Shown here: positions 1-64,000 of the stretch, one piece after another
How the letters are laid out: every line of letters begins with the position of its first letter
How positions within the stretch are numbered: position 1 is the first letter of the stretch
From: Fibrobacter sp.
GTDB lineage: Bacteria > Fibrobacterota > Chitinivibrionia > Chitinivibrionales > Chitinispirillaceae
Assembly (NCBI GenBank): GCA_012519985.1
Contig: JAAYPC010000018.1
Span: forward strand, 1 to 64,000
Length of the DNA: 64,000 nt
Direction of reading: 5' to 3'
Made by a program: the position numbers and the translations under genes
The notes under the pieces: generated by a model
Told to the model about the DNA's origin: nothing
The model's database searches: none
The model's input: only the letters and a program-made list of their open reading frames with translations

Positions 1-2717
1 GCTTTGATTTTTTTCCATTGCTCTTCATCCGCAGACTCAAGCAGATCTGTAGCTGTTTCAGCTACCAGTTTATTCTGATCTGTAGAAATCATTTTCAATA
101 TCTCCCTGATGGAGCTGTCTGTTGCTGATCCTGATTTTGATAAAGTGTACATTGTACATAAACATATCCATCTGTTATCAGATTTAAGAAAATAAATTAA
201 TCCCGGTTCTATATGCTTCTGATGAAAACGGAAATGTTTTTTACCAATTTTAGCCAGTGTTTCCCATGATTCGTTTTTTAACAAAGGCAAAACCAGTGAA
301 CCGATTTTCTGGTAAGGGGTACTTTCGATTATTTCTATCAGATCCAGCCGCTGTGCTTGCTCTCTTATATCAATATCATTGTGATTCCAGGTAAGAATCC
401 CTTTTTTATCTAATAAAACCATGGCACTCACAGCCCATTCACAAAAGCGAATGATGTTATCTCTCAGAGCTTCTTCAAGGATTTTAAGATCTATTGTTTT
501 ATCCTTAGATTGAAGATTATACAATTGAATCGCATCCTTGTACACTGATTCCAGTTCACTGTTAATCCATTTTTTAATAGTTTCTGCGGTGCTGTTATTA
601 ATGAACCAGGTTTTCCCTGATGACCGTACAGAATCTGCAATGGTCCTGAGACATTTAACCATTTCAAAAACCATACGGCGGTTTTTTACAGTAGATAAAA
701 ATTCGATCAGTTCCGGCCACAACTGCAGCCCTGAATTTTCTACCACTTTTCCGGCGATAGAGATATGCTCACGATCCAGACCTTCAATAATTTTCAGAGT
801 GTGAATTCTGGTATCAGTTGGCGCGTATTTTAAAAGCATCTCTACACTCTTTGTATAAACCTGAACCAGAGAAGACTTTAGGTTCTGGAGTAGAATCTGT
901 TCCCAACCTGGGACCTGCAATATTCCGGTAAGGTAAATGCCTGCCGCTCTTCTGTTAGCGTTCGTACTATGCAGAAGGCTTTCCAGAAAAAGATTCACAT
1001 TTATTCTTTCCTGCTGATCGCCCAGTTCCCATAAATAACAGGCAGCTTCAATCTGAACACGAATGCTGGAATCAAACAACAGAAGACGCACAGTGGGTTT
1101 AAAGTGTATTTTCCAGTGACAGAACATCCTGTTTAATGAATAAAGAGCATTCGCCCTGATTCTGGGGTTTGGCTCTTTTAAAAGACTCTCTATAAAAGAT
1201 CTGCTGTAATAGCCATAAAAATTTTCCAGAGATCTGGCAATGTTCTCCTTTACCCGTACCGAATCCTCTTTTTTATAAATATTTATTATATGATCCAATG
1301 CCTGATTCGAACCCAGGCCAGCCAGTAATTTGATCGATATTATTCTCATGTCTATATCATCGGATTTCGAGTATTCTCCTATAATCTCCATTAAACGCTT
1401 ATCATCGCCATAATTGCTTAATCGTGCGTAGATTTTCTGAGGTTGAAGCTGCTCTCTGGTACCCGGAATCAAAGACTGGACATAAACCTGTCTGATCTTA
1501 AATGCGATTATAATAAGTACAACACTGCAAAAGACAACCATGGTTAAAATCATGACCGGTTGGTTTTTTAAAGCTATCAGTATCAGCCCGCTGGTAATCA
1601 TCGCCCCTGGTTTGATAAAACCTTCCAGAAATGTTTTCGCCCTTCCCCTTCTTTCTTTCTCGATTGAAGCAAAAAACATCTGATATATGGGTGAAAAAGC
1701 GATTTCAAAGGTAATATAGCGGAAAAACTGAACTCCAGTAAACCATCCAAAATACATCTGCTGATTCGCAATACCTCTTAGTGCACTCAAAAGTAATCCA
1801 CCAATCAATAGTATCAGAGGCAAAAGATATAGCATTCTGGTAAAACCGATTCTGGATATTAAAAAGGGTAACAACAATCGTAACCCAATGATTGTAACGA
1901 TACCATGAACCAGGTAAAAAGAGAATTGAAAGGAGGCAATAGATCCTGAGGTTCTGAACCAGAGATGGCATTTCTGCCAAAACAGATAATCGATGCTAAA
2001 AATGGCCAAAAAGATAAAAAAGTATAACAAGGCCATAAACCGCACCAGTTTCAAAGCAAGGACATTCCCAATTATACCTTTTATCCCTGGTGTACTGTTT
2101 TCATGAAGATCCTCTTTGGGAATCAATTTATCCTTGAAAATGTGTCGCATCTTCCGGGAGAAATAGTAAGCTACCATGTAAGCCAATGCCCATAAAGCTA
2201 TAACCATCTCTGCAGGAACTATCTCTAGTAAAATCCTGGCAAAACAGGCTCCGGCTAATCCACCAGCAAATCCCCATGCAGCAATCACCGGAAAAGCACT
2301 CTTGGATTCACTGGTATTGAAAATATCGTTGGCAAATGTCCAGAAAGTCAGGAAAAGAATGGTCTTAGACAAATAGGAAACAGGATAAAGCGAAGATAAA
2401 ACGTAAGTAAACCATTTAACTTTGAAAACATCTGATACTAACATTACTGTAAGTATCAATGTAAGTATAATAGTTATGCTTGAGAGCAGATTTGTCAGCA
2501 GCTTTCCACGATCAACCTTATCAATGTACCTGAAGAATATCAGTGGCAATCCAAGGAGAAGAATACCGTTAAGCAGATATAGATTACCTATTATATCAGA
2601 ACCCAACGCACTTACAATCAGTGACAATGAAACATTCTCACCAATTATCGCACCACCGAAAATAAACGCCAGCAAAAAGGCCGGGGTACTATATATGTGT
2701 TTAAAGGTGTCTCTCAT
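1..2717 (-). CDS. MFS-like membrane protein with C-terminal HEAT repeats (ADP/ATP translocase-like), partial
   Basis: One reading frame stays open on the minus strand from an ATG at 2717 to the left edge, giving at least 905 residues, so the C-terminus is outside the window. The first ~430 residues hold about ten to twelve hydrophobic segments (early one: FLLAFIFGGAII). A loop motif GRAKTFLEGFIKPG near residue 370 is like the Npt1/Npt2 (ATP/ADP translocase) branch of the MFS superfamily. From ~420 onward the protein is soluble and helical, with HEAT-type units such as DIDMRIISIKLLAGLGSNQ and NPRIRANALYSLNRM. Related multidomain proteins occur in free-living bacteria, where nucleotide exchange has not been shown, so the substrate is unknown. 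The opposite-strand and alternative-frame ORFs here are shadows. Start choice: upstream ATGs in other frames stop at once. Confidence 0.7.
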   Translation of the reverse strand, partial: MRDTFKHIYSTPAFLLAFIFGGAIIGENVSLSLIVSALGSDIIGNLYLLNGILLLGLPLIFFRYIDKVDRGKLLTNLLSSITIILTLILTVMLVSDVFKVKWFTYVLSSLYPVSYLSKTILFLTFWTFANDIFNTSESKSAFPVIAAWGFAGGLAGACFARILLEIVPAEMVIALWALAYMVAYYFSRKMRHIFKDKLIPKEDLHENSTPGIKGIIGNVLALKLVRFMALLYFFIFLAIFSIDYLFWQKCHLWFRTSGSIASFQFSFYLVHGIVTIIGLRLLLPFLISRIGFTRMLYLLPLILLIGGLLLSALRGIANQQMYFGWFTGVQFFRYITFEIAFSPIYQMFFASIEKERRGRAKTFLEGFIKPGAMITSGLILIALKNQPVMILTMVVFCSVVLIIIAFKIRQVYVQSLIPGTREQLQPQKIYARLSNYGDDKRLMEIIGEYSKSDDIDMRIISIKLLAGLGSNQALDHIINIYKKEDSVRVKENIARSLENFYGYYSRSFIESLLKEPNPRIRANALYSLNRMFCHWKIHFKPTVRLLLFDSSIRVQIEAACYLWELGDQQERINVNLFLESLLHSTNANRRAAGIYLTGILQVPGWEQILLQNLKSSLVQVYTKSVEMLLKYAPTDTRIHTLKIIEGLDREHISIAGKVVENSGLQLWPELIEFLSTVKNRRMVFEMVKCLRTIADSVRSSGKTWFINNSTAETIKKWINSELESVYKDAIQLYNLQSKDKTIDLKILEEALRDNIIRFCEWAVSAMVLLDKKGILTWNHNDIDIREQAQRLDLIEIIESTPYQKIGSLVLPLLKNESWETLAKIGKKHFRFHQKHIEPGLIYFLKSDNRWICLCTMYTLSKSGSATDSSIREILKMISTDQNKLVAETATDLLESADEEQWKKIK

Positions 2718-2910
2718 CTGCGACTATTCATCTGAATAAAACTTTAAACTGTATTCCTACTTAAATACCAACTGTTTTTTTCGGCAAATCGCGGATAGCT
2801 CTGATCAAAAATCCTTTGGATTTAACATCAGAGATTGTTCAGCAAATTCGATAGCGAAATTTGTCCGTCTGAATTATAAATTAATTGAAGAAACTGGAAG
2901 CTACAGGAAG

Positions 2911-2945
2911 AAAAAAGCGGAATTATTTTTCAATTCCGCTTTTTT
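2911..2945 (-). terminator. Rho-independent terminator, possibly bidirectional
   Basis: A perfect 13-bp inverted repeat (AAAAAGCGGAATT / AATTCCGCTTTTT) with a 7-nt loop. It lies just past the stop of the minus-strand gene at 2953, with A and T tracts flanking both arms, so it can end transcription in either direction. Confidence 0.85.
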
Positions 2946-2952
2946 AAATATG

Positions 2953-4182
2953 TTAGAAACTGTATGTTGCACTGACTCTATTGAACAGATGATGCTGTGG
3001 AGCACTGACAAGATTGGTTAAGGTATAGAAAATATCCTCGGCAACTACGAAATCTACCCTTAATCTGTTATCGATATTCAAACCAAATCCAATACCCAGA
3101 AAATCATCATCTAAGCCATTATCAGAGGCGTTTTCCTCCATCCTGTAATTAGATGGACCATCTTTGATGAATAAAACTTTTTTCTGGCCGCCAGTACGTA
3201 AAACCAGCCAATCGGTCCAGATATTTTTTTCTATACCGAAACTGATCTTTGCACCAATACTTTCATTTGATTGCTCACCGTTGTAATCCTTTGTTCCATA
3301 TAGAAATTCCAGACCACTCCAGAAAAATCCTTTATCGATATTCAGATTAAAACCTATTCCGGCAGCCAGATCTACTTGAGTAACTTTATTGCGACTCAGC
3401 TCAAGAACATCAACGCGGATATGTGGTACAAAATCACCATTGATGTTTGGTAATGCAGAGAAAAGCCTTCCTTCTATTCTTCCGAAATAATCCTTATCTG
3501 CATATTTGGTGTTGGAATGTCCTGTGTTCCCATACTCAGCACCGTAGGCAGTAATGGTACCACCACCAACTGAAAGCTCAAGGTCCATTGACTTGGCTAC
3601 CGGCCAGTTGACACCTATATTTCCTCTGTAAATAGCGCTTTTTAGTAACCTGCTATTTATTTCCTGTTTATTCAAGGCCCCATAAGCTCCGATACCAATC
3701 ATACCACCGTTTTTCATCACATAACCGAGTAAAAGATCAACTTTTCCCAACGGTTGAAGTATGGTGTCACTTTCTCCACCCAGATATTTTGAATTCCCAG
3801 GGGTGAAATAATCCATCATTTCATCTCTTCTGTTAAACATGGCACCAAAAGAGATCATCGGGTACTGATTCGCTCCATCAGTTCCATTGTCAACACAATA
3901 TGAAACAGTAGCACCCCAAAAAGGATCAACCGGATCTCTATTGCTTTTACCCATCGCAGAGAACTGAGTATTTGTGTTGTCACGTGTACTATCCGGCATA
4001 TAATACCCAATTGATCCATAAACCATATTGGGGTAAATACTGATGTTAGCCGGATTCCTGAAAATACTCACCTCATCCATAAAAAAAGCATCATGCCTCC
4101 CCATAGAGACAATTCTCGCATCCGTGGCAAAACTACCGGCCACACACCCTGCTGCCAGCATCCACATCAGTGATTTATTCAT
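2953..4182 (-). CDS. predicted outer-membrane beta-barrel protein, unknown function
   Basis: 409 residues. It begins with a signal peptide (MNKSLMWMLAAGCVAGSFA, cleavage near residue 19-20). The mature protein has alternating hydrophobic/polar strands, many Gly and aromatic residues, and ends in a beta-signal-like aromatic C-terminus (RVSATYSF). The N-terminal segment (SIFRNPANISIYPNM) resembles the start of PorV/FadL-like barrels in Bacteroidota and Fibrobacterota. The start is supported by a GGGAGG ribosome-binding site 6-7 nt upstream. It is monocistronic: a hairpin lies at each end. I do not recognise a specific family and infer only an outer-membrane location. Confidence 0.7.
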   Translation of the reverse strand: MNKSLMWMLAAGCVAGSFATDARIVSMGRHDAFFMDEVSIFRNPANISIYPNMVYGSIGYYMPDSTRDNTNTQFSAMGKSNRDPVDPFWGATVSYCVDNGTDGANQYPMISFGAMFNRRDEMMDYFTPGNSKYLGGESDTILQPLGKVDLLLGYVMKNGGMIGIGAYGALNKQEINSRLLKSAIYRGNIGVNWPVAKSMDLELSVGGGTITAYGAEYGNTGHSNTKYADKDYFGRIEGRLFSALPNINGDFVPHIRVDVLELSRNKVTQVDLAAGIGFNLNIDKGFFWSGLEFLYGTKDYNGEQSNESIGAKISFGIEKNIWTDWLVLRTGGQKKVLFIKDGPSNYRMEENASDNGLDDDFLGIGFGLNIDNRLRVDFVVAEDIFYTLTNLVSAPQHHLFNRVSATYSF

Positions 4183-4256
4183 ATCCGAACCTCCCCTGTA
4201 ATAGCCTTTTCAGGCGCCATAACAATTGCAGTGTTTCTTAGTGCTCTGGAATCAAT

Positions 4257-4288
4257 AAAGGATGCATCTCCATGGTGACGCATCCTTT
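4257..4288 (-). terminator. hairpin downstream of the envelope operon
   Basis: Inverted repeat AAAGGATGC (4257-4265) / GCATCCTTT (4280-4288) with a 14-nt loop, about 60 bp after the last operon gene. The T-tract on the minus strand is poor, so it may be a weak or Rho-assisted terminator, or an mRNA 3'-end hairpin. Confidence 0.5.
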
Positions 4289-4351
4289 ACCTTGTCCTTT
4301 TCCCACAAATGATAACATTCCCATTAGAGGAATGCAAGAGTTCTTGAGCAA

Positions 4352-5674
4352 TTATTGAGAGAAAACAAACGGATAAACAACTTCGGTTACATCACCCGGT
4401 TTATCTATCTTTTCAAAAATCCATCTACGGATTTTTGCAGCGATTTCACTTTCCAGATCAGCATCACCCATTGTGGATTCTACCACCTGGCAGAAAATCA
4501 CCTTTCCGTATTCATCGATAGCAAACTTTACAGTGACTTTACCTTTTAAACCCGGTTTTTCACGGAGCCGCTTGTTGTAAGCATGTCGTAGAGCTGCAAT
4601 ATTCTGCATAACAACCCGCATAATACTGGCTTTACTTCTTCCACCGGTTAAAGCAGCACCTTTCATGAATTCAGCAGAAGTGATTTTCAAGGAACCACGC
4701 TTTTTAAGATCAAGCCCGCCTCCTCCATCACCACCCATGAGTCCGCCAATCAGGTCATCAATACCACCTGCTCCGCTTCCTCCAAAACCGCTTCCATATC
4801 CGGCACCATAACCGATACCTGCAACTCCTTTTCTTCCAACACCTCCGCTACCACCTGATTTCAAACCTCCAACACCAGAGAGAATAGCATCGATATCTGT
4901 AGCGAATCCGCCTTTTCCAAAGATATCTGCAGAAGCTACTGATTTTCCTTTGATCTGACCGGAAATAATTCCAAGCACTCCCTTGTGGGTAACACGGGCT
5001 CTTGGATCACCACCTCCGCCCTGCATTCCACCGGAACCCTGGTTCTTTTTCGGTTTGATCGATTTTTTCTCTTTCTTAAGTTCTTCTTCCGGTTTTTTCT
5101 CTTCCTTTTTCTTCTCTTCCAGTGTAGCAGAAATCTCTTCTTTAACCAGTTTCGCTACTCTTTCTTCAGGAATTTTCTCGAAGAAATCAGATTGAACAGT
5201 AACAATTTCCCGGGTACTGAGATAGATTCCAAAAAGTACACCCAAAATCAAAGATACCAGTTCGATATTTCTTAGTCGTGTATCACGATCCAAGGCAAAT
5301 ATGTCGGCTCTTTCCCTTAATCTTTGTGTATATTCCGCATCTGTCAGTACTCTTCCGGGTTCATCGTCATCGTCGTCTGATTTATTTGCACTCGGTTTCA
5401 TAGTTGCTGCAGTATTACCTGCAGCTACAGCAGTAACCGGTGCTACTCCGCCGCCGATAGCCACGAGTTCCACCTCTGCACCAACCGCTTCAAACTGCCC
5501 TTTAAGCCGTAAAGCCTCATCCTTTTCGGCTTCTTTCCGGATACAGACCGGCTTCTGTGTGATTACACCATACACAACATCAGCGGTGCTTCCGGACCAG
5601 CGGGCAATCTCTTCAGCGATTCTACTGGCGCGCTGAGGATCCTCGCATTTTTTTATTAGAACCTTATACTTCAC
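4352..5674 (-). CDS. TonB/AgmX-PglI-type energy-transduction protein with L7/L12-like N-domain
   Basis: 440 residues, GTG start two bases after the stop of the upstream exbD, so translation is probably coupled. Residues ~1-71 resemble the C-terminal domain of ribosomal protein L7/L12 (tail KEAEKDEALRLKGQFEAVGA then EVELV). A low-complexity Asp-rich linker follows, then one membrane helix (~136-153), a Lys/Glu-rich charged rod (~175-210), a long Gly-rich stretch (~213-325), and a C-terminal ~90-residue TonB/AgmX-PglI-like domain (KVTVKFAIDEYGKVIFCQVV). The predicted topology is cytoplasmic N-terminus, inner-membrane anchor and periplasm-spanning C-terminus, as in TonB, TolA, GltG and GltJ. Its position after tolQ-exbD-exbD suggests it carries force or energy from the ion-driven motor to outer-membrane partners. 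Confidence 0.8.
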   Translation of the reverse strand: MKYKVLIKKCEDPQRASRIAEEIARWSGSTADVVYGVITQKPVCIRKEAEKDEALRLKGQFEAVGAEVELVAIGGGVAPVTAVAAGNTAATMKPSANKSDDDDDEPGRVLTDAEYTQRLRERADIFALDRDTRLRNIELVSLILGVLFGIYLSTREIVTVQSDFFEKIPEERVAKLVKEEISATLEEKKKEEKKPEEELKKEKKSIKPKKNQGSGGMQGGGGDPRARVTHKGVLGIISGQIKGKSVASADIFGKGGFATDIDAILSGVGGLKSGGSGGVGRKGVAGIGYGAGYGSGFGGSGAGGIDDLIGGLMGGDGGGGLDLKKRGSLKITSAEFMKGAALTGGRSKASIMRVVMQNIAALRHAYNKRLREKPGLKGKVTVKFAIDEYGKVIFCQVVESTMGDADLESEIAAKIRRWIFEKIDKPGDVTEVVYPFVFSQ

Positions 5675-5676
5675 AG

Positions 5677-6174
5677 TTACTCTTCCCTTTCCATAACTGC
5701 AAAATTCATATTATTGTAGCCCACTTTACCACAAGTATTCATCACTTTGAACAGTACATCGAAATCGATATTCTTGTCTACCTGAACAATGATTTTTCCC
5801 TGAACGGCATTTAGAGCACCAACTCTGACCATCTCCTCTTCCTGAGCCATACAAGCTTTTAGCTTTTCTTCCAGCTTGCCTGCAGCAGGATCAGGATCAT
5901 CAGCAGGAATTTTTCTTACATCCTCGGTTGGTACAATGGGCAAGTTATCCACCAATATCATATCGTTAGTCACTGCCACCTGAAGGTTCACTTCCTGAGG
6001 CTTCTTTTTAGACTCAGAGTTAGGGAGAACCAGGTTGTCTGCATTGGTTAAGATACTACCTTCAGCAGAGAAACTCTTGAGCAGGAAAACAAGGATAATG
6101 GTGAACATGTCCATCATTGAAGTTATGTTCAAATCCGAACTTCTTGGAACTTTTTTTCCTCTTCCTTTACCCAT
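5677..6174 (-). CDS. ExbD/TolR family motor component (with Asp in TM)
   Basis: 165 residues with the ExbD/TolR layout: a short basic cytoplasmic N-terminus (MGKGRGKKVPRSS), one membrane helix (~17-36) containing the conserved Asp (D22, in NITSMMDMFTIILVFLL), and a periplasmic domain. In this family the Asp is the proton-relay residue of the TolQ/ExbB channel. The C-terminal half (KIIVQVDKNIDFDVLFKVMN) matches the usual ExbD periplasmic fold, with an insertion of ~40 residues around the middle. It lies 1 nt from the preceding exbD-like gene and 2 nt from the TonB/AgmX-type gene. Confidence 0.88.
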   Translation of the reverse strand: MGKGRGKKVPRSSDLNITSMMDMFTIILVFLLKSFSAEGSILTNADNLVLPNSESKKKPQEVNLQVAVTNDMILVDNLPIVPTEDVRKIPADDPDPAAGKLEEKLKACMAQEEEMVRVGALNAVQGKIIVQVDKNIDFDVLFKVMNTCGKVGYNNMNFAVMEREE

Positions 6175-6175
6175 G

Positions 6176-6964
6176 TTAACTCCTCAATTTTGCTATGGAT
6201 ATATTGGGAAATTCCGCTGCTCTTGCCTTATCCATAATCTGCACTATCTTGTCATACATCACTTCGTTTTCGGCAGCAATGATTATATCACTTCCATCTT
6301 CCGCTTCACGATATCTATCCTTGATTTTCATCAGACGGTTCTGAAGTTCATCATATGCAGACATTGGCTTAAGCGTAAATTCCGCAGGATCTTTAACAAT
6401 GATAGTACGTCTGGGATTAGTAAGAGCGAGTACCGTATCGCCAACATTTACTTTTTCCACAGGCTCATAAGCAGTATTGGTGACCAGTTCATTATACTTG
6501 GTATACAAACGGTTCAGGGTATTTCTCTGCTCATCGCAAACATAGAGATATATGTCATATCTTTCGTAAACTTCCATGTCCCTGCCGGTTCTGGGATGTT
6601 TAGCAGGTTTACCCGGTTCATATTCTACCGTGAAATCCTCTTTATCATCTTTGGCTATATAATGATGATACTCACGATAGAAGAGACTGGGCATGAAACC
6701 ACCCTTGGCACCCAGAGTTACTACAGAGTCGGTAATGATAGCTGTCAATAAAAGCTTTTCACTTTTATCCTCTTTGGGCTGTTCGGTCACAGCCTGTTTG
6801 GTCTGTGAGCCCCTGGCCTCAGGCAGCTTTATATCGATTACCGCCACTTTAGCAAACTCCGCCGATACCAGCAGAATTGGAATGAGCACCACCATGAGAT
6901 TCATGAATGGCTTCAAATCCATATCGTTACTGGTTAATGCTTTTTTTCTTGGTTTGCTTGCCAT
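6176..6964 (-). CDS. ExbD/TolR-like protein, long form lacking the TM Asp
   Basis: 262 residues, much longer than typical ExbD (~140). The N-terminus is basic (MASKPRKKALTSNDMDLKP) and is followed by a single membrane helix (~20-38). The position normally taken by the proton-carrying Asp is Asn (N22, in PFMNLMVVLIPILL). The periplasmic part carries an insertion of about 100 residues before a recognisable C-terminal ExbD segment (IIIAAENEVMYDKIVQIMDKA). It follows tolQ/exbB after a short gap. It is probably one half of an ExbD heterodimer whose partner supplies the Asp. Confidence 0.82.
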   Translation of the reverse strand: MASKPRKKALTSNDMDLKPFMNLMVVLIPILLVSAEFAKVAVIDIKLPEARGSQTKQAVTEQPKEDKSEKLLLTAIITDSVVTLGAKGGFMPSLFYREYHHYIAKDDKEDFTVEYEPGKPAKHPRTGRDMEVYERYDIYLYVCDEQRNTLNRLYTKYNELVTNTAYEPVEKVNVGDTVLALTNPRRTIIVKDPAEFTLKPMSAYDELQNRLMKIKDRYREAEDGSDIIIAAENEVMYDKIVQIMDKARAAEFPNISIAKLRS

Positions 6965-6990
6965 ACTTTTATTCTTTCTTTAGCAAACTA

Positions 6991-7629
6991 TTATTCTTCC
7001 ACCAGGTTAATTAATTTGGATGTTTTTTCATCCAGTTCTTCCACCACTTTATCTGATTTACCAGCAATAATACCATGACAAAGCAGAGTCGGAATTGCAA
7101 CCAGCAGACCCCAGAGAGTAGTTGACATAGCAACAGAAATACCGGTTGCCAGAGCCTGGGCTCTCTGAGCTGCAGGAACGTTTGCAATAGCATCGAAAGC
7201 GATCATCAGACCATAGATTGTTCCCATCAGACCAAGAAGAGTTGCAAGGTTGGCCAGTGTAGGAAGAAAAGCAATGTTTCTGGTGATTTTTGGAGCTTCT
7301 GTAAGAAACACTTCATCAACTGCCTTCTGAACAGCTTTTCCACCTTTTCCACGATTCTGAAGAATTGCAGTTACACCTTTAGCCAGAGGTGTTTTTTCTG
7401 AAGAAGCAAATTTGATTGCCTTTTCATAATCGCCTGATTTAAGGTATTTTGAAATACCAGCCATGAAGTTTCCACTGTTGGTACCACATTTGAAATAGAG
7501 ATAATAAGCCCTCTCTATTATCATTCCAAGAATACCAAATCCTACTAACAGAATTGCCCACATAGTCATGGCTCCAGGAGACATGAAACCATCAACAATA
7601 AACTTCATCATCATTCTTAATTCATTCAT
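6991..7629 (-). CDS. MotA/TolQ/ExbB family proton channel subunit
   Basis: 212 residues with three membrane helices (~17-39, ~122-146, ~168-192) and a cytoplasmic loop between the first two, the ExbB/TolQ layout. The second and third helices carry the family signatures LLGLMGTIYGLMIAF and MSTTLWGLLVAIPT, including Thr/Ser residues that line the ion path in ExbB/TolQ. The start has an AGGAG site 6 nt upstream. It is followed by two exbD-type genes, so it should form the inner-membrane motor of this operon. Confidence 0.92.
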   Translation of the reverse strand: MNELRMMMKFIVDGFMSPGAMTMWAILLVGFGILGMIIERAYYLYFKCGTNSGNFMAGISKYLKSGDYEKAIKFASSEKTPLAKGVTAILQNRGKGGKAVQKAVDEVFLTEAPKITRNIAFLPTLANLATLLGLMGTIYGLMIAFDAIANVPAAQRAQALATGISVAMSTTLWGLLVAIPTLLCHGIIAGKSDKVVEELDEKTSKLINLVEE

Positions 7630-7727
7630 TTAAAACTCCTTTCAAAAGGTAAACGTATGATTATGCAAAAGTGTTACATTTTTTCGAAATCGAAAGAGAA
7701 TCATTAATAATATACTGCTCCTTTCTC

Positions 7728-10700
7728 TTACATGCTTAATTGTCCTTTCAATTCGTTTATTTTCTCCTCTTCAAAAACTATGTTTCGCTGTGCTTCACGT
7801 TCAATGGAATTAAGCTGTTTTATCTTATCTTCTACAGCGATCTGCATGTTCATGATGTTTCTGATTCGAGCCATATTTCTATTGAAATCTTCATCCTGAC
7901 TTACAGGAGATGTAGCACTTGCTGCTCCAGGTTTTCCACCCTGAACACTTCCACCTGTAGTTGCTACCGGTTTATCTTCCGGCACCCATTCGGTAATAAC
8001 AATATTAAGTGCCTCAGATGATGGATCGATCTCTGCAATTCTTTCCTTCATCTTATCTATCCATGTACTCTTGGCAATACCATGCGCCTTACAGATTTGC
8101 AATCCTTCTTCATACTTTGGTAAGGCAGCATCCATGGCTTCCAGTTTTTTCTCTTCAAGAAGACTTCTGTATGCATCTGCTTCATCCTGAGACAAACCTT
8201 TGGGGATTGGTGCACTGGCGTATTCAACACCAACCTGCTCCATGATATGACCACGTCTGAAAAGCATTTCTGTGTAGCGGTCGATAGACTTTTCAATATA
8301 TTCACCTTTGATATTCTGATTATGAGCCCATTCTATGTTCTTATAAAAATACTCCAGAGCCTTTTCATAATATCTGTCTAGTGATGCAAGTATGGTGATC
8401 TTTGCTACGATTTTCTGATCCACAGTACCAAACAGAGTCTGTCCATCAACCGCCTCAGCCATATCTACAAAGCCCATACCAATCATATATGTTGCTTTCA
8501 CGGTCCACTCTGCAACTCCCAGCTCTATAGCTTTGGCAAATTGCTTTGCAGGCTCCTCAAGTGCTTTGGTCTTCTCTTTCACCTTGTTTTTAACTTCTTT
8601 TTCGTTTTTACCAACAAGCTTAATTTTCAGGAATTCATCATACTTGATTTCTCCCAACTTGTAATAAGCCTGAGCAATGCTGACTACATCGATATCGGAT
8701 TCACTCTTAAATTTTTCGTAAATGGAGGTAGCCATCAGATAATTCTTCTCAGCTTCACCATGTTTACCCAATTTGAAATATGCATCTCCTGCTTTAGTCA
8801 AAGCATTTACCTGTTTGTTACGGTCAGCAGCAAACCTGTTGGCGTATTCGGTAAATACCCTGGCCATTTCTTCATTCTGCTCCATTTTCTCATAGCACAA
8901 ACCTACTGAGAAATAAGCTTCAGCAGCATATTCGGAATCCGGGAATCTCTTTGCCAGAATGTCATAAACGTTTATAGCGTTATTGTAAAGCTTCCCTTTC
9001 TCGAATATCAAACCAGCATTATAAAGAGCCTGAGGAGTTTTTGGATCGCTTGAATATCTCTCATAGATCATCTCAAACATTTTTCCGGCCATATCAAACT
9101 GATTGATCTTCTGATAGCATTCAGAAGCTGCTGACAAGCTGGGGATAGCAAATTCCGCTTTGGTTATATTGTTTGCAGCAGTCTGGTAAACCTGGGCAGC
9201 TTTATCCAGCCTTTCAGCCTTTTTATAGTTTTCTGCTGCACGCATGTATGCTCTTTCCCGCAATGTTGACTTAGGGAATCTTACACAGAGCTCCTCAAGA
9301 GTGGCTCCAGCCATCTCGTAATTCTTTGCTTCTTCATAACAGACACCAGCTTCAAACCAACCGCGATCACAGATCTTACTTGTAGGATACTCGGTATAGA
9401 TTGATTTGAAAATATTCGCTGCACCAGCCAGATCACCTTCTTTGCGTTTTGCTTCTGCCCGTTTATAGATGGTACCTGCTGCCAGATCCATGACTTCTGT
9501 GTACTCTGTAGAATTAGGCTGCTGTTTATTAAGGAGCTGCCTGTACATTCCCATAGCCATATCATACTGACCAGAATTTGCATAACTGTTAGCCAACATT
9601 CTCTGAGATTTGTCGGTAACCTTTGAATTTGGATAATTGTCAATTATCTGTTTGAAAACTCTTATAGCATTGTCATAAGATTTGGCTGAGTAGTGAATGT
9701 TTCCAGCCAAATACAATACTTCAGAAGCATTTGAACTTTTGGGGAATCTTGCCTGGAACTTCTCTGTGTAATCCAGAAGCTTCTTTGTCTCTGGCAATGA
9801 GTAAGCCTGCGAATCAGCAACACCGGCTGCAGCCATTGCCTTCTTCTTGCAATTGTCCAATGCTACGATCACGTTATAACCAGCATCTTCCTGTGAAATA
9901 AGAACCGGTCCCTGATCAGCTTTTTTCTTGTTTTTTTCTACCTCATCGGCATCCATTCCTAAGGTGTCTATCTCTGCCTTGTACTCGCCAAAGGTCTTAA
10001 GATCTGCCATGGCCACCTGATCGTAGTATTCTGCTGCCTTTTCACAATCACCCATAGCGCTGTAAACTTCAGCAATATTGTACTGAAATTCGTAATTACG
10101 CCATTTGTCCTCCGGGAACTTCTGGAAAAACTCCTGGTATCGTTTTAGCGCTTTTTCATAAGCAGATTTATCCTTTTTCTTCTGTGCAAGGGCATGATAG
10201 TAGATTGCAATGTGTCCTAAAGCCCTTTTAACCTCATTTCTGGCCTTTTCGATTATTGCCAGTTCATTGCTGTTTGCCTTATACCATTGTGAATTGGTAC
10301 CATAATCATCAACCAGTCTCTCTCTCTCCTCATTCGCCTTCTCATGCTCCTTTTTCACTACATAACATTCAATAAGAGCCATTCTGGCTGTGGGAGCCTC
10401 TTTATACATAGGGAATTTCTTTAAAGCGACACCCAGAGATTGAATTGCAGCATCAAACTGACCGTGTGTTCGGTTTTTCAATCCGATAGTGTACATTACA
10501 TTATCTTCGTAAGATCTTTTACCTATCTTTTTAAAATATCTGACAGCCTCTTCACCACCGTTTTCCATATCAGAGAAAGAGATTGCCATGAATTCAACTG
10601 CCATATCTCTGAATTCACGCTTTGGATACAGGCCGCCATCGCACTTATCGACGTATGTCTGAAAATATTGTACTGCTTTGTCCAGATCACCTGTATTATA

Positions 10701-11435
10701 ATAGAGCTCACCCTTTCGGTAATGAACCATTTCCCAGTTCTGAAGATCAATCTGATCTTCCCTGATTTTTTCCAGATGTTTAAGAGCACAAAGATAATCA
10801 TTATCCAGGTAACAAAGATCTGAGAGCCGGAAGTGTGCACCGGAAGCACGTGGACTGTTTGGATATTTTTCAACTACAGCCTCAAAAGCGACTCTGCATT
10901 TATCTATCTGGCCCATCAGCAGATAGATGTTACCCATCTGGTAAAGCGCTTCACTTAATTTCGGGAAATTAGGATATTCGGCAGCGAGCCTTTCATACAT
11001 TTGCAAAGATTTGGAATAATCTGGCAAGGGGTTAACCGGTTCAGGTCCACGACCGGTTTTTTCGTATATGTCCATTTGTCTTTCATATTCTTCTCTTTTA
11101 CGGACATACTCATCACGCCCCTGATCATAGTAAAGGCTTCCCAGGGTGTAGATAACATCTGCACACCTGTCAGTCTTTTTCCCCTGGCATCCGGCCAGCA
11201 GATTCTCATAACGTCTGATTATCTCTTCGATCTTTCCCTCAGAAGCTTTTTTGCTTTCAATCTGTTCCATCGCTTTAGATTTCAGCTTTGCACGTTCAGC
11301 TTCAAGCTTCTTGATTTTTTCCATCAATTCAGCTTTTCTGTCTTTTTTCTGTGCATAGCTGACCTGTGGAACTGTCAACATGAAAGATGACAAGATAACC
11401 ATCAGATAAATTACATTCCAATAAAACCTTCGCAT
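7728..11435 (-). CDS. giant periplasmic tetratricopeptide-repeat protein
   Basis: 1235 residues. Signal peptide at ~1-29 (VPQVSYAQ at the cleavage region), then a short coiled coil (KAELMEKIKKLEAERAKLK), then about 20 TPR or TPR-like units spread over ~90-950 (for example YEKMEQNEEMARVFTEYANR). A Pro/Gly/Ala-rich linker (~1165-1190) and a C-terminal coiled coil (NIMNMQIAVEDKIKQL) end the protein. It is probably a periplasmic scaffold. In Agl-Glt-type machines comparable large TPR proteins (GltD, GltI) link the motor to the outer membrane; the homology here is inferred from architecture and gene order only. 98 bp separate it from tolQ. Confidence 0.8.
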   Translation of the reverse strand: MRRFYWNVIYLMVILSSFMLTVPQVSYAQKKDRKAELMEKIKKLEAERAKLKSKAMEQIESKKASEGKIEEIIRRYENLLAGCQGKKTDRCADVIYTLGSLYYDQGRDEYVRKREEYERQMDIYEKTGRGPEPVNPLPDYSKSLQMYERLAAEYPNFPKLSEALYQMGNIYLLMGQIDKCRVAFEAVVEKYPNSPRASGAHFRLSDLCYLDNDYLCALKHLEKIREDQIDLQNWEMVHYRKGELYYNTGDLDKAVQYFQTYVDKCDGGLYPKREFRDMAVEFMAISFSDMENGGEEAVRYFKKIGKRSYEDNVMYTIGLKNRTHGQFDAAIQSLGVALKKFPMYKEAPTARMALIECYVVKKEHEKANEERERLVDDYGTNSQWYKANSNELAIIEKARNEVKRALGHIAIYYHALAQKKKDKSAYEKALKRYQEFFQKFPEDKWRNYEFQYNIAEVYSAMGDCEKAAEYYDQVAMADLKTFGEYKAEIDTLGMDADEVEKNKKKADQGPVLISQEDAGYNVIVALDNCKKKAMAAAGVADSQAYSLPETKKLLDYTEKFQARFPKSSNASEVLYLAGNIHYSAKSYDNAIRVFKQIIDNYPNSKVTDKSQRMLANSYANSGQYDMAMGMYRQLLNKQQPNSTEYTEVMDLAAGTIYKRAEAKRKEGDLAGAANIFKSIYTEYPTSKICDRGWFEAGVCYEEAKNYEMAGATLEELCVRFPKSTLRERAYMRAAENYKKAERLDKAAQVYQTAANNITKAEFAIPSLSAASECYQKINQFDMAGKMFEMIYERYSSDPKTPQALYNAGLIFEKGKLYNNAINVYDILAKRFPDSEYAAEAYFSVGLCYEKMEQNEEMARVFTEYANRFAADRNKQVNALTKAGDAYFKLGKHGEAEKNYLMATSIYEKFKSESDIDVVSIAQAYYKLGEIKYDEFLKIKLVGKNEKEVKNKVKEKTKALEEPAKQFAKAIELGVAEWTVKATYMIGMGFVDMAEAVDGQTLFGTVDQKIVAKITILASLDRYYEKALEYFYKNIEWAHNQNIKGEYIEKSIDRYTEMLFRRGHIMEQVGVEYASAPIPKGLSQDEADAYRSLLEEKKLEAMDAALPKYEEGLQICKAHGIAKSTWIDKMKERIAEIDPSSEALNIVITEWVPEDKPVATTGGSVQGGKPGAASATSPVSQDEDFNRNMARIRNIMNMQIAVEDKIKQLNSIEREAQRNIVFEEEKINELKGQLSM

Positions 11436-11468
11436 GCTTCCTGCTCTCCTTTAAAAATGCTCTTTTTA

Positions 11469-13952
11469 TTATTCGATGTTAAAATCGTCGTTCGGTTCGT
11501 TGTTCAGTTCGTTTTGAAGTTCGTTCTTAAGCTTTTCAAGCTCACTATCGATCTTTTCTTCTTTATCTTTTACACCTTCAATGATCTTGCTGGCCTTTTT
11601 AGCTCCAAGTATACGCTCGGTTTTTACCAGTGCATACTCTGCATCACTGAGTATTTCATCCTTGCGTTTAAAGAATCTGGTGTGGGATTTTGCAAGTAAC
11701 GAATAATCGAAAAATGCCTTTGATTCACGCGCAAACCCTTCAAATTGTTTCTGCAACTCCGGCCGTTCTTCCAGAGTTTTGTTTGTTGGTTTCCGAAGAG
11801 CATTTTTCTTTATGCTTTCCGCTGTAGGTGCAAACTGAATTGTGTATTGGTCAAAACTGTCTTTTTTATTTTTCAGATCCTCTTCAGTCACAAAAGTTCT
11901 CTTGCAGGCTGCAAGACACTGCTCAAGTGCAGAAGCCGCTTCCGGATAACGCTTCGAAAGCATCAATGCATATCCTTTTACCAGATACGCTTCAGGAACC
12001 AGAGGCGATTGTCCATAAAGACCAATAAGTTTGTCAACAGTCTGGATAGCAACATTGGGTTGATTTACTTTTATCCAAGCCCAAGCGGTTGCCAATAACG
12101 CTTCATCCTGATATGGTGAACCATCAGGTACTCTCTGATAGGCTTCAACCGCCAGACGCAACTTATCACCTGATTCAAAATAAAGATGCCCAAGTTTTGT
12201 ATTGGCTGCATCCTGCAAAAGCTGATCCGGTTTCTGCTGGGTAGTGTCATTTATCACATTTGTGAGATTCTGAATTGCAGCCTGTTCTCTCCCATTCTCA
12301 ATATTGATAATAGACAGAGTATACTGGGCATAAAGATAATGAGGATCACCCTGCATGATTCCTTCAAACAACTGTTCCGCAACATTGTAGTTTTTCTGCT
12401 GAAAATGGATCTGTCCTGCCAGATAATCTGCATCAGGCCGTATGTCACTATCAGCATAGAGATTAATAATGAAGGAATGGTTTTTAAGAGCATCCTCCAT
12501 TTTCCCTTCCCTGTAATCTAAAGCCATCAGACCGTAAAGATATTTGGCTCGCATCTCTGAAGTTGTATACTCTTCCAAGGCTTCCTTGTATACCTGCCGG
12601 GAAATGTCATTCATGTAAAGGAATCTGTAGCAGTTTCCAAGGTAATAAGTTGCCTTATCATTAAGATGGAAGTTCGGAAACAGGGACAATACTTTTCCAA
12701 AAGCAAATGAAGCTTCCCAGTATTTTCCGGCCAGATACAGTCTCATAGCCTCGTTGTAAGCGTCCATTGGCGCAAGAATCAGTTTATCATACAAACGCTT
12801 GGATTCACGCTGCTCGCGAGTGGGTCCGAAATCGGTGGACACTTTCCCTGCGATGGTGAACCCACGCTCATCTTTCTTGTCGCTGTCCTTGATTAAAGTC
12901 TCAATAAAGCTGTATCCCAGATGACAATCAAAGTTGAGATAATTGATCATTTCTGGAAGTGGATAAATAAGGTTGTAATTAAATCCTATATATGGAATGT
13001 TATTATTGTTCCAGCCTGCTTTAAGCCAGATCTGCGGAATGAACATATACTTAACATGGGCGCCGAACCGGTATTCCGGAATGATCTCTCCTATTTTGGC
13101 ACCGGTGCTGTCCCTGCCTTTAAACATGTCAACATATTTTTTCCAATCAAGTGCATCATAGAATTTTCCCAGAGCATTATCAATCAGAAATTCAACATCT
13201 CCCACCAGATTATCATTTAATGCCGCATATCTGATACCCATCCTTAATCTGCTGGTAGTAACCTCTGTCTCCCTCTGCAACCCTAAATGATTAAACGCTT
13301 CTCCCCATTTGACCTGGGTTGGCAAAATATCCTGAAGAGAAACACTGATACCAAGATCACCAAAACGATAATGGTCCAGAGGATTAAAATATAAGCCCAA
13401 ATCGATACCAGGAACATGCGATACAGCCCAATCACCAAATTGATACTGTGTTCTTAATTTTACGTTGGTCCCCACCATCAGCCAGGGAAGAAGTCTGATT
13501 CCATAATTAGCAATAAACCACACATCCTGAAAACTGGTGTTGCCAACATATTTTATAGTCTGACTTGAAGAATCGATAAAGGATTTCTGGATAGAGTTCC
13601 TGGTAAAAAGCAGTGTCATACCGATTGTCTGATTCCGCCTTACCGGCATTTGAATAGCCATGTGCTGATATCCCATAGCATCATCACCCAGAGCCCATCG
13701 GTAAAAACCTAATGCATCCACATGCATCTGATTGACCCTGTATAAAAGGGCTGGGTTCACCAAAGCAGAGGACCAATCGGTGAGATCCTGAATAAAATCA
13801 GCCTGGAAATAAGGTGCATCATATCCACCATTTCCATTTGCAAAAAAAGTTGCACCTGCCAGCAAGACTGCCATTAGGCACGATTTAATTTTTGTTGGAA
13901 AACACCTCACAATATACCAGCCTTTTTGAAGTTTTTTATTTGAGTGGAACAA
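11469..13952 (-). CDS. PorV/FadL-like outer-membrane barrel fused to TPR domain
   Basis: Up to 827 residues. The first part after a signal-like segment (SCLMAVLLAGATFFANG) is a beta-rich barrel (~45-370) with a PorV-like start (DWSSALVNPALLYRV). Residues ~390-700 are TPR repeats (YLAGKYWEASFAFGKVLSLF), and the C-terminus is a charged coiled coil (SKIIEGVKDKEEKIDSELEK). The 13952 start is TTG and overlaps the upstream gene by 17 bp; a GTG at 13910 is an alternative that removes most of the N-terminal extension. The fusion places TPR units next to an outer-membrane barrel, probably on its periplasmic side. The next gene downstream is the giant TPR protein. Confidence 0.75.
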   Translation of the reverse strand: MFHSNKKLQKGWYIVRCFPTKIKSCLMAVLLAGATFFANGNGGYDAPYFQADFIQDLTDWSSALVNPALLYRVNQMHVDALGFYRWALGDDAMGYQHMAIQMPVRRNQTIGMTLLFTRNSIQKSFIDSSSQTIKYVGNTSFQDVWFIANYGIRLLPWLMVGTNVKLRTQYQFGDWAVSHVPGIDLGLYFNPLDHYRFGDLGISVSLQDILPTQVKWGEAFNHLGLQRETEVTTSRLRMGIRYAALNDNLVGDVEFLIDNALGKFYDALDWKKYVDMFKGRDSTGAKIGEIIPEYRFGAHVKYMFIPQIWLKAGWNNNNIPYIGFNYNLIYPLPEMINYLNFDCHLGYSFIETLIKDSDKKDERGFTIAGKVSTDFGPTREQRESKRLYDKLILAPMDAYNEAMRLYLAGKYWEASFAFGKVLSLFPNFHLNDKATYYLGNCYRFLYMNDISRQVYKEALEEYTTSEMRAKYLYGLMALDYREGKMEDALKNHSFIINLYADSDIRPDADYLAGQIHFQQKNYNVAEQLFEGIMQGDPHYLYAQYTLSIINIENGREQAAIQNLTNVINDTTQQKPDQLLQDAANTKLGHLYFESGDKLRLAVEAYQRVPDGSPYQDEALLATAWAWIKVNQPNVAIQTVDKLIGLYGQSPLVPEAYLVKGYALMLSKRYPEAASALEQCLAACKRTFVTEEDLKNKKDSFDQYTIQFAPTAESIKKNALRKPTNKTLEERPELQKQFEGFARESKAFFDYSLLAKSHTRFFKRKDEILSDAEYALVKTERILGAKKASKIIEGVKDKEEKIDSELEKLKNELQNELNNEPNDDFNIE

Positions 13953-15429
13953 CCTCTACCCGCCTGTTTTTAGCCCGACCCTCAGGAGTCGTGTTAGGAG
14001 CTATAGGACGTTCTTCACCATAACCCCTGGCTACAATTCTATCCGCAGCAATACCTCTCATAACCAGATAACTCATAACTGATTTTGCTCTGTCATAGGA
14101 AAGGGCCAAATTGTAATCATTAGAGCCCTGATCATCAGTATGTCCCCCAATCTCGACTTTCACATTCGGATACGCTTCAAGGCTGTTATACACATGTTCC
14201 AGTACATAATAGGATTCTTCCAAAAGTTCGGCACTTGCAGTTTTAAAATTAACCCCTTTAAGGATCAAAGTCTGTTTAATTTCCTGTGGCTTCTCATCTG
14301 GACAACCATCTGAATCCTTGTAACCATTTACAGTCTCAGGATTATTTGGACAGGCATCCTCGACATCAGGGATTCCATCCTGATCATTATCCAGATCAGG
14401 ACACCCATCTACATCCTGGAAACCATCACGATCCTCAGGGTCATTAGGACACTGATCCTGAGCATCATAGATACCATCCTGATCATTGTCATAATCCGGA
14501 CACCCATCAACATCTTCAAATCCGTCCATATCTTCTGCAACATCTGGACACTGATCCACATCATCAGGAATACCATCACCGTCTTTATCGGTGGTGAACG
14601 CCTCCACCATCTGCTCTGTAATAAGACCTATATCGGTACCGTTTTCTCCTGCACCCTTACATGGAGATACTGTTTTGACAAAATAGTTATAATCCGGATG
14701 TGCTTCAGAGATAAAGACTGGTTCCTTGGAAATATTGCTCTGATGCACAACTGCATTTCCATTAAAAGGTAAACGGTTTTTATAGATGTTATTGTTGATG
14801 ATTCGTGTTTTTCTGGCCTCAGGAGCGATAAAAACTCCATACTGTTTATTTGAAAGAAGAATGTTATTTCTTATCAGAATTTCTGTCCTGTGGGCACAAA
14901 ATATTCCGCAGTAACCATTTTCCAGAATCACATTATGATCGATACTGGTACGGGTTCCTCGAACCGATTCTAAAAAAATACCGGTCCATTCATTTCTGTA
15001 GATAATGTTATTGTTTATCTCAGGAAGCGACATAAGGGCATGAATCCCTGCCCCTTTGTTGTCAACAATCAGATTTCTTTTTATGATCGGACGGGAATTT
15101 TTGCACAATATTCCAGTAGTTCCATTGCGGATGGTGAAATTGGTAATAGTAGCCCCATCTGCCCCTATAACACAAGGCCCTGATCGTCTTCCGTCTATTA
15201 TAGTATTCACCATATCTTGTCCCTGAAGCACTACATTGTCGGCCAAAACGATGTTTTCATAATAAATCCCTTTGGTGACATAAATGGTATCACCCTCATC
15301 CGCCTGACCGAAAGCCGATTCGATCGTAGGAAAATCATGGGGGACAACAATCTTTTTGCCCGCAAAACAGCAGTAGACCGCAGCCAGAATAATAATAAAA
15401 GTTATGCAAGTTTTTTTTGGTGAATTCAT
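13936..15429 (-). CDS. beta-helix / TSP3 / OmpA-like peptidoglycan-anchoring protein
   Basis: 497 residues with three modules. A signal peptide (~1-23, ends CCFAG) is followed by a right-handed parallel beta-helix (~25-265, NosD/PbH1-type repeats such as NRNEW and NNILLSNKQYGVF). Next come thrombospondin type-3-like calcium repeats (~285-375, repeated DxDxDGIPDxxDxCP). The C-terminal ~110 residues are an OmpA domain (EIGGHTDDQGSNDYNLALSY, then RAKSVMSYL) with the peptidoglycan-binding Asp/Arg pattern. First gene after the promoter at 15513-15542. Likely an outer-membrane or periplasmic anchor for the complex encoded downstream. Confidence 0.85.
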   Translation of the reverse strand: MNSPKKTCITFIIILAAVYCCFAGKKIVVPHDFPTIESAFGQADEGDTIYVTKGIYYENIVLADNVVLQGQDMVNTIIDGRRSGPCVIGADGATITNFTIRNGTTGILCKNSRPIIKRNLIVDNKGAGIHALMSLPEINNNIIYRNEWTGIFLESVRGTRTSIDHNVILENGYCGIFCAHRTEILIRNNILLSNKQYGVFIAPEARKTRIINNNIYKNRLPFNGNAVVHQSNISKEPVFISEAHPDYNYFVKTVSPCKGAGENGTDIGLITEQMVEAFTTDKDGDGIPDDVDQCPDVAEDMDGFEDVDGCPDYDNDQDGIYDAQDQCPNDPEDRDGFQDVDGCPDLDNDQDGIPDVEDACPNNPETVNGYKDSDGCPDEKPQEIKQTLILKGVNFKTASAELLEESYYVLEHVYNSLEAYPNVKVEIGGHTDDQGSNDYNLALSYDRAKSVMSYLVMRGIAADRIVARGYGEERPIAPNTTPEGRAKNRRVEVVPLK

Positions 15430-15481
15430 AGTATCCGGATTATTAAGGGCTTAAATTGATTTGCAGATAGATAAATACACT

Positions 15482-15503
15482 CCTCCGCTGCAGACCTCGG
15501 AGG
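15482..15503 (-). promoter_or_regulatory. 5'-UTR hairpin of the envelope operon
   Basis: Inverted repeat CCTCCG / CGGAGG with a 10-nt loop, just downstream of the predicted transcription start. With no following U-tract it is more likely an mRNA-stability or leader element than a terminator. Confidence 0.4.
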
Positions 15504-15512
15504 GGAAGGAAT

Positions 15513-15542
15513 AATATAGTTTTCCCTCTTGTACGATGTCAA
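15513..15542 (-). promoter_or_regulatory. sigma70-type promoter of the envelope operon
   Basis: On the minus strand a perfect -35 TTGACA (complement of 15537-15542), an 18-bp spacer and a -10 TATATT (complement of 15513-15518). Transcription would start near 15506, about 75 bp before the ATG of the OmpA-type gene. Confidence 0.75.
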
Positions 15543-15791
15543 TTCTCCCCCCTTTAGCTGCCTAGCTGCATTTAATTTGACATCTCAGGACCCTATCTAA
15601 AAAAGTATATCCACAAACTAAATGCAAGTGTTTTCTGACTACACACACAATTTAAGCACAATTTCAACCTCTCTATGTGACCATTTCTTTTATTGTATAA
15701 CTGTAAGTGAATATACTAGATTTAATACTAAAACCCGGTTACCTCTGAAATCAAGCCAAAAAGATGCATTCAGTTAATGAAAGTGTAATAT

Positions 15792-18700
15792 ATGAATAAC
15801 TTTTTCTCCATGCCAGTTAATTCTTTTCTGCTACTTCTTTTAATCATTTTTAATACTTCAGAGATATCAGGTTTTGGTAAAAACAAGGTTCAATACTCTG
15901 CCCTCTCCTGGTGGATGAGACCATCAACACACTACACCCTCTATTATCATCAAGATAAAAATACTCTGCCGGAAATCGCCAACAGATGGATCGATATTGC
16001 TTACAAATCTCTTTCAGATAAGCTAAATTTTACCCACGATACTCCCATACCCATCATTCTTTACGGTAACCCCACACTTTTTGCCCATACAAATATTATA
16101 TCAGAAATTTTACCCGAAGGGGTCGGCGGTTTTACCGAAGTTTTCAAAAACCGAATCGCTGTCCCTTTCAATGGCTCCTATACCGAATTACGCCACGTTC
16201 TTCATCACGAAATGGCTCATGCTTTTGTTTTCGGAATAATCTTCGATAAGTTCGGCGGTGCCAGCGCAATGTTCAACAATGCCCAGATCCCTTTCTGGTT
16301 CAATGAAGGCAGCGCTGAATACCTTTCTACCGGATGGAATTGTGAAGCCGATATGTTCCTGATGGAACAAACCCTCAATAACACTGTTCCCCTGCCCAGC
16401 TCACAGCTTGGCGGATATATGGCCTACAAAGCTGGTCAATCGTTTCTCCATTTTCTACACAAAAGCAGAGGCGATAGCGCATTCTCCAGCTTCTTAAAAC
16501 AATTCAGAAAAACAAAAATGGTCGATAATTCCATTCTGAAAGTCTATAAGAAAACCACTGAAGATCTGGGAAAAGAGTGGCTCAAAGAATTACGACGGAT
16601 CTACTGGCCAGAGATCGCCCAAAGAGAAGATCCTTCAACCAAATGCAAATTTGTTACTTCGCACCTAAAAACCAAAGACCAGTATAACCTCCGACCCAGA
16701 ATCTCTCCTGATGGAGAAAAGATCGCCTTTTTTAGCGACCGCAAAGATTATACCCGGATTCTTATCACCGATAAAAAAGGAAAAGTGATCCATCAGATAC
16801 GTCAAACCGGTTTTGGAGGCTTCTTTGAGTCTTTTCACCCATTCAGAAGCGGAATGTGCTGGTCGCCTGATGGAAAACAACTCGCATTCGTGACACTAAA
16901 CAAAGGCCGCGATGAAATCCGAATCGTTAACGTCGTCAAAAAGAAGTTAGTTAAAAAAATCCGGTTGCCCCTGGGAAGCATCAGCAGCCCTGATTGGTCA
17001 AATAACGGTAAAGAGATCGTTTTTTCTGCTATAACCGACGGCGTTAGCGACCTCTTTATTTACAATCTCGATTCCGATTCACTTATACGCCTGACAGAAT
17101 CACTACAATACGAAGCCGATCCACACTTCTCTCCGGATGGGCAGAAAATTCTCTTCTCTATTGAAGATACCTGTGGAACTGCAACGCATCCCAACTCACC
17201 CTACGGAAGCACTCCCAGCGAACTGGCGATTCTGGACCTGCCTACCGGTAATATTTCCATAATTACCAATACGAAATGGAATGAAAAACAACCTTGCTTT
17301 TCGCCCGATGGAAAAAGCATCGTCTACGTTTCCGACCGAAATGGCCTGGACAACCTTTATATCTGCTCCATCGATTCCACCGAAAAATCCAGACCATTAA
17401 CCGATTTTGTGGGCGGATGCTCCAATCCCGATTGGGCACTGGATTCATCCTGCATCGTTTTCTCCCTTTTTCAAAACCAGGGATGGGATGTACTGCTGAT
17501 AGAAAATCCAGAAAATAAACTTTTAAAAGACAGTCTCCTTACTACCCAATGGGTAAAAAGCTGGAGCGACTCTTCCGCATTATTCTTTAACAAAGCTGAA
17601 ATTAAGGCCGATAGCTCTACTGAACTAAAAGAACCTGCCCGTTCAGGCAAAAAACACCGATCTTCAGGGAAAGGTAAATTTCTTCAGAGTAAAAATGATG
17701 ATGATGATGACAGCACAAAGTCTGAATCGGTGTCTCATAAAAACTCCGATTCCTCAACAATCAAAGACAGCTTAAAAAATCTGCCTGTTGCCACCGTTAA
17801 GGATAGCTCCTCACAAAACGACATCGACTCCACAAAAATTGCCGCTTCAGATACCAGCCAAAGTCCCCCGCCTTCCACATCCCCCGTTACAGATAGCGAC
17901 AGCTCACAGCAGAAAACCGATACTGCAGCCACTGGAAGCAGCAAAGAACTTCCATACCGTTTAAAATTCACTCCCGATATGGTCGCGTTCGGACTTGGAA
18001 TAAGCAATTATTACAGCCCTGCCGGTCAGATGCTCCTCTCATTCAGTGATCTCATGGGTGATCATCGCATCACTGTAGCAGCCGATATCCAGGGTAATTT
18101 TAAGGAATATATGCATCTTTTTGCATCCTACGTTTACCTGCGCAGTCGGGCCGATGTGGGAGCAGGTGGTTTCTTTAATAAAGATTATTCTTATGCCGAC
18201 ATTTTTGGCAGACGCTTATATCATGACCAGGAAAGTGGTGCATTCTTATTTATCCGCTTTCCTTTTTCTACTTTTACCAGGCTTGATCTGGAGCTTTTAT
18301 ACCGTGACATGAAAAGAGATCCCTTGAGTTCGGAAGATCCCGTTGTGGAGTCAACCGCACTCCTTCCATCCTTCTCATTCACTTTTGATAACATTCTCTG
18401 GGGAATCACCGGTCCTCTCAACGGTGTTCGAGCTACAAGCAAAATTCTTCTTTCTCCTCCACTGGATTTTGTTAATGATCATTTCATCTCTTTCGATACA
18501 GATATAAGAGCCTATTTGCATCTGTTCAATCGCTTTGTATGGGCCAACAGAGTGTTCCTGGGAATAAGTAAATCTCTTGATGACAGGGCTTCTGCACGAA
18601 GATACTTTCTTGGAGGCAATGACAACTGGTTCTCATACAGCATTAATGAACAAAATTACGATCAGAATATTTACAACTCATTTTATTCTGATTTCGTCAC

Positions 18701-19046
18701 CCCATTCAGAGGTTACAATTATCTGGACATAACCGGTAGCAGGGTCGCAGTGTTGAATTCAGAGTTCCGCTTTCCATTCATAAGAGAAATCTCGGTAGTC
18801 TGGCCACTGCCAATGCAGATCCGCTATATCAACGGAGCGTTCTTTGCTGATATTGGTAATGCCTGGAACGGCGATGATAGAAATCACGGCTTACCGTTAC
18901 CCGAAAAAATCTATGGTGGATTCGGGTTTGGCATGCGCGCAGATCTGGGAATCTTCATTTTGCGTTTTGACCGGGGATGGCCCACAGACTGGAGACGCGA
19001 TGTGGGGAAACCGATAAATTACTTCTCTTTAGGAGCAGAATATTGA
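15792..19046 (+). CDS. gluzincin metallopeptidase-TolB propeller-Omp85-like barrel protein
   Basis: 1084 residues. Signal peptide (~1-28), then a peptidase MA-like domain with zinc motif HHEMAHAF (HExxH) near residue 138 and the downstream glutamate FNEGSAEYLS near 176, both present, so catalysis is plausible. Residues ~290-580 hold PD40/TolB beta-propeller repeats (RISPDGEKIAFFSDR, HFSPDGQKILFS). An Asp/Ser/Lys/Thr-rich disordered linker (~600-715) leads to a C-terminal ~360-residue domain like the bacterial surface antigen (Omp85) barrel (FLGGNDNW, TPFRGYNY, GFGFGMRADLGIFILRFDRG). The architecture suggests an outer-membrane-anchored protease. The 21-bp repeat array follows it. Confidence 0.85.
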   Translation: MNNFFSMPVNSFLLLLLIIFNTSEISGFGKNKVQYSALSWWMRPSTHYTLYYHQDKNTLPEIANRWIDIAYKSLSDKLNFTHDTPIPIILYGNPTLFAHTNIISEILPEGVGGFTEVFKNRIAVPFNGSYTELRHVLHHEMAHAFVFGIIFDKFGGASAMFNNAQIPFWFNEGSAEYLSTGWNCEADMFLMEQTLNNTVPLPSSQLGGYMAYKAGQSFLHFLHKSRGDSAFSSFLKQFRKTKMVDNSILKVYKKTTEDLGKEWLKELRRIYWPEIAQREDPSTKCKFVTSHLKTKDQYNLRPRISPDGEKIAFFSDRKDYTRILITDKKGKVIHQIRQTGFGGFFESFHPFRSGMCWSPDGKQLAFVTLNKGRDEIRIVNVVKKKLVKKIRLPLGSISSPDWSNNGKEIVFSAITDGVSDLFIYNLDSDSLIRLTESLQYEADPHFSPDGQKILFSIEDTCGTATHPNSPYGSTPSELAILDLPTGNISIITNTKWNEKQPCFSPDGKSIVYVSDRNGLDNLYICSIDSTEKSRPLTDFVGGCSNPDWALDSSCIVFSLFQNQGWDVLLIENPENKLLKDSLLTTQWVKSWSDSSALFFNKAEIKADSSTELKEPARSGKKHRSSGKGKFLQSKNDDDDDSTKSESVSHKNSDSSTIKDSLKNLPVATVKDSSSQNDIDSTKIAASDTSQSPPPSTSPVTDSDSSQQKTDTAATGSSKELPYRLKFTPDMVAFGLGISNYYSPAGQMLLSFSDLMGDHRITVAADIQGNFKEYMHLFASYVYLRSRADVGAGGFFNKDYSYADIFGRRLYHDQESGAFLFIRFPFSTFTRLDLELLYRDMKRDPLSSEDPVVESTALLPSFSFTFDNILWGITGPLNGVRATSKILLSPPLDFVNDHFISFDTDIRAYLHLFNRFVWANRVFLGISKSLDDRASARRYFLGGNDNWFSYSINEQNYDQNIYNSFYSDFVTPFRGYNYLDITGSRVAVLNSEFRFPFIREISVVWPLPMQIRYINGAFFADIGNAWNGDDRNHGLPLPEKIYGGFGFGMRADLGIFILRFDRGWPTDWRRDVGKPINYFSLGAEY

Positions 19047-19403
19047 ACCCTGCAGGGGCCTCGGCAGGTGCTACATCCTCATCGACCTGGTTATTCAGGA
19101 TAAAAAGCCATAGATCACGTGAGGAAATCGATTTAGTAGTTGCCAAAATCGATATCTGACCTGCCAAAAACGATTTCTGACTTACCAAAAACGATTTCTG
19201 ACTTACCAAAAACGATTTCTGACTTACCAAAAACGATTTCTGACCTGCCAAAAACGATTTCTGACCTGCCAAAAACGATTTCTGACCTACCAAAAACGAT
19301 TTCTGACTTACCAAAAACGATAGATTTCGGTAATCTTCGGATGCCTGTAGGGGATTTTTTTAAAACAAGATCATCTCATGTTTTCCCTTGTTTTACCCAG
19401 GGA
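19047..19403. other. convergent intergenic region with repeat array
   Basis: 357 bp between the ends of the 15792 gene (+) and guaA (-). Apart from the 21-bp array I see no RNA gene and no clear hairpin with a T-tract; the flanks (19047-19139 and 19328-19403) show nothing recognisable. Confidence 0.5.
19140..19327. repeat. 21-bp tandem repeat array (~9 units)
   Basis: About nine head-to-tail copies of a 21-bp unit with core CCAAAAACGATTTCTGACYT. The first copy (AAATCGATATCTG) and the last (ending ACGATAGATTTC) are degenerate; inner copies differ mainly at a TTA/CTG/CTA triplet. The array lies between the ends of two convergent genes. Because 21 is a multiple of three, both strands stay open (heptads LPKTISD on plus, KSFLVSQ on minus), but no ribosome-binding site or gene context supports translation. 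Confidence 0.9.
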
Positions 19404-21197
19404 CTATTCCCATTCTATTGTTGCAGGCGGTTTATGAGTTATATCAAAGAATATATCCCCTATCCCGTCAATAGAAGAGGCTCTTGCGACAATCTCCCGG
19501 ATAGTCTTCTCTTTCAATGGAACGAACCTGGCGGTCATAGCTTCCTGAGAAACTATAGGGCGAAGTACAACACATTCATCCCCATTCTCATTAACAATTG
19601 GAAGTAAAACAACCGGCATCTGCCACACGTTGTCATACTCACCTGACTGATGCAGCAGTTCTGTAACGATAGCATCGATTGCTCTTAACTTCTCCAGTCT
19701 CTCTTTTGTAATAAAAGCGGAAACAAGTTTATAGGAGAGAGATGCAGATGTTTTTATCCCGTAAACCACCCTGTTGATTGATTTGACAGAATTGGTGATT
19801 CTGATTGACACCTCTTCCAGTCTGTTCCAGTCACAGGTTCCCAGGAGTAATGCCGGATGGGCATAGGAACGTTCATCACCCTGTACTCCCACACTTCTCA
19901 CTGGAAGAACCGTTGCATTAAATCCGCATGAAGCAGCTATATCACTGAGATTTCTGAAATCATCATCGGGTATGGTCTGCTCTTTGCCATCAGAGCACAG
20001 AACCCGTACCCCAAGTCCCGGACCCGGGAAAGGATGACGCCAGATAAGCAGACGGGGTAAACCCAGGAGCTGCCCAAGCTCCCTTACCTCATCTTTGTAA
20101 AGCTGAGCCAGAGGCTCGATCACCTGTCCTCTGGAGATCATTTCAAGAATCAGATCAACCCGGTTGTGATGAGTTTTAATACGATCGGCATGCTTTGTTC
20201 CGGCACTTTCAATGGTATCCGGATAGATAGTACCCTGAGCCAATATCCATTCATCGGAATTCAGATTCAATTCTGCAAACACTTTCTCCTTTACAGTCAG
20301 AAACATGTTCCCGATAATCACCCTTTTTTTCTCAGGTTCAAAAACATTTCTCAGAGCATCAATAAAATCTGCAGAAGCATCAATGACTTTTAAATTATCA
20401 AAGCCATGAGAATGCATATACTTGATTACTGCACTGGACTCATCCTGCCGCATCAGACCATTATCAATATGCAGTCCCAGAACACGCTCTTTGCCCAGTG
20501 CTTTATTGAGCAAGGTAAAAGCAACAGTAGAATCAACACCCCCGGACACCAGAAGAAACACTTTTTTATTCTTACAGAAAGACTGAATATGATTAATAAT
20601 TTCGTCAAGAAATGCCTTGCTGTTCCATTGGCGGTTACAACCACTGATATCGATAAAATTATTCAGGATCTTCATCCCGTTTAAAGTATCTGTAACTTCC
20701 GGATGAAACTGAAGCCCGAAAATCTTTTTACTGACATGCCCTGCTGCCGCACAGGTACAATCCGAGGTGGAAGCGAGAATTTTAAAGTCCGGTGGAAGTG
20801 ATTCCACAGCATCCCCATGACTCATCCAAACCTGTTCGACATCTGAAAGACCGGCAAACAGATCTGAAGACTCCTTAAGATGCATCTTTGCCAACCCGTA
20901 CTCTCTGGCTGTTCCCCTGCAAACATTGCCCCCAAGACTCTTAGCTATAAGCTGATGCCCATAACAGAGCCCCAGCACAGGAATTCCCAGATCAAAAATC
21001 GATGTATCTATACCAGGACTTTGTTCATCAAGCACACTATAGGGTGACCCTGAAAGCACCAATGCTTTAAATTCCTTTAATGACCGGGCATCGGCTTCGT
21101 TTGAAACAATTTCAGAATACACACCTAATCTACGGATTCTGTTAGCGATAAGATGAGCGTACTGCCCTCCAAAATCCATTACTGCTATTTTGTCCAT
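19404..21197 (-). CDS. guaA: GMP synthase (glutamine-hydrolysing), long type
   Basis: Converts XMP to GMP using ATP and glutamine. The N-terminal class I glutaminase has GLCYGHQ (Cys nucleophile) and FHPE (His/Glu); the ATP-pyrophosphatase has the P-loop SGGVDST; the protein ends with the invariant KPPATIEWE. I place the start at 21197 (MDKIAVMDFGGQ), giving 597 residues; the frame is open to 21272 but the extra 25 residues do not fit the family. Typical bacterial GuaA is ~510-525 residues. The excess lies after HPFPGPGLGVRVL, where the dimerisation region carries an added subdomain (SVGVQGDERSYAHP, QMPVVLLPI) as in the eukaryotic long-type enzyme. Divergent from the HAMP-protein gene. Confidence 0.93.
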   Translation of the reverse strand: MDKIAVMDFGGQYAHLIANRIRRLGVYSEIVSNEADARSLKEFKALVLSGSPYSVLDEQSPGIDTSIFDLGIPVLGLCYGHQLIAKSLGGNVCRGTAREYGLAKMHLKESSDLFAGLSDVEQVWMSHGDAVESLPPDFKILASTSDCTCAAAGHVSKKIFGLQFHPEVTDTLNGMKILNNFIDISGCNRQWNSKAFLDEIINHIQSFCKNKKVFLLVSGGVDSTVAFTLLNKALGKERVLGLHIDNGLMRQDESSAVIKYMHSHGFDNLKVIDASADFIDALRNVFEPEKKRVIIGNMFLTVKEKVFAELNLNSDEWILAQGTIYPDTIESAGTKHADRIKTHHNRVDLILEMISRGQVIEPLAQLYKDEVRELGQLLGLPRLLIWRHPFPGPGLGVRVLCSDGKEQTIPDDDFRNLSDIAASCGFNATVLPVRSVGVQGDERSYAHPALLLGTCDWNRLEEVSIRITNSVKSINRVVYGIKTSASLSYKLVSAFITKERLEKLRAIDAIVTELLHQSGEYDNVWQMPVVLLPIVNENGDECVVLRPIVSQEAMTARFVPLKEKTIREIVARASSIDGIGDIFFDITHKPPATIEWE

Positions 21198-21354
21198 AAC
21201 TTCCATTTCCGTTCTTTCAGAAAACATATTTATGATGATTAAAGATAATTTTTCACTGTAACCGATAAGCACATCTATTGCATAATTGGAATATACGTTC
21301 TATTTTCCAGAAAAGAGGGAGTTTATCTACTACTGCAGGGAGGATGTTTTTATT

Positions 21355-21915
21355 ATGACCGAAAAAAATTTTCGCCATCCACTCAGAAATTTCTTCATTA
21401 AAAGAACTGTTCAGATAAAAATTGTAATGCAGATTATCCTGACAACCCTTATTGCAGGAGCAATCACCCTGAGCATTCTGATTCTTATTTACAATTCCAA
21501 GGCTCACGCAGGCAGTTTTTACTACATGAGTAATGATGTTATGCAGGATCTGGAACTTAAGAATATACTGGGAATAATCCTTACTCCCATAATAACTGTG
21601 GAGTTCGTAGCTATTCTGGTTTCCTTTGTAATAGGCCTTTTCTCTTCCAGAAAAGTTGCAGTTCCAATTTACAAGATTGAGAAATGGGCGGCCGACCTCA
21701 GCAAAGGGAAATTGAATACCGAGCTTTCTTTTCGTGAAGAGGACCATTTAACAGATTTTAGTGAAAAATGTAATGCTGCTACCGAATTCTATCGTAAAAA
21801 CTTAACCAAAATAAACCTGCTTGCAGAGAATATCTCCAGAAATCCATCGGATCCCTCACTGGTCTACAAAGACATCTCTGCTATAAGAGAAATTCTGGGG
21901 AAAATCGACTTCTGA
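21355..21915 (+). CDS. HAMP-domain membrane protein, short
   Basis: 187 residues from the ATG at 21355; the frame opens at 21286, but the better start follows GGGAGG, though the 11-nt spacing is long. Two membrane helices (~25-47 and ~78-100) flank a ~30-residue extracytoplasmic loop. After the second helix comes a HAMP-like segment (VAVPIYKIEKWAADLSKGKL) and a short helical tail. There is no kinase, methyl-accepting or cyclase output domain, so it may be a signalling accessory or a stand-alone HAMP relay. Its function is not known. Confidence 0.7.
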   Translation: MTEKNFRHPLRNFFIKRTVQIKIVMQIILTTLIAGAITLSILILIYNSKAHAGSFYYMSNDVMQDLELKNILGIILTPIITVEFVAILVSFVIGLFSSRKVAVPIYKIEKWAADLSKGKLNTELSFREEDHLTDFSEKCNAATEFYRKNLTKINLLAENISRNPSDPSLVYKDISAIREILGKIDF

Positions 21916-21934
21916 TTTTATCAGGCAGATCTTT

Positions 21935-21969
21935 GCAGATGGACTCTATCCAATAAAGAATCCATCTGC
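21935..21969. terminator. hairpin between convergent HAMP gene and dnaJ
   Basis: Perfect 9-bp inverted repeat GCAGATGGA (21935-21943) / TCCATCTGC (21961-21969) with a 17-nt loop, between two converging genes. No long T-tract on either side, so it is probably weak. Confidence 0.45.
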
Positions 21970-21987
21970 TGGCGGTTTAGGATAGTA

Positions 21988-23097
21988 TCATATCCCTATT
22001 TCTGCCAGTTTTTCAAACAACTCTTTTGCACTTTTGGCCAGCTTTTCAGGCGTTTTTACATGAATCCTCACCAACTGATCTCCTATTCCTCTTCCGTGAA
22101 GAGCAGGAAGCCCTTTGCCTTTTAGCCTGAATACTTTCTCTGATTGGGTACCAGCAGGGACTTTCAAATTCACCTTGCCATCAATAGTAGAAATCATCTT
22201 TGAGGTACCTAAGGCTGCCTCAGAAAAGGTGATATCCAGATCACAAACCAGATCGATACCGTGTCTCTCGAAGAAATCATGTTTCTTTTCCTGGATTAAT
22301 ACTATAAGATCTCCAGCAGGTCCTCCGTGAGGTCCGGCATCTCCCTTATCAGGAACATTGAGATAATTTCCTTCCGAAACACCGGCAGGAATGTCAACGG
22401 TTACCATGGTTTCTGTAGTTTCTAGCCCTGATCCGCCACACACAGGACAGGCATCGGTTACCACGTAACCTTCACCTCTGCAAGTGGGACAAATACTTTC
22501 CTGAATAACTTGTCCAAAAAATGATGAAGCAACCTGACGAATTCTTCCAGAGCCATTACATTTTGGGCATACAGCACGTTTGCCGCTTTTTGAGCCTGTT
22601 CCATTACAGGTAGTACACTTCTCTTTTCTGCGCACTTTCAGATTTTTCTTAACTCCGGTAGCGATCTCCTCAAGAGTTAATGGAAGCCTGATCTGAAGAT
22701 CATTTCCTCTCTGGCCTCCGGCAGTACTCCCTCTACGTCCTCTTGATCCAAATCCAAACAGATCGGAAAAGACAGAATCACCACCGAAATCATTCATAAA
22801 AGCACGAAGTGCATCTGAGATGTCAAATCCGCCGAATCCACCGAAACCACCGCCAAAACCACCCTGACCATTTTGAAATGCAGCATGCCCGAACTGGTCA
22901 TATTGAGCTCTTTTCTTAGAGTCTTTCAGCACTTCATAAGCTTCGGTTGCTTCCTTGAATTTCTCTTCGGCTGATTTATCTCCGGGGTTTTTGTCCGGGT
23001 GATATTTGATGGCCAGTTTGCGATATGCCTTTTTGATATCGTCTTCACTTGCATTACGATCGATACCCAGGATTTCATAGTAGTCATTTTTTGTCAT
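21988..23097 (-). CDS. dnaJ: chaperone DnaJ (type I Hsp40)
   Basis: 369 residues. J-domain at 1-70 with the HPD motif ([10 protein letters not shown]), Gly/Phe-rich linker ([13 protein letters not shown], ~77-110), four zinc-finger repeats CxxCxGxG ([32 protein letters not shown], ~160-230), then the substrate-binding C-terminal domains. It stimulates DnaK ATPase and delivers unfolded proteins. It is the last gene of the groES-groEL-hrcA-grpE-dnaJ series; dnaK itself is not in the window. Confidence 0.97.
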
Positions 23098-23135
23098 AAT
23101 TTTATTTCCATATAATAATTGAATCCTAGAAAAAA

Positions 23136-23771
23136 CTAGCTTTGAGGTCCACTGGAAACAATCACCTTAGCATGTTTGATCACTCTTCCTTTTAGCTTGT
23201 AACCTTTTTCATAAACTTCGGAGATATGGTCTTCGGGAATCTCGGGGTGAGCAGTCTTCATAAGAGCGTCATGAACCTGGGGGTCGAATTGTTCACCTGG
23301 TGCAGCAAAGACCTCCAGGCCGTTTTTCCCTAAAACCGATTCAAACTTGTTGTAAATCAGTTTAAGACCTTCGAGAAGCCCCTGATAATCAGTGCTATTC
23401 TCTGCACTCTGAATAGCCCGGTCAAAATTCTCCCTCACATCTACAAGATCCAGAATAAGCTTTTCATTTGCAGACTCTACCAGACGGTCATAGTCACGAC
23501 TGATTCTTTTTTTATAGTTATCAAATTCGGCCATTAATCGCAAATAACGATCTTTTTCCGCATTTACCAAAGCTTTAAGTTCATCTATCGACTCAGTGGT
23601 CTTTTCTTCTTCCTTCTGTTCAACGGCAGCTTGTTTTTGCTCAGAAGCATTGGTGGTATCGATATCCTGCTCTGGAGCAGTCTTCTTTTCTGTAGCGGTT
23701 TTTTCCTCTGCAGTTGAACCGGTAGAATTGTTTTTCTCTGGTTGTGCCTCATTTGCCTTTTTACCTGACAT
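23136..23771 (-). CDS. grpE: nucleotide exchange factor GrpE
   Basis: 211 residues. A disordered N-terminus rich in Glu/Lys/Thr/Ala (~1-60) precedes a long dimerising coiled coil ([20 protein letters not shown], then DNYKKR) and the C-terminal beta-wing with the family signature ([20 protein letters not shown]). It exchanges ADP for ATP on DnaK. 38 bp upstream of dnaJ and ~210 bp downstream of hrcA. Confidence 0.96.
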
Positions 23772-23981
23772 CGTCCACTTTCCTCCTGGTTGTTTTTTTT
23801 TCAGGTTTTTTAATTTTGTGTCTGCCCGAAAAACTTTCTTTTTTGCGACTTACTGCCCAACAGGCTTATCTACTGGTCAGTCTCAAGGTAAGGAACAGTT
23901 TTCTGACACACACTGTAACAAGGGTTTATGAGCTTGCCGGTAATAAGGAGCTATTAAGAATATACATCATCGTTAAAGTCA

Positions 23982-25013
23982 CTAAGAATGTAATTCCCCT
24001 AAAACTTTAGCCGTATACTCTACCGCAGAAACAAGAAAAGGATAAGGCATCCGCTTTGGTCCGATAACTCCCAGACTCCCCATCAGATTCCCTACCCGGT
24101 AATTAGTTTTGATAATACTGAATGATTGGAGATTCTCTTCGGGAATCTCTCCACCAATGGAGATCAATATCCTTTTCTCGTTTTGTGGTGTTTCAAAAAG
24201 ATGCATCAATAGCCTCTTCTCCTCAACAATCTCAATAACCACCCCGATTTGTTCACGATTGAAAAACTCGGGTTGCAGTAACACATTGGTCTGCCCTTCA
24301 GCAAAAACTGTTTCATCCAGATTATCTTCTACAATTTTTTTTATAGAAGGAACTAAAATACGGATAATCCCCAGCTCCAAATCAGAAACATCCTCAAACT
24401 GTTGATCATCTGCATTGCACATCTGCTGCAAGGTTTTTCCGGCAAATTTTACAGATAAAATCCTGCAGGCTAACTCGAGCCGTTCCTGGGGTATTTCAGT
24501 TTTAAACTCAACGACCATCGTTTTCAAAAACCCTGATTCCAATGCGATGGTAAGAATGTAGCATTGAGGTTGTATTTGAAAAAGATGGAGTTGTCTGAGA
24601 ACACCACAACGGATTTTGGGAGCCAGAATTACACCCAGTTGATTAGTGGTACGACTCAGAGCTCTTGATGCCGCCTCCAGTAACAGATGCAAATCCGATT
24701 TATCTACAGTGGTCAATGCGTTGCGAATAGAGCTTTTGGCCTCCTCTGGGAGACCACAGCACTTCATCACCTGATCAACATAATAACGGTATCCCTTGTC
24801 GGTGGGAATTCGGCCCGCAGAAGTATGTGGTTGAGTGATAAAACCACGCTCCTCCAGATCATACATAACATTTCGAATTGAAGCCGAAGAAAGTGAGAAA
24901 TCTTTTTGCCGTGATAAATATCTGGAACTGGTTGGCGATGCACTAATAATGTAGTTTCTGACAATCGCTTCTAGTATTTGTCGTTCTCTTTCTGAAAGCA
25001 ATTCTGGATCCAT
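23982..25013 (-). CDS. hrcA: heat-inducible transcription repressor HrcA
   Basis: 343 residues. N-terminal winged helix (SERERQILEAIVRNYI, then SASPTSSRYL and SSASIRNVMYDLEERGFI), the HrcA signature QPHTSAGRIPTDKGYRYYVD, then the GAF-like and dimerisation parts. HrcA binds CIRCE elements and needs GroEL for activity. A CIRCE lies before groES upstream in the same cluster; none is seen directly before hrcA, so hrcA is probably transcribed by readthrough from groESL. Confidence 0.96.
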   Translation of the reverse strand: MDPELLSERERQILEAIVRNYIISASPTSSRYLSRQKDFSLSSASIRNVMYDLEERGFITQPHTSAGRIPTDKGYRYYVDQVMKCCGLPEEAKSSIRNALTTVDKSDLHLLLEAASRALSRTTNQLGVILAPKIRCGVLRQLHLFQIQPQCYILTIALESGFLKTMVVEFKTEIPQERLELACRILSVKFAGKTLQQMCNADDQQFEDVSDLELGIIRILVPSIKKIVEDNLDETVFAEGQTNVLLQPEFFNREQIGVVIEIVEEKRLLMHLFETPQNEKRILISIGGEIPEENLQSFSIIKTNYRVGNLMGSLGVIGPKRMPYPFLVSAVEYTAKVLGELHS

Positions 25014-25040
25014 ACCGAGCAGCCTTAAGTAAGGTAAAAC

Positions 25041-25062
25041 ACCACGGAAAGACTTCCGTGGC
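25041..25062 (-). terminator. hairpin between groEL and hrcA
   Basis: On the minus strand CCACGGAA / TTCCGTGG with a 4-nt loop followed by TGTTTT. It is likely an attenuating terminator that lowers hrcA-grpE-dnaJ transcription relative to groESL. Confidence 0.6.
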
Positions 25063-25115
25063 GTTCTATTCTATAAATCGAGTCTGTACTTTAGTACGGA
25101 AACTGACGTTGGATA

Positions 25116-26780
25116 TTACATCATATCCATGCCGCCCATACCCATACCTCCCATACCACCCATGCCGCCCATACCACCTGCTCCGGCCGGCATCTCTTTT
25201 TCATCTTTAGGTTTTTCAGAGATAACACATTCGGTGGTAAGAACCAGACTGGCAATACTGGCAGCATTTTCAAGAGCAGTACGAGTCACTTTTGTAGGAT
25301 CAATGACTCCAGCCTCAAGAAGATCCTCAAAAACATTGCTATAGGCATTGTAACCATAAGCACCTTTTCCGTTTTTGACCTCATTGGCAATAACAGAAGA
25401 TTCCTGACCGGCATTAGAAACAATCATACGAAGAGGCTCCTCGATAGCCCTTCGGATAATGTCCACTCCGATCTTTTCATCATCTTCAGCTTTAAGCGAA
25501 TCAAGGGCTTTTGATGCACGAATCAAGGCAACACCACCTCCAGCAACGATTCCTTCTTCAACGGCAGCCCTGGTTGCATGAAGCGCATCCTCTACCCGTG
25601 CTTTTTTCTCTTTCATTTCGGTTTCAGTGGCAGCACCGATATTTACAACAGCAACTCCGCCGGCCAGTTTTGCAAGTCTTTCCTGCAGCTTTTCCCGATC
25701 ATAATCAGATGTAGTCTCCTCAATCTGTTTTCTGATCTGATTGATACGTCCTTTAATATCGGCTGATTTTCCTGTACCTTCAACGATTGTGGTATTTTCT
25801 TTGTCTATCACAATCCGCTTTGCCTTACCCAGAGAATCAATGGTTGTATTCTCAAGTTTAAATCCGGCTTCTTCAGAAATCACGATTCCACCTGTGAGAA
25901 TTGCGATATCCTCAAGCATAGCCTTGCGACGGTCACCAAAACCAGGAGCTTTTACTGCTGCGATTTTGAGTGTTCCACGGAGTTTATTTACCACCAGTGT
26001 AGCCAGCGCTTCACCCTCTACATCTTCAGCAATAATCAGAAGCATTTTACCCATCTGGGCAACTTTTTCCAACAAGGGAAGCAGTTCCCGCATCGCACTG
26101 ATTTTCTTGTCGTAAATGAGGATAAAGGGTTCATCAAGCACACATTCCATAGTATCAGGGTTAGTCACAAAATAAGGAGAGAGATAACCGCGGTCAAACT
26201 GCATCCCTTCAACCACATCCAGATTGGTATCGATCCCCTTGGCTTCCTCAACAGTAATGACACCGTCTTTGCCTACTTTCTCCATAGCATCGGCAATAAG
26301 ATTTCCAATCTCAGAGTCGTTATTTGCAGAAATGGTAGCCACCTGTGCAATCTCTTTTTTCCCTGATATGGGTTTGGAATCTTTCTGAAGCTGTTCAGTA
26401 ATAGCTTTTACCGCCTTATCTATTCCCCGCTTAAGAGCCATTGCGTTTGCTCCAGCGGTAACATTTTTGATACCCAGTCTGGCGATGATCTGTGCCAGAA
26501 CAGTAGCGGTTGTGGTTCCATCCCCGGCCACATCAGAAGTCTTGGAAGCAACTTCCTTAACCATCTGTGCGCCCATGTTTTCAAACTTATCTTCCAGTTC
26601 TATCTCCTTGGCAACGGTCACACCATCCTTTGTAACAGTAGGTGAACCGAAGCTTTTATCCAATACTACATTTCGCCCACGCGGTCCCAGCGTTACCTTG
26701 ACCGCATTTGCCAAAACATCTATTCCTCTCAACAGTTTATCACGCGCAGCGACATCAAAAGCTAACTGCTTGCCTGCCAT
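25116..26780 (-). CDS. groEL: chaperonin GroEL (Hsp60)
   Basis: 554 residues, normal for GroEL. It begins [20 protein letters not shown] and has the ATP-site motif [10 protein letters not shown], the apical domain, and the signature [15 protein letters not shown]. The tail is the Gly/Met repeat ([20 protein letters not shown]) usual for the group I chaperonin cavity. It forms the double-ring folding machine with GroES, encoded 44 bp upstream in the same transcript. Confidence 0.98.
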
Positions 26781-26824
26781 ATTAATCTCCTATCAGCTTT
26801 AAATGGTTAATTGTCTAGAAATTT

Positions 26825-27109
26825 TTAGAATATTGCCAGAATATCACTTTCTTTCATGATCAGATAATCCGTTCCCTCAATAGAAACCTCAGTACCTGAA
26901 TATTTTCCATAAAGGACCTTATCTCCGTTTTTTACACTCATTTCGATTTTCTGGCCATTATCGGCGATTTTGCCTGGACCTACTGCAACGACTTCTCCTT
27001 TTTGAGGTTTTTCCTTTGCGGCATCGGGAATAATTATTCCACCTGCAGTTTTCTGCTCCGGATCCAAGGGACGGATAATGACTCGATCTGCCAAAGGTTT
27101 AACGTTCAT
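26825..27109 (-). CDS. groES: co-chaperonin GroES (Hsp10)
   Basis: 94 residues, the usual length. [20 protein letters not shown] is the classical N-terminus, the mobile loop is [19 protein letters not shown], and the beta-barrel ends [12 protein letters not shown]. First gene of the heat-shock cluster, directly downstream of the CIRCE element. Confidence 0.98.
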
Positions 27110-27158
27110 GAAAACTCCTCCTTTAATACTGGTAAAAAAAGATAGTCTGAAGCTTTAA

Positions 27159-27185
27159 TTAGCACTCACTTTGTTTGAGTGCTAA
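27159..27185 (-). promoter_or_regulatory. CIRCE operator (HrcA binding site)
   Basis: A perfect TTAGCACTC-N9-GAGTGCTAA inverted repeat, the consensus HrcA operator. It covers the predicted transcription start of groES, directly after the -10. Confidence 0.97.
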
Positions 27186-27187
27186 CA

Positions 27188-27216
27188 AAATTAGTGCATT
27201 GTGATCATTATGTCAA
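27188..27216 (-). promoter_or_regulatory. sigma70-type promoter of groESL
   Basis: Minus-strand -35 TTGACA (complement of 27211-27216), a 17-bp spacer and a -10 TAATTT (complement of 27188-27193), directly followed by CIRCE. HrcA bound to CIRCE would block initiation. Confidence 0.85.
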
Positions 27217-27337
27217 TACTTTTTTATAGAAGCAGAACCGATTTAATGGTATACTAAATGGCACCTTATCCATTATTAAATAAAGTTTCACTGATAATTG
27301 CAAATATCAGGCCATCGGTGGAGTTTAAAGAAACATA

Positions 27338-28510
27338 ATGAATCCAGTATTAAAACCAGGTTTTTCCAGCCATGAGTTGAAGATAATTAAGCGAGTCTCC
27401 ATATTCTCAGTGGTTACCTGCCTGGTAGTGGTTACAGGAGCCTGGTTCTATAATAGTCAAAAAACAGAGGTTGGGAAAAAGATACGTCTTATTGATGAAC
27501 AACTCAAACTCATAGAAATTGATATCACAGCTCACCAGCTCACCGCTACCCGATATCTTCAAAATGGGAATCCCAGAAAAGCGATTCCTCATTTGGAGCG
27601 GATACTGCTCTACAATAAAAAAGATCAGCAAAATCATATTGCTCTGGCCCATGCATTTCTTGAGGCCGGAGAGTATCAGAGAGCCTATGACATTTACACC
27701 CGAATTAAAACAGAAGATCTTCCAGAGAGTACTTTATCCACTATTTGTACCAGAAAGGGAATAGCCCTCTATTATCTGGGAAAAAAGGATGAAAGCAGAA
27801 AAGAGCTAAACCAATGTCTGGCTCTGTATCCACAATCGGTTGAAGGATACTGTTTTCTGGGACAGATAGAAGCTTCAGCAGACAGCGATTCTTTAAAGGC
27901 ACTGAAATTTCTGGAAAAAGCGGTGCAGTTGGATTCCAGTTACGTTGAAGCCTGGTATCAGTTGGGAAGATACTGGATGGCTCAAGACAAGCTTATCAAA
28001 GCCAGAGAATATCTGTTGAATGCGATCCAGATCGACCCTCTTCATTCCAAAAGCCATGCACGCTTAGGAATGATCTATTATTATCTGGGAAATTCACAAC
28101 TTGCCAGGGTCTCTTATCAGACAGCAATCGCTATCAACCCTTCAGATTTTAACACCCATTATAATCTTGGCGAACTACTTTATAGCAGACTCAATGATAC
28201 ATTGAATGCCCTCAAGGAATTCAAAAAAGCAATAGAAGAGAAACCTGATCATGTGGAAGCTAATTTTAAAATTGGGTTAATCTGTATGAAAAACAACATG
28301 GTTAACGAGGCAATTCATTATTTTGAAAGAGCCCTTGGTCCCCACCCATCAGACACTCGCATTCTCATGCAATTAGCGGTTGCCTATGAAAGAATCAGGC
28401 AAAAAGAGCTTGCCATAACAACTTATAAGAGGATTTTGGATGCCGATGAGCTCAACAGCATCGCACATCAGAAGCTAAAACTGCTGAAACAGGAACCAGG
28501 GTTTCAGTAG
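27338..28510 (+). CDS. membrane-anchored TPR protein
   Basis: 390 residues. A cytoplasmic start, one membrane helix (~23-41, FSVVTCLVVVTGAWFY), a short coiled linker, then about eight TPR units from ~55 to the end (PHLERILLYNKKDQQNHIALA; HSKSHARLGMIYYYLGNSQ). No catalytic domain. Probably an envelope scaffold protein facing the periplasm. Divergent from groES; a possible -10 TATACT lies at 27250-27255 without a good -35. Confidence 0.8.
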   Translation: MNPVLKPGFSSHELKIIKRVSIFSVVTCLVVVTGAWFYNSQKTEVGKKIRLIDEQLKLIEIDITAHQLTATRYLQNGNPRKAIPHLERILLYNKKDQQNHIALAHAFLEAGEYQRAYDIYTRIKTEDLPESTLSTICTRKGIALYYLGKKDESRKELNQCLALYPQSVEGYCFLGQIEASADSDSLKALKFLEKAVQLDSSYVEAWYQLGRYWMAQDKLIKAREYLLNAIQIDPLHSKSHARLGMIYYYLGNSQLARVSYQTAIAINPSDFNTHYNLGELLYSRLNDTLNALKEFKKAIEEKPDHVEANFKIGLICMKNNMVNEAIHYFERALGPHPSDTRILMQLAVAYERIRQKELAITTYKRILDADELNSIAHQKLKLLKQEPGFQ

Positions 28511-28661
28511 TTTGTTTAACTTTCCAAGTTTCAGAGTGTTATCTTTAAAAAAAACTTGATTATGTGGAGAAGTAAATGTATTCTAATTTTTACGCGATTA
28601 AAAAGGAGAACACCTCAATTTATAACCCAATTCCAGGAAAAACGGAGTATGGAGGAGAACC

Positions 28662-28982
28662 ATGGGTAATATTACCAAAAAAGACCTTGTAGAAAAAATT
28701 GCTGAACATACCGGTCTGACACAGGTAGAGACCAAGATTGTGGTAGAGAGCTTTTTAGATTCGGTAGCAAAAGCGCTTCAGAGCGGCAATAACATTGAAA
28801 TAAGAGGATTTGGAAGATTCAAGGTAAAACAGAAAAAAGCCAGAACTGCCCGTAATCCCCGGACAAACGAATATATCGAAGTAGATGCCGGTTACAAACC
28901 AATATTTGAAGCTTCTAAAGAGTTAAGAAAACGGGTAAATGATGCCCAATGCCCAGCTCCCACAACAGAAGCGACCTCCTGA
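28662..28982 (+). CDS. HU/IHF-family DNA-binding protein
   Basis: 106 residues. Starts MGNITKKDLVEKIAEHTGLT and has the family signature GFGRFKVKQKKARTARNPRT, with the DNA-bending beta-arm ending near TNEYIEVDAGYKP. The ~12-residue C-terminal tail (CPAPTTEATS) is longer than in HU. The Arg/Asn-Pro arm tip is intact. HU versus IHF cannot be decided without a tree. A GGAGG site precedes the ATG. Confidence 0.95.
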   Translation: MGNITKKDLVEKIAEHTGLTQVETKIVVESFLDSVAKALQSGNNIEIRGFGRFKVKQKKARTARNPRTNEYIEVDAGYKPIFEASKELRKRVNDAQCPAPTTEATS

Positions 28983-29082
28983 GTTTATCTCCTTAGATTT
29001 TCTTCCAATAACTGCCTGCAGTGTAGATGGTTTTAAAAATCATATCGCTGCAGGGTCAACAGTTTCTGGGACGGCAAATAAT

Positions 29083-29886
29083 TCAGATACCAAGCTGCTC
29101 TGATTTTTTTGTAGCCTCCAGTATTGCAGATATAACTGAGTATTTAAATCCGTTTTTCTCTAAAGCCAAAAGCCCACTGGCTGTTGTACCTGCAGGAGAC
29201 ATTACTTTCGATTTTAATACAGCCGGACTTTCACCTGTTTCCAGAACCATCCTGGTTGCACCAATAATGGTCTGTAGAGCACATTCACGTGCTGCATCAT
29301 AAGTTAATCCGGCAGAAATCCCTCCCTCGATCATGGCTTCAATAAACAGAAATACGTATGCTGGTCCGCTCCCGGAGAGTCCGGTAACTGCATTCATCAT
29401 TTTTTCGGGTACATTTATAGCTTTCCCACAGGCCTTGAAAATGGAATGAACCAGAGAGTTATCCTCAGAGCTACAGTATTTATTCATGGAAATCGCACTG
29501 ATTCCCTCAGAAATCAATGCCGGAGTATTAGGCATGACTCTGCAAACCCTGCTTTTTGCAGGAAGCAGTTTTTCCAAAGATGCAATGCTTACCCCAGCCG
29601 CTATGGAAATCAGCAGAGATTTGGAGATCATTGCACCAACGGAACAGATAGTGTTAATGGCATTAGTGACATCTGCCGGTTTCACCGATATCACAATGGC
29701 ATCCGGGGCACTGTCTTGTTCAAACCAGCTTTGTGGATGCGACACTTTAACAGTAGGAGGCAAACCACTATAAGCTGATTCATTAAGGTCAAATGCACAA
29801 ATGGAAATGTTTTGATTGTAGGTTTTGAGTAAGCCCCCGATCAGGGCTTTTCCCATATTTCCGGTACCAATAATTCCAATATTCAT
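29083..29886 (-). CDS. proC: pyrroline-5-carboxylate reductase
   Basis: 267 residues. Reduces 1-pyrroline-5-carboxylate to proline with NAD(P)H, the last step of proline synthesis. The N-terminal Rossmann motif GIIGTGNMGKALIGGLL is intact, as are the MPNTPALISEG motif and the C-terminal signature GLSGSGPAYVFLFIEAMIEGG with the catalytic region VMSPAGTTASGL. 27 bp after the rho start on the same strand, so probably co-transcribed with rho. Confidence 0.96.
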   Translation of the reverse strand: MNIGIIGTGNMGKALIGGLLKTYNQNISICAFDLNESAYSGLPPTVKVSHPQSWFEQDSAPDAIVISVKPADVTNAINTICSVGAMISKSLLISIAAGVSIASLEKLLPAKSRVCRVMPNTPALISEGISAISMNKYCSSEDNSLVHSIFKACGKAINVPEKMMNAVTGLSGSGPAYVFLFIEAMIEGGISAGLTYDAARECALQTIIGATRMVLETGESPAVLKSKVMSPAGTTASGLLALEKNGFKYSVISAILEATKKSEQLGI

Positions 29887-29913
29887 AGTATCCTCCCTGG
29901 TGATACTTCAGTG

Positions 29914-31161
29914 TCAGCTTTTCATTACCTCCAGGAATTCTCTATTGGTTTTGGTGCTGGAGATTTTTTCGATCAGAAATTCCATCATTTCAATTGGGGT
30001 CATGGTAGCCAGAAATTTACGAAGGATCCACATGCGATTGAGTTCTTCCTCGGTAAGGAGCAGTTCTTCCTTTCTGGTTCCGGATCTCATCAGATCTATA
30101 GCAGGATAGACCCTGCGGTCTGCGATTTTTCGGTCCAGTACCAATTCCATGTTACCGGTTCCCTTGAACTCCTCGAAAATGACTTCATCCATTCTGCTGC
30201 CAGTTTCGATAAGAGCAGTGGCAATAATTGTAAGGCTTCCGCCATTGTCAATATTACGTGCTGCCCCGAAGAAACGCTTGGGTTTGTATAGTGCCTGTGA
30301 GTCAACACCACCGCTGAGAATTCTTCCAGAATGAGGAGCTACAGTATTATGTGCTCTGGCCAGTCGTGTGATACTATCAAGGAGAATAACGACATCACGA
30401 TTATGTTCCACCAGCCTTTTAGCCCTTTCGATGGCCATTTCAGCAACGACAACATGTCGTTCGGCGGGTTCATCGAATGTTGAACTGATTATTTCAGCTT
30501 TGACAGAGCGCTGCATGTCGGTAACTTCTTCGGGGCGCTCATCAATAAGTAGGACTATCAGGAAAACTTCAGGGTGATTATGCAGGATTGCATTTGCGAT
30601 ACTTTTTAGAAGAACTGTTTTACCGGTTCTTGGTGGTGCCACAATCAGTCCGCGCTGTCCCTTACCAATAGGAGTAAGCAGGTTCATTATACGGGTAGCG
30701 ACGTCTTTGTTATTGTATTCCAGGTTAAATCGTTCATTGGGGAAAAGAGGTGTAAGATCATCAAAATTTATCTTTTTCTTACATTCTTCCGGATCTTCGA
30801 AATTGACCATCTCAACCCGCAGCAAAGCAAAGTAGCGCTCGGAATCTTTTGGAGGACGTACCTGACCTGATACTGTGTCTCCGGTTTTCAGGTAAAAACG
30901 TTTGATCTGAGAGGGTGAAACATAAATATCGTCAGGACCGCTCAGATAGCTGTTCAAAGGTGAACGAAGAAAACCAAAACCATCTGGCATGATTTCCAGC
31001 ACACCTTCTGCGAACATTTGCCCGTTTTGAGCAGCTTCTGCCTGCAAAATTCTAAAAATTAGTTCCTGACGACGAAGGTTACGATGTTCACCGACATTAT
31101 AGGTAGCGGCTAAATCGTTAAGTTCAGTCATCGATTTTGACTTTAGTTCAGCAACATTCAT
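29914..31161 (-). CDS. rho: transcription termination factor Rho
   Basis: 415 residues. N-terminal Rho-N helical region (~1-45), cold-shock-like RNA-binding domain ([21 protein letters not shown], ~50-125), then the RecA-like ATPase with Walker A ([14 protein letters not shown]), Walker B ([14 protein letters not shown]), the Q-loop and R-loop ([17 protein letters not shown]). No N-terminal insertion. A functional hexameric helicase is expected. Confidence 0.97.
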
Positions 31162-31528
31162 TCAGACACCTCGATTTGAATGGAAATATTTAGGTATATG
31201 CTGCAGTTATTTTACTGTTGACCCATCTGGATCATCAATATTTCTCTTCGCAATTTTATTCTTTGAAAGATATGTATGAAGAGTACTACATGAAGATTTT
31301 TCAACCTGTTTTTCTATCAGAATTTCGCAAGCCCTAAAGGATCAGGCGAAGCTTTCAATTGAAACCATACAAAAAACCGATAATCAATTGAACTGATGTA
31401 CTAGCGAGGTCGAAAAGGATTGCAATGGAGCGATCATTCAACTCCTTTATCATAAAATGATCTACTGCAATTTTAAAGTCAAGTTTTTTTTCGCTCCTAT
31501 ACATTACGCTTATGATAACCTCAAATTG
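31162..31528. other. intergenic region upstream of rho
   Basis: 367 bp between the rho start and the rlmI end, both on minus. The rho promoter/leader should lie here, but I find no convincing -35/-10 pair. No hairpin with a T-tract, RNA gene or ORF stands out. Confidence 0.4.
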
Positions 31529-32698
31529 TCACTCTAATACCCTTAAAACCAATCCCTTAAGGTACTCTCCTTCCCGATGTGCAATATTAACCGGATGATC
31601 TGGTCCTGCCCCAAGGACATGCAGAAGCTGAACCGGACGTCTGGCATCGGCAGCGGCTGCAAAGATAATCTGACGAAACAGATTTGGATCTATTGCATTA
31701 GAGCAGGAAAACGTAAAAATAATTCCTCCAGCCATGATTTTCTTAATAGCTAATAGATTTATATCTTTATACCCTCTTGAAGCTCTCTGAACCTCCCCAG
31801 GATGTCTGGCAAATTTAGGTGGATCTAAAATAATCAGGTCATATTGCTCTTCTGTTTCCCTTAAGAATTTAAAAACATCGGCAGTAATAAATCTAACCCG
31901 ATTCTGTTCAAATCCATTTATCCTTATATTATTCTGACCCCAAAGAGTGGCATTTCTGGAAATATCCACAGCATCAATCTGACTCGCGCCAGCGGCTAAA
32001 GCATTTACGGTGAAAGCTCCTGAATAAGAGAAACAGTCACAGATACGTCGCTTGCAGGCATAACTCCTTAAAAGGTATCGGTTAGGCCGTTGATCAAAAA
32101 AAAAGCCGGTTTTTTGCCCACTTTTTATATCTACTTCAAACCTTAGCCCCAACTCTGAAAGCTGAACTTTTTCAGGCATTTCACCATACAACAATCCCTG
32201 AGATGTTTGCAAACCCTCTCTGGTTCTTGAGTCTGTATCAGAGCGTTCAAAAACAAATTGTGGTTTATAACTAATAAGTATTTCGATTATCTCATTTCTG
32301 TAACGCTCCATACCAGCAGTAAGAATTTGAATAACAAAACCTGAACCATATTTGTCCACAATTAACCCTGGCAGAAAATCGCCTTCTGAATTGATAAGTC
32401 TGCAACAGTCATTCGATCCATCCAACAATGGATTTCTATAAGAAATTGCAGTTCTGATTCGATTATCAAGCTCTGCAACTGTAAAAGCCCTATCTTTGAA
32501 TGATAAGACTCGTACACTTATTGATGAATGAGGATTATAATAGCCAGATGCTAAAAAGTCTCCTTTGGACGAATATACAGAACATATATCCCCCGGCTTG
32601 ACATTTCCCTCGATTTTCAGAATAGCGCCACTGAAAATCCATGGATTTCCCATGGAAACCGACCTTTCTTTACCTGCTTTCAGATGAATTTTGATCAT
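31529..32698 (-). CDS. rlmI: 23S rRNA (cytosine-C5)-methyltransferase, RlmI family
   Basis: 389 residues. N-terminal PUA domain (HLKAGKERSVSMGNPWIFSG, ~1-70), a middle EEHEE-type region, then a class I SAM methyltransferase with motif I region CDCFSYSGAFTVNALAAGA and catalytic motifs DPPKFARHPGEV and FTFSCSNAI. RlmI methylates C1962 of 23S rRNA in E. coli; the same layout and length are seen here. Divergently placed from pal. Confidence 0.9.
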   Translation of the reverse strand: MIKIHLKAGKERSVSMGNPWIFSGAILKIEGNVKPGDICSVYSSKGDFLASGYYNPHSSISVRVLSFKDRAFTVAELDNRIRTAISYRNPLLDGSNDCCRLINSEGDFLPGLIVDKYGSGFVIQILTAGMERYRNEIIEILISYKPQFVFERSDTDSRTREGLQTSQGLLYGEMPEKVQLSELGLRFEVDIKSGQKTGFFFDQRPNRYLLRSYACKRRICDCFSYSGAFTVNALAAGASQIDAVDISRNATLWGQNNIRINGFEQNRVRFITADVFKFLRETEEQYDLIILDPPKFARHPGEVQRASRGYKDINLLAIKKIMAGGIIFTFSCSNAIDPNLFRQIIFAAAADARRPVQLLHVLGAGPDHPVNIAHREGEYLKGLVLRVLE

Positions 32699-32934
32699 TA
32701 CAGTGCTCTTTTCTGATGAGGGAAATATAACTCACTGCCAACACAGGACATCAAAAACTATTCAAAAACTCCTCTTAACCCCAATTTTACAATAGTCAGT
32801 CTCTGCAATTAATGAGATAATAAGTTATATTATTTACGAAATGTTGCACCCGTACTCAATCACATAATATTTTTATGAATCAGTATAATTCTTTTGTTTT
32901 TAACTAACCCAGAAATCAGAGTGGGAGGCCTTTC

Positions 32935-33465
32935 ATGACAAAACTTCTCAAACCACTGTGGGTAACCTTACTAGCAACATCAATTTTGTTTGTTGGCTGC
33001 AAAAAACAAGTCACAACAGTTGCTCCCACACCAGAACCACCACCACCAGTTGTAGAGGAACCACCACCACCTCCTCCACCGCCACCACCACCGCCAGTCG
33101 AGGATATTTCAGGTTTGCTTAATGAACTGCTGCAACCAGTTTATTTTGATTTCGATAAATTCGATCTTAAACCTGAAACCATAAACAGGCTGGAAAGAAT
33201 CGCCGGATTTCTTAGAGAACACAGCAGTGTTCGTTTAAGAGCCGAGGGGCATGCGGATGAACGAGGTTCTTCAGAATACAATATGGGATTGGGTGAAAAC
33301 CGTTCCAGAGCTGTAAAAAATTATTTGACCTCTTATGGAATTTCTTCAGACCGCATCGATTTGACCAGCTATGGTGAGGAAAGACCTGCACAGTTCAATT
33401 GTGGTAACGATGAAAATTGCCATCAAAGCAACAGAAGAGTTGAATGGCAAGTTATTTCTCAATAA
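32935..33465 (+). CDS. pal: peptidoglycan-associated lipoprotein (Pal/OmpA family)
   Basis: 176 residues. Lipoprotein signal with lipobox LFVGC (Cys ~20), a Pro-rich linker with eleven consecutive Pro residues (~45-58), and an OmpA-like domain (YFDFDKFDLKPETINRLERI, then GHADERGSSEYNMGLGENRS) with the Asp and Arg that bind diaminopimelate. Anchors the outer membrane to peptidoglycan in the Tol-Pal system. No tol genes are adjacent; the tolQ/exbD homologues in this window are in another operon. A TATAAT lies at 32884-32889 without a good -35. Confidence 0.93.
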   Translation: MTKLLKPLWVTLLATSILFVGCKKQVTTVAPTPEPPPPVVEEPPPPPPPPPPPPVEDISGLLNELLQPVYFDFDKFDLKPETINRLERIAGFLREHSSVRLRAEGHADERGSSEYNMGLGENRSRAVKNYLTSYGISSDRIDLTSYGEERPAQFNCGNDENCHQSNRRVEWQVISQ

Positions 33466-33475
33466 ATAATCTTGA

Positions 33476-33499
33476 GGAGCGGGCAAAATAACCCGCTCC
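33476..33499 (+). terminator. terminator after pal
   Basis: 8-bp GC-rich inverted repeat GGAGCGGG / CCCGCTCC with an 8-nt loop, ten bases after the pal stop, followed by a pyrimidine-rich stretch. Confidence 0.75.
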
Positions 33500-33716
33500 C
33501 CTACTTTACTATCCTCTCTTTATCTACTCCCCGTTTACTTAGAATTCACATCAGTTTCACATCATAATCAATCTCTTTTTTCTCATTTTACTTATTCATT
33601 TGTATTCTTGGAAATAATTTTCCTAAAAAAAGAATCACTGCATTTTATTTCTTTATCAAAAAACAGCACTTAATAGCCGGAATTTAGCTTTGGTTTAAAA
33701 ATTTGCATAAGTAGCT

Positions 33717-33753
33717 AATCAAAGAAATGCTTGGCATTTTGATTGCTTTGATT
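33717..33753 (+). promoter_or_regulatory. nested hairpin before nrnA-like gene
   Basis: Outer arms AATCAAAG / CTTTGATT enclose inner arms AAATGC / GCATTT around a TTG loop, with a 6-nt bulge on the 3' side, followed by TCTTTTTC. It could be a leader terminator/attenuator or an RNA element, about 80 bp before the start of the downstream gene. Confidence 0.4.
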
Positions 33754-33831
33754 TCTTTTTCACAGGCCCACAGATCTGTCAAAGGGTGGTATGGGTTAAC
33801 TATATAAATATACTTTTAAAAAGGGATACTA

Positions 33832-35016
33832 ATGCCTCTAATAAGCGAACAGATTTGTACTACCCGAAATATTGAGCTCGCCAGACATATCATTCTCAAT
33901 GCAGACACATTTGCCATCTGCGGGCATATCAATCCTGATGGCGATTCTATAGGCTCCATGTTATCACTGGGATTAGGACTGGAAAATATCGGTAAACAGG
34001 TTTACATGCTTTGTAATGATGATCTGCCCAGAAATTACCAGTTTTTACCAGGAGCTACAAGATTGATCAAAACATTGCACCGTCAGGTGGATGTAGCCAT
34101 CTCCGTTGATTGCGGTAGCAAAGAAATGACCGGTAAAAATGTGGAAGTTTTCGAACGTGCCCGCTGGGTAATCGAAATCGATCACCACCGCTCCAGAACT
34201 CCTTTTGGAGACGTGCTAATAGTCGATGCAGATGCAGCCTGCGCAGGTGAACTGGTATACGACTTACTTCTGGAACTGGATGTCCCTATTACTTCTGAGA
34301 TAGCGCAAAACATACTCACTTCTCTTCTGGTGGAAACTAATTCCTTTCGTCTACCTGGAATCCGCCCCCGTACCTTCGAGCTTTGTTCAGAACTCCTTAA
34401 AAGCGGTGTCGATTTTTACAAGTTGGCAGAATCCGTTTATTGGGTCACTTCCAAAGAGACGGCCCTTCTCACAGGTATCAGCTTATCCCGATGCAGCTTT
34501 TCCCCTTCAGGTGAAATTGCATGGTCAGTTCTTTCCAGAGCAGATTTCAAAAAAGCAGGTGCATCAGATTCCGATGCCGATTCTGTTTCTGAAAAGATCC
34601 GTTCCATCCAGGGAGTCAAAATCGCTATCCTTTTCAGAGAGAAAAATCCCAGAGAATGGAGAGTCAGTTTACGCTCTAAAGATGGGATCAATCTCACTTC
34701 GCTCGCAGAACAGTTTGGTGGCGGTGGCCATCTCAGTGCTGCCGGGTGTACAATTCCTAAAAAGCAGAAATTTCTTTGTCTATTGCTAAAATCTGCAGAA
34801 GAACTATTGGAAAGGCATAATTCCTTTAAAGCTCAAGCCCCACTAACTCAAACCGATTGCTTTTCACCTGCAATAACGGATGAGTACTCAAAACTACCCG
34901 AAGAACTCTTTTCACCGCCAATAAACTCCCATGACAATAGATTACAAAACTGGGTTGAAAATAAATGCACAATGCAACATTTCAGAAAATCAGTGCACAG
35001 TAAATTAGCATCATAA
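33832..35016 (+). CDS. DHH/DHHA1 phosphoesterase (NrnA-like)
   Basis: 394 residues. The N-terminal DHH domain has GHINPDGDSIGSM (metal ligands), the DCGS motif and the DHH triad (IEIDHHRSRTPFGD). The C-terminal DHHA1 domain ends with GGGGHLSAAGC. This is the layout of NrnA (nanoRNase / pAp phosphatase) or related c-di-AMP/pGpG phosphodiesterases. About 55 extra residues follow DHHA1 and match nothing I know. Substrate not decidable from sequence alone. 15 bp before the DUF2267 gene. Confidence 0.88.
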   Translation: MPLISEQICTTRNIELARHIILNADTFAICGHINPDGDSIGSMLSLGLGLENIGKQVYMLCNDDLPRNYQFLPGATRLIKTLHRQVDVAISVDCGSKEMTGKNVEVFERARWVIEIDHHRSRTPFGDVLIVDADAACAGELVYDLLLELDVPITSEIAQNILTSLLVETNSFRLPGIRPRTFELCSELLKSGVDFYKLAESVYWVTSKETALLTGISLSRCSFSPSGEIAWSVLSRADFKKAGASDSDADSVSEKIRSIQGVKIAILFREKNPREWRVSLRSKDGINLTSLAEQFGGGGHLSAAGCTIPKKQKFLCLLLKSAEELLERHNSFKAQAPLTQTDCFSPAITDEYSKLPEELFSPPINSHDNRLQNWVENKCTMQHFRKSVHSKLAS

Positions 35017-35031
35017 AGAAGAGGAGCAAAT

Positions 35032-35466
35032 ATGACCTGGACCGGACTTGAAACTTTTGATACTGCAGTTCAAAAAGCTGATCTTTGGTTAAAAGAAATT
35101 ATGGAAGAACTTAACACCGATAGCAGACGCATTGCCTATATGTCATTACGTGCGGTGCTTCATACACTCAGAGACCGACTTTTACTAGATGAAGCCGTTG
35201 ACCTGGGGGCTCAATTACCTCTCTTGATTAAAGGCATCTATTACGATGAGTGGAAACCATCCATCACACCGGTCAAAGATCGTCACATTGATGAGTTCCT
35301 GGCCCATATAAAAGAAAAATATCGTGCAGATGGCACAGTCGATATGGAAAAAACTGCTCGCGCGGTTTTTACCGTTCTCAAAAAGAAAATTACTGAAGGC
35401 GAAATCAAAGATGTCAAAGGTATGTTACCAGAAGAACTTAAATCACTATGGGGAAGTCCCTGCTGA
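35032..35466 (+). CDS. DUF2267 domain protein
   Basis: 144 residues, all helical, matching DUF2267 (DSRRIAYMSLRAVLHTLRDR, then LLLDEAVDLGAQLPLLIKGI and YYDEW). Function unknown. The start has GAGGAG 6 nt upstream; the gene is 15 bp after the DHH gene, so probably one transcript. Followed by a perfect palindrome. Confidence 0.85.
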   Translation: MTWTGLETFDTAVQKADLWLKEIMEELNTDSRRIAYMSLRAVLHTLRDRLLLDEAVDLGAQLPLLIKGIYYDEWKPSITPVKDRHIDEFLAHIKEKYRADGTVDMEKTARAVFTVLKKKITEGEIKDVKGMLPEELKSLWGSPC

Positions 35467-35477
35467 TAAACCTTCAG

Positions 35478-35504
35478 TATCACCGGATAAATTATCCGGT
35501 GATA
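35478..35504 (+). terminator. palindrome after the DUF2267 gene
   Basis: Arms TATCACCGGATAA / TTATCCGGTGATA separated by a single base, 12 bp after the stop. The strong stem suggests a terminator or 3'-end stabiliser, although the following sequence (CCGGATTTATG) has no long T-tract. Confidence 0.55.
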
Positions 35505-35585
35505 CCGGATTTATGCTTCTTCATTACAAATATTATCCATTTGTAACACTATACTCTTTAGCAACGGCTATATCAGGTTATATTT

Positions 35586-36173
35586 ATGAACGACCGAATT
35601 GCCCTGATCATCATCGATCTTCAAAATGATTTCCTTACAGGAGGTGCACTCCCTGTACCGGATGGTGACAAAATCATTCCAGTTCTCAATGAATATATTT
35701 CCCTCTTCAAAAATCGCCATTTGCCAATTATAGCCACCCGCGATTGGCACCCCCGCATTACCAAACATTTTAAACAATATGGTGGATTATGGCCTCCGCA
35801 CTGTATCCAAAATACATGGGGTGCACAGTTTCACCCTGATCTTCATTTACCTTCCGATATAATAATCATCTCTGCGGGCACAACCGAGGACCAGGAAGGC
35901 TATTCTGGATTTGAAGGCGTTGATCACTCAGGAAAGCCCCTGATCAACGTTCTTAAAGAAAGACAGATCTCCCATCTCTTTATTGGAGGACTCGCAACCG
36001 ATTATTGCGTTAAAGCCACAGTTATTCAAGCTGTCAAATTCGGGTTCAAAGTTAACCTGCTTACAGATGCCATAATGGGGATTAATCTCCAACCTTCCGA
36101 CTCTCAGAAAGCTATCGATGAAATGGTAAGTCAGGGAGCAAACCTATCCACTATAGATACTATTACTCTTTAA
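35586..36173 (+). CDS. nicotinamidase-like isochorismatase-family protein lacking catalytic Lys
   Basis: 195 residues, aligning along its length with PncA nicotinamidases (nicotinamide to nicotinate in NAD salvage). Present: catalytic Asp (D11, IIDLQNDF), nucleophile Cys (C141, ATDYCVKA), cis-peptide region, and metal ligands (D53, H55 in TRDWHP; H72 in PPHC). Absent: the catalytic Lys. Where the family has SKxT before the YSGF motif, this protein has SAGTTEDQEGYSGF, with Ala at position 97; the codon is GCG, clear in the DNA. It may be inactive, use another residue, or act on a different substrate. Confidence 0.85.
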   Translation: MNDRIALIIIDLQNDFLTGGALPVPDGDKIIPVLNEYISLFKNRHLPIIATRDWHPRITKHFKQYGGLWPPHCIQNTWGAQFHPDLHLPSDIIIISAGTTEDQEGYSGFEGVDHSGKPLINVLKERQISHLFIGGLATDYCVKATVIQAVKFGFKVNLLTDAIMGINLQPSDSQKAIDEMVSQGANLSTIDTITL

Positions 36174-36228
36174 GATCAACAGAATGCTATACCATCTATG
36201 TTTATAAAGGTCTTGTTGGATTTCCTTT

Positions 36229-38292
36229 TTAAGATAACTCTCCATCTTCCTCTATAGCAGCTCTTTTAATCATCGGCAGACAGACTTCTGCACAGGCCCC
36301 AGGAGGCGGGAAATTATTACTTATTTCAATGGACCCGCCGTGACTTTCCACAATCCTCTTTACAATTCCAAGACCCAGACCGGTACCACCTTTCCTGGTT
36401 GTGAAAAACGGTTCATACATGTGCTCAAAATGTTCCGGTTTTAACCCAGTGCCCTGGTCAATAACCTTAATAATAACCACTTTCTGTTTAGCTTGAACCT
36501 CGATAACAATTTTCTGATCAACACTGCTGTGAGCACAGGCATTTTCCAGCAGATTAATAATGACCTGTTCAATTTTAGCTCTGTCTGCCTGCACCTCTGC
36601 CGATTGAGCATCGTCTGATATTTTCAAAACAACCGTGTGATTTTTATAAATAGAGGATTGCCTCCATAAATTTATTGCAGTTGGAATCGTTTTTGACACT
36701 GTTAAAGGCATCAGCTTGCCTTTTTCGATTGGTCTACCCAAATTAAGCAAGTCTCGCATCAGATCCGAAAGCCTCATCACCTGTTTGCGGATCAGCGCTA
36801 TATACTCAGAGTAATCCGACTTTTCACCAAGATCTTTACTTAATGCTTCGGTTATAGCCAGAATACCATTAAGAGGATTCCGTACCTCATGTGCGACTCC
36901 TGATGTCAACTGACCAAGCATCTTCATTTCCTGAGACTGCAAAAGTTGCCGTTCCATCTGTTTACGCTCAATTTCATATCCCACGTACCCGGCAAAAATC
37001 TCGATGAGATGTTTCTCAAAATCACTGAATGATCTCTCTTTCTGATCAAGAATACAGATGGAAGCCAGTATCTTTCCTTTACTGCTTGTCACAGGAACGC
37101 CAAAATACGATCTCATTGCCGGAAACTTTTCCATGTATGTGGGGTAGAGCTGATTTAAATTGGCAGTAATCTGAAACAGATGCCGTTCCTTATAAACAAG
37201 ACCGCAAGGGTGATATTCTAATGACATCACCGGAAAGTGCATCAGTTCTTTATTAATAATCTGTGTAATTTTCCTGAATTCATTTTTTTCCACATAACCC
37301 AAAGCTACTATCGGTACATGAATCAACTCTGATATGCTTATAACGATTTTATCTGCAACTTCCTCTAATGTAACAGGTACGGCGGTAGCCATGGCATATA
37401 CCAACTCCAATGCCTTATTCATTTTGTAAGATTTAGTCTCAGCTTTTATTCTTTCCCATGTTTGTCTCTTAAGAAGATTATAGCTTTTGGTAAGTGCAGC
37501 AGTACGGGCTTCAACTACTTTTTCGATTTCCTTATACGCTTGCTGTAATGCTGTTTCTGCCCTCCTTCTCTCCACCATCGATCCAATCAGCCTTGCAGAG
37601 GAAAACAGCTTTTTTATTGCAATGTCTACGATAAATGGAGGACGTGCCGCGCAGAAATTAATGCAACTACTTAGGTGCCCAGGATCTACATTAATTTTTC
37701 CGGCTATTTTATCTAAGATCTCTGTATTCTTGGAGGGACCATTATACCCAATACTAATAGCACCAATGCTACAGGTCCCTGCCTTTATAGGCATAGTGTA
37801 AATATGAATTCCACCAACGCATTCCTGATCAAGCGGCTTTCCGGATTCTATCGACATCAGCGCGAATCTCTTGCAACAGCACTCCTTTTCCAAAAATTTA
37901 TCACCTTGACCTCCAATTTTACCGGTCACTTTTTCGCATGACATTGTATGACGAAGATATTTGCACCAGGGAGAGCGAATCATACTTATGGTATAGCTGC
38001 CATCTTTTTCATGAATCGAACAGCAGATTTCCAGCAAATCAATATAATCACTCGCTATATCCAAGAGAAGATCCTTGCCGCACGATTTAAATATCTCTCC
38101 ACTTTCATTAAGGAATTCTATAGCCGATTCTGATGCTTGGGATTGCGTTACAACTTCGGGTCCAAGTTTTTGCTTTCTGCTTTTTACCGTTTCACCACAA
38201 CAGGATTGCCCATGCGACGACCATAGCAAATCTGAGAGATTATCCGAATTTGAGACTTGCAAAGAGTTATCTTCAGAACCCATTGGAAACAT
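36229..38292 (-). CDS. sensor histidine kinase with PocR-like and GAF domains
   Basis: Up to 687 residues (alternative ATG three codons in, with a better-spaced GGA). No membrane segment. Residues ~55-220 form a Cys-rich domain with about twelve cysteines (ECCCKRF, SCINFCAARPP), resembling the PocR sensor domain. A coiled coil (~230-280) and a GAF domain (~290-435) follow, then HisKA with the phospho-acceptor His (VAHEVRNPLNG, ~H467) and HATPase_c (NLLENACAHS, GTGLGLGIVKRIVESHGG). No response regulator is adjacent. The Cys-rich sensor may bind a metal or redox signal (inference). It sits downstream of the hydrogenase maturation genes. Confidence 0.9.
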   Translation of the reverse strand: MFPMGSEDNSLQVSNSDNLSDLLWSSHGQSCCGETVKSRKQKLGPEVVTQSQASESAIEFLNESGEIFKSCGKDLLLDIASDYIDLLEICCSIHEKDGSYTISMIRSPWCKYLRHTMSCEKVTGKIGGQGDKFLEKECCCKRFALMSIESGKPLDQECVGGIHIYTMPIKAGTCSIGAISIGYNGPSKNTEILDKIAGKINVDPGHLSSCINFCAARPPFIVDIAIKKLFSSARLIGSMVERRRAETALQQAYKEIEKVVEARTAALTKSYNLLKRQTWERIKAETKSYKMNKALELVYAMATAVPVTLEEVADKIVISISELIHVPIVALGYVEKNEFRKITQIINKELMHFPVMSLEYHPCGLVYKERHLFQITANLNQLYPTYMEKFPAMRSYFGVPVTSSKGKILASICILDQKERSFSDFEKHLIEIFAGYVGYEIERKQMERQLLQSQEMKMLGQLTSGVAHEVRNPLNGILAITEALSKDLGEKSDYSEYIALIRKQVMRLSDLMRDLLNLGRPIEKGKLMPLTVSKTIPTAINLWRQSSIYKNHTVVLKISDDAQSAEVQADRAKIEQVIINLLENACAHSSVDQKIVIEVQAKQKVVIIKVIDQGTGLKPEHFEHMYEPFFTTRKGGTGLGLGIVKRIVESHGGSIEISNNFPPPGACAEVCLPMIKRAAIEEDGELS

Positions 38293-38631
38293 TCCATTCA
38301 GTTGGAGTAAGTTGTTAAATTTCCATTAACAAGCTGTATTCTTTTACTGCACAAAATGGACAGAACCAATAAAACCAATTAATCTAACGGATTACAATCA
38401 ACGGTGAATAAAAGGAACGGCTTCACCGCATTAACAAGTATTACGAAGGGAAATCCTGTCAGGTTTTAATAATTCATTATTGCGACTGATTTCAATGAAG
38501 GAAATTTTCAGGCGAACTGCAAAAACAACTCATCTTCCTGACAAGTAGTTTAATATAATATCTGATTCACTGTTGTCCAAAGTTGAATTTTGTAAAAATC
38601 AGGTAGTCCCAATTGTAGATATGCAGAGAAA
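38293..38631. other. intergenic region upstream of the histidine kinase
   Basis: 339 bp between the kinase start and the hydE stop, both on minus. Apart from the inverted repeat at 38312-38332, I see no strong promoter, terminator or ORF. Confidence 0.4.
38312..38332. promoter_or_regulatory. perfect inverted repeat upstream of the histidine kinase
   Basis: TTGTTAA-N7-TTAACAA, a perfect 7-bp inverted repeat, 20 bp before the kinase start. The half-site is a Rex-type half-site, but Rex consensus spacing is 4, not 7, so it may be another repressor's operator. Confidence 0.45.
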
Positions 38632-39717
38632 TCATCCCTTTTGAACAGGCCTTCTATCTCCCCAGATATCAATAGCTACCGATCTGCCCACACTTTGAAT
38701 TCTACGGGTAAGGCATGCTTTGCACAGCTCGGCATTCTCATCAATACATGGTTTCCCTGCATAAAGCAGATACTGTTTTCTAAACTTTTCAGGTGTTATC
38801 TGCGGCATTACCACATTTGCACCAAATTTTAATCCCTGCTCTCTGCCATCGTGTTGTATTGCCTGCAGTGCGGTTGTTGCCGCGATATTTACATCCTTCA
38901 AAACCAGCCGGGTAACAGCAATCATTTTCAGAGTATTTAAAAAATTGGTTTCCAAACGGGTTTCATCTTTATAGGTAGAAAACGGAGTCTGTTCATGAAC
39001 TATGAAAGGCCCCATTCCAATCATATCAACACCAGCTTTCTTAAAGAATAGAATATCGTCTGCTAGATGCTCCAAAGACTGACCAGGTAATCCAATCATC
39101 ACCCCGGTACCAACCAGATATCCTATCTCCTTAAGAATCCGGAGGCAACTTTCACGAGAATCAAAAGACTGATTAGAAGGATGGATAAAGGAGAAAAGCT
39201 CTTTGTCAGAAGCCTCAATTCTGAGAAGATATCTGTGTGCTCCTGCATCAAAAAAATCCTGATATACTTCACGGCTCTGCTCTCCAACACAAAGTGTAAT
39301 TCCTAACCCTTGAGGAAGCCGCTCCGATCTGGTAGCCTTTTTAATACTTCTGACAGCATCAGTAACAAAATCGGTGAATTTTTTGTCCTGACGCTCTCCC
39401 GATTGAAGCACTATGGAGCCATATCCCTGTTTAGCACACCATAGTGCACACTCAACAATCTCCTCTTTTGAAATCAAATATCGTTCGACCTGACTGTTGC
39501 TCTTCCGGATTCCGCAATAATAACAATCGGATGAGCAGATATTGGAAAATTCAACCAGGCCCCTGAAATAAACATTGGGTCCACGATATCTATAGAGAAC
39601 TCTTTCAGCTTCACTACGCAGTTCTTCAATTAATTCAGGCTCTTCTATAGACAGTAAACTTATAATATCTTCTCGTGAAAATTCCTCTTTCTGAAGAATT
39701 GACGAAATAATGCTCAT
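38632..39717 (-). CDS. hydE: [FeFe]-hydrogenase H-cluster maturase HydE (radical SAM)
   Basis: 361 residues. The radical SAM motif CSSDCYYCGIR (CxxxCxxC) near residue 60 is intact and is followed by the BioB/HydE TIM-barrel signatures (LQSGERQDK, TGVMIGLPGQSLEHLADDI). HydE helps assemble the diiron subcluster of the H-cluster. The start ATG overlaps the stop of the small gene upstream (ATGA). Last gene of the maturation operon. Confidence 0.95.
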   Translation of the reverse strand: MSIISSILQKEEFSREDIISLLSIEEPELIEELRSEAERVLYRYRGPNVYFRGLVEFSNICSSDCYYCGIRKSNSQVERYLISKEEIVECALWCAKQGYGSIVLQSGERQDKKFTDFVTDAVRSIKKATRSERLPQGLGITLCVGEQSREVYQDFFDAGAHRYLLRIEASDKELFSFIHPSNQSFDSRESCLRILKEIGYLVGTGVMIGLPGQSLEHLADDILFFKKAGVDMIGMGPFIVHEQTPFSTYKDETRLETNFLNTLKMIAVTRLVLKDVNIAATTALQAIQHDGREQGLKFGANVVMPQITPEKFRKQYLLYAGKPCIDENAELCKACLTRRIQSVGRSVAIDIWGDRRPVQKG

Positions 39718-39959
39718 GCCGAATTGTCCCCCAAATCCAATAATTTTCTCTCCAGCTCCCTTTGCTTACCGACATCCAGATCATACCACCCATATACAAC
39801 TGCACCAGTATTCTGATTCAGTTGAATTCTTCTGGATGGAACGACTGCGATCTCTTTATTTGAAAAATCTCCTGAGAATCCCCATCTGCGCCCCTTTATT
39901 GCAGCAATCAGAATGGTTACACCGTAAGTTTTTTCGAGTAAACTTATTCCTTGATTCAT
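39714..39959 (-). CDS. small protein between hydG and hydE, unknown
   Basis: 81 residues, MNQGISLLEKTYGVTILIAA onward. I choose the ATG at 39959, six bases after AGGA; another ATG at 39965 abuts that site. The stop overlaps the hydE start (ATGA) and the gene follows the hydG stop by 16 bp, so it is almost certainly translated within the operon. It looks like a compact alpha/beta protein with a basic patch (AAIKGRRWGFSGDFSNKE) and a charged C-terminal helix (KQRELERKLLDL). No Cys, so no cluster ligand. I do not recognise the family. Confidence 0.75.
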   Translation of the reverse strand: MNQGISLLEKTYGVTILIAAIKGRRWGFSGDFSNKEIAVVPSRRIQLNQNTGAVVYGWYDLDVGKQRELERKLLDLGDNSA

Positions 39960-39975
39960 GATCATTCCTGCTCGT

Positions 39976-41472
39976 TTAGAAATAGATATCCCGCTCACCC
40001 CTGGCTGTCCGTTGATAATGCTCAATAAATGTAGGATAGACATCAGGCATTTTGGTTTTTATCTGTTCAATTTCACGCAGGATAATAGTTTCTCCAATCT
40101 GCTTTGTTTCAGGACTCGCAAAATCATCAAGCCATTCTCTATAGGTAATAACAGCGTTTAATTTGCAGAACTTACCTTCTGCACCGCTTCTGAGCAGATC
40201 CATTATACATTGACCGGTTCTGCCACAACGATATCCGGCAGTACAGAAAGAAGTTATATACCCCATACCTGCCAGTTCCCGTACCACTTCATCCAGACTT
40301 CTGATATCACCTAAAATGAACTGTTGTCGACTAGCAAGCTGTTCCTTAGTTGATAAATCGTTATATGCGCCCAGACCAACATTGCTGGATGCATCAGTCT
40401 GAGTAATTCCCAGGGGAATCATTTCCCTGCGAATCCTGGCATTTTCCCTGGCAGTCAATATCATTCCGGTATAAGGAACTGCTAGCCTGAGAACGACAAT
40501 CGCTTTACGGAAATCAGCATCGCTTACCTTGTACTTCAGATGGGAGACAAAGGGAGTGTTTTCTGCCGGTTCGATTCTGGGAAAAGAAATCGTATGAGGA
40601 CCGATCCCAAACTTGCTTTCCAGCTCGATTGCATGTGCAAGTAATCCCATTACCTCAAACTTCCAATCATAAAGACCCAGCAACGCTCCGATTCCCACAT
40701 CATCGATACCTGCTTCCAGAGCACGATGCATAGCATACAACCGCCACCTGAAGTTTCCTTTGAGGGTATTTGCAGGATGTACTGCTTTGTAGGTTTGTTT
40801 ATGATAAGTTTCCTGGAAAATCTGATAAGTACCTATCCCGACTTCATTAAGTGACCTGAAATCCTCAATAGACAAAGGGGCTCCATTTACATTTACCCTG
40901 CGTATTGCACCATAAGCCCCACTGGACAAGGGAACTTTGACATCATAGATGGTCCGCAGAGTATCCATCATATATTGAGTATCAGATTCAGGATGTTCTC
41001 CATAAACCACGATCAGGCGCTTATGACCGATTGTACCAGCCAGCACTTCCACTTCCTTGCGAACCTCATCCATGGAGAGAACTCCCCTGCGAATAGCCTT
41101 ATTGGTTTCTCTTAATCCGCAATAAAGGCAATTATTAACACAGGTAGTTGATAGATACAGTGGTGCAAATGTGACTATCCGGTTATCATAAACTTTCTTT
41201 TTGATAGCACCAGCAGCCTCTTCCATCTCCTGCCATAACTGTGGATCGGTGACATTGAGCAGGGTGGCGGTCTCCTGTAGAGTCAAAGTATTTATTTCCA
41301 TCGATTTGGCAATTATCTCACGCACCTTTGAGGGATCTGCCGCTAAATTGCTTTTCAGATCATTTTCGATACTTTCATCATTTAGAAACTCAGTCCCGTC
41401 ATTATTGAGATACCGGGTTATCTGGTCTTCTTTGATCTTGTTTTTCTTCCATTCCTGAATATCTACTGTCAT
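39976..41472 (-). CDS. hydG: [FeFe]-hydrogenase H-cluster maturase HydG (tyrosine lyase)
   Basis: 498 residues. Radical SAM motif CVNNCLYCGLR (CxxxCxxC) binds the SAM cluster, and the C-terminal CTAGYRCGRTGQC region carries the cysteines of the second, dangler-bearing cluster. HydG cleaves tyrosine into p-cresol, CO and cyanide for the H-cluster. ThiH-like length and motifs (GIGALLGLYDWKFEVMGLL). AGGAG precedes the ATG; the gene lies 17 bp after hydF. Confidence 0.96.
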   Translation of the reverse strand: MTVDIQEWKKNKIKEDQITRYLNNDGTEFLNDESIENDLKSNLAADPSKVREIIAKSMEINTLTLQETATLLNVTDPQLWQEMEEAAGAIKKKVYDNRIVTFAPLYLSTTCVNNCLYCGLRETNKAIRRGVLSMDEVRKEVEVLAGTIGHKRLIVVYGEHPESDTQYMMDTLRTIYDVKVPLSSGAYGAIRRVNVNGAPLSIEDFRSLNEVGIGTYQIFQETYHKQTYKAVHPANTLKGNFRWRLYAMHRALEAGIDDVGIGALLGLYDWKFEVMGLLAHAIELESKFGIGPHTISFPRIEPAENTPFVSHLKYKVSDADFRKAIVVLRLAVPYTGMILTARENARIRREMIPLGITQTDASSNVGLGAYNDLSTKEQLASRQQFILGDIRSLDEVVRELAGMGYITSFCTAGYRCGRTGQCIMDLLRSGAEGKFCKLNAVITYREWLDDFASPETKQIGETIILREIEQIKTKMPDVYPTFIEHYQRTARGERDIYF

Positions 41473-41489
41473 ATTAACACTCCTGTCTG

Positions 41490-42746
41490 TTATCTGTTTC
41501 TATGTCCGGTTTTTTCAGAATTAAAGGTTTCCAGAGCTGCAGGAAAAGGGGATAGTACCCTTTGCAGAACTCCCTGTAAAAACGAAATAGCTACTCCGTA
41601 ATTGGTTATGGCGACACCTGCCTGTATTGCTTTTTGAATCCTTACCAGCATTTCCCTGCGGGTAAGCATACATGCTCCACAGTGTATTATCAGTTTATAT
41701 TGAGAAAGATTCTCCGGATAATCTCTTCCACTGCACACATCAATCTGAAGCTCCTCACCACAATACTGTCTTAACCAGCGCGGAATCTTTACCCTTCCGA
41801 TATCATCCTCTGCCGCATGATGTGTACAGGCTTCGGCAATCAACACTTTATCACCTGTGGAAAGCGAATCGATTGCCAATGCACCTTTGACCTCTTCACA
41901 CAAATCCCCTTTGAATCGTGCAAACAAAATGGAAAATGTAGTACACGGTATCTCTATAGGTGTGTCTGCAACCATTTTCAAGACTACCTGAGAATCACAC
42001 ACCACAAGCCCGGGTGGATTCTTAAGAGATTGAAGAACAGAGCCATACTCCCTTTCTTTAACCACCAGCGTAGCAGCATCATTGTCCAGTGCATCCCTGA
42101 TCGCCTGCACCTGAGGTAAAATCAATCTTCCCTTAGGCGCCTGAAGATCAATTGGGACAACCAATACTGCAATATCTCCAGGAGAAAGCAGATCGCCTAC
42201 CAGCGAGGGTTGTCTCAATACCTCCTCAGGAACCGCCTCTATCAGTTTCTGTTTAAAATCCATGACATAGGATTGTCTGTTTGGCAAATCGACACTCGAG
42301 CAGATTATATATTTGTCGGTTTTCTCTTTGACTTTCTCCAGGAACTCCCCTGTAACAGCCATCTTGTCTGCTTTGTTAACTATCACAATCAGGGGAATTT
42401 TATGCACAGATGCCTCGGATGCGATTTTGTCCTCAAATTCGCTCCAGATCCCAGCCTCAGTAATAAGTACGCAAACTTCTGCTCTCTCAAGAGCTATATT
42501 GGTTTTGCGGATCCTGGCCTCAGAAAGTTCTGATTTGTCATCGATACCCGCAGTGTCTAAAAACATCACTGGACCCAGGGGCAACAGTTCCATGGCTTTT
42601 TCCACCACATCTGTGGTTGTTCCCGGTATCGAGGAAGTCACTGCCACATCCTGAGCTGCAATCATATTCAGGAAACTTGACTTGCCCACATTTGTGCGGC
42701 CGAAAAGGCCAATCTGTAATCGCATCGATTTAGGAGTTGTCTGCAT
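41490..42746 (-). CDS. hydF: [FeFe]-hydrogenase maturation GTPase HydF
   Basis: 418 residues. N-terminal GTPase with G1 GRTNVGKSS, G2/G3 (PGTTTD; FLDTAGIDD) and G4 NKAD. The C-terminal cluster domain has the HydF ligand pattern CTHHAAED ... HCGACM (Cys-x-His, then HCxxC). HydF is the scaffold that transfers the diiron subcluster to apo-HydA. It overlaps the end of aspA by 17 bp, so translation is probably coupled. Confidence 0.96.
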   Translation of the reverse strand: MQTTPKSMRLQIGLFGRTNVGKSSFLNMIAAQDVAVTSSIPGTTTDVVEKAMELLPLGPVMFLDTAGIDDKSELSEARIRKTNIALERAEVCVLITEAGIWSEFEDKIASEASVHKIPLIVIVNKADKMAVTGEFLEKVKEKTDKYIICSSVDLPNRQSYVMDFKQKLIEAVPEEVLRQPSLVGDLLSPGDIAVLVVPIDLQAPKGRLILPQVQAIRDALDNDAATLVVKEREYGSVLQSLKNPPGLVVCDSQVVLKMVADTPIEIPCTTFSILFARFKGDLCEEVKGALAIDSLSTGDKVLIAEACTHHAAEDDIGRVKIPRWLRQYCGEELQIDVCSGRDYPENLSQYKLIIHCGACMLTRREMLVRIQKAIQAGVAITNYGVAISFLQGVLQRVLSPFPAALETFNSEKTGHRNR

Positions 42747-44154
42747 CCTGTTCCTTTATTTCTCTTTCTATCGATTCTTTGTATCCCAAAGACATCAGTG
42801 CTGCTGGCGATAATACTTTGTTCACCAGTTGCGCACCTAACCTGTCCTCCAGAAAAGTCCTGAAATCCTTTTGGCCGTTTCTGCTAAATTCAAAAACCAG
42901 CTCTTCTGCTTTCTGATAACCTGTATATGGTAAGAAAGCAGTAATAAGAGTAGTGCTTTCAAATGCATGATTATTGCACGCCTGAGAATTAGCTTCAGTT
43001 ACCCCCACCATCATTGCCAGAGATTTGCTTGCATTGATAAGCAAATTCAGTGATTGAAGTAAAGCCATAGCAACAAGAGGCAGAAACTCGTTTATTTGAA
43101 AAGTACCACGACTGGCACAATTGGCAATCGTCGTATGGTTGGATTCTACTTGTATTCCTGCTGATATGACAGCTTCCAGGATAACAGGGTTTACTTTACC
43201 TGGCATAACCGATGACCCGGCCTGAAAAGGCGGTATCGAAATTTCCTTTAAAAAATGGAGTAATCTTAGATCGTTACACACTTTTATTAAAGTAGAACTG
43301 TACGCAGAAAGTATCCCGGAGACTTCGACAAATACATCTGCATTAGCAGTCTGAGCCATCACGTTTTCTCCTCTGGTGATTCCATATCCGCTGACCTGCC
43401 GCAGCTTTTCATTGACCAGGAATATGTATTTTCTGGGAGCAGTCAAACCGGTGCCTACCGCTGTTCCACCAATATTTACCACCCGAAGACGTTCTTCACA
43501 TTTAAAGGTACGCCAGCGGTCTCGTGCTACTGCATCTGCAAAAGATGAAAACTGTGAGCCAAGCGTAATTGGCACTGCCTCCTGAAGCTCCGTACGGCCC
43601 ACCATCAATATTGAAGCCCATTGTTTTTCTTTACGCTGGAACTCTCCCTGAAGCGAAGCGATGGCATCACTTAACAGCCTCACTCCTTCAATAGCTGCGA
43701 TCTTGAGTGCTGTCGGGTAGACATCGTTAGTAGACTGATGAAGGTTAACCTGTTCCAGAGGATGACAGCGAGAATAATCTCCTTTTTCAAAACCCATCAG
43801 TTCCAAAGCCCGGTTTGCTATCACTTCATTGATATTCATATTAGTGGAGGTACCGGCTCCGCCCTGGAGAGCATCCACAGGAAACTGATCTGCAAATTTG
43901 CCTGAAATAATCTCATCACAGGCGATACTTATCGCATCGGCCACAGCCTGGTCCAGATATCCCAGTTCCCTGTTAGTCTCGCAACAGGCTTTTTTCACCT
44001 TTGCCAGAGCCCTTACCAACTGCATCGAAACCGGTTGACCGGTAAACTTAAAATTGGCCATCGCCCTGAAAGTATGAATCCCCCAGTATGCATCCTTGGG
44101 TATTCTGGCTTCACCCAGTAAATCCGATTCGATCCGCAAATCCATTTCTTTCAT
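42730..44154 (-). CDS. aspA: aspartate ammonia-lyase (fumarase/aspartase superfamily)
   Basis: 474 residues, usual length. N-terminal RIESDLLGEARIPKDAYWGI, middle signature GGAGTSTNMNINEVI, and catalytic loop GSSVMPGKVNPVI. Converts aspartate to fumarate and ammonia. Start overlaps the regulator gene stop (ATGA), end overlaps hydF. aspA genes recur beside hyd maturase genes in several anaerobes, which suggests a link with ammonia supply for the dithiomethylamine ligand (inference). Confidence 0.92.
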   Translation of the reverse strand: MKEMDLRIESDLLGEARIPKDAYWGIHTFRAMANFKFTGQPVSMQLVRALAKVKKACCETNRELGYLDQAVADAISIACDEIISGKFADQFPVDALQGGAGTSTNMNINEVIANRALELMGFEKGDYSRCHPLEQVNLHQSTNDVYPTALKIAAIEGVRLLSDAIASLQGEFQRKEKQWASILMVGRTELQEAVPITLGSQFSSFADAVARDRWRTFKCEERLRVVNIGGTAVGTGLTAPRKYIFLVNEKLRQVSGYGITRGENVMAQTANADVFVEVSGILSAYSSTLIKVCNDLRLLHFLKEISIPPFQAGSSVMPGKVNPVILEAVISAGIQVESNHTTIANCASRGTFQINEFLPLVAMALLQSLNLLINASKSLAMMVGVTEANSQACNNHAFESTTLITAFLPYTGYQKAEELVFEFSRNGQKDFRTFLEDRLGAQLVNKVLSPAALMSLGYKESIEREIKEQDADNS

Positions 44155-44402
44155 TTTCCCTTGCTCAAGGCAGATTTGACAGTCACTCCCTTAATCATTC
44201 CCAGTCGTCCGGTTAATACTCCCAGCTCATCTGTGGTCATATCAACCACCAGTGTAATGACACAGCAGTTTTTTTTCTGATAAGGAATACCGGTTCTGGC
44301 AATGATGGAATCACCAAATTCAGATAATGTCTTGTTTACTATTTCTGCGCTTGCTTTGCGGTTTTCCAGAATAATACCTATAAAGCCCAGTCTTTTTTCC
44401 AT
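44151..44402 (-). CDS. TM1266-type iron-only hydrogenase system regulator (ACT-like)
   Basis: 83 residues with an ACT/NikR-C-like fold pattern: MEKRLGFIGIILENRKASAE at the start and a metal-binding-like middle (KKNCCVITLVVDMTTDELG). This family is found in hydrogenase operons and annotated as a putative regulator; its action is not established. First gene of the maturation operon, with AAGGAG 6 nt before the ATG. Confidence 0.88.
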   Translation of the reverse strand: MEKRLGFIGIILENRKASAEIVNKTLSEFGDSIIARTGIPYQKKNCCVITLVVDMTTDELGVLTGRLGMIKGVTVKSALSKGK

Positions 44403-44531
44403 ATAACTCCTTCAGGAAAACTCAAAGTCCTTCCTAAATCTAAAAATCTTAAACCTGAAATCTTAAATCTAAAATCTCTTGCCCCGGAGGTAACAAGTTT
44501 ATGCATTGAGAAATCATCTCTGGGGTAAAAT

Positions 44532-44572
44532 AAAAAAGCCACTTCCAGGCAAAATCTGCCTGAAAATGGCCT
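44532..44572 (-). terminator. terminator-like hairpin in leader of the maturation operon
   Basis: Minus-strand hairpin: GCCATTTTCAGGCA / TGCCTGGAAGTGGC arms with two mismatches and a 5-nt loop, followed by TTTTTTA. It is 130 bp before the TM1266-type ATG and downstream of another structured segment, so it may attenuate this operon. It may alternatively end transcription coming from the repeat array. Confidence 0.6.
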
Positions 44573-44584
44573 TATTATTATCCA

Positions 44585-44672
44585 CATTAAAATTTTTCAT
44601 ACCTCTCCCTTGAGTTCAGAGCATCTGATACCCCTTGCCGCAGGATAGCCGTTCGAACCAAGTCCGGTTCTG
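44585..44672 (-). ncRNA. candidate structured 5' leader (possible riboswitch/attenuator)
   Basis: On the minus strand, a GAACC/GGTTC hairpin (44655-44670) is followed by TATCC/GGGTA and CTCT/AGAG pairings, then AAGGGAGAGG with an ATG (28-codon possible leader peptide MKNFNVDNNKAIFRQILPGS...) and then the terminator-like hairpin. I cannot match it to a known riboswitch class. The call rests on position and pairing only. Confidence 0.3.
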
Positions 44673-44840
44673 CTTTTTATCAGTTTGTCATAAATATACA
44701 TCAAAGTATGATATTTAAAAAGCCTGGATGATTGCCCAAATAAAAACCCCAACAGAGGACTTTAAAATCCCTATGCCACGATTTTCTTTCACTTTCTCCA
44801 GCCATTGAAGCTGCGAGATGAAGACATTGATAGAAACAGG

Positions 44841-45182
44841 CGAATTACGCAATATATCGGTCATCTTAGGATTTCAGAACAGCGAATTACCGCAATATAT
44901 CGGTCATCTTAAGATTTCAGAACAACGAATTACCGCAATATAACGGTCACTCTGAGACTTCAGAAAAGTGAATTTGCGCAATATAACGGTCACCCTAAGA
45001 TTTCCGAAAAGCGAATTTCAGCGTATATCGGTCAACCCAAGATTTCCAAACAACGAATTTACGCGTATATCGGTCAACCCAGGATTTCAAAACAGCGAAT
45101 TTACGCGTATAACGGTCACCCTAAGTGTTTAGAATAGCAATGTTAAGCGTTATATTGGTCACCTGAAATGTTTAAAACAGCA
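44841..45182. repeat. 42/43-bp tandem repeat array, sub-family A (8 units)
   Basis: Eight degenerate units of 42-43 bp beginning GAATTxxCGC (starts near 44842, 44884, 44927, 44970, 45013, 45055, 45097, 45139) and sharing the core ATATCGGTCA. Copies diverge progressively along the array. It runs without a gap into sub-family B, which has the same period and the same GAATTACGCGT start. Confidence 0.85.
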
Positions 45183-45518
45183 AAGTCGCGCGTGAAAACG
45201 CACTTCTAAAGTATGTGGTTGACCGAATTACGCATGAAAACGCACTTCTAAAGTGTGTGGTTGACCGAATTACGCATGAAAACGCACTTCTAAAGTGTGT
45301 GGTTGACCGAATTACGCGTGAAAACGCACTTCTAAAGTGTGTGGTTGACCGAATTACGCGTGAAAACGCACTTCTAAAGTGTGTGGTTGACCGCAATACG
45401 CGTGAGAACGCACTTCTAAAGTGTGTGATTGACCGCAATACGCGTGAGAACGCACTTCTAAAGTGTGTGGTTGACCGAATTACGCGTGAAATTGTACCCC
45501 TAAAGTGTTTTGTTGACC
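45183..45518. repeat. 42-bp tandem repeat array, sub-family B (8 units)
   Basis: Eight units of exactly 42 bp, six of them nearly identical (GAATTACGCGTGAAAACGCA then CTTCTAAAGTGTGTGGTTGA and CC). Each unit holds two small inverted repeats: GCGT-GAAA-ACGC and CACTT-CTA-AAGTG. The period is a multiple of three, so both strands stay open across it (plus strand 14-mer VVDRITHENALLKC), but there is no ribosome-binding site or conservation evidence for a protein. Confidence 0.92.
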
Positions 45519-45646
45519 GCAAAAAGGGAGGTAGTGGAATAAGGTGTGTTGAAATCCAATCGCACAGGGCGTTGTCCTGTGCTAAAATAGAGCGCCCCTT
45601 CAGGACTGGATCGGATGACCTCCTCTGGAAGGATTTGAGACACAAA

Positions 45647-45688
45647 TAAAAAAGCCGCTTTTCAGGAACAATTACCTGAAAAGCGGCT
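45647..45688 (-). terminator. terminator of the hydrogenase operon
   Basis: Perfect 14-bp inverted repeat AGCCGCTTTTCAGG / CCTGAAAAGCGGCT with an 8-nt loop, followed on the minus strand by TTTTTT, 50 bp after the hydA stop. Confidence 0.92.
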
Positions 45689-45737
45689 AAAGAAACATTC
45701 CTAAATCTGCAGTGCTGAATATCAGCAATTGCAGATT

Positions 45738-47483
45738 TTATTTCTGGTACTCCGGACGCTCAATGTAGGTTGTGTGGAGCAAGTGATGTGCTTTCTCACT
45801 GTGCGGCTCTCCGAGAAATTCATCATAGAGTTTCTTAACAAATGGATTCTCATGAGAATATCGCAGTGTACAGGCTTCGTCTTCACCATAGAGACCCTGA
45901 GAACGAGCCATTCTGATCTCATCGGTTACTCCATAGGGTTGACCACCACCACCGATACAACCACCAGGACAGGCCATAACTTCAATGAAATGATAAGGAA
46001 GTTCTTTGCCCTCCTGTTTTGCCTCTCTTACTTTATTGAGTACGAATTCCACATTTTTAAGCCCATGAGCTACAGCAACCTTCACAGTGATATCACCCAC
46101 CATGACAGTTCCTTCTTTCACTCCGTCGAGTCCGCGAACATTCTCGAACTCCACGTTTTTAAGTTTTCCACCTGTTACATAGTCATAAGCCGTGCGAAGT
46201 GCAGCCTCCATCACTCCACCAGTAACACCGAAGATGGTAGCAGCACCGCTGTACTCACCCAGAATGTGATCCGGTTCTTCTTCGGGAAGATTGACAAAAT
46301 CAATACCGGCCTGCTTGATCATACGAGCCAGCTCACGGGTAGTGATCGAGATATCAATATCCTGATGTCCCGATGCATACATTTCTTTGGAGCGAATGAT
46401 CTCATACTTTTTAGCAGTGCAGGGCATAATTGAAACCATACACATCTTGCCAGCATCGAGTCTGCGTTTTTGTGCATAGTAGGTTTTAGTAAGTGCTCCA
46501 ACCATTGCCTGCGGAGATTTACAGGTAGAAAAGTTGTCTTTAAAGTCACTGTGGTATTTTTCCATAAAATCTACCCATGCCGGGCAGCAACTGGTAATCA
46601 GGGGAAGCATCTCAGGTGCCTGGGTAAACCGGTTCACAAACTCTGTGGCTTCCTCGACGATCGTAAGGTCTGCACCGAAATTGGTATCAAAAACCGCCTT
46701 AAAACCCATTCTTCTGAGAGCTGCATAGATTTTACCGGTGAGATTTGTTCCTGGAGCATAACCGAATGCTTCACCTAAAGCAACCCTTACAGCAGGTGCA
46801 ATCTGAACTGCACAGTAGGTATCAGGATCCTGCAAGGCCTGCCATACCTTCTGAGTCTCATCATTTTCAAAAATTGCACCTGTTGGACAATGAGCAGAAC
46901 ACTGCCCACAACGCACACAGGGAGATTCAGAGAGCGTAATATCACCTGCAGGAGAGATTCTGGTTTCAAAGCCCCGATCCAGAAATGAAAGAGCCCATAC
47001 ATTTTGATTCTGCTGACAGACTGTAACACATCTGCCGCAAGAAACGCATTTGCGGGGTTCCAGGACAATAGTGCCGGTAGAGCGGTCAGCCGCAAGATCG
47101 GGCACCACTTCAGGGAAAGATTCCCGTGTAATTCCAAAATCTGAAGCCAGAGCCTGAAGCTCACAGGTACCGTTTCTGCCGCAGGTCAAACACTCATTTG
47201 GATGTTTGGAAAGGATCAACTCGATTACCGTGCGCCTGACATCGACTATCTCCGGATCATGGGTGGTAATTTCCATGTTTTCTTCAATAGGAGTACAGCA
47301 GGCCCGCAGCATTTTATTGGACCCTTTGACCTTTACTATACAAATACCGCAGGAAGCGGTGGGAGGCAGATCCGGATGCTTACAAAGTGTAGGTATTTTA
47401 ACCTGTACTTTTTCGGCAGCCTCCAGAATGGTCGTACCTTCGGAGACACTTACAGAAATTCCGTTTATTTTTGCCTTTATCAT
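45738..47483 (-). CDS. hydA: [FeFe]-hydrogenase catalytic subunit HydA/HndD
   Basis: 581 residues. N-terminal [2Fe-2S] plant-type ferredoxin domain (CGICIVKVKGSNKMLRAC), a His-ligated 4Fe-4S site (HPNECLTCGRNGTC), two 4Fe-4S ferredoxin motifs (CVSCGRCVTVC, CVRCGQCSAHC), then the H-cluster domain with the three motifs TSCCPAW, MPCTAKKYE and MACPGGCIGGGGQP. Catalyses reversible H2 formation. With the co-encoded NuoF/NuoE-like subunits it should form a multimeric NAD(P)- and ferredoxin-linked (bifurcating) hydrogenase. 5 bp after the hydB stop. Confidence 0.96.
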   Translation of the reverse strand: MIKAKINGISVSVSEGTTILEAAEKVQVKIPTLCKHPDLPPTASCGICIVKVKGSNKMLRACCTPIEENMEITTHDPEIVDVRRTVIELILSKHPNECLTCGRNGTCELQALASDFGITRESFPEVVPDLAADRSTGTIVLEPRKCVSCGRCVTVCQQNQNVWALSFLDRGFETRISPAGDITLSESPCVRCGQCSAHCPTGAIFENDETQKVWQALQDPDTYCAVQIAPAVRVALGEAFGYAPGTNLTGKIYAALRRMGFKAVFDTNFGADLTIVEEATEFVNRFTQAPEMLPLITSCCPAWVDFMEKYHSDFKDNFSTCKSPQAMVGALTKTYYAQKRRLDAGKMCMVSIMPCTAKKYEIIRSKEMYASGHQDIDISITTRELARMIKQAGIDFVNLPEEEPDHILGEYSGAATIFGVTGGVMEAALRTAYDYVTGGKLKNVEFENVRGLDGVKEGTVMVGDITVKVAVAHGLKNVEFVLNKVREAKQEGKELPYHFIEVMACPGGCIGGGGQPYGVTDEIRMARSQGLYGEDEACTLRYSHENPFVKKLYDEFLGEPHSEKAHHLLHTTYIERPEYQK

Positions 47484-47488
47484 AATGT

Positions 47489-49228
47489 TTATACCCTCGC
47501 TATCGCTTCAAATTTGCATACATCAAAACATCTTCCGCATTTGATGCACTTGGCCTGATCTATGGTATAACCAATTTGCCGATCACCAGTTATCGCGGAG
47601 ACAGGACAGTTTTTCATACACAGGCTGCATTTTTTACACTTCTCAGCAATCACCTCATATTGTGCTAATTTGGTGCATTTACCGGCCCGGCATTTCTTTT
47701 CATTCACATGCTGCAGATATTCTTCTTCGAAATATCTTAATGTAGACAAAACCGGATTAGGAGCGGTCTGCCCTAAAGCACAAAGAGAAGCCTTCTGCAT
47801 TCCCTGAGCAATGCGGCGCAAACTGGAGATATCATCCATCTCTGCTATTCCATCGGTTATTTTTTCCAGAATTGAAAGCATCTGATAACCACCGATTCGG
47901 CAGGGAGCGCATTTTCCACAGGATTCATCGACACAGAATTTCAGGTAGAATTTGGAGATATCGACCAGACAGTCGTCCTCATCCATTACAATCATTCCAC
48001 CTGAACCCATAATCGAACCCAGTTCCATAAGATGCTCATAGCTTACCGGAGTATCCATATACTTCTCAGGAATAACGCCTCCGGAAGGCCCTCCGGTCTG
48101 AACAGCAACCAGTTTTTTACCTCCTGCAATCCCGCCACTGATACCAAATACAATCTCCCTTATCGGGGTACCCATAGCGATCTCTACAAGTCCTGAATTA
48201 GCCACCTTACCGGTAACCGCAAAAACCTTGGTTCCTTTGGATTTTTCGGTTCCAATGGATGAAAACCATTCAGAACCTCTCTGAAAGATTGCCGCTATAT
48301 TAGCCAGAGTTTCGACATTGTTAATAATGGTAGGTTTATCCCAAAGTCCACGATCCGATGGGAAAGGAGGACGGGGACGTGGAGTACCGCGTTTGCCTTC
48401 AATGGATGCTAGCAGAGCGGTCTCTTCACCACAAACAAAAGCACCTGCACCCAGTCGGATTTCCAGATCAAAATTAAAAGATGAACCGAGGATGGAGTTG
48501 CCAAGAAGGCCTCTTTGGTAAGCCTGCTTCAAGGCTTTCTCCACTCTTTCAATAGCCAGCGGATATTCGGCGCGGATATAGAGAAAACCTTTACTTGCCC
48601 CTATAGCATAGCCGGCAATGATCATTCCTTCAATAACAGAATGCGGGTCCCCTTCCAGAACACTTCGATCCATGTAAGCCCCCGGATCCCCTTCATCGGC
48701 ATTACAGACCACATATTTTTCGGTTCCAAAAGAGTTTCTTGCCAGATTCCATTTTAACCAGGTAGGAAATCCTGCTCCCCCTCTTCCCCTGAGGCCGCTT
48801 TTTTTCAACTCATCGATGACCTGCTCGGGTTTAAAGTCAAGCAGGCACTTTGCAAGCGAAACATAACCGCTATGACCGATGTAATCATCGATGCTTTCGG
48901 GATCAACGATACCGCAGTTACGCAGGACGATTCTGGTTTGTATATACTCATTACGGTACAGAAGATCCTCAATGGGAGTTCCCTGTTTTACAGTTACATT
49001 GAGAATCTGTTCGATTTGATCCGGCTGAACATTTGCATAAACAATGTCCAGCGGAATAATCTTTACCACCACACCTCTATTGTAAACACCCAGATCTGCA
49101 GCCCGCACCACCTGAACATCATTTTCTATCCCCAGATCCCGTGCGGCTTTAATGAATTGGGACTGGTAATCTCTGGTAACATCACTGCTCAGTCCGGTGT
49201 CTTTAATCAGAATAACAGTTTTACTCAT
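47489..49228 (-). CDS. hydB: hydrogenase NADH/flavin subunit HydB/HndC (NuoF-like)
   Basis: 579 residues from the ATG at 49228, which has AGGAGG upstream; the frame extends to 49366 but that would overlap the previous gene by 131 bp. N-terminal thioredoxin-like 2Fe-2S-type region lacking a full set of Cys, the NuoF FMN/NADH-binding motifs (GLRGRGGAGFPTWLKW; CNADEGDPGAYMDR; GAGAFVCGEETALLASIEG), a NuoF 4Fe-4S site (ESCGKCAPCRIGG), and C-terminal 2x[4Fe-4S] (CKKCSLCMKNCP; CIKCGRCFDVC). It takes electrons to or from NAD(H). Confidence 0.94.
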   Translation of the reverse strand: MSKTVILIKDTGLSSDVTRDYQSQFIKAARDLGIENDVQVVRAADLGVYNRGVVVKIIPLDIVYANVQPDQIEQILNVTVKQGTPIEDLLYRNEYIQTRIVLRNCGIVDPESIDDYIGHSGYVSLAKCLLDFKPEQVIDELKKSGLRGRGGAGFPTWLKWNLARNSFGTEKYVVCNADEGDPGAYMDRSVLEGDPHSVIEGMIIAGYAIGASKGFLYIRAEYPLAIERVEKALKQAYQRGLLGNSILGSSFNFDLEIRLGAGAFVCGEETALLASIEGKRGTPRPRPPFPSDRGLWDKPTIINNVETLANIAAIFQRGSEWFSSIGTEKSKGTKVFAVTGKVANSGLVEIAMGTPIREIVFGISGGIAGGKKLVAVQTGGPSGGVIPEKYMDTPVSYEHLMELGSIMGSGGMIVMDEDDCLVDISKFYLKFCVDESCGKCAPCRIGGYQMLSILEKITDGIAEMDDISSLRRIAQGMQKASLCALGQTAPNPVLSTLRYFEEEYLQHVNEKKCRAGKCTKLAQYEVIAEKCKKCSLCMKNCPVSAITGDRQIGYTIDQAKCIKCGRCFDVCKFEAIARV

Positions 49229-49235
49229 AATGTAC

Positions 49236-49586
49236 TTACCTCCTGACCGGCAGATCAAAAATATGGTCGTTAACCAGGCGTTTCCCGCAGACATGCTCTT
49301 CCATGATGCGCAAAGCAGTCTCAGAATTAACCATTCCATAGGTAACCACAGGAAGCCCCTCCACATATACCTCTATCAATGGTTCAGCGTAACACATCCC
49401 CACACAACCGGTCCTTTTAAGCTCAATCTGCACATCCCTGCGTTTGATCTCTTTGGCAAGCGTATCAAAAACATCCTGAGCCCCAGCAGCAATACCACAA
49501 GTACTCATGCCTACCTTAATATAGGGCTGTACTGGGGGATTTGCCGATGCAGCCGCCTGCAGATCTTCTTTAGTCATTTTTCTCAT
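49236..49586 (-). CDS. thioredoxin-like [2Fe-2S] protein, HndB family
   Basis: 116 residues. Cys pattern of the thioredoxin-like [2Fe-2S] fold: MSTCGIAAGA at the first pair and RTGCVGMCYAEP at the second. Homologous to HndB of NADP-reducing hydrogenases. Probably an electron-transfer subunit between the NuoE- and NuoF-like subunits. It lies 7 bp before hydB and 6 bp after the NuoE-like gene. Confidence 0.9.
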   Translation of the reverse strand: MRKMTKEDLQAAASANPPVQPYIKVGMSTCGIAAGAQDVFDTLAKEIKRRDVQIELKRTGCVGMCYAEPLIEVYVEGLPVVTYGMVNSETALRIMEEHVCGKRLVNDHIFDLPVRR

Positions 49587-49592
49587 AGTTTC

Positions 49593-50069
49593 TCATCCCT
49601 CTTTCTTGTATTTAGAAAGAATTGTTGCTACCTCTTCTCTTTTTACTTTTCCATGGATTTCCCCATTGACCATCATCACAGGAGCTAATCCGCAACAACC
49701 CAGACATCTCACCACATCCAGATGAAAAAGGCCATCAGAGGTGGTCTGGCCCTCTTTAACATTAAGCATCGATTTAACCTCTTCTACCAGCTCCGGTGCC
49801 CCTTTGAGATAGCAGGCAGTACCCAAACAGATAGAGATGTTATACTTTCCAGGCGGATCGAGTTTAAAGTAGTTATAGAAAGTAATCACCTCATAGATCC
49901 TGGCCATAGGGATATCCAGGAGTTTGGAGAGTTTCAGGGAGACATCACGAGGTACATAGCCATACTGATTCTGGATTTCATGGAGAATCATTATAAGGCT
50001 ACCCTTTTTTTCACGCCACTTTTCGGCTAAAGCGGCAATATCTTGAGTGGCCGAACCATTCTGCACCAT
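49593..50069 (-). CDS. hydC: NuoE-like hydrogenase subunit HydC/HndA
   Basis: 158 residues. NuoE/24-kDa family: helical start (SLIMILHEIQNQYGYVPRDV) and thioredoxin-like domain with 2Fe-2S ligands CLGTACYLKGA and VRCLGCCGLAP. First gene of the hydC-hndB-hydB-hydA operon; AGGGG lies nine bases before the ATG. The upstream region carries a promoter overlapped by a Rex operator. Confidence 0.93.
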   Translation of the reverse strand: MVQNGSATQDIAALAEKWREKKGSLIMILHEIQNQYGYVPRDVSLKLSKLLDIPMARIYEVITFYNYFKLDPPGKYNISICLGTACYLKGAPELVEEVKSMLNVKEGQTTSDGLFHLDVVRCLGCCGLAPVMMVNGEIHGKVKREEVATILSKYKKEG

Positions 50070-50181
50070 AAAAAAACGCCCCTTCTATGGAGGAAGTCTG
50101 TTATTGTGAAAGCAGTCACTTTAGTTGTGACATTTTCACCCTTAAGAATATCAAATATACACCCTTTACCTATAGCTGGCA

Positions 50182-50210
50182 ATAATATCTTGTGATTAAA
50201 TTAACATCAA
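50182..50210 (-). promoter_or_regulatory. sigma70-type promoter of the hydrogenase operon
   Basis: Minus-strand -35 TTGATG (complement of 50205-50210), 17-bp spacer, -10 TATTAT (complement of 50182-50187). Transcript start would be near 50175, about 105 bp before the hydC ATG. Confidence 0.7.
50190..50207. promoter_or_regulatory. Rex operator in the hydrogenase promoter
   Basis: TTGTGATTAAATTAACAT, an 18-bp site with the Rex form TTGTKAA-N4-TTMACAA and mismatches only at the inner and outer T. It fills the spacer of the hydrogenase promoter and touches the -35, so bound Rex would exclude RNA polymerase. Confidence 0.7.
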
Positions 50211-50411
50211 GCGTCAAGTTATTGTGAAAGTTGAATCTTTAATTCACCCTTTTTGCATAATGTTGCTTAAATTTAGCTTAGAAAATTACCTTTTTAAGTT
50301 AAAAGGGTCACTTTATGTGAACTGCGACACATTAATGTTGCCCCGCAACTCTCCATCCCTTATTTTTAACGGCAAGCAACAGAAGTCTATATTGTGAACA
50401 GGAGTAACTTT

Positions 50412-51059
50412 ATGGTGACCAATAAAAATTCAATTCTCCGTCTTTCCCGTTACAAAAATGCCCTATACCGATTTAAAACTATAGGTTTTTTCAAAATCTT
50501 TTCTGATTACCTGGCCGATGCTGTCGGAGTCACCAGTGCCCAGGTGCGCAAAGACTTCTCTCTGTTTGGCATTTCTGGAAACAAACGGGGCGGATACCAG
50601 ATCGATGCCTTAATCGAGAAACTCAATGACATTCTGGGTAAAAATGAGTTACAGAAAGTGATCTTAGCCGGGGCGGGTAATCTGGGAAGCGCTCTTATAA
50701 AGTATAAAAGTTTTGAGAAAGAGGGAATCAAAATCGTAGCCGCCTTCGATATAGATCCCGCAAAGCATAACCCTAAACTCCCGGTACCGGTTCTTCCTCT
50801 TGAAGAGCTGGAGAGCTTTGTAAAAAGTCATAATACCAAAATCGGAATCATCTGTGTTCCCGACATTGCAGCTCAACATACTCTGGATGTAATGATAAGG
50901 GCAGGAATAAATGGTGTTTTAAACTTCGCCCCCATACAGCTTAAAACCGCAGAAAACTGCATCGTAAGCAATGTTAATCTGGAAACTGAGCTGGAAAACC
51001 TGATCTATTTTGTAAATGCTTTACAGAAAGCTCCAAATGTACGCCTCACCGACAACTGA
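50412..51059 (+). CDS. rex: redox-sensing transcriptional repressor Rex
   Basis: 215 residues from the ATG at 50412, which has AGGAG seven bases upstream; the frame also opens at a GTG (50394), which would put the ribosome-binding site inside the gene. N-terminal winged helix (LSRYKNALYRF, DAVGVTSAQVRKDFSLFG, GNKRGGYQIDALI) and C-terminal NAD(H)-binding Rossmann fold (LAGAGNLGSALIKY, AAFDIDP, CVPDIAAQHT). Senses NADH/NAD+ and represses fermentative and hydrogenase genes when NAD+ dominates. Divergent from the hydrogenase operon; a TTGTGAA half-site lies 14-20 bp before the ATG, compatible with autoregulation. Confidence 0.94.
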   Translation: MVTNKNSILRLSRYKNALYRFKTIGFFKIFSDYLADAVGVTSAQVRKDFSLFGISGNKRGGYQIDALIEKLNDILGKNELQKVILAGAGNLGSALIKYKSFEKEGIKIVAAFDIDPAKHNPKLPVPVLPLEELESFVKSHNTKIGIICVPDIAAQHTLDVMIRAGINGVLNFAPIQLKTAENCIVSNVNLETELENLIYFVNALQKAPNVRLTDN

Positions 51060-51063
51060 AAAC

Positions 51064-51978
51064 TCACCATCGTTTATGTTTGAAAAACAGCAGAGAAGCA
51101 GTCAATGCCAGAGCCGATAAGAGCATGACCAGCATAAAAGCAGCCGGATTTTCCTGCAGTGGAATTTTAACGTTCATAGAAAAAACGCTGACCACAAAAG
51201 TAGGAACCATGATAGCAATGGTCAGGATATTCAGGGTTTTCATAAGGCTGTTAAGATTATTGCTGACTATGGAAGCACGGGCCCCAGTAAGGCTGGAGAT
51301 AATATTTGAATAGATCTCGGTCTGTTTGAGACACTGATTATTCTCGATCCAGATATCATCCAGAAATTCCTGATTGGATACACTGAAGCCTATTCTGGCA
51401 ATATTGTTTTTCAGTTTTTCAATCAACACAGCATTTGAGTGAATGGCATTGAGATAATAAACCAGGCTTTTCTCCAGAGAAAACATATGAAGCAGGAATT
51501 TGTTTTCCACTGAGGTATTTACCTTCTGTTCCAGTTCATCGGAGATCATGTTTATCACCCGCAGATGCTGCAGGAAATGGGATATGGAGCGGTAGATTAT
51601 CCTTAACATCACATCCAGCAATGTTTTTACTTCATAACTGCTTCTGCCATCGAAAAGCGGCACATCTTCACTTATAAGGATTATCATCCTTTCCTTGAAT
51701 ACGAAGATTCCCATCGAGGAGACTTTGAAAAGGAACTGTTTGTCTGATGAAAAATTTCGGGGACGTTTAAAAATCACTGCAAAGTGATTTTGTTCAAACT
51801 CCAGTCTCGAAAGTTCATCAGGATCAAATGCAGAATTGACGGTGTGCTCATCCAGTTGAAAATTCTCGGTCAGAAAATAGATCTCATCTTTATCCGGACT
51901 GATAAAGACCAGAATCCTGGAATCCTCGTTTTCTGTAGGGACAATCGCTCCGTTTTCAACCTCAAACTTTTTTAACAT
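51064..51978 (-). CDS. CorA-family divalent cation transporter with GMN variant
   Basis: 304 residues from the ATG at 51978; an upstream in-frame start at 52011 lacks a site, while AAGG precedes 51978. Large helical cytoplasmic N-terminal domain, long helices (~150-240), and two C-terminal membrane helices. The signature GMN of CorA Mg/Co channels is SMN here (VVSVFSMNVKIPLQEN), so the Gly is changed. It is in the CorA superfamily, but Mg2+ selectivity should not be assumed. Ends four bases from the rex stop (convergent). Confidence 0.85.
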   Translation of the reverse strand: MLKKFEVENGAIVPTENEDSRILVFISPDKDEIYFLTENFQLDEHTVNSAFDPDELSRLEFEQNHFAVIFKRPRNFSSDKQFLFKVSSMGIFVFKERMIILISEDVPLFDGRSSYEVKTLLDVMLRIIYRSISHFLQHLRVINMISDELEQKVNTSVENKFLLHMFSLEKSLVYYLNAIHSNAVLIEKLKNNIARIGFSVSNQEFLDDIWIENNQCLKQTEIYSNIISSLTGARASIVSNNLNSLMKTLNILTIAIMVPTFVVSVFSMNVKIPLQENPAAFMLVMLLSALALTASLLFFKHKRW

Positions 51979-52145
51979 AAAGAAACCTTGAATTGGCAAA
52001 AATTTACACAATGCAGCAAAAAACGTAAGCGAATTTTCCTGCTACCAGTTTACTGGGGACCAGAATCGGCAACCGCCAGGATTCAAGATCACGGAGATGG
52101 AGTTCTTTTGTTTTGAGGTCTGTAAAGCATGGACAGCCTTGAACT

Positions 52146-52433
52146 CTACTCCGCTTTCTTTTTGGCAGTTTTCTTTTTGGCAGGTGTTGCTCCTGAAGCC
52201 CGGGAACGTTTTGGTTTAGAAACTTCGGTGGCAACAGTTTCTTCCTTTTTAGCCGCTTTCTGAGCTTTCTTTACTTTCTCTGCCGGTTCTTTCTCTTTTA
52301 AACGCCTTTGTTCTTCTTCTTTAATCTCGTTTTCAGCCTGGGTCCAGTCCTGAATATGATAACCATGCTGACCACCGCGTGCCAGAAACAGTTCATATGC
52401 ACGTTTTGCAATTCTTTCCTGGAGTGACTCCAT
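52146..52433 (-). CDS. DUF2934 domain protein
   Basis: 95 residues. Residues 1-45 match DUF2934 (ERIAKRAYELFLARGGQHGY, then HIQDWTQAENEI). The rest is a Lys/Ala-rich, probably nucleic-acid-binding or disordered tail (TPAKKKTAKKKAE). Function unknown. AGGAGG precedes the ATG. Confidence 0.8.
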   Translation of the reverse strand: MESLQERIAKRAYELFLARGGQHGYHIQDWTQAENEIKEEEQRRLKEKEPAEKVKKAQKAAKKEETVATEVSKPKRSRASGATPAKKKTAKKKAE

Positions 52434-52767
52434 ACACTGCCTCCTTGTTGGTGTTATCCATTGAGATTGTTTAACCTAAATCGTACGATTCACGCCAAAC
52501 ACATCGTCCCAATCAGATTTAAATATGTGTTCTGGTGAAATCGGTATCATAGAAGATACCCAAATTATTCTAATTAGCTTATTTTTTTAAGAGTTAATTA
52601 TATATTATTGAACCTGTTATTATCAATGCACATCTTTTTTTTCAATAATCAGGCCACATTCATTACAACTGCATCGCTATTTATTATGAAATCGTGCTAT
52701 TATAAAATTATTTTCCTTTCAACAACACTTTTCACTTTTTTGCAGAAATTACTATGAATCAATTGCT
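52434..52767. other. AT-rich divergent region before iorA
   Basis: 334 bp. It contains a perfect 12-bp palindrome AATCGTACGATT (52479-52490) near the DUF2934 side that could be an operator. No confident -35/-10 pair for iorA is visible in the very AT-rich stretch 52560-52740. Confidence 0.4.
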
Positions 52768-54495
52768 ATGAACCAAAAAGAAAAAACAATTCAGTTTCTT
52801 TCGGGAGATGAAGCATTGGGGAGAGGTGCTTATGAAGCTGGTCTCGGTGTGGCTTGCGCATATCCTGGTACTCCCTCTACCGAAATACTGGAGTATCTCT
52901 CCAAATACAGTGAAGTCGACTCTCAGTGGTCGGTAAATGAGAAGGTGGCTTTCGAAGTAGCTTTAGGAGCAGCCATCGGAGGCGTTCGCAGCCTGTATGC
53001 CTCAAAACATGTAGGGCTAAACGTGGCCATGGACCCACTAATGACAGCTTCATATACCGGAATAAACGCCGGTTTCGTAATAGTCGTATGTGATGATCCG
53101 GGATTACATTCCTCGCAAAATGAGCAGGATACCCGCTGGGTCAGCATTTATGGCAAACTGCCGATGATCGAACCATCCAGTCCTTCGGAGGCATACCGGT
53201 TCATCAAAGAGGCTTTCCAGATCAGCGAACAGTTTGATACACCGGTTCTGTTTCGCATGACAACCAGGGTCGCACACTCCAAGGAAGGAGTGCAAATCGC
53301 AGTCCGTACCGAGAATGAAAAAAAGGCACTTCCTATGGATATCTCCAAATACGTGATGGTTCCCGGGAATGCTTTCAAACGTCATATTCTGGTAGAGAAG
53401 CGTATGGAGAACTTAAGTAAATACGCTGAGACTACCACTCTCAACAGTCTTGAAACCGGTAATTCCGGTATAGGATTTCTGACATCAGGAGTTTCTTATC
53501 ATTACATAAAAGAGATGTTTCCGGATGCTTCGGTTTTGAAACTTGGATTCACCTATCCATTCTGTGACTCTAAGATCAGGGAATTCTCCCGAGACCTCAA
53601 AGAACTTTACATAGTCGAAGAGCTCGATCCTTTTATTGAAGAACATGTCAAGACTCTTGGAATACCTTTTAAAACAAAAGAGAACAGTTACAGAATCGGT
53701 GAACTGCAGCCTCAGGATATTCCCCGCATAGTTGAAGGGTTGCCACGCACAGAGGTGAAGTCAACTGCACGGAAACCGGTCCTTTGTCGCGGGTGTCCAC
53801 ACAGATTTGTATTCACCATCTTAAAAAGACTCAAAGTTACTGTTGCCGGAGACATCGGGTGTTACACTCTGGGAGCAACTCCTCCGTTATCCGCACTTCA
53901 CACCTGCATCTGTATGGGTGCTGGAATTACGGTACATGAAGGATTGCGGCGTGCACATCCGGATCAAAAGATCATAGGTGTTATTGGTGATTCCACTTTT
54001 ATCCACTCCGGAATAACAGGACTGATCAATGCAGTTTATAATAACATGAAGGGACTTATTATTATTCTGGATAATTCCACTACAGCCATGACAGGTGGTC
54101 AGAATCATCCCGGCACCGGTCAGACTATTACCGGGCAGAAAGCTCCCAGGCTGCTATTGGAAGAGATCTGTAAAAGCTGCGGCGTAACAAACGTAGATGT
54201 TCTAACGCCTTTCAAATTCAAAGAACTGGAATCACTGATACGGCAGAGATTAGCAGAAGATGCGCTTTCAGTAATAATCGCCAGAGAACCATGCCGACTG
54301 ATAGAGCGAAGAAGATCTCCTGCGCCCGAATATGTCCAGTCCAAATGTAAAAAATGCGGTCTCTGTCTCAGTATAGATTGTCCCGGTGTTGTCAAAACCG
54401 AAGATGGTTATATTACCATTGACCAGGAGACATGTGCCGGCTGTAATCTTTGTGTAGAAATCTGTTCACCAAAAGCTTTGAGGCAACATGGGTAA
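52768..54495 (+). CDS. iorA: indolepyruvate:ferredoxin oxidoreductase alpha subunit
   Basis: 575 residues. Thiamine pyrophosphate enzyme oxidising aryl pyruvates to aryl-acetyl-CoA with reduction of ferredoxin. N-terminal pyrimidine-binding domain (LGRGAYEAGLGVACAYPGTP), C-terminal TPP domain (GDIGCYTLGATPPL, GDSTFIHSG, DNSTTAMTGGQNHPG), then two 4Fe-4S motifs (CKKCGLCLSIDC and CAGCNLCVEIC). Overlaps iorB by 8 bp. Confidence 0.95.
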   Translation: MNQKEKTIQFLSGDEALGRGAYEAGLGVACAYPGTPSTEILEYLSKYSEVDSQWSVNEKVAFEVALGAAIGGVRSLYASKHVGLNVAMDPLMTASYTGINAGFVIVVCDDPGLHSSQNEQDTRWVSIYGKLPMIEPSSPSEAYRFIKEAFQISEQFDTPVLFRMTTRVAHSKEGVQIAVRTENEKKALPMDISKYVMVPGNAFKRHILVEKRMENLSKYAETTTLNSLETGNSGIGFLTSGVSYHYIKEMFPDASVLKLGFTYPFCDSKIREFSRDLKELYIVEELDPFIEEHVKTLGIPFKTKENSYRIGELQPQDIPRIVEGLPRTEVKSTARKPVLCRGCPHRFVFTILKRLKVTVAGDIGCYTLGATPPLSALHTCICMGAGITVHEGLRRAHPDQKIIGVIGDSTFIHSGITGLINAVYNNMKGLIIILDNSTTAMTGGQNHPGTGQTITGQKAPRLLLEEICKSCGVTNVDVLTPFKFKELESLIRQRLAEDALSVIIAREPCRLIERRRSPAPEYVQSKCKKCGLCLSIDCPGVVKTEDGYITIDQETCAGCNLCVEICSPKALRQHG

Positions 54496-54961
54496 TTCAA
54501 ACGTTTACAACATACTTTTCTGTGGAACCGGCGGTCAGGGTGTCCTGAAGGCATCGGAAGTTTGCGGCGTGGCTGCAGTTAACGCCGGGTTTAAGGTAAA
54601 AAAATCGGAAGTACACGGAATGGCCCAGAGGGGAGGTTCCGTAGAATCCCATCTTCGTATAGGTAAAGAGGTTTACTCTCCACTTATTATCCCCGGTCAG
54701 GCAGATTTTCTGGTATCATTTCACGAGGATGAATCTAAGCGAATGAATCATTTTCTCAGTCCGCAGGGAGTTGATTTCACTCCTTTTCTGGAAAAGGTAA
54801 ACCAGTTACCTGATCATCGCCTGGTAAACACTTTTTTCCTTGGAATCCTGGCATCCAGACTTCCTATCCCGGAAGAGCACTGGCATGAAGCCATAAAATG
54901 TGTCATAGGAAAAAAGATCGATGAAAATATAGCGATATTCAGGATGGGTTTTGCCATTTGA
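54488..54961 (+). CDS. iorB: indolepyruvate:ferredoxin oxidoreductase beta subunit
   Basis: 157 residues, gamma/beta (CoA-site) family domain: FCGTGGQGVLKASEVCGVAA, SEVHGMAQRGGSVESHLRIG. It is shorter than many IorB proteins (~180-200 residues) but ends cleanly. Its ATG is inside the iorA stop region, so translation is coupled. Confidence 0.93.
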   Translation: MGNSNVYNILFCGTGGQGVLKASEVCGVAAVNAGFKVKKSEVHGMAQRGGSVESHLRIGKEVYSPLIIPGQADFLVSFHEDESKRMNHFLSPQGVDFTPFLEKVNQLPDHRLVNTFFLGILASRLPIPEEHWHEAIKCVIGKKIDENIAIFRMGFAI

Positions 54962-55019
54962 ATGTGATATTAATCTGAATTATTACAAACGAAACGTTTT
55001 CTTTTTCTAAGGCTTACTG

Positions 55020-56330
55020 ATGGATATTACATACTGGAATGCTCATGAGGAGACTCTGGATAAAGACGCTCTGAGAGAACTGCAATTAATCCGGCTACGG
55101 CAGACTGTCGGGCAGGCACTTAAGACCGACTTTTACAAACGTCGTCTGAATAAAGTTGGAATAAGTTCCGGCGATGACATAAAAACTCTTGACGATATCC
55201 GCAGAATTCCCTTTACCACCAAGGATGACCTGCGGGAAGCATATCCTTTTGCCATGCTGGCAATCGATCTGCACGATGTCATTCGTTTGCACACCTCAAG
55301 CGGTACAACAGGCACCCCCACTGTAATTTATCATTCCAGAAGCGATATAGACAACTGGACAGATCTGATGGCCCGCTGTATCATTTCTACCGGAGTCAAT
55401 CGGGGTGATGTTTTTCAGAACATGACCACCTACGGTCTTTTCACTGGAGGTTTGGGGTTCCATTACGGGGCTGAGCGTATCGGAATACTGGTTATTCCAG
55501 CCAGTTCAGGAAAAACCAACCGTCAAATTATGCTCATGCGTGATTTCGGAACAACTGTGGTACATGCCACCCCCAGTTACCTGCTGCACATCTCTTCACA
55601 TATCAACTCTGGTGATATAAAGCGTTCAGACCTTAAGCTGCAAAGAGCATTCCTTGGTGCAGAACCTCATTCTGAAGAAACCAGGAAAAAGATTGAAGAA
55701 CTGCTGGGTATCGATGCCTATAACTCCTATGGTCTCTCGGAGATGAATGGACCTGGAGTAGCTTTTGAATGTGTTTACAAAAACGGAATGCATGTCTGGG
55801 AAGATGCCTTTTTTATGGAAATGATCGATCCGGTTTCTCAGGAAGTAATTCCAGATGAAAATGAAGGTGAGATTGTTTTTACCACCCTTAACCGCACAGC
55901 CACACCTCTGTTGCGGTATCGTACCCGCGATCTAACATCTGTTATGGGCGGAGAATGTCCATGTGGTCGTAAACACAGAAGAATTGCCAGAATAAAGGGG
56001 CGTAGCGATGACATGCTGATCATTAACGGTGTAAACATCTTCCCCTCGCAAATCGAAGATGTGATAATGAAAATCCCCGAAGTAGGAACCAATTACCAGA
56101 TAGTAGTAGATAAGCATGGTGCCCTGGACAAATTAACGGTTAAAACCGAGCTTTACTCAAAAATCTTTAATGGTGACTTTTCATTGCTATCAAATATCAA
56201 GATAAAGCTCCAAACGATGCTCAGGGACACAATTCTGGTAAATCCCTCCATCGAACTGCATGAACCTGGGGGATTGCCAGTTTCTGAAGGCAAAGCAAAA
56301 CGAGTTTTTGACAATAGACCCAAAATGTAA
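55020..56330 (+). CDS. paaK: phenylacetate-CoA ligase family protein
   Basis: 436 residues, normal for PaaK. AMP-binding P-loop motif LHTSSGTTGTPTVIYHSR, adenylate motif YNSYGLSEMNGPG, hinge region LLRYRTRDLT and catalytic Lys region near the C-terminus (GKAKRVFDNR). Next to iorAB it probably works on aryl acetates (reverse: acyl-CoA plus ADP/AMP). The exact acid is not determined by sequence. Followed by a tandem ACT gene, a context often seen. Confidence 0.9.
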   Translation: MDITYWNAHEETLDKDALRELQLIRLRQTVGQALKTDFYKRRLNKVGISSGDDIKTLDDIRRIPFTTKDDLREAYPFAMLAIDLHDVIRLHTSSGTTGTPTVIYHSRSDIDNWTDLMARCIISTGVNRGDVFQNMTTYGLFTGGLGFHYGAERIGILVIPASSGKTNRQIMLMRDFGTTVVHATPSYLLHISSHINSGDIKRSDLKLQRAFLGAEPHSEETRKKIEELLGIDAYNSYGLSEMNGPGVAFECVYKNGMHVWEDAFFMEMIDPVSQEVIPDENEGEIVFTTLNRTATPLLRYRTRDLTSVMGGECPCGRKHRRIARIKGRSDDMLIINGVNIFPSQIEDVIMKIPEVGTNYQIVVDKHGALDKLTVKTELYSKIFNGDFSLLSNIKIKLQTMLRDTILVNPSIELHEPGGLPVSEGKAKRVFDNRPKM

Positions 56331-56354
56331 ATTGCTTCCGAAAGGATCAATACC

Positions 56355-56783
56355 ATGACCGAGCAGATCAACATTTTCGTAGACAACAAGCCGGGGCGAC
56401 TGAGCAGAATTACACAGATTCTGAGCGAGAATGATATTAACATCAGGGCCATTGTGATAAATGACAGGGAGCAGTTTGGTATCATCAAGGTACTTGCAGA
56501 CAATCCAAAGAAAGCACACCATGCGCTTAGTACCAGTGGTTTCGCCTGCGCTCTCAAGCAAGTATTGGCTGTAGTGGTAGACGATAAACCCGGTGGGCTA
56601 CACTCCCTTACTCAGCACCTTTCCGATTGCGGAATCAATATCATCGATTCCTACGGATTTGTGATTGATTCGAGAAAAGAGGCGGTCTTGTGCATCGAGG
56701 TCAAGGAATATGAGAAAACAAGAAAAAACCTGGAAGACAAGGGCTACAGGATACTGGCAAGTAGCGAGCTTTATGAGTTATAG
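56355..56783 (+). CDS. tandem ACT-domain protein
   Basis: 142 residues: two ACT domains (~1-67 and ~68-142; INIFVDNKPGRLSRITQIL and LAVVVDDKPGGLHSLTQHL). The duplicated opening VDxKPGxL is clear. ACT domains bind small molecules, often amino acids. Placed after paaK it may sense aryl amino acids, as is common for ior-paaK-ACT operons. Confidence 0.88.
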   Translation: MTEQINIFVDNKPGRLSRITQILSENDINIRAIVINDREQFGIIKVLADNPKKAHHALSTSGFACALKQVLAVVVDDKPGGLHSLTQHLSDCGINIIDSYGFVIDSRKEAVLCIEVKEYEKTRKNLEDKGYRILASSELYEL

Positions 56784-56864
56784 TTTTGGGCCCGAACTGA
56801 TGGTTGCCTCCTGCACCTAAATCACTGGCCTGCTAAATCTTCTGTTTTTCCTAAATACCCCGCC

Positions 56865-56891
56865 CCCTAATCCCCCATGGGGGATTTAGGG
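56865..56891. terminator. palindrome after the ior-paaK-ACT operon (REP-like)
   Basis: CCCTAATCCCCC / GGGGGATTTAGGG arms with a 2-nt loop and one bulged T, 80 bp after the operon stop. It can act as a terminator. The CCCTAATCCCCC motif recalls scattered REP-type palindromes in other phyla, but only one copy is seen here. Confidence 0.55.
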
Positions 56892-57049
56892 AGCTGACTG
56901 CCGTAACAAATATCAGTACAATACTCCTCATTTCATCCAAATTTATCCATACTTGCCCTCGTAGTCTTAATTAGAAGACCTTTAAAACAATTCAGGTAAT
57001 ACTCTTTTGGCCCCATTACAGCAACAGGACCAAGAAAATGTAAAAGATC

Positions 57050-57427
57050 ATGGATGGCTTTAAAATCATGATAATTGATGATGACCCGGTTATTAGAGAA
57101 CTTCTCTACTTTAACCTGACTGCAAGAGGATATGAGGTCATCTCTTGTGCCACCGGCCAAAAAGCACTGGAAATGTTCACACTTGAAAAGCCGGATCTGA
57201 TATTGCTGGATGTCATGATGCCAGAGATGGATGGCTGGGAAGTACTGAAGATTTTGCGGGATCATTATGACTCCAATGATGTTAAAATCCTGATGCTAAC
57301 AGCAAAAAGTACCGAGCGGGACAAATTGATTGGGAAATCGATTCTGAAAGCAGACGAATATGTCACCAAACCTTTTGATCTTGAGTCGTTATTGAAATTG
57401 ATCGCAGAATCGTTACAACAGGAATAA
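57050..57427 (+). CDS. receiver-only response regulator (CheY-like)
   Basis: 125 residues, one REC domain. Acidic pocket DDDP (~10-13), phospho-acceptor Asp (LLDVMMPEMDGWE, ~D55), Thr/Lys (MLTAKS; YVTKPFD). No output domain. About 100 bp before ptsI and with no kinase next to it. Confidence 0.9.
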   Translation: MDGFKIMIIDDDPVIRELLYFNLTARGYEVISCATGQKALEMFTLEKPDLILLDVMMPEMDGWEVLKILRDHYDSNDVKILMLTAKSTERDKLIGKSILKADEYVTKPFDLESLLKLIAESLQQE

Positions 57428-57524
57428 ACCTGAAAAATCTGAGGTTTTTATGAACAGGTTGAGCACACATTAAAAAGGCAGACTTTATGCTTTAACATAT
57501 TGGATATGTCAGGGAGATAACAGG

Positions 57525-59240
57525 ATGCCTCACAAAAACACTTTAACCAAACGTATAGAAGTAACTGGGGATTCGCTTTCTCCCGGAATAGCCATTGGTA
57601 ACACCTACCGTTTCAAACAAATCGATCTTGAGTCATTGCGTAAAAACAGCTTCCCTATTGAAAATATCACCATCGAACTGGAACGCCTGGATCATTCCAT
57701 AAAAAAAAGCAAAGATCAATTGCTAAGCTTACAGAAAACCGCTCTGGAGAACCAGAAAAAAGATGTTGCAGATATTTTTGCTGCTCATGTTCAGCTTCTG
57801 CAGGACCAGACCTTTATTCAAAGCATCAAGGATGCCGTCAAACTGGAGTTGCTTAATGTAGAACATATTCTTTCGGTAAAAATTGGAGATCTCGAACAGA
57901 GTTTCAGTACTATCAGCAACGAAACCGTTAGAACCCGTTTGTTTGATATCCAGGATGTCTATCAGCGCCTTCTTAGAAATCTTCTGGAAATCGAACATGT
58001 CAGAGTCACTCCTCTTCTCAGATCAAAGAGTAATCCAATTCTAATAGCAGAACATCTGCTGCCATCCGACATAGCACTCCTGGAATTCCGTAAAATAGCA
58101 GGTGTAATAATTGAGGAATCCAGTGCTGTTTCCCATGTGGCAATTATCACCCGTTCCTTTGGAATACCGGCAGTAATCAATGTTCCAGGCATTTCTACTC
58201 TGGTTCATGCAGACAGTACCATAATAATCGATGGTTATGAGGGAAAAATTATCATCAACCCATCAGCAAAAGAGATCGCCTCATACAAACGGAAAAAAAA
58301 TGGTTTTGCCAAAAAAGAAGCACCTGCGGTTCAACATCAGCGTCGTACTATGACCAGAGATGGTATCAGGGTTCGTCTGGAAGCGAATGCAAATTCTCCC
58401 GAAGAGGTTTATGATGCTGTACGTGAAGGAGCAGAAGGAATCGGACTGATGCGATCAGAATTTTTCTACATGGGACGATCCAGCTTACCAGAACCCGGAG
58501 AAGAACTGAATTACTACAAAAGAATACATGAAGCAGCAGGTGGGCGTCCTGTAACCATTCGTCTTTTGGATCTGGGAGCGGACAAAACTCTGCCTTACGC
58601 GAAGGTCCCACCAGAGATCAACCCTCAGTTGGGTTTGAGAGGCATTCGTTATCTTTTTGCCAATAAGGAACTTCTCTGTAATCACCTGAAAAATGTGCTG
58701 CTTTCAAGCAAATACGGAACACTTAAAGTGCTGGTTCCATTTGTTTCTATCGTACAGGAGATAGACTATCTGGAAGATCTGATCAAGCGTCTGATAGTGG
58801 AAAATCACCTCATCCGTGCACAAATTAAACTTGGAATTATGGTGGAAATACCTTCAGTTATCTGGTCTCTTCCCTTGTTTTTGCAAAAAGTGGATTTTCT
58901 CAGCATAGGGACAAATGATCTGATTCAGTTTACTGTAGCCAGTGACCGTGAAGATGGAAGGCTTGAAGAATACCGCGAGGCATCGATTCCGATAATGCTC
59001 AAGATGATCAGTTACGTGGTACGAATTGCCCACTCTTTTGGCAAAGAAGTATCGGTTTGTGGAGAAGCTGCTTCTGATCCACTTATCGCCTCGCTGCTAA
59101 TAGGAACCGGGATAAGAGAGTTATCGGTGAGAGTAAATGTTTTGCAGAAAATACGGAAGGAGATCGAGAGCAAATCGGTAGATCAAACCGAAATTGCAGT
59201 GCGTGAATATATCGAGGCTATAAAAGGGGAACTGCTTTGA
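57525..59240 (+). CDS. ptsI: PEP:protein phosphotransferase (PTS enzyme I)
   Basis: 571 residues, as usual. N-terminal HPr-binding helical domain (~25-140), phosphohistidine swivel with active-site His204 (SAVSHVAIITRSFGIPAV), linker, then the PEP-binding TIM barrel with signatures LRSEFFYMGRSS-type region, GTNDLIQFTVASDRE and SVCGEAASDP (Cys512). Phosphorylates HPr; no ptsH or EII gene is within the window. Confidence 0.94.
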   Translation: MPHKNTLTKRIEVTGDSLSPGIAIGNTYRFKQIDLESLRKNSFPIENITIELERLDHSIKKSKDQLLSLQKTALENQKKDVADIFAAHVQLLQDQTFIQSIKDAVKLELLNVEHILSVKIGDLEQSFSTISNETVRTRLFDIQDVYQRLLRNLLEIEHVRVTPLLRSKSNPILIAEHLLPSDIALLEFRKIAGVIIEESSAVSHVAIITRSFGIPAVINVPGISTLVHADSTIIIDGYEGKIIINPSAKEIASYKRKKNGFAKKEAPAVQHQRRTMTRDGIRVRLEANANSPEEVYDAVREGAEGIGLMRSEFFYMGRSSLPEPGEELNYYKRIHEAAGGRPVTIRLLDLGADKTLPYAKVPPEINPQLGLRGIRYLFANKELLCNHLKNVLLSSKYGTLKVLVPFVSIVQEIDYLEDLIKRLIVENHLIRAQIKLGIMVEIPSVIWSLPLFLQKVDFLSIGTNDLIQFTVASDREDGRLEEYREASIPIMLKMISYVVRIAHSFGKEVSVCGEAASDPLIASLLIGTGIRELSVRVNVLQKIRKEIESKSVDQTEIAVREYIEAIKGELL

Positions 59241-59413
59241 CAAACTTGATCACTTTACTAAAATAATCAGTCGATTATTCAAGTGTTCCGATTCTTCTGA
59301 AAAAAATTCAAGTCATTCTCCTGTAAATGCATGCTTTTGTCTGACCAAAAGCTGACCTGAGAAATCCTGAAATTTTTGATCGTGATTGAGAACAGGTCAA
59401 AGTATTATTGTTA

Positions 59414-61945
59414 TTACCGGTTCACCATCACTGGCATACTTACAACCTGCTTACTTCCAGACACAATTCTGACTATATAAAGTCCATTTGGAAGGTTATT
59501 AAGGTTAATACCCAAGGATTCTTCATTTGCTGTATTTGTTCTTTGCAACAACTTCACTCGGTTGCCTTGCAGATCAACTATCTCGATACTGGAATTCTTT
59601 CCAAGCAGATGTTGAGGAATAAAAAGGCCGTTGAGCCTGCCGGTTATGCCAGGTTTGGATATTTTTTGATGTTTTTTAACTCCTATTGGGTTACCTACCT
59701 GCAAATCCTCTATAAATACACTATCCAGAGTTATATTGATATTTTCTGTTTCGTAGTTTACAATTCTTAATGCTGTGACGCTATTAGTGGAGAATGGTAC
59801 AGATGCAGTTTTCCATGGCCGTACAGATAGCGCTGATTCGATAAGTGGAATCCGTACTCTGTTCCAGGCGGTATTGGGTACCATAACTTTGTAACCATAG
59901 TAAGCGCTATCGGTAATATCTGTTTGCTCGAGCTCAACATAAAATGTACCACCTGCTTTGGCACACTTGTAATCAAAAACAATGCTTTTTGCTTGACCTA
60001 ATGAAACCGCACTACTATCACTGTTAAAAGTCATTTTGATACCGACAAAAGGGTATTCGAGCTTGGTTTTGGCATATAAAATCACGTTGAGCCCTAATCC
60101 GGATTCTCCTTCGGAGCTGTTTTTAGCGGGCAAAGTGGTTGGGTAAGTGGATGAATTCCCCCCAAATGCCTTGTCATCAAAAAGTTTCCATACACCACCC
60201 TGTTTATTGACATAATCCCCATCATCAAAGACATCGACCAGCACATCAGTGCTTTTGAATGGCGAGAATTTAATGCCTGTTATCTCGAGATTAGCAATTG
60301 TTTTTTTTGTATCATATACAGACATATTGTCAACGTGCAATTTAGCGCAGACCTGATCATACAAAGCAAATCCCCCCTGATCAGCATCACCATTCCATTT
60401 AACAGAAACAGTCGAACCAGTACCTGTAAACTCTTTTACCGCACCACTTTTATCACCGCTTATCACAAGTCTCCAGCTCACAGCTTTACTAAGTTGCGCA
60501 CTGTACTGTACCGATTCTCCAGAAGCAAAGTCAACAGTGGCAGTGTTATCCTCAAGAGCAGAGGTTACTTTAATGGTGGTTTCATCATTCAAATCTTTCA
60601 TAAATGCAATCGCACCCGGGATCCCGGCATTATAATCTAAAGCCACCTCGGTGTGTTTATAATCCTCTGCACTTCTGGACCAGGTCCCATCCGCATTAGG
60701 CCCTGATATGAGTGCGCCTTCAGGAAGAATCCCTTTCCATATAGCATTTCTGTGATGAACAGCAGTGGGCCCACCATTGTACCCGACAATCCAGGATTGT
60801 CTGGAAGCTGCATCTTCACCTGAAACCCATTTTAACTGTTTTTCAGCAAACTCCAGGTAGGAATCTTTTGGATCAACGATATAAGCCAACGCAGCAGTAA
60901 GAGCAGCACATGCGGTAGCTCCAGCCATACCCCATTGCTGATTGAAATAAACCCCATTCATGTTTGGTATCGCAGGGTTATCAATTACTTTACTCAATAA
61001 AAATGCAACATTTGCGAAGAGATCTCCAGGCTGCTCTTGAAATTGACGCCACAATTCAAATGACACTAATGGTGCTACATTTGTATAACCAATATTGTTG
61101 AACATCACATCGGTATTCTCACGCAATATATTTAAATTATCAAGATATTGCTGGTCCTTGGTTACGCGATAGAGTTCAATAGCGCCCGCCATCATTTTAT
61201 CATGCCAGATAAAACCCGATGGCGTTTTACTTGAATGGTAGAATTCACCATACTGTGAACTGACACCTTTGCTTCTTTTTGCCCATCCTGCTTGATAAGC
61301 TTCTTTCGCCTTTTTCAGACACAAATCCGCATAGGTTGAATCGTATTTACGATAGAGTTGCGACATAAGAGCTAAAGATGCCGCATATAAACCTGGCACA
61401 TCAGCACCATCGGCAAGCCGCACCGGACGATTACCAACACTGGACGAGTTAGTTGGTCCACCGCAACCATTCAAGGGACAAGTATGATCAGCATCTCCAT
61501 CACCGATATCGTATACAACAGTATTGTTGTTAATTACCGCTTTAATAATGTAATCTGTGGCAAATTTTACTTCATTTAGAATATCCGGTATTCCATCTTT
61601 TACATCGAACTTATCCCAACTGTCGTGGTCGCTGTACGCGTTTGGAAAGACGTCATATCCTTTGAGAAGGATATAAACACTTGAACTGAATGGCAGACCA
61701 AATTTAACAAAATCACCGGCGTCATACCAACCTCCAGAGAGATCATTGCCGTTATATGAGTCGTTCTGGTGTGGCCAGTTGGAGGTAATACTTTCATAGT
61801 AGGGGTTGTGGCATTGCTCCCCTTTAAGACCCGCTCTCTGATAGCGAAAGAACCGAATTGTTTTTTTCTGCATATCCTCCCAGTTTTGAGCGGATATCGC
61901 CAATGCACAAACAAGAGTTAAAATCAGAGAATGGAATTTTATCAT
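59414..61945 (-). CDS. GH9 endoglucanase with CBM-like module and secretion tail
   Basis: 843 residues. Signal peptide (~1-19, CALAISAQ). GH9 (alpha/alpha)6 barrel ~20-455, with WYDAGDFVKFGLP (base Asp pair at 75-78), HHRN near ~395 and acid-bearing TEVALDYNAGIPG near ~430. An Ig/FlgD-like beta segment, a jelly-roll (CBM11-like) module (~570-745, VDVFDDGDYVNKQGGVWKLF) and a C-terminal ~75-residue sorting-type domain (SSIEIVDLQGNRVKLL; GLYIVRIVSGSK) follow. Secreted cellulase, possibly exported by a type IX-like route (inference). Downstream gene encodes a related CBM-type protein. Confidence 0.9.
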   Translation of the reverse strand: MIKFHSLILTLVCALAISAQNWEDMQKKTIRFFRYQRAGLKGEQCHNPYYESITSNWPHQNDSYNGNDLSGGWYDAGDFVKFGLPFSSSVYILLKGYDVFPNAYSDHDSWDKFDVKDGIPDILNEVKFATDYIIKAVINNNTVVYDIGDGDADHTCPLNGCGGPTNSSSVGNRPVRLADGADVPGLYAASLALMSQLYRKYDSTYADLCLKKAKEAYQAGWAKRSKGVSSQYGEFYHSSKTPSGFIWHDKMMAGAIELYRVTKDQQYLDNLNILRENTDVMFNNIGYTNVAPLVSFELWRQFQEQPGDLFANVAFLLSKVIDNPAIPNMNGVYFNQQWGMAGATACAALTAALAYIVDPKDSYLEFAEKQLKWVSGEDAASRQSWIVGYNGGPTAVHHRNAIWKGILPEGALISGPNADGTWSRSAEDYKHTEVALDYNAGIPGAIAFMKDLNDETTIKVTSALEDNTATVDFASGESVQYSAQLSKAVSWRLVISGDKSGAVKEFTGTGSTVSVKWNGDADQGGFALYDQVCAKLHVDNMSVYDTKKTIANLEITGIKFSPFKSTDVLVDVFDDGDYVNKQGGVWKLFDDKAFGGNSSTYPTTLPAKNSSEGESGLGLNVILYAKTKLEYPFVGIKMTFNSDSSAVSLGQAKSIVFDYKCAKAGGTFYVELEQTDITDSAYYGYKVMVPNTAWNRVRIPLIESALSVRPWKTASVPFSTNSVTALRIVNYETENINITLDSVFIEDLQVGNPIGVKKHQKISKPGITGRLNGLFIPQHLLGKNSSIEIVDLQGNRVKLLQRTNTANEESLGINLNNLPNGLYIVRIVSGSKQVVSMPVMVNR

Positions 61946-62149
61946 TTCTTAATCCGTAATATTTGCTGGGTAGTTTCTTAATAAGTTCCTGCAGCTATTT
62001 TAGTATACGCAGAATCAAAAATGGTTCAGTTTCAAAATAGTAATCAAAAACTTTTCTGCTGTATTGATTTTTAAAACTTCCAGGTTTTATGCACTGGAAA
62101 TTCATACAATAATAATTTGTAAATAATTGAGTAAACGCAGAAAATAGAT

Positions 62150-62182
62150 CAGCCCTATCCCTGGTTTAAAAGGGTAGGGCTG
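62150..62182 (-). terminator. terminator after the CBM-like gene
   Basis: CAGCCCTATCCC (62150-62161) / GGGTAGGGCTG (62172-62182) inverted repeat with a 10-nt loop, just after the minus-strand stop. Followed by a weak T-rich tract. Confidence 0.7.
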
Positions 62183-62195
62183 AAGAGATAATCAC

Positions 62196-63797
62196 TTATT
62201 TTGCGATATAAATTTTTGCAGTTTCTACAAAATTACTGGAAGCGACCTTCAGAAAATACACTCCACTAGCTTTGTTAAGTAGCGATATCGAACAGGCCCT
62301 TGAGTTTGGATTGATTTTTTCCAATGCAACGACTTTTCCCATTGGATCAACAAGGCTCAGTGTTGCATTACCCAAAGATCTGTTAAAATTAACATTAATG
62401 GTATTGCGGTTATGATTAATCACAACGCCATTGGCAGAAATCTTTGATTTTAGAGGTTTAACGCTAGTTAAGGTTGCATTCATGAGATACAGGTTATCTA
62501 TAGCGAAGCTTCCCATTGTTTCAGGTTTTCCGGTAATCTTGAACTGAATTTTTCCAAGTTTTGTTTTATCCAGAGCGGTACCTGATGCCCAATCAGGAAG
62601 AACAAAGTCTTTAAAAAGAATCACTGCACCCTGCCATTTACCTTTTGAACTGGGCAATACTACGTAATAGTCTACACCACCACCACGATTTTTGTTATCA
62701 AGCAGTTCTAAGTTCACAGGAATATCACTCTTATACTCCAAATAGATCCCAGTTGCACCATCTGCCTCAGCATCATAGTATGGATTAGATGCTTTACTAT
62801 CACTACGAAGATTTGTGCCAAAGCCCAGATACGGCGGTACAGAGTCATCTGCACTCTCATCATAATATTTGTAGCCAAGCTTTATATCAACAGCTATACC
62901 TTTGCTACCATCAGCACCATCCCCCAGAACTAAATCTCCATTATCTACGCCAGTGGTAAATACGGATGATTCATCAGTGTAGGTATACCAATAATAGCCC
63001 AGGTTATTGGCGAATGGATTGTCTTCATCTTCAAAATCGGAGAGCAGACCGTCTCCGGTAAAAGATCCTATCGGTACTATGCTGTCAACTTCACCGTGAA
63101 TCTTAATATTAGGATTACCAACAATAATTATATTGTCGATGTATAAGATTCCACTCTTTCCCTCCAGCTCTTCATTATCCTTTACACCTATCCGCCAGGC
63201 GAGTTTGGTAAGTTTGCTGATATCAAAATCCGCAGTTTTTCCCCAACCTTTTTCTTGTTGCAATCCAGCAACCGGGTCTTTTTCCAAAAGAACAGTTACG
63301 GTTTGCCAAGTTTCTGTAACATCGATAAGCCTGTGATAATCATTATCCTCGACTTTTACAGTTTTATCCATTTGTACCAGGAAGCGAACCACCATATCCT
63401 TACTGGCTTTGATATCAAAAGAGATTGCTTCTGCCCCGGTGAGATCGAATGCAGTCTCATCTTTATTAAAGTTAACGCCTAAATTCACATTTGGCAGGTT
63501 ATATTGTCCCATTACATCTTCATCATGCTTGCAGAGTTCAAAATCCATCCGTGCGCAATAGGATCCCTCTTTTCCCCCCTCATACTCACCTAGAAACGTA
63601 GGCTCGTCGTTTATACCACCAATAGTGGATTTGCCATCATTTGCATAATCAGTATAGAAGTACCAGTAAGTACCCAGAGCATTTCTACTATCCCCATCAT
63701 CGAAATCATCAAATACAACATCCGAAAACGCGGAACCAACTGCAAATAGCAGCCCTATTCCGGCTATCAAAGCTTTTTTTGACTCTCCAAGCCCCAT
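62196..63797 (-). CDS. secreted carbohydrate-binding-like protein with sorting tail
   Basis: 533 residues from the ATG at 63797, with AAGGGG eight bases upstream; the frame extends to a TTG at 63815. Signal peptide (~1-25, LLFAVGSAFS). Two jelly-roll modules (~25-215 and ~240-450), each starting with a DDFDDGD/SDFEDED-type motif followed by an Asn and a YWY motif, like the module in the adjacent GH9. The last ~70 residues (ATLSLVDPMGKVVALE; GVYFLKVAS) form the same kind of sorting tail. No catalytic residues identified. Likely binds polysaccharide as a companion to the cellulase. Confidence 0.8.
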   Translation of the reverse strand: MGLGESKKALIAGIGLLFAVGSAFSDVVFDDFDDGDSRNALGTYWYFYTDYANDGKSTIGGINDEPTFLGEYEGGKEGSYCARMDFELCKHDEDVMGQYNLPNVNLGVNFNKDETAFDLTGAEAISFDIKASKDMVVRFLVQMDKTVKVEDNDYHRLIDVTETWQTVTVLLEKDPVAGLQQEKGWGKTADFDISKLTKLAWRIGVKDNEELEGKSGILYIDNIIIVGNPNIKIHGEVDSIVPIGSFTGDGLLSDFEDEDNPFANNLGYYWYTYTDESSVFTTGVDNGDLVLGDGADGSKGIAVDIKLGYKYYDESADDSVPPYLGFGTNLRSDSKASNPYYDAEADGATGIYLEYKSDIPVNLELLDNKNRGGGVDYYVVLPSSKGKWQGAVILFKDFVLPDWASGTALDKTKLGKIQFKITGKPETMGSFAIDNLYLMNATLTSVKPLKSKISANGVVINHNRNTINVNFNRSLGNATLSLVDPMGKVVALEKINPNSRACSISLLNKASGVYFLKVASSNFVETAKIYIAK

Positions 63798-64000
63798 ATA
63801 AACACCCCTTAACAAAGTTATGGATAAAAAATCAGTTACTAATTTGAAACATCATCTTAGTAGACTTTTATATATTTCAGGTTCAGTTATCATGCCCTTT
63901 ATAAGGATATGCTCTGCTTTTCAGAGTAAGATTACTTCCATTAATTAATGGCTACAGCTTTATTGAAATTAATTATCACAACAGGGAATTGCATTAAAAA

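Follow-up and report, generated by a model that had tools for sequence, protein, structure and literature searches.

A 42-bp tandem array between two hydrogenase operons is probably one copy of a dispersed, lineage-private minisatellite

Does a striking tandem array that lies between two hydrogenase operons take part in their control? The array stands in the window, by which we mean the whole 64,000-nucleotide stretch of Fibrobacter sp. DNA analyzed here. The original prediction had described it as a 16-unit, 42-bp array upstream of the hydrogenase maturation operon, and had offered three identities for it: a transcribed RNA array, a protein-binding platform or a mini-satellite. Our analysis supports the last of these. 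With a probability of about 0.78, the array belongs to a dispersed intergenic minisatellite private to this lineage (satellite DNA of the VNTR type), of which it is one copy, and it is probably without selected function. It has the look of ordinary repeat DNA that came to lie between the two hydrogenase operons, and not of a component of hydrogenase control, a reading that guards so striking an array from being taken as hydrogenase regulation.

NCBIfam assignments confirmed the predicted site, with an [FeFe]-hydrogenase operon on one side and the hydF/G/E maturation operon on the other: they identify a group A6 [FeFe]-hydrogenase at 45738-47483, as well as HydF, HydG, HydE and the TM1266 regulator. 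The array falls between the terminator of the hydrogenase operon and the leader of the maturation operon, with its neighboring genes ~220 and ~440 bp away. The features of the locus are:

38632..44402, minus strand, operon of the TM1266 regulator, aspartase, hydF, hydG and hydE
39714-40043, 109-aa unnamed ORF inside this operon region
44535..44573, minus strand, intrinsic terminator after the leader
44599..44654, minus strand, candidate leader RNA, conserved and covarying, of the TM1266-aspartase-hydF-hydG-hydE operon
45653..45688, minus strand, intrinsic terminator of the hydrogenase operon
45738..50069, minus strand, group A6 [FeFe]-hydrogenase operon (hydA, NuoF-like, NuoE-like)

The gap between hydA and TM1266 measures 1335 bp here, compared to 305, 315, 172 and 189 bp in four relatives (G002, G008, G014 and G006, respectively). 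Since the syntenic gap in these relatives is far shorter, the array lies in extra sequence, and we did not find it at the syntenic hydA-TM1266 site in relatives.

Segmentation with a cyclic profile divided 44842-45519 into 16 head-to-tail units of 42-43 bp, while TRF reported the array in three rows that overlap one another. The array's TRF score of 543 compares with a best score of 50 among 200 dinucleotide shuffles of 44403-45737, and TRF, segmentation and shuffles together bear out the predicted 16-unit, 42-bp structure:

44842..45182, plus strand, A block, units #1-#8 of 42-43 bp, neighbor identity 76-88%
45183..45476, plus strand, B block, units #9-#15 of 42 bp, neighbor identity 85-100%
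45477..45519, plus strand, degenerate unit #16, 73% identical to #15
44835-45125, TRF row 1, period 43
44982-45183, TRF row 2, period 42
45189-45519, TRF row 3, period 42, 93% matches, score 543

Both the unit entry GAATTACGC(G/A)T and the two small inverted repeats ascribed to the B units are present in the sequence. From unit #1 to unit #8, neighbor identities within the A block run 86, 79, 83, 79, 88, 76 and 76%; identity falls to 49% at the switch from A to B, then runs 85, 100, 98, 100, 90 and 98%, ending at 73%. The proposed gradient from old A units to young B units is therefore real in these values, but not as growth at one end: since unit #16 is only 73% identical to #15, growth would have occurred near the right end and not at it. 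The B block reads as a locally homogenized young zone, inside the array near its right side. The A block, for its part, is not simply old, as it holds recent local duplications too, with neighbor identity of up to 88% in the window, 95% in the C171 array and 98% in the C321 array.

What we say of this 42-bp family genome-wide rests on searches with the array unit. The array matched eight places in its own genome (E 0 to 1.9e-8), and an 84-bp, two-unit, sequence-only model (R1) gave 80 matches there, which brought in C254 with its short array. Contig C171 at its end and contig C353 at its start lie inside arrays in opposite orientations, and since the identical unit variant occurs at both contig ends, these are probably one array broken by assembly. 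Counted in this way, the genome holds about seven arrays: that of the window, one internal to C171, the C171/C353 array, and those on C321, C117, C179 and C254. Their sizes range from about 4 units (about 4 on C254) to 22, so unit number differs between loci, and all are intergenic by ORF lists. The family accounts for at least three contig ends of the assembly and could serve as a strain-typing (VNTR) marker.

The genome-wide unit search, which the original prediction had called for, thus shows that the array is not special to the hyd locus. Named by eye, the genes beside the other arrays include a GH53-like glycosidase with a tRNA, an esterase-like gene, ABC transporter and GH43-like genes, an endonuclease/exonuclease-like gene and response regulators. 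Because the 42-bp family also stands beside such unrelated genes, it is no hyd-specific feature; together with the syntenic site that lacks an array in relatives, this speaks against the hydrogenase link that the prediction had implied. A second [FeFe]-hydrogenase gene lies ~3 kb from the C171 array, a proximity that counts somewhat for a link of the arrays to hydrogenase loci; no other hydrogenase pointer besides C171 appeared among the array neighbors in the ORF lists, with names assigned by eye.

Outside its own genome, the array had no BLAST match at E<=0.001 in 60 relatives. Run against 40 relatives, model R1 returned nothing but weak matches (best E 0.002), and we took these (E 0.002-0.09) as chance. 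One exact A core pattern was absent from 84,980 species genomes, A and B core patterns were absent from IMG/VR viral contigs, and DNA comparison of the array with phages and plasmids gave no match. Our use of "private" is at the level of the genus and covers the material searched, which contained no other genome of that genus. A literature search for similar repeats in Fibrobacterota returned nothing useful.

The arrays share more than their unit. Unit #1 of the window is 98% identical to C171a #1, unit #2 is 100% identical to C171a #4, and units #7 and #8 are 93% identical to C171a #7 and #8; likewise, C321 #22 matches C171a #12 at 92% and C171b #1 matches C171a #5 at 100%. Same-position units across arrays are often closer than neighbors inside one array. 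Most B units of the window show the reverse pattern, with 98-100% identity to another unit of the same array and <=95% to any unit of another array. In each of the well-preserved copies, a B-type zone near the right side is homogenized per locus, with degenerate units on either side. The flanks are partly shared as well, the right flank being common to C171, C321 and C353:

44777..44850, plus strand, left flank and first array bases, end of a duplicated block common to the C171 array (91% over 74 bp between window and C171)
45521..45547, plus strand, right flank, matching the right flank of the C171 array (93% over 27 bp)

The common unit order and the partly shared flanks show that the arrays spread as blocks, and the B units were homogenized locus by locus after block copying. 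As for mechanism, the blocks would have been copied between loci by segmental duplication or recombination, and units may have multiplied via replication slippage or unequal crossing-over. Block-wise copying followed by local homogenization is the usual mark of minisatellites, and under this reading the array would have no sequence-specific function at the hydrogenase locus. We also considered the left flank as a gene fragment and found no Pfam match. Separately, an inverted repeat, GGGAGGTATTGGAATAAGG...TTATTCCATTCTACCTCCC, adjoins the C171 array (L009 1076-1138), and only one of its arms is kept beside the window array (45521-45547).

Among known repeat systems, the MIRUs of Mycobacterium come close: they too consist of 40-100 bp units in tandem, spread over many intergenic loci within a genome, with units related between loci and copy number that changes locally. 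Unlike MIRUs, the array units carry no small ORF overlapping neighboring start or stop codons, the 43-bp A units shifting the frame, and here whole array blocks with a shared unit order are copied between loci. CRISPR arrays and the cyanobacterial 37-bp LTRR repeats are likewise regular direct repeats of similar length, but the units described here abut head to tail, with no unique spacers between repeats. REP or BIME elements are also short, dispersed and intergenic, whereas our array has a tandem 42-bp period and lacks a conserved palindrome or compensatory changes.

The 42-bp family has company in this genome. A second minisatellite in the window, at 19143-19321, comprises 8.5 copies of a 21-bp unit, CCAAAAACGATTTCTGACCTA; its family occupies 11 loci in the genome, several at contig ends, and at E 0.001 we found it in none of 23 further genomes from the same taxonomic family. 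The 21-bp family thus behaves as the 42-bp family does, and since it is dispersed and private like the latter, the genome is prone to such arrays. We noted in addition that G008, a relative from a different genus, carries a 43-bp array of its own, whose half-period is 21 bp (L166 550-820; AACCCTCTAAGGTAGGCAAAAATCGTTTTAAGGTAGGGGTATG). By eye, this array resembles the 21-bp unit of the window (shared AAATCGTTTT), a possible homology.

Could the repeated unit instead be a binding site? In such a platform, each unit would hold sites for a dimeric DNA-binding protein on one helix face, loaded repeatedly, the candidate dyads being TACGCGTA and TTCTAA-N4-TTAGAA, about 21 bp apart. Model R1 finds matches on the opposite strand too (best E 2.7e-7), and the C179 and C321 arrays contain perfect TTCTAA-N4-TTAGAA sites. 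Compared with its reverse complement, the C179 consensus agrees at 30 of 42 positions (permutation p 0.001, uncorrected for the ten tests made). Unit lengths near two and four helical turns could also hint at a bound protein. Self-symmetry nonetheless fails to reach significance in the consensus of all units pooled (p 0.10) and in the A and B consensus of the window (p 0.63 and p 0.07, respectively), the best-preserved window units do not keep the dyad, and we identified no cognate protein. Beyond this weak dyad symmetry the platform gained no positive support, and we consider it unlikely. Broader, and more doubtful still, is the idea that the 42-bp family and the 21-bp family, which looks unrelated to it, are two versions of one helically phased array (four and two turns per unit), coated by a lineage-specific DNA-binding protein and insulating or organizing the chromosome at scattered intergenic sites. 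The flanks raise a different possibility, that the array is carried along by a transposable element: loci have left (about 70 bp) and right flanks in common, copying is block-wise and an inverted repeat adjoins the C171 copy. Against this, no gene resembling a transposase was conspicuous in the flanks of the arrays as read, and the copies end at different places; we regard such a carrier as very unlikely.

A transcribed RNA array with repeated small hairpins (a GNRA tetraloop and CACUU-CUA-AAGUG) would account for both inverted repeats in the B units, and the plus strand of the B block has a somewhat more stable fold than shuffled sequence (z -2.5). The A units, however, have no hairpins, and 33 two-unit sequences gave no consensus structure. 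Five arrays together supplied 28 B-type units, in which the share of paired cells was 78.6% for hairpin 1 (75.4% expected) and 92.1% for hairpin 2 (92.0% expected), and double changes are not in excess in either. Promoter-like sites occur at chance (2 found, 2.6 expected), and an Rfam scan of the region placed no known RNA inside the array. With no consensus fold and no compensatory changes beyond shuffles, the RNA proposal is highly improbable. Least credible is a coding role, as a protein with a 14-residue repeat, which would draw on a period divisible by three and on two ORFs that keep both strands open across the B block:

45215-45649, plus strand, ORF across B
45172-45645, minus strand, ORF across B

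That both strands are equally open is expectable from a 42-bp period, while the 43-bp A units break the frame, other arrays have no long ORF spanning them, and all Pfam matches fall below curated cut-offs, as expected of low-complexity repeats.

While comparing the syntenic gaps of relatives, we spotted a candidate more promising than the array and outside its coordinates. A conserved stretch before TM1266, beside the array, reads CCTGCGGYRAGGGG-hairpin-CTGAAC-CAAGGGG followed by an intrinsic terminator (44654-44535, minus strand). Its hairpin covaries and is framed by invariant CCTG(C)GG and AAGGG motifs, and the candidate leader occupies the same place in nine relatives. We built a model (R2) from ten genomes, in which the hairpin shows compensatory changes, and re-scored covariation after adding four later matches. 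The leader scores 0.271; shuffles score 0.140 (sd 0.027), and not one of the 500 attained the observed value. The alignment was fitted to the structure and so leans towards it. R2 then matched upstream of TM1266, again with a terminator, in G041 (L209; E 2.8e-11), a genome outside its training set, and in an Omnitrophota contig it matched in the stretch from hydA to TM1266 (L097 5338-5389; E 3.9e-6). Weaker matches lie directly upstream of hydG, with HydG named by eye, in G039 and G037 (L211 and L212; E 4e-5 and 5e-4). Strong matches number one per genome. The leader has no matching family in Rfam 15, and we found nothing relevant in the literature on a riboswitch or RNA motif of hydrogenase maturation. 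Together, leader and terminator form a candidate cis-regulatory RNA before genes for the maturation of [FeFe]-hydrogenase, present in several genera of the phylum as well as in a single Omnitrophota genome.

One further repeat adjoins the array. This Acido-Lenti-1-like element is a neighbor of the array and not a part of it; the genome holds 26 elements of this Rfam family (RF01687), 14 of them above the gathering score:

45563..45607, plus strand, Acido-Lenti-1-like dispersed element (RF01687), 28 bits, below the gathering score of 37
C179 478-574, Acido-Lenti-1 element

On C134 (L091), six of the elements lie between glycosyltransferase-like genes, all on the same strand; as a whole, the elements resemble a dispersed REP-like element (CACAGGGCGTTGCCCTGTGCTAA...GGCGCCCTTTCAGGGCT).
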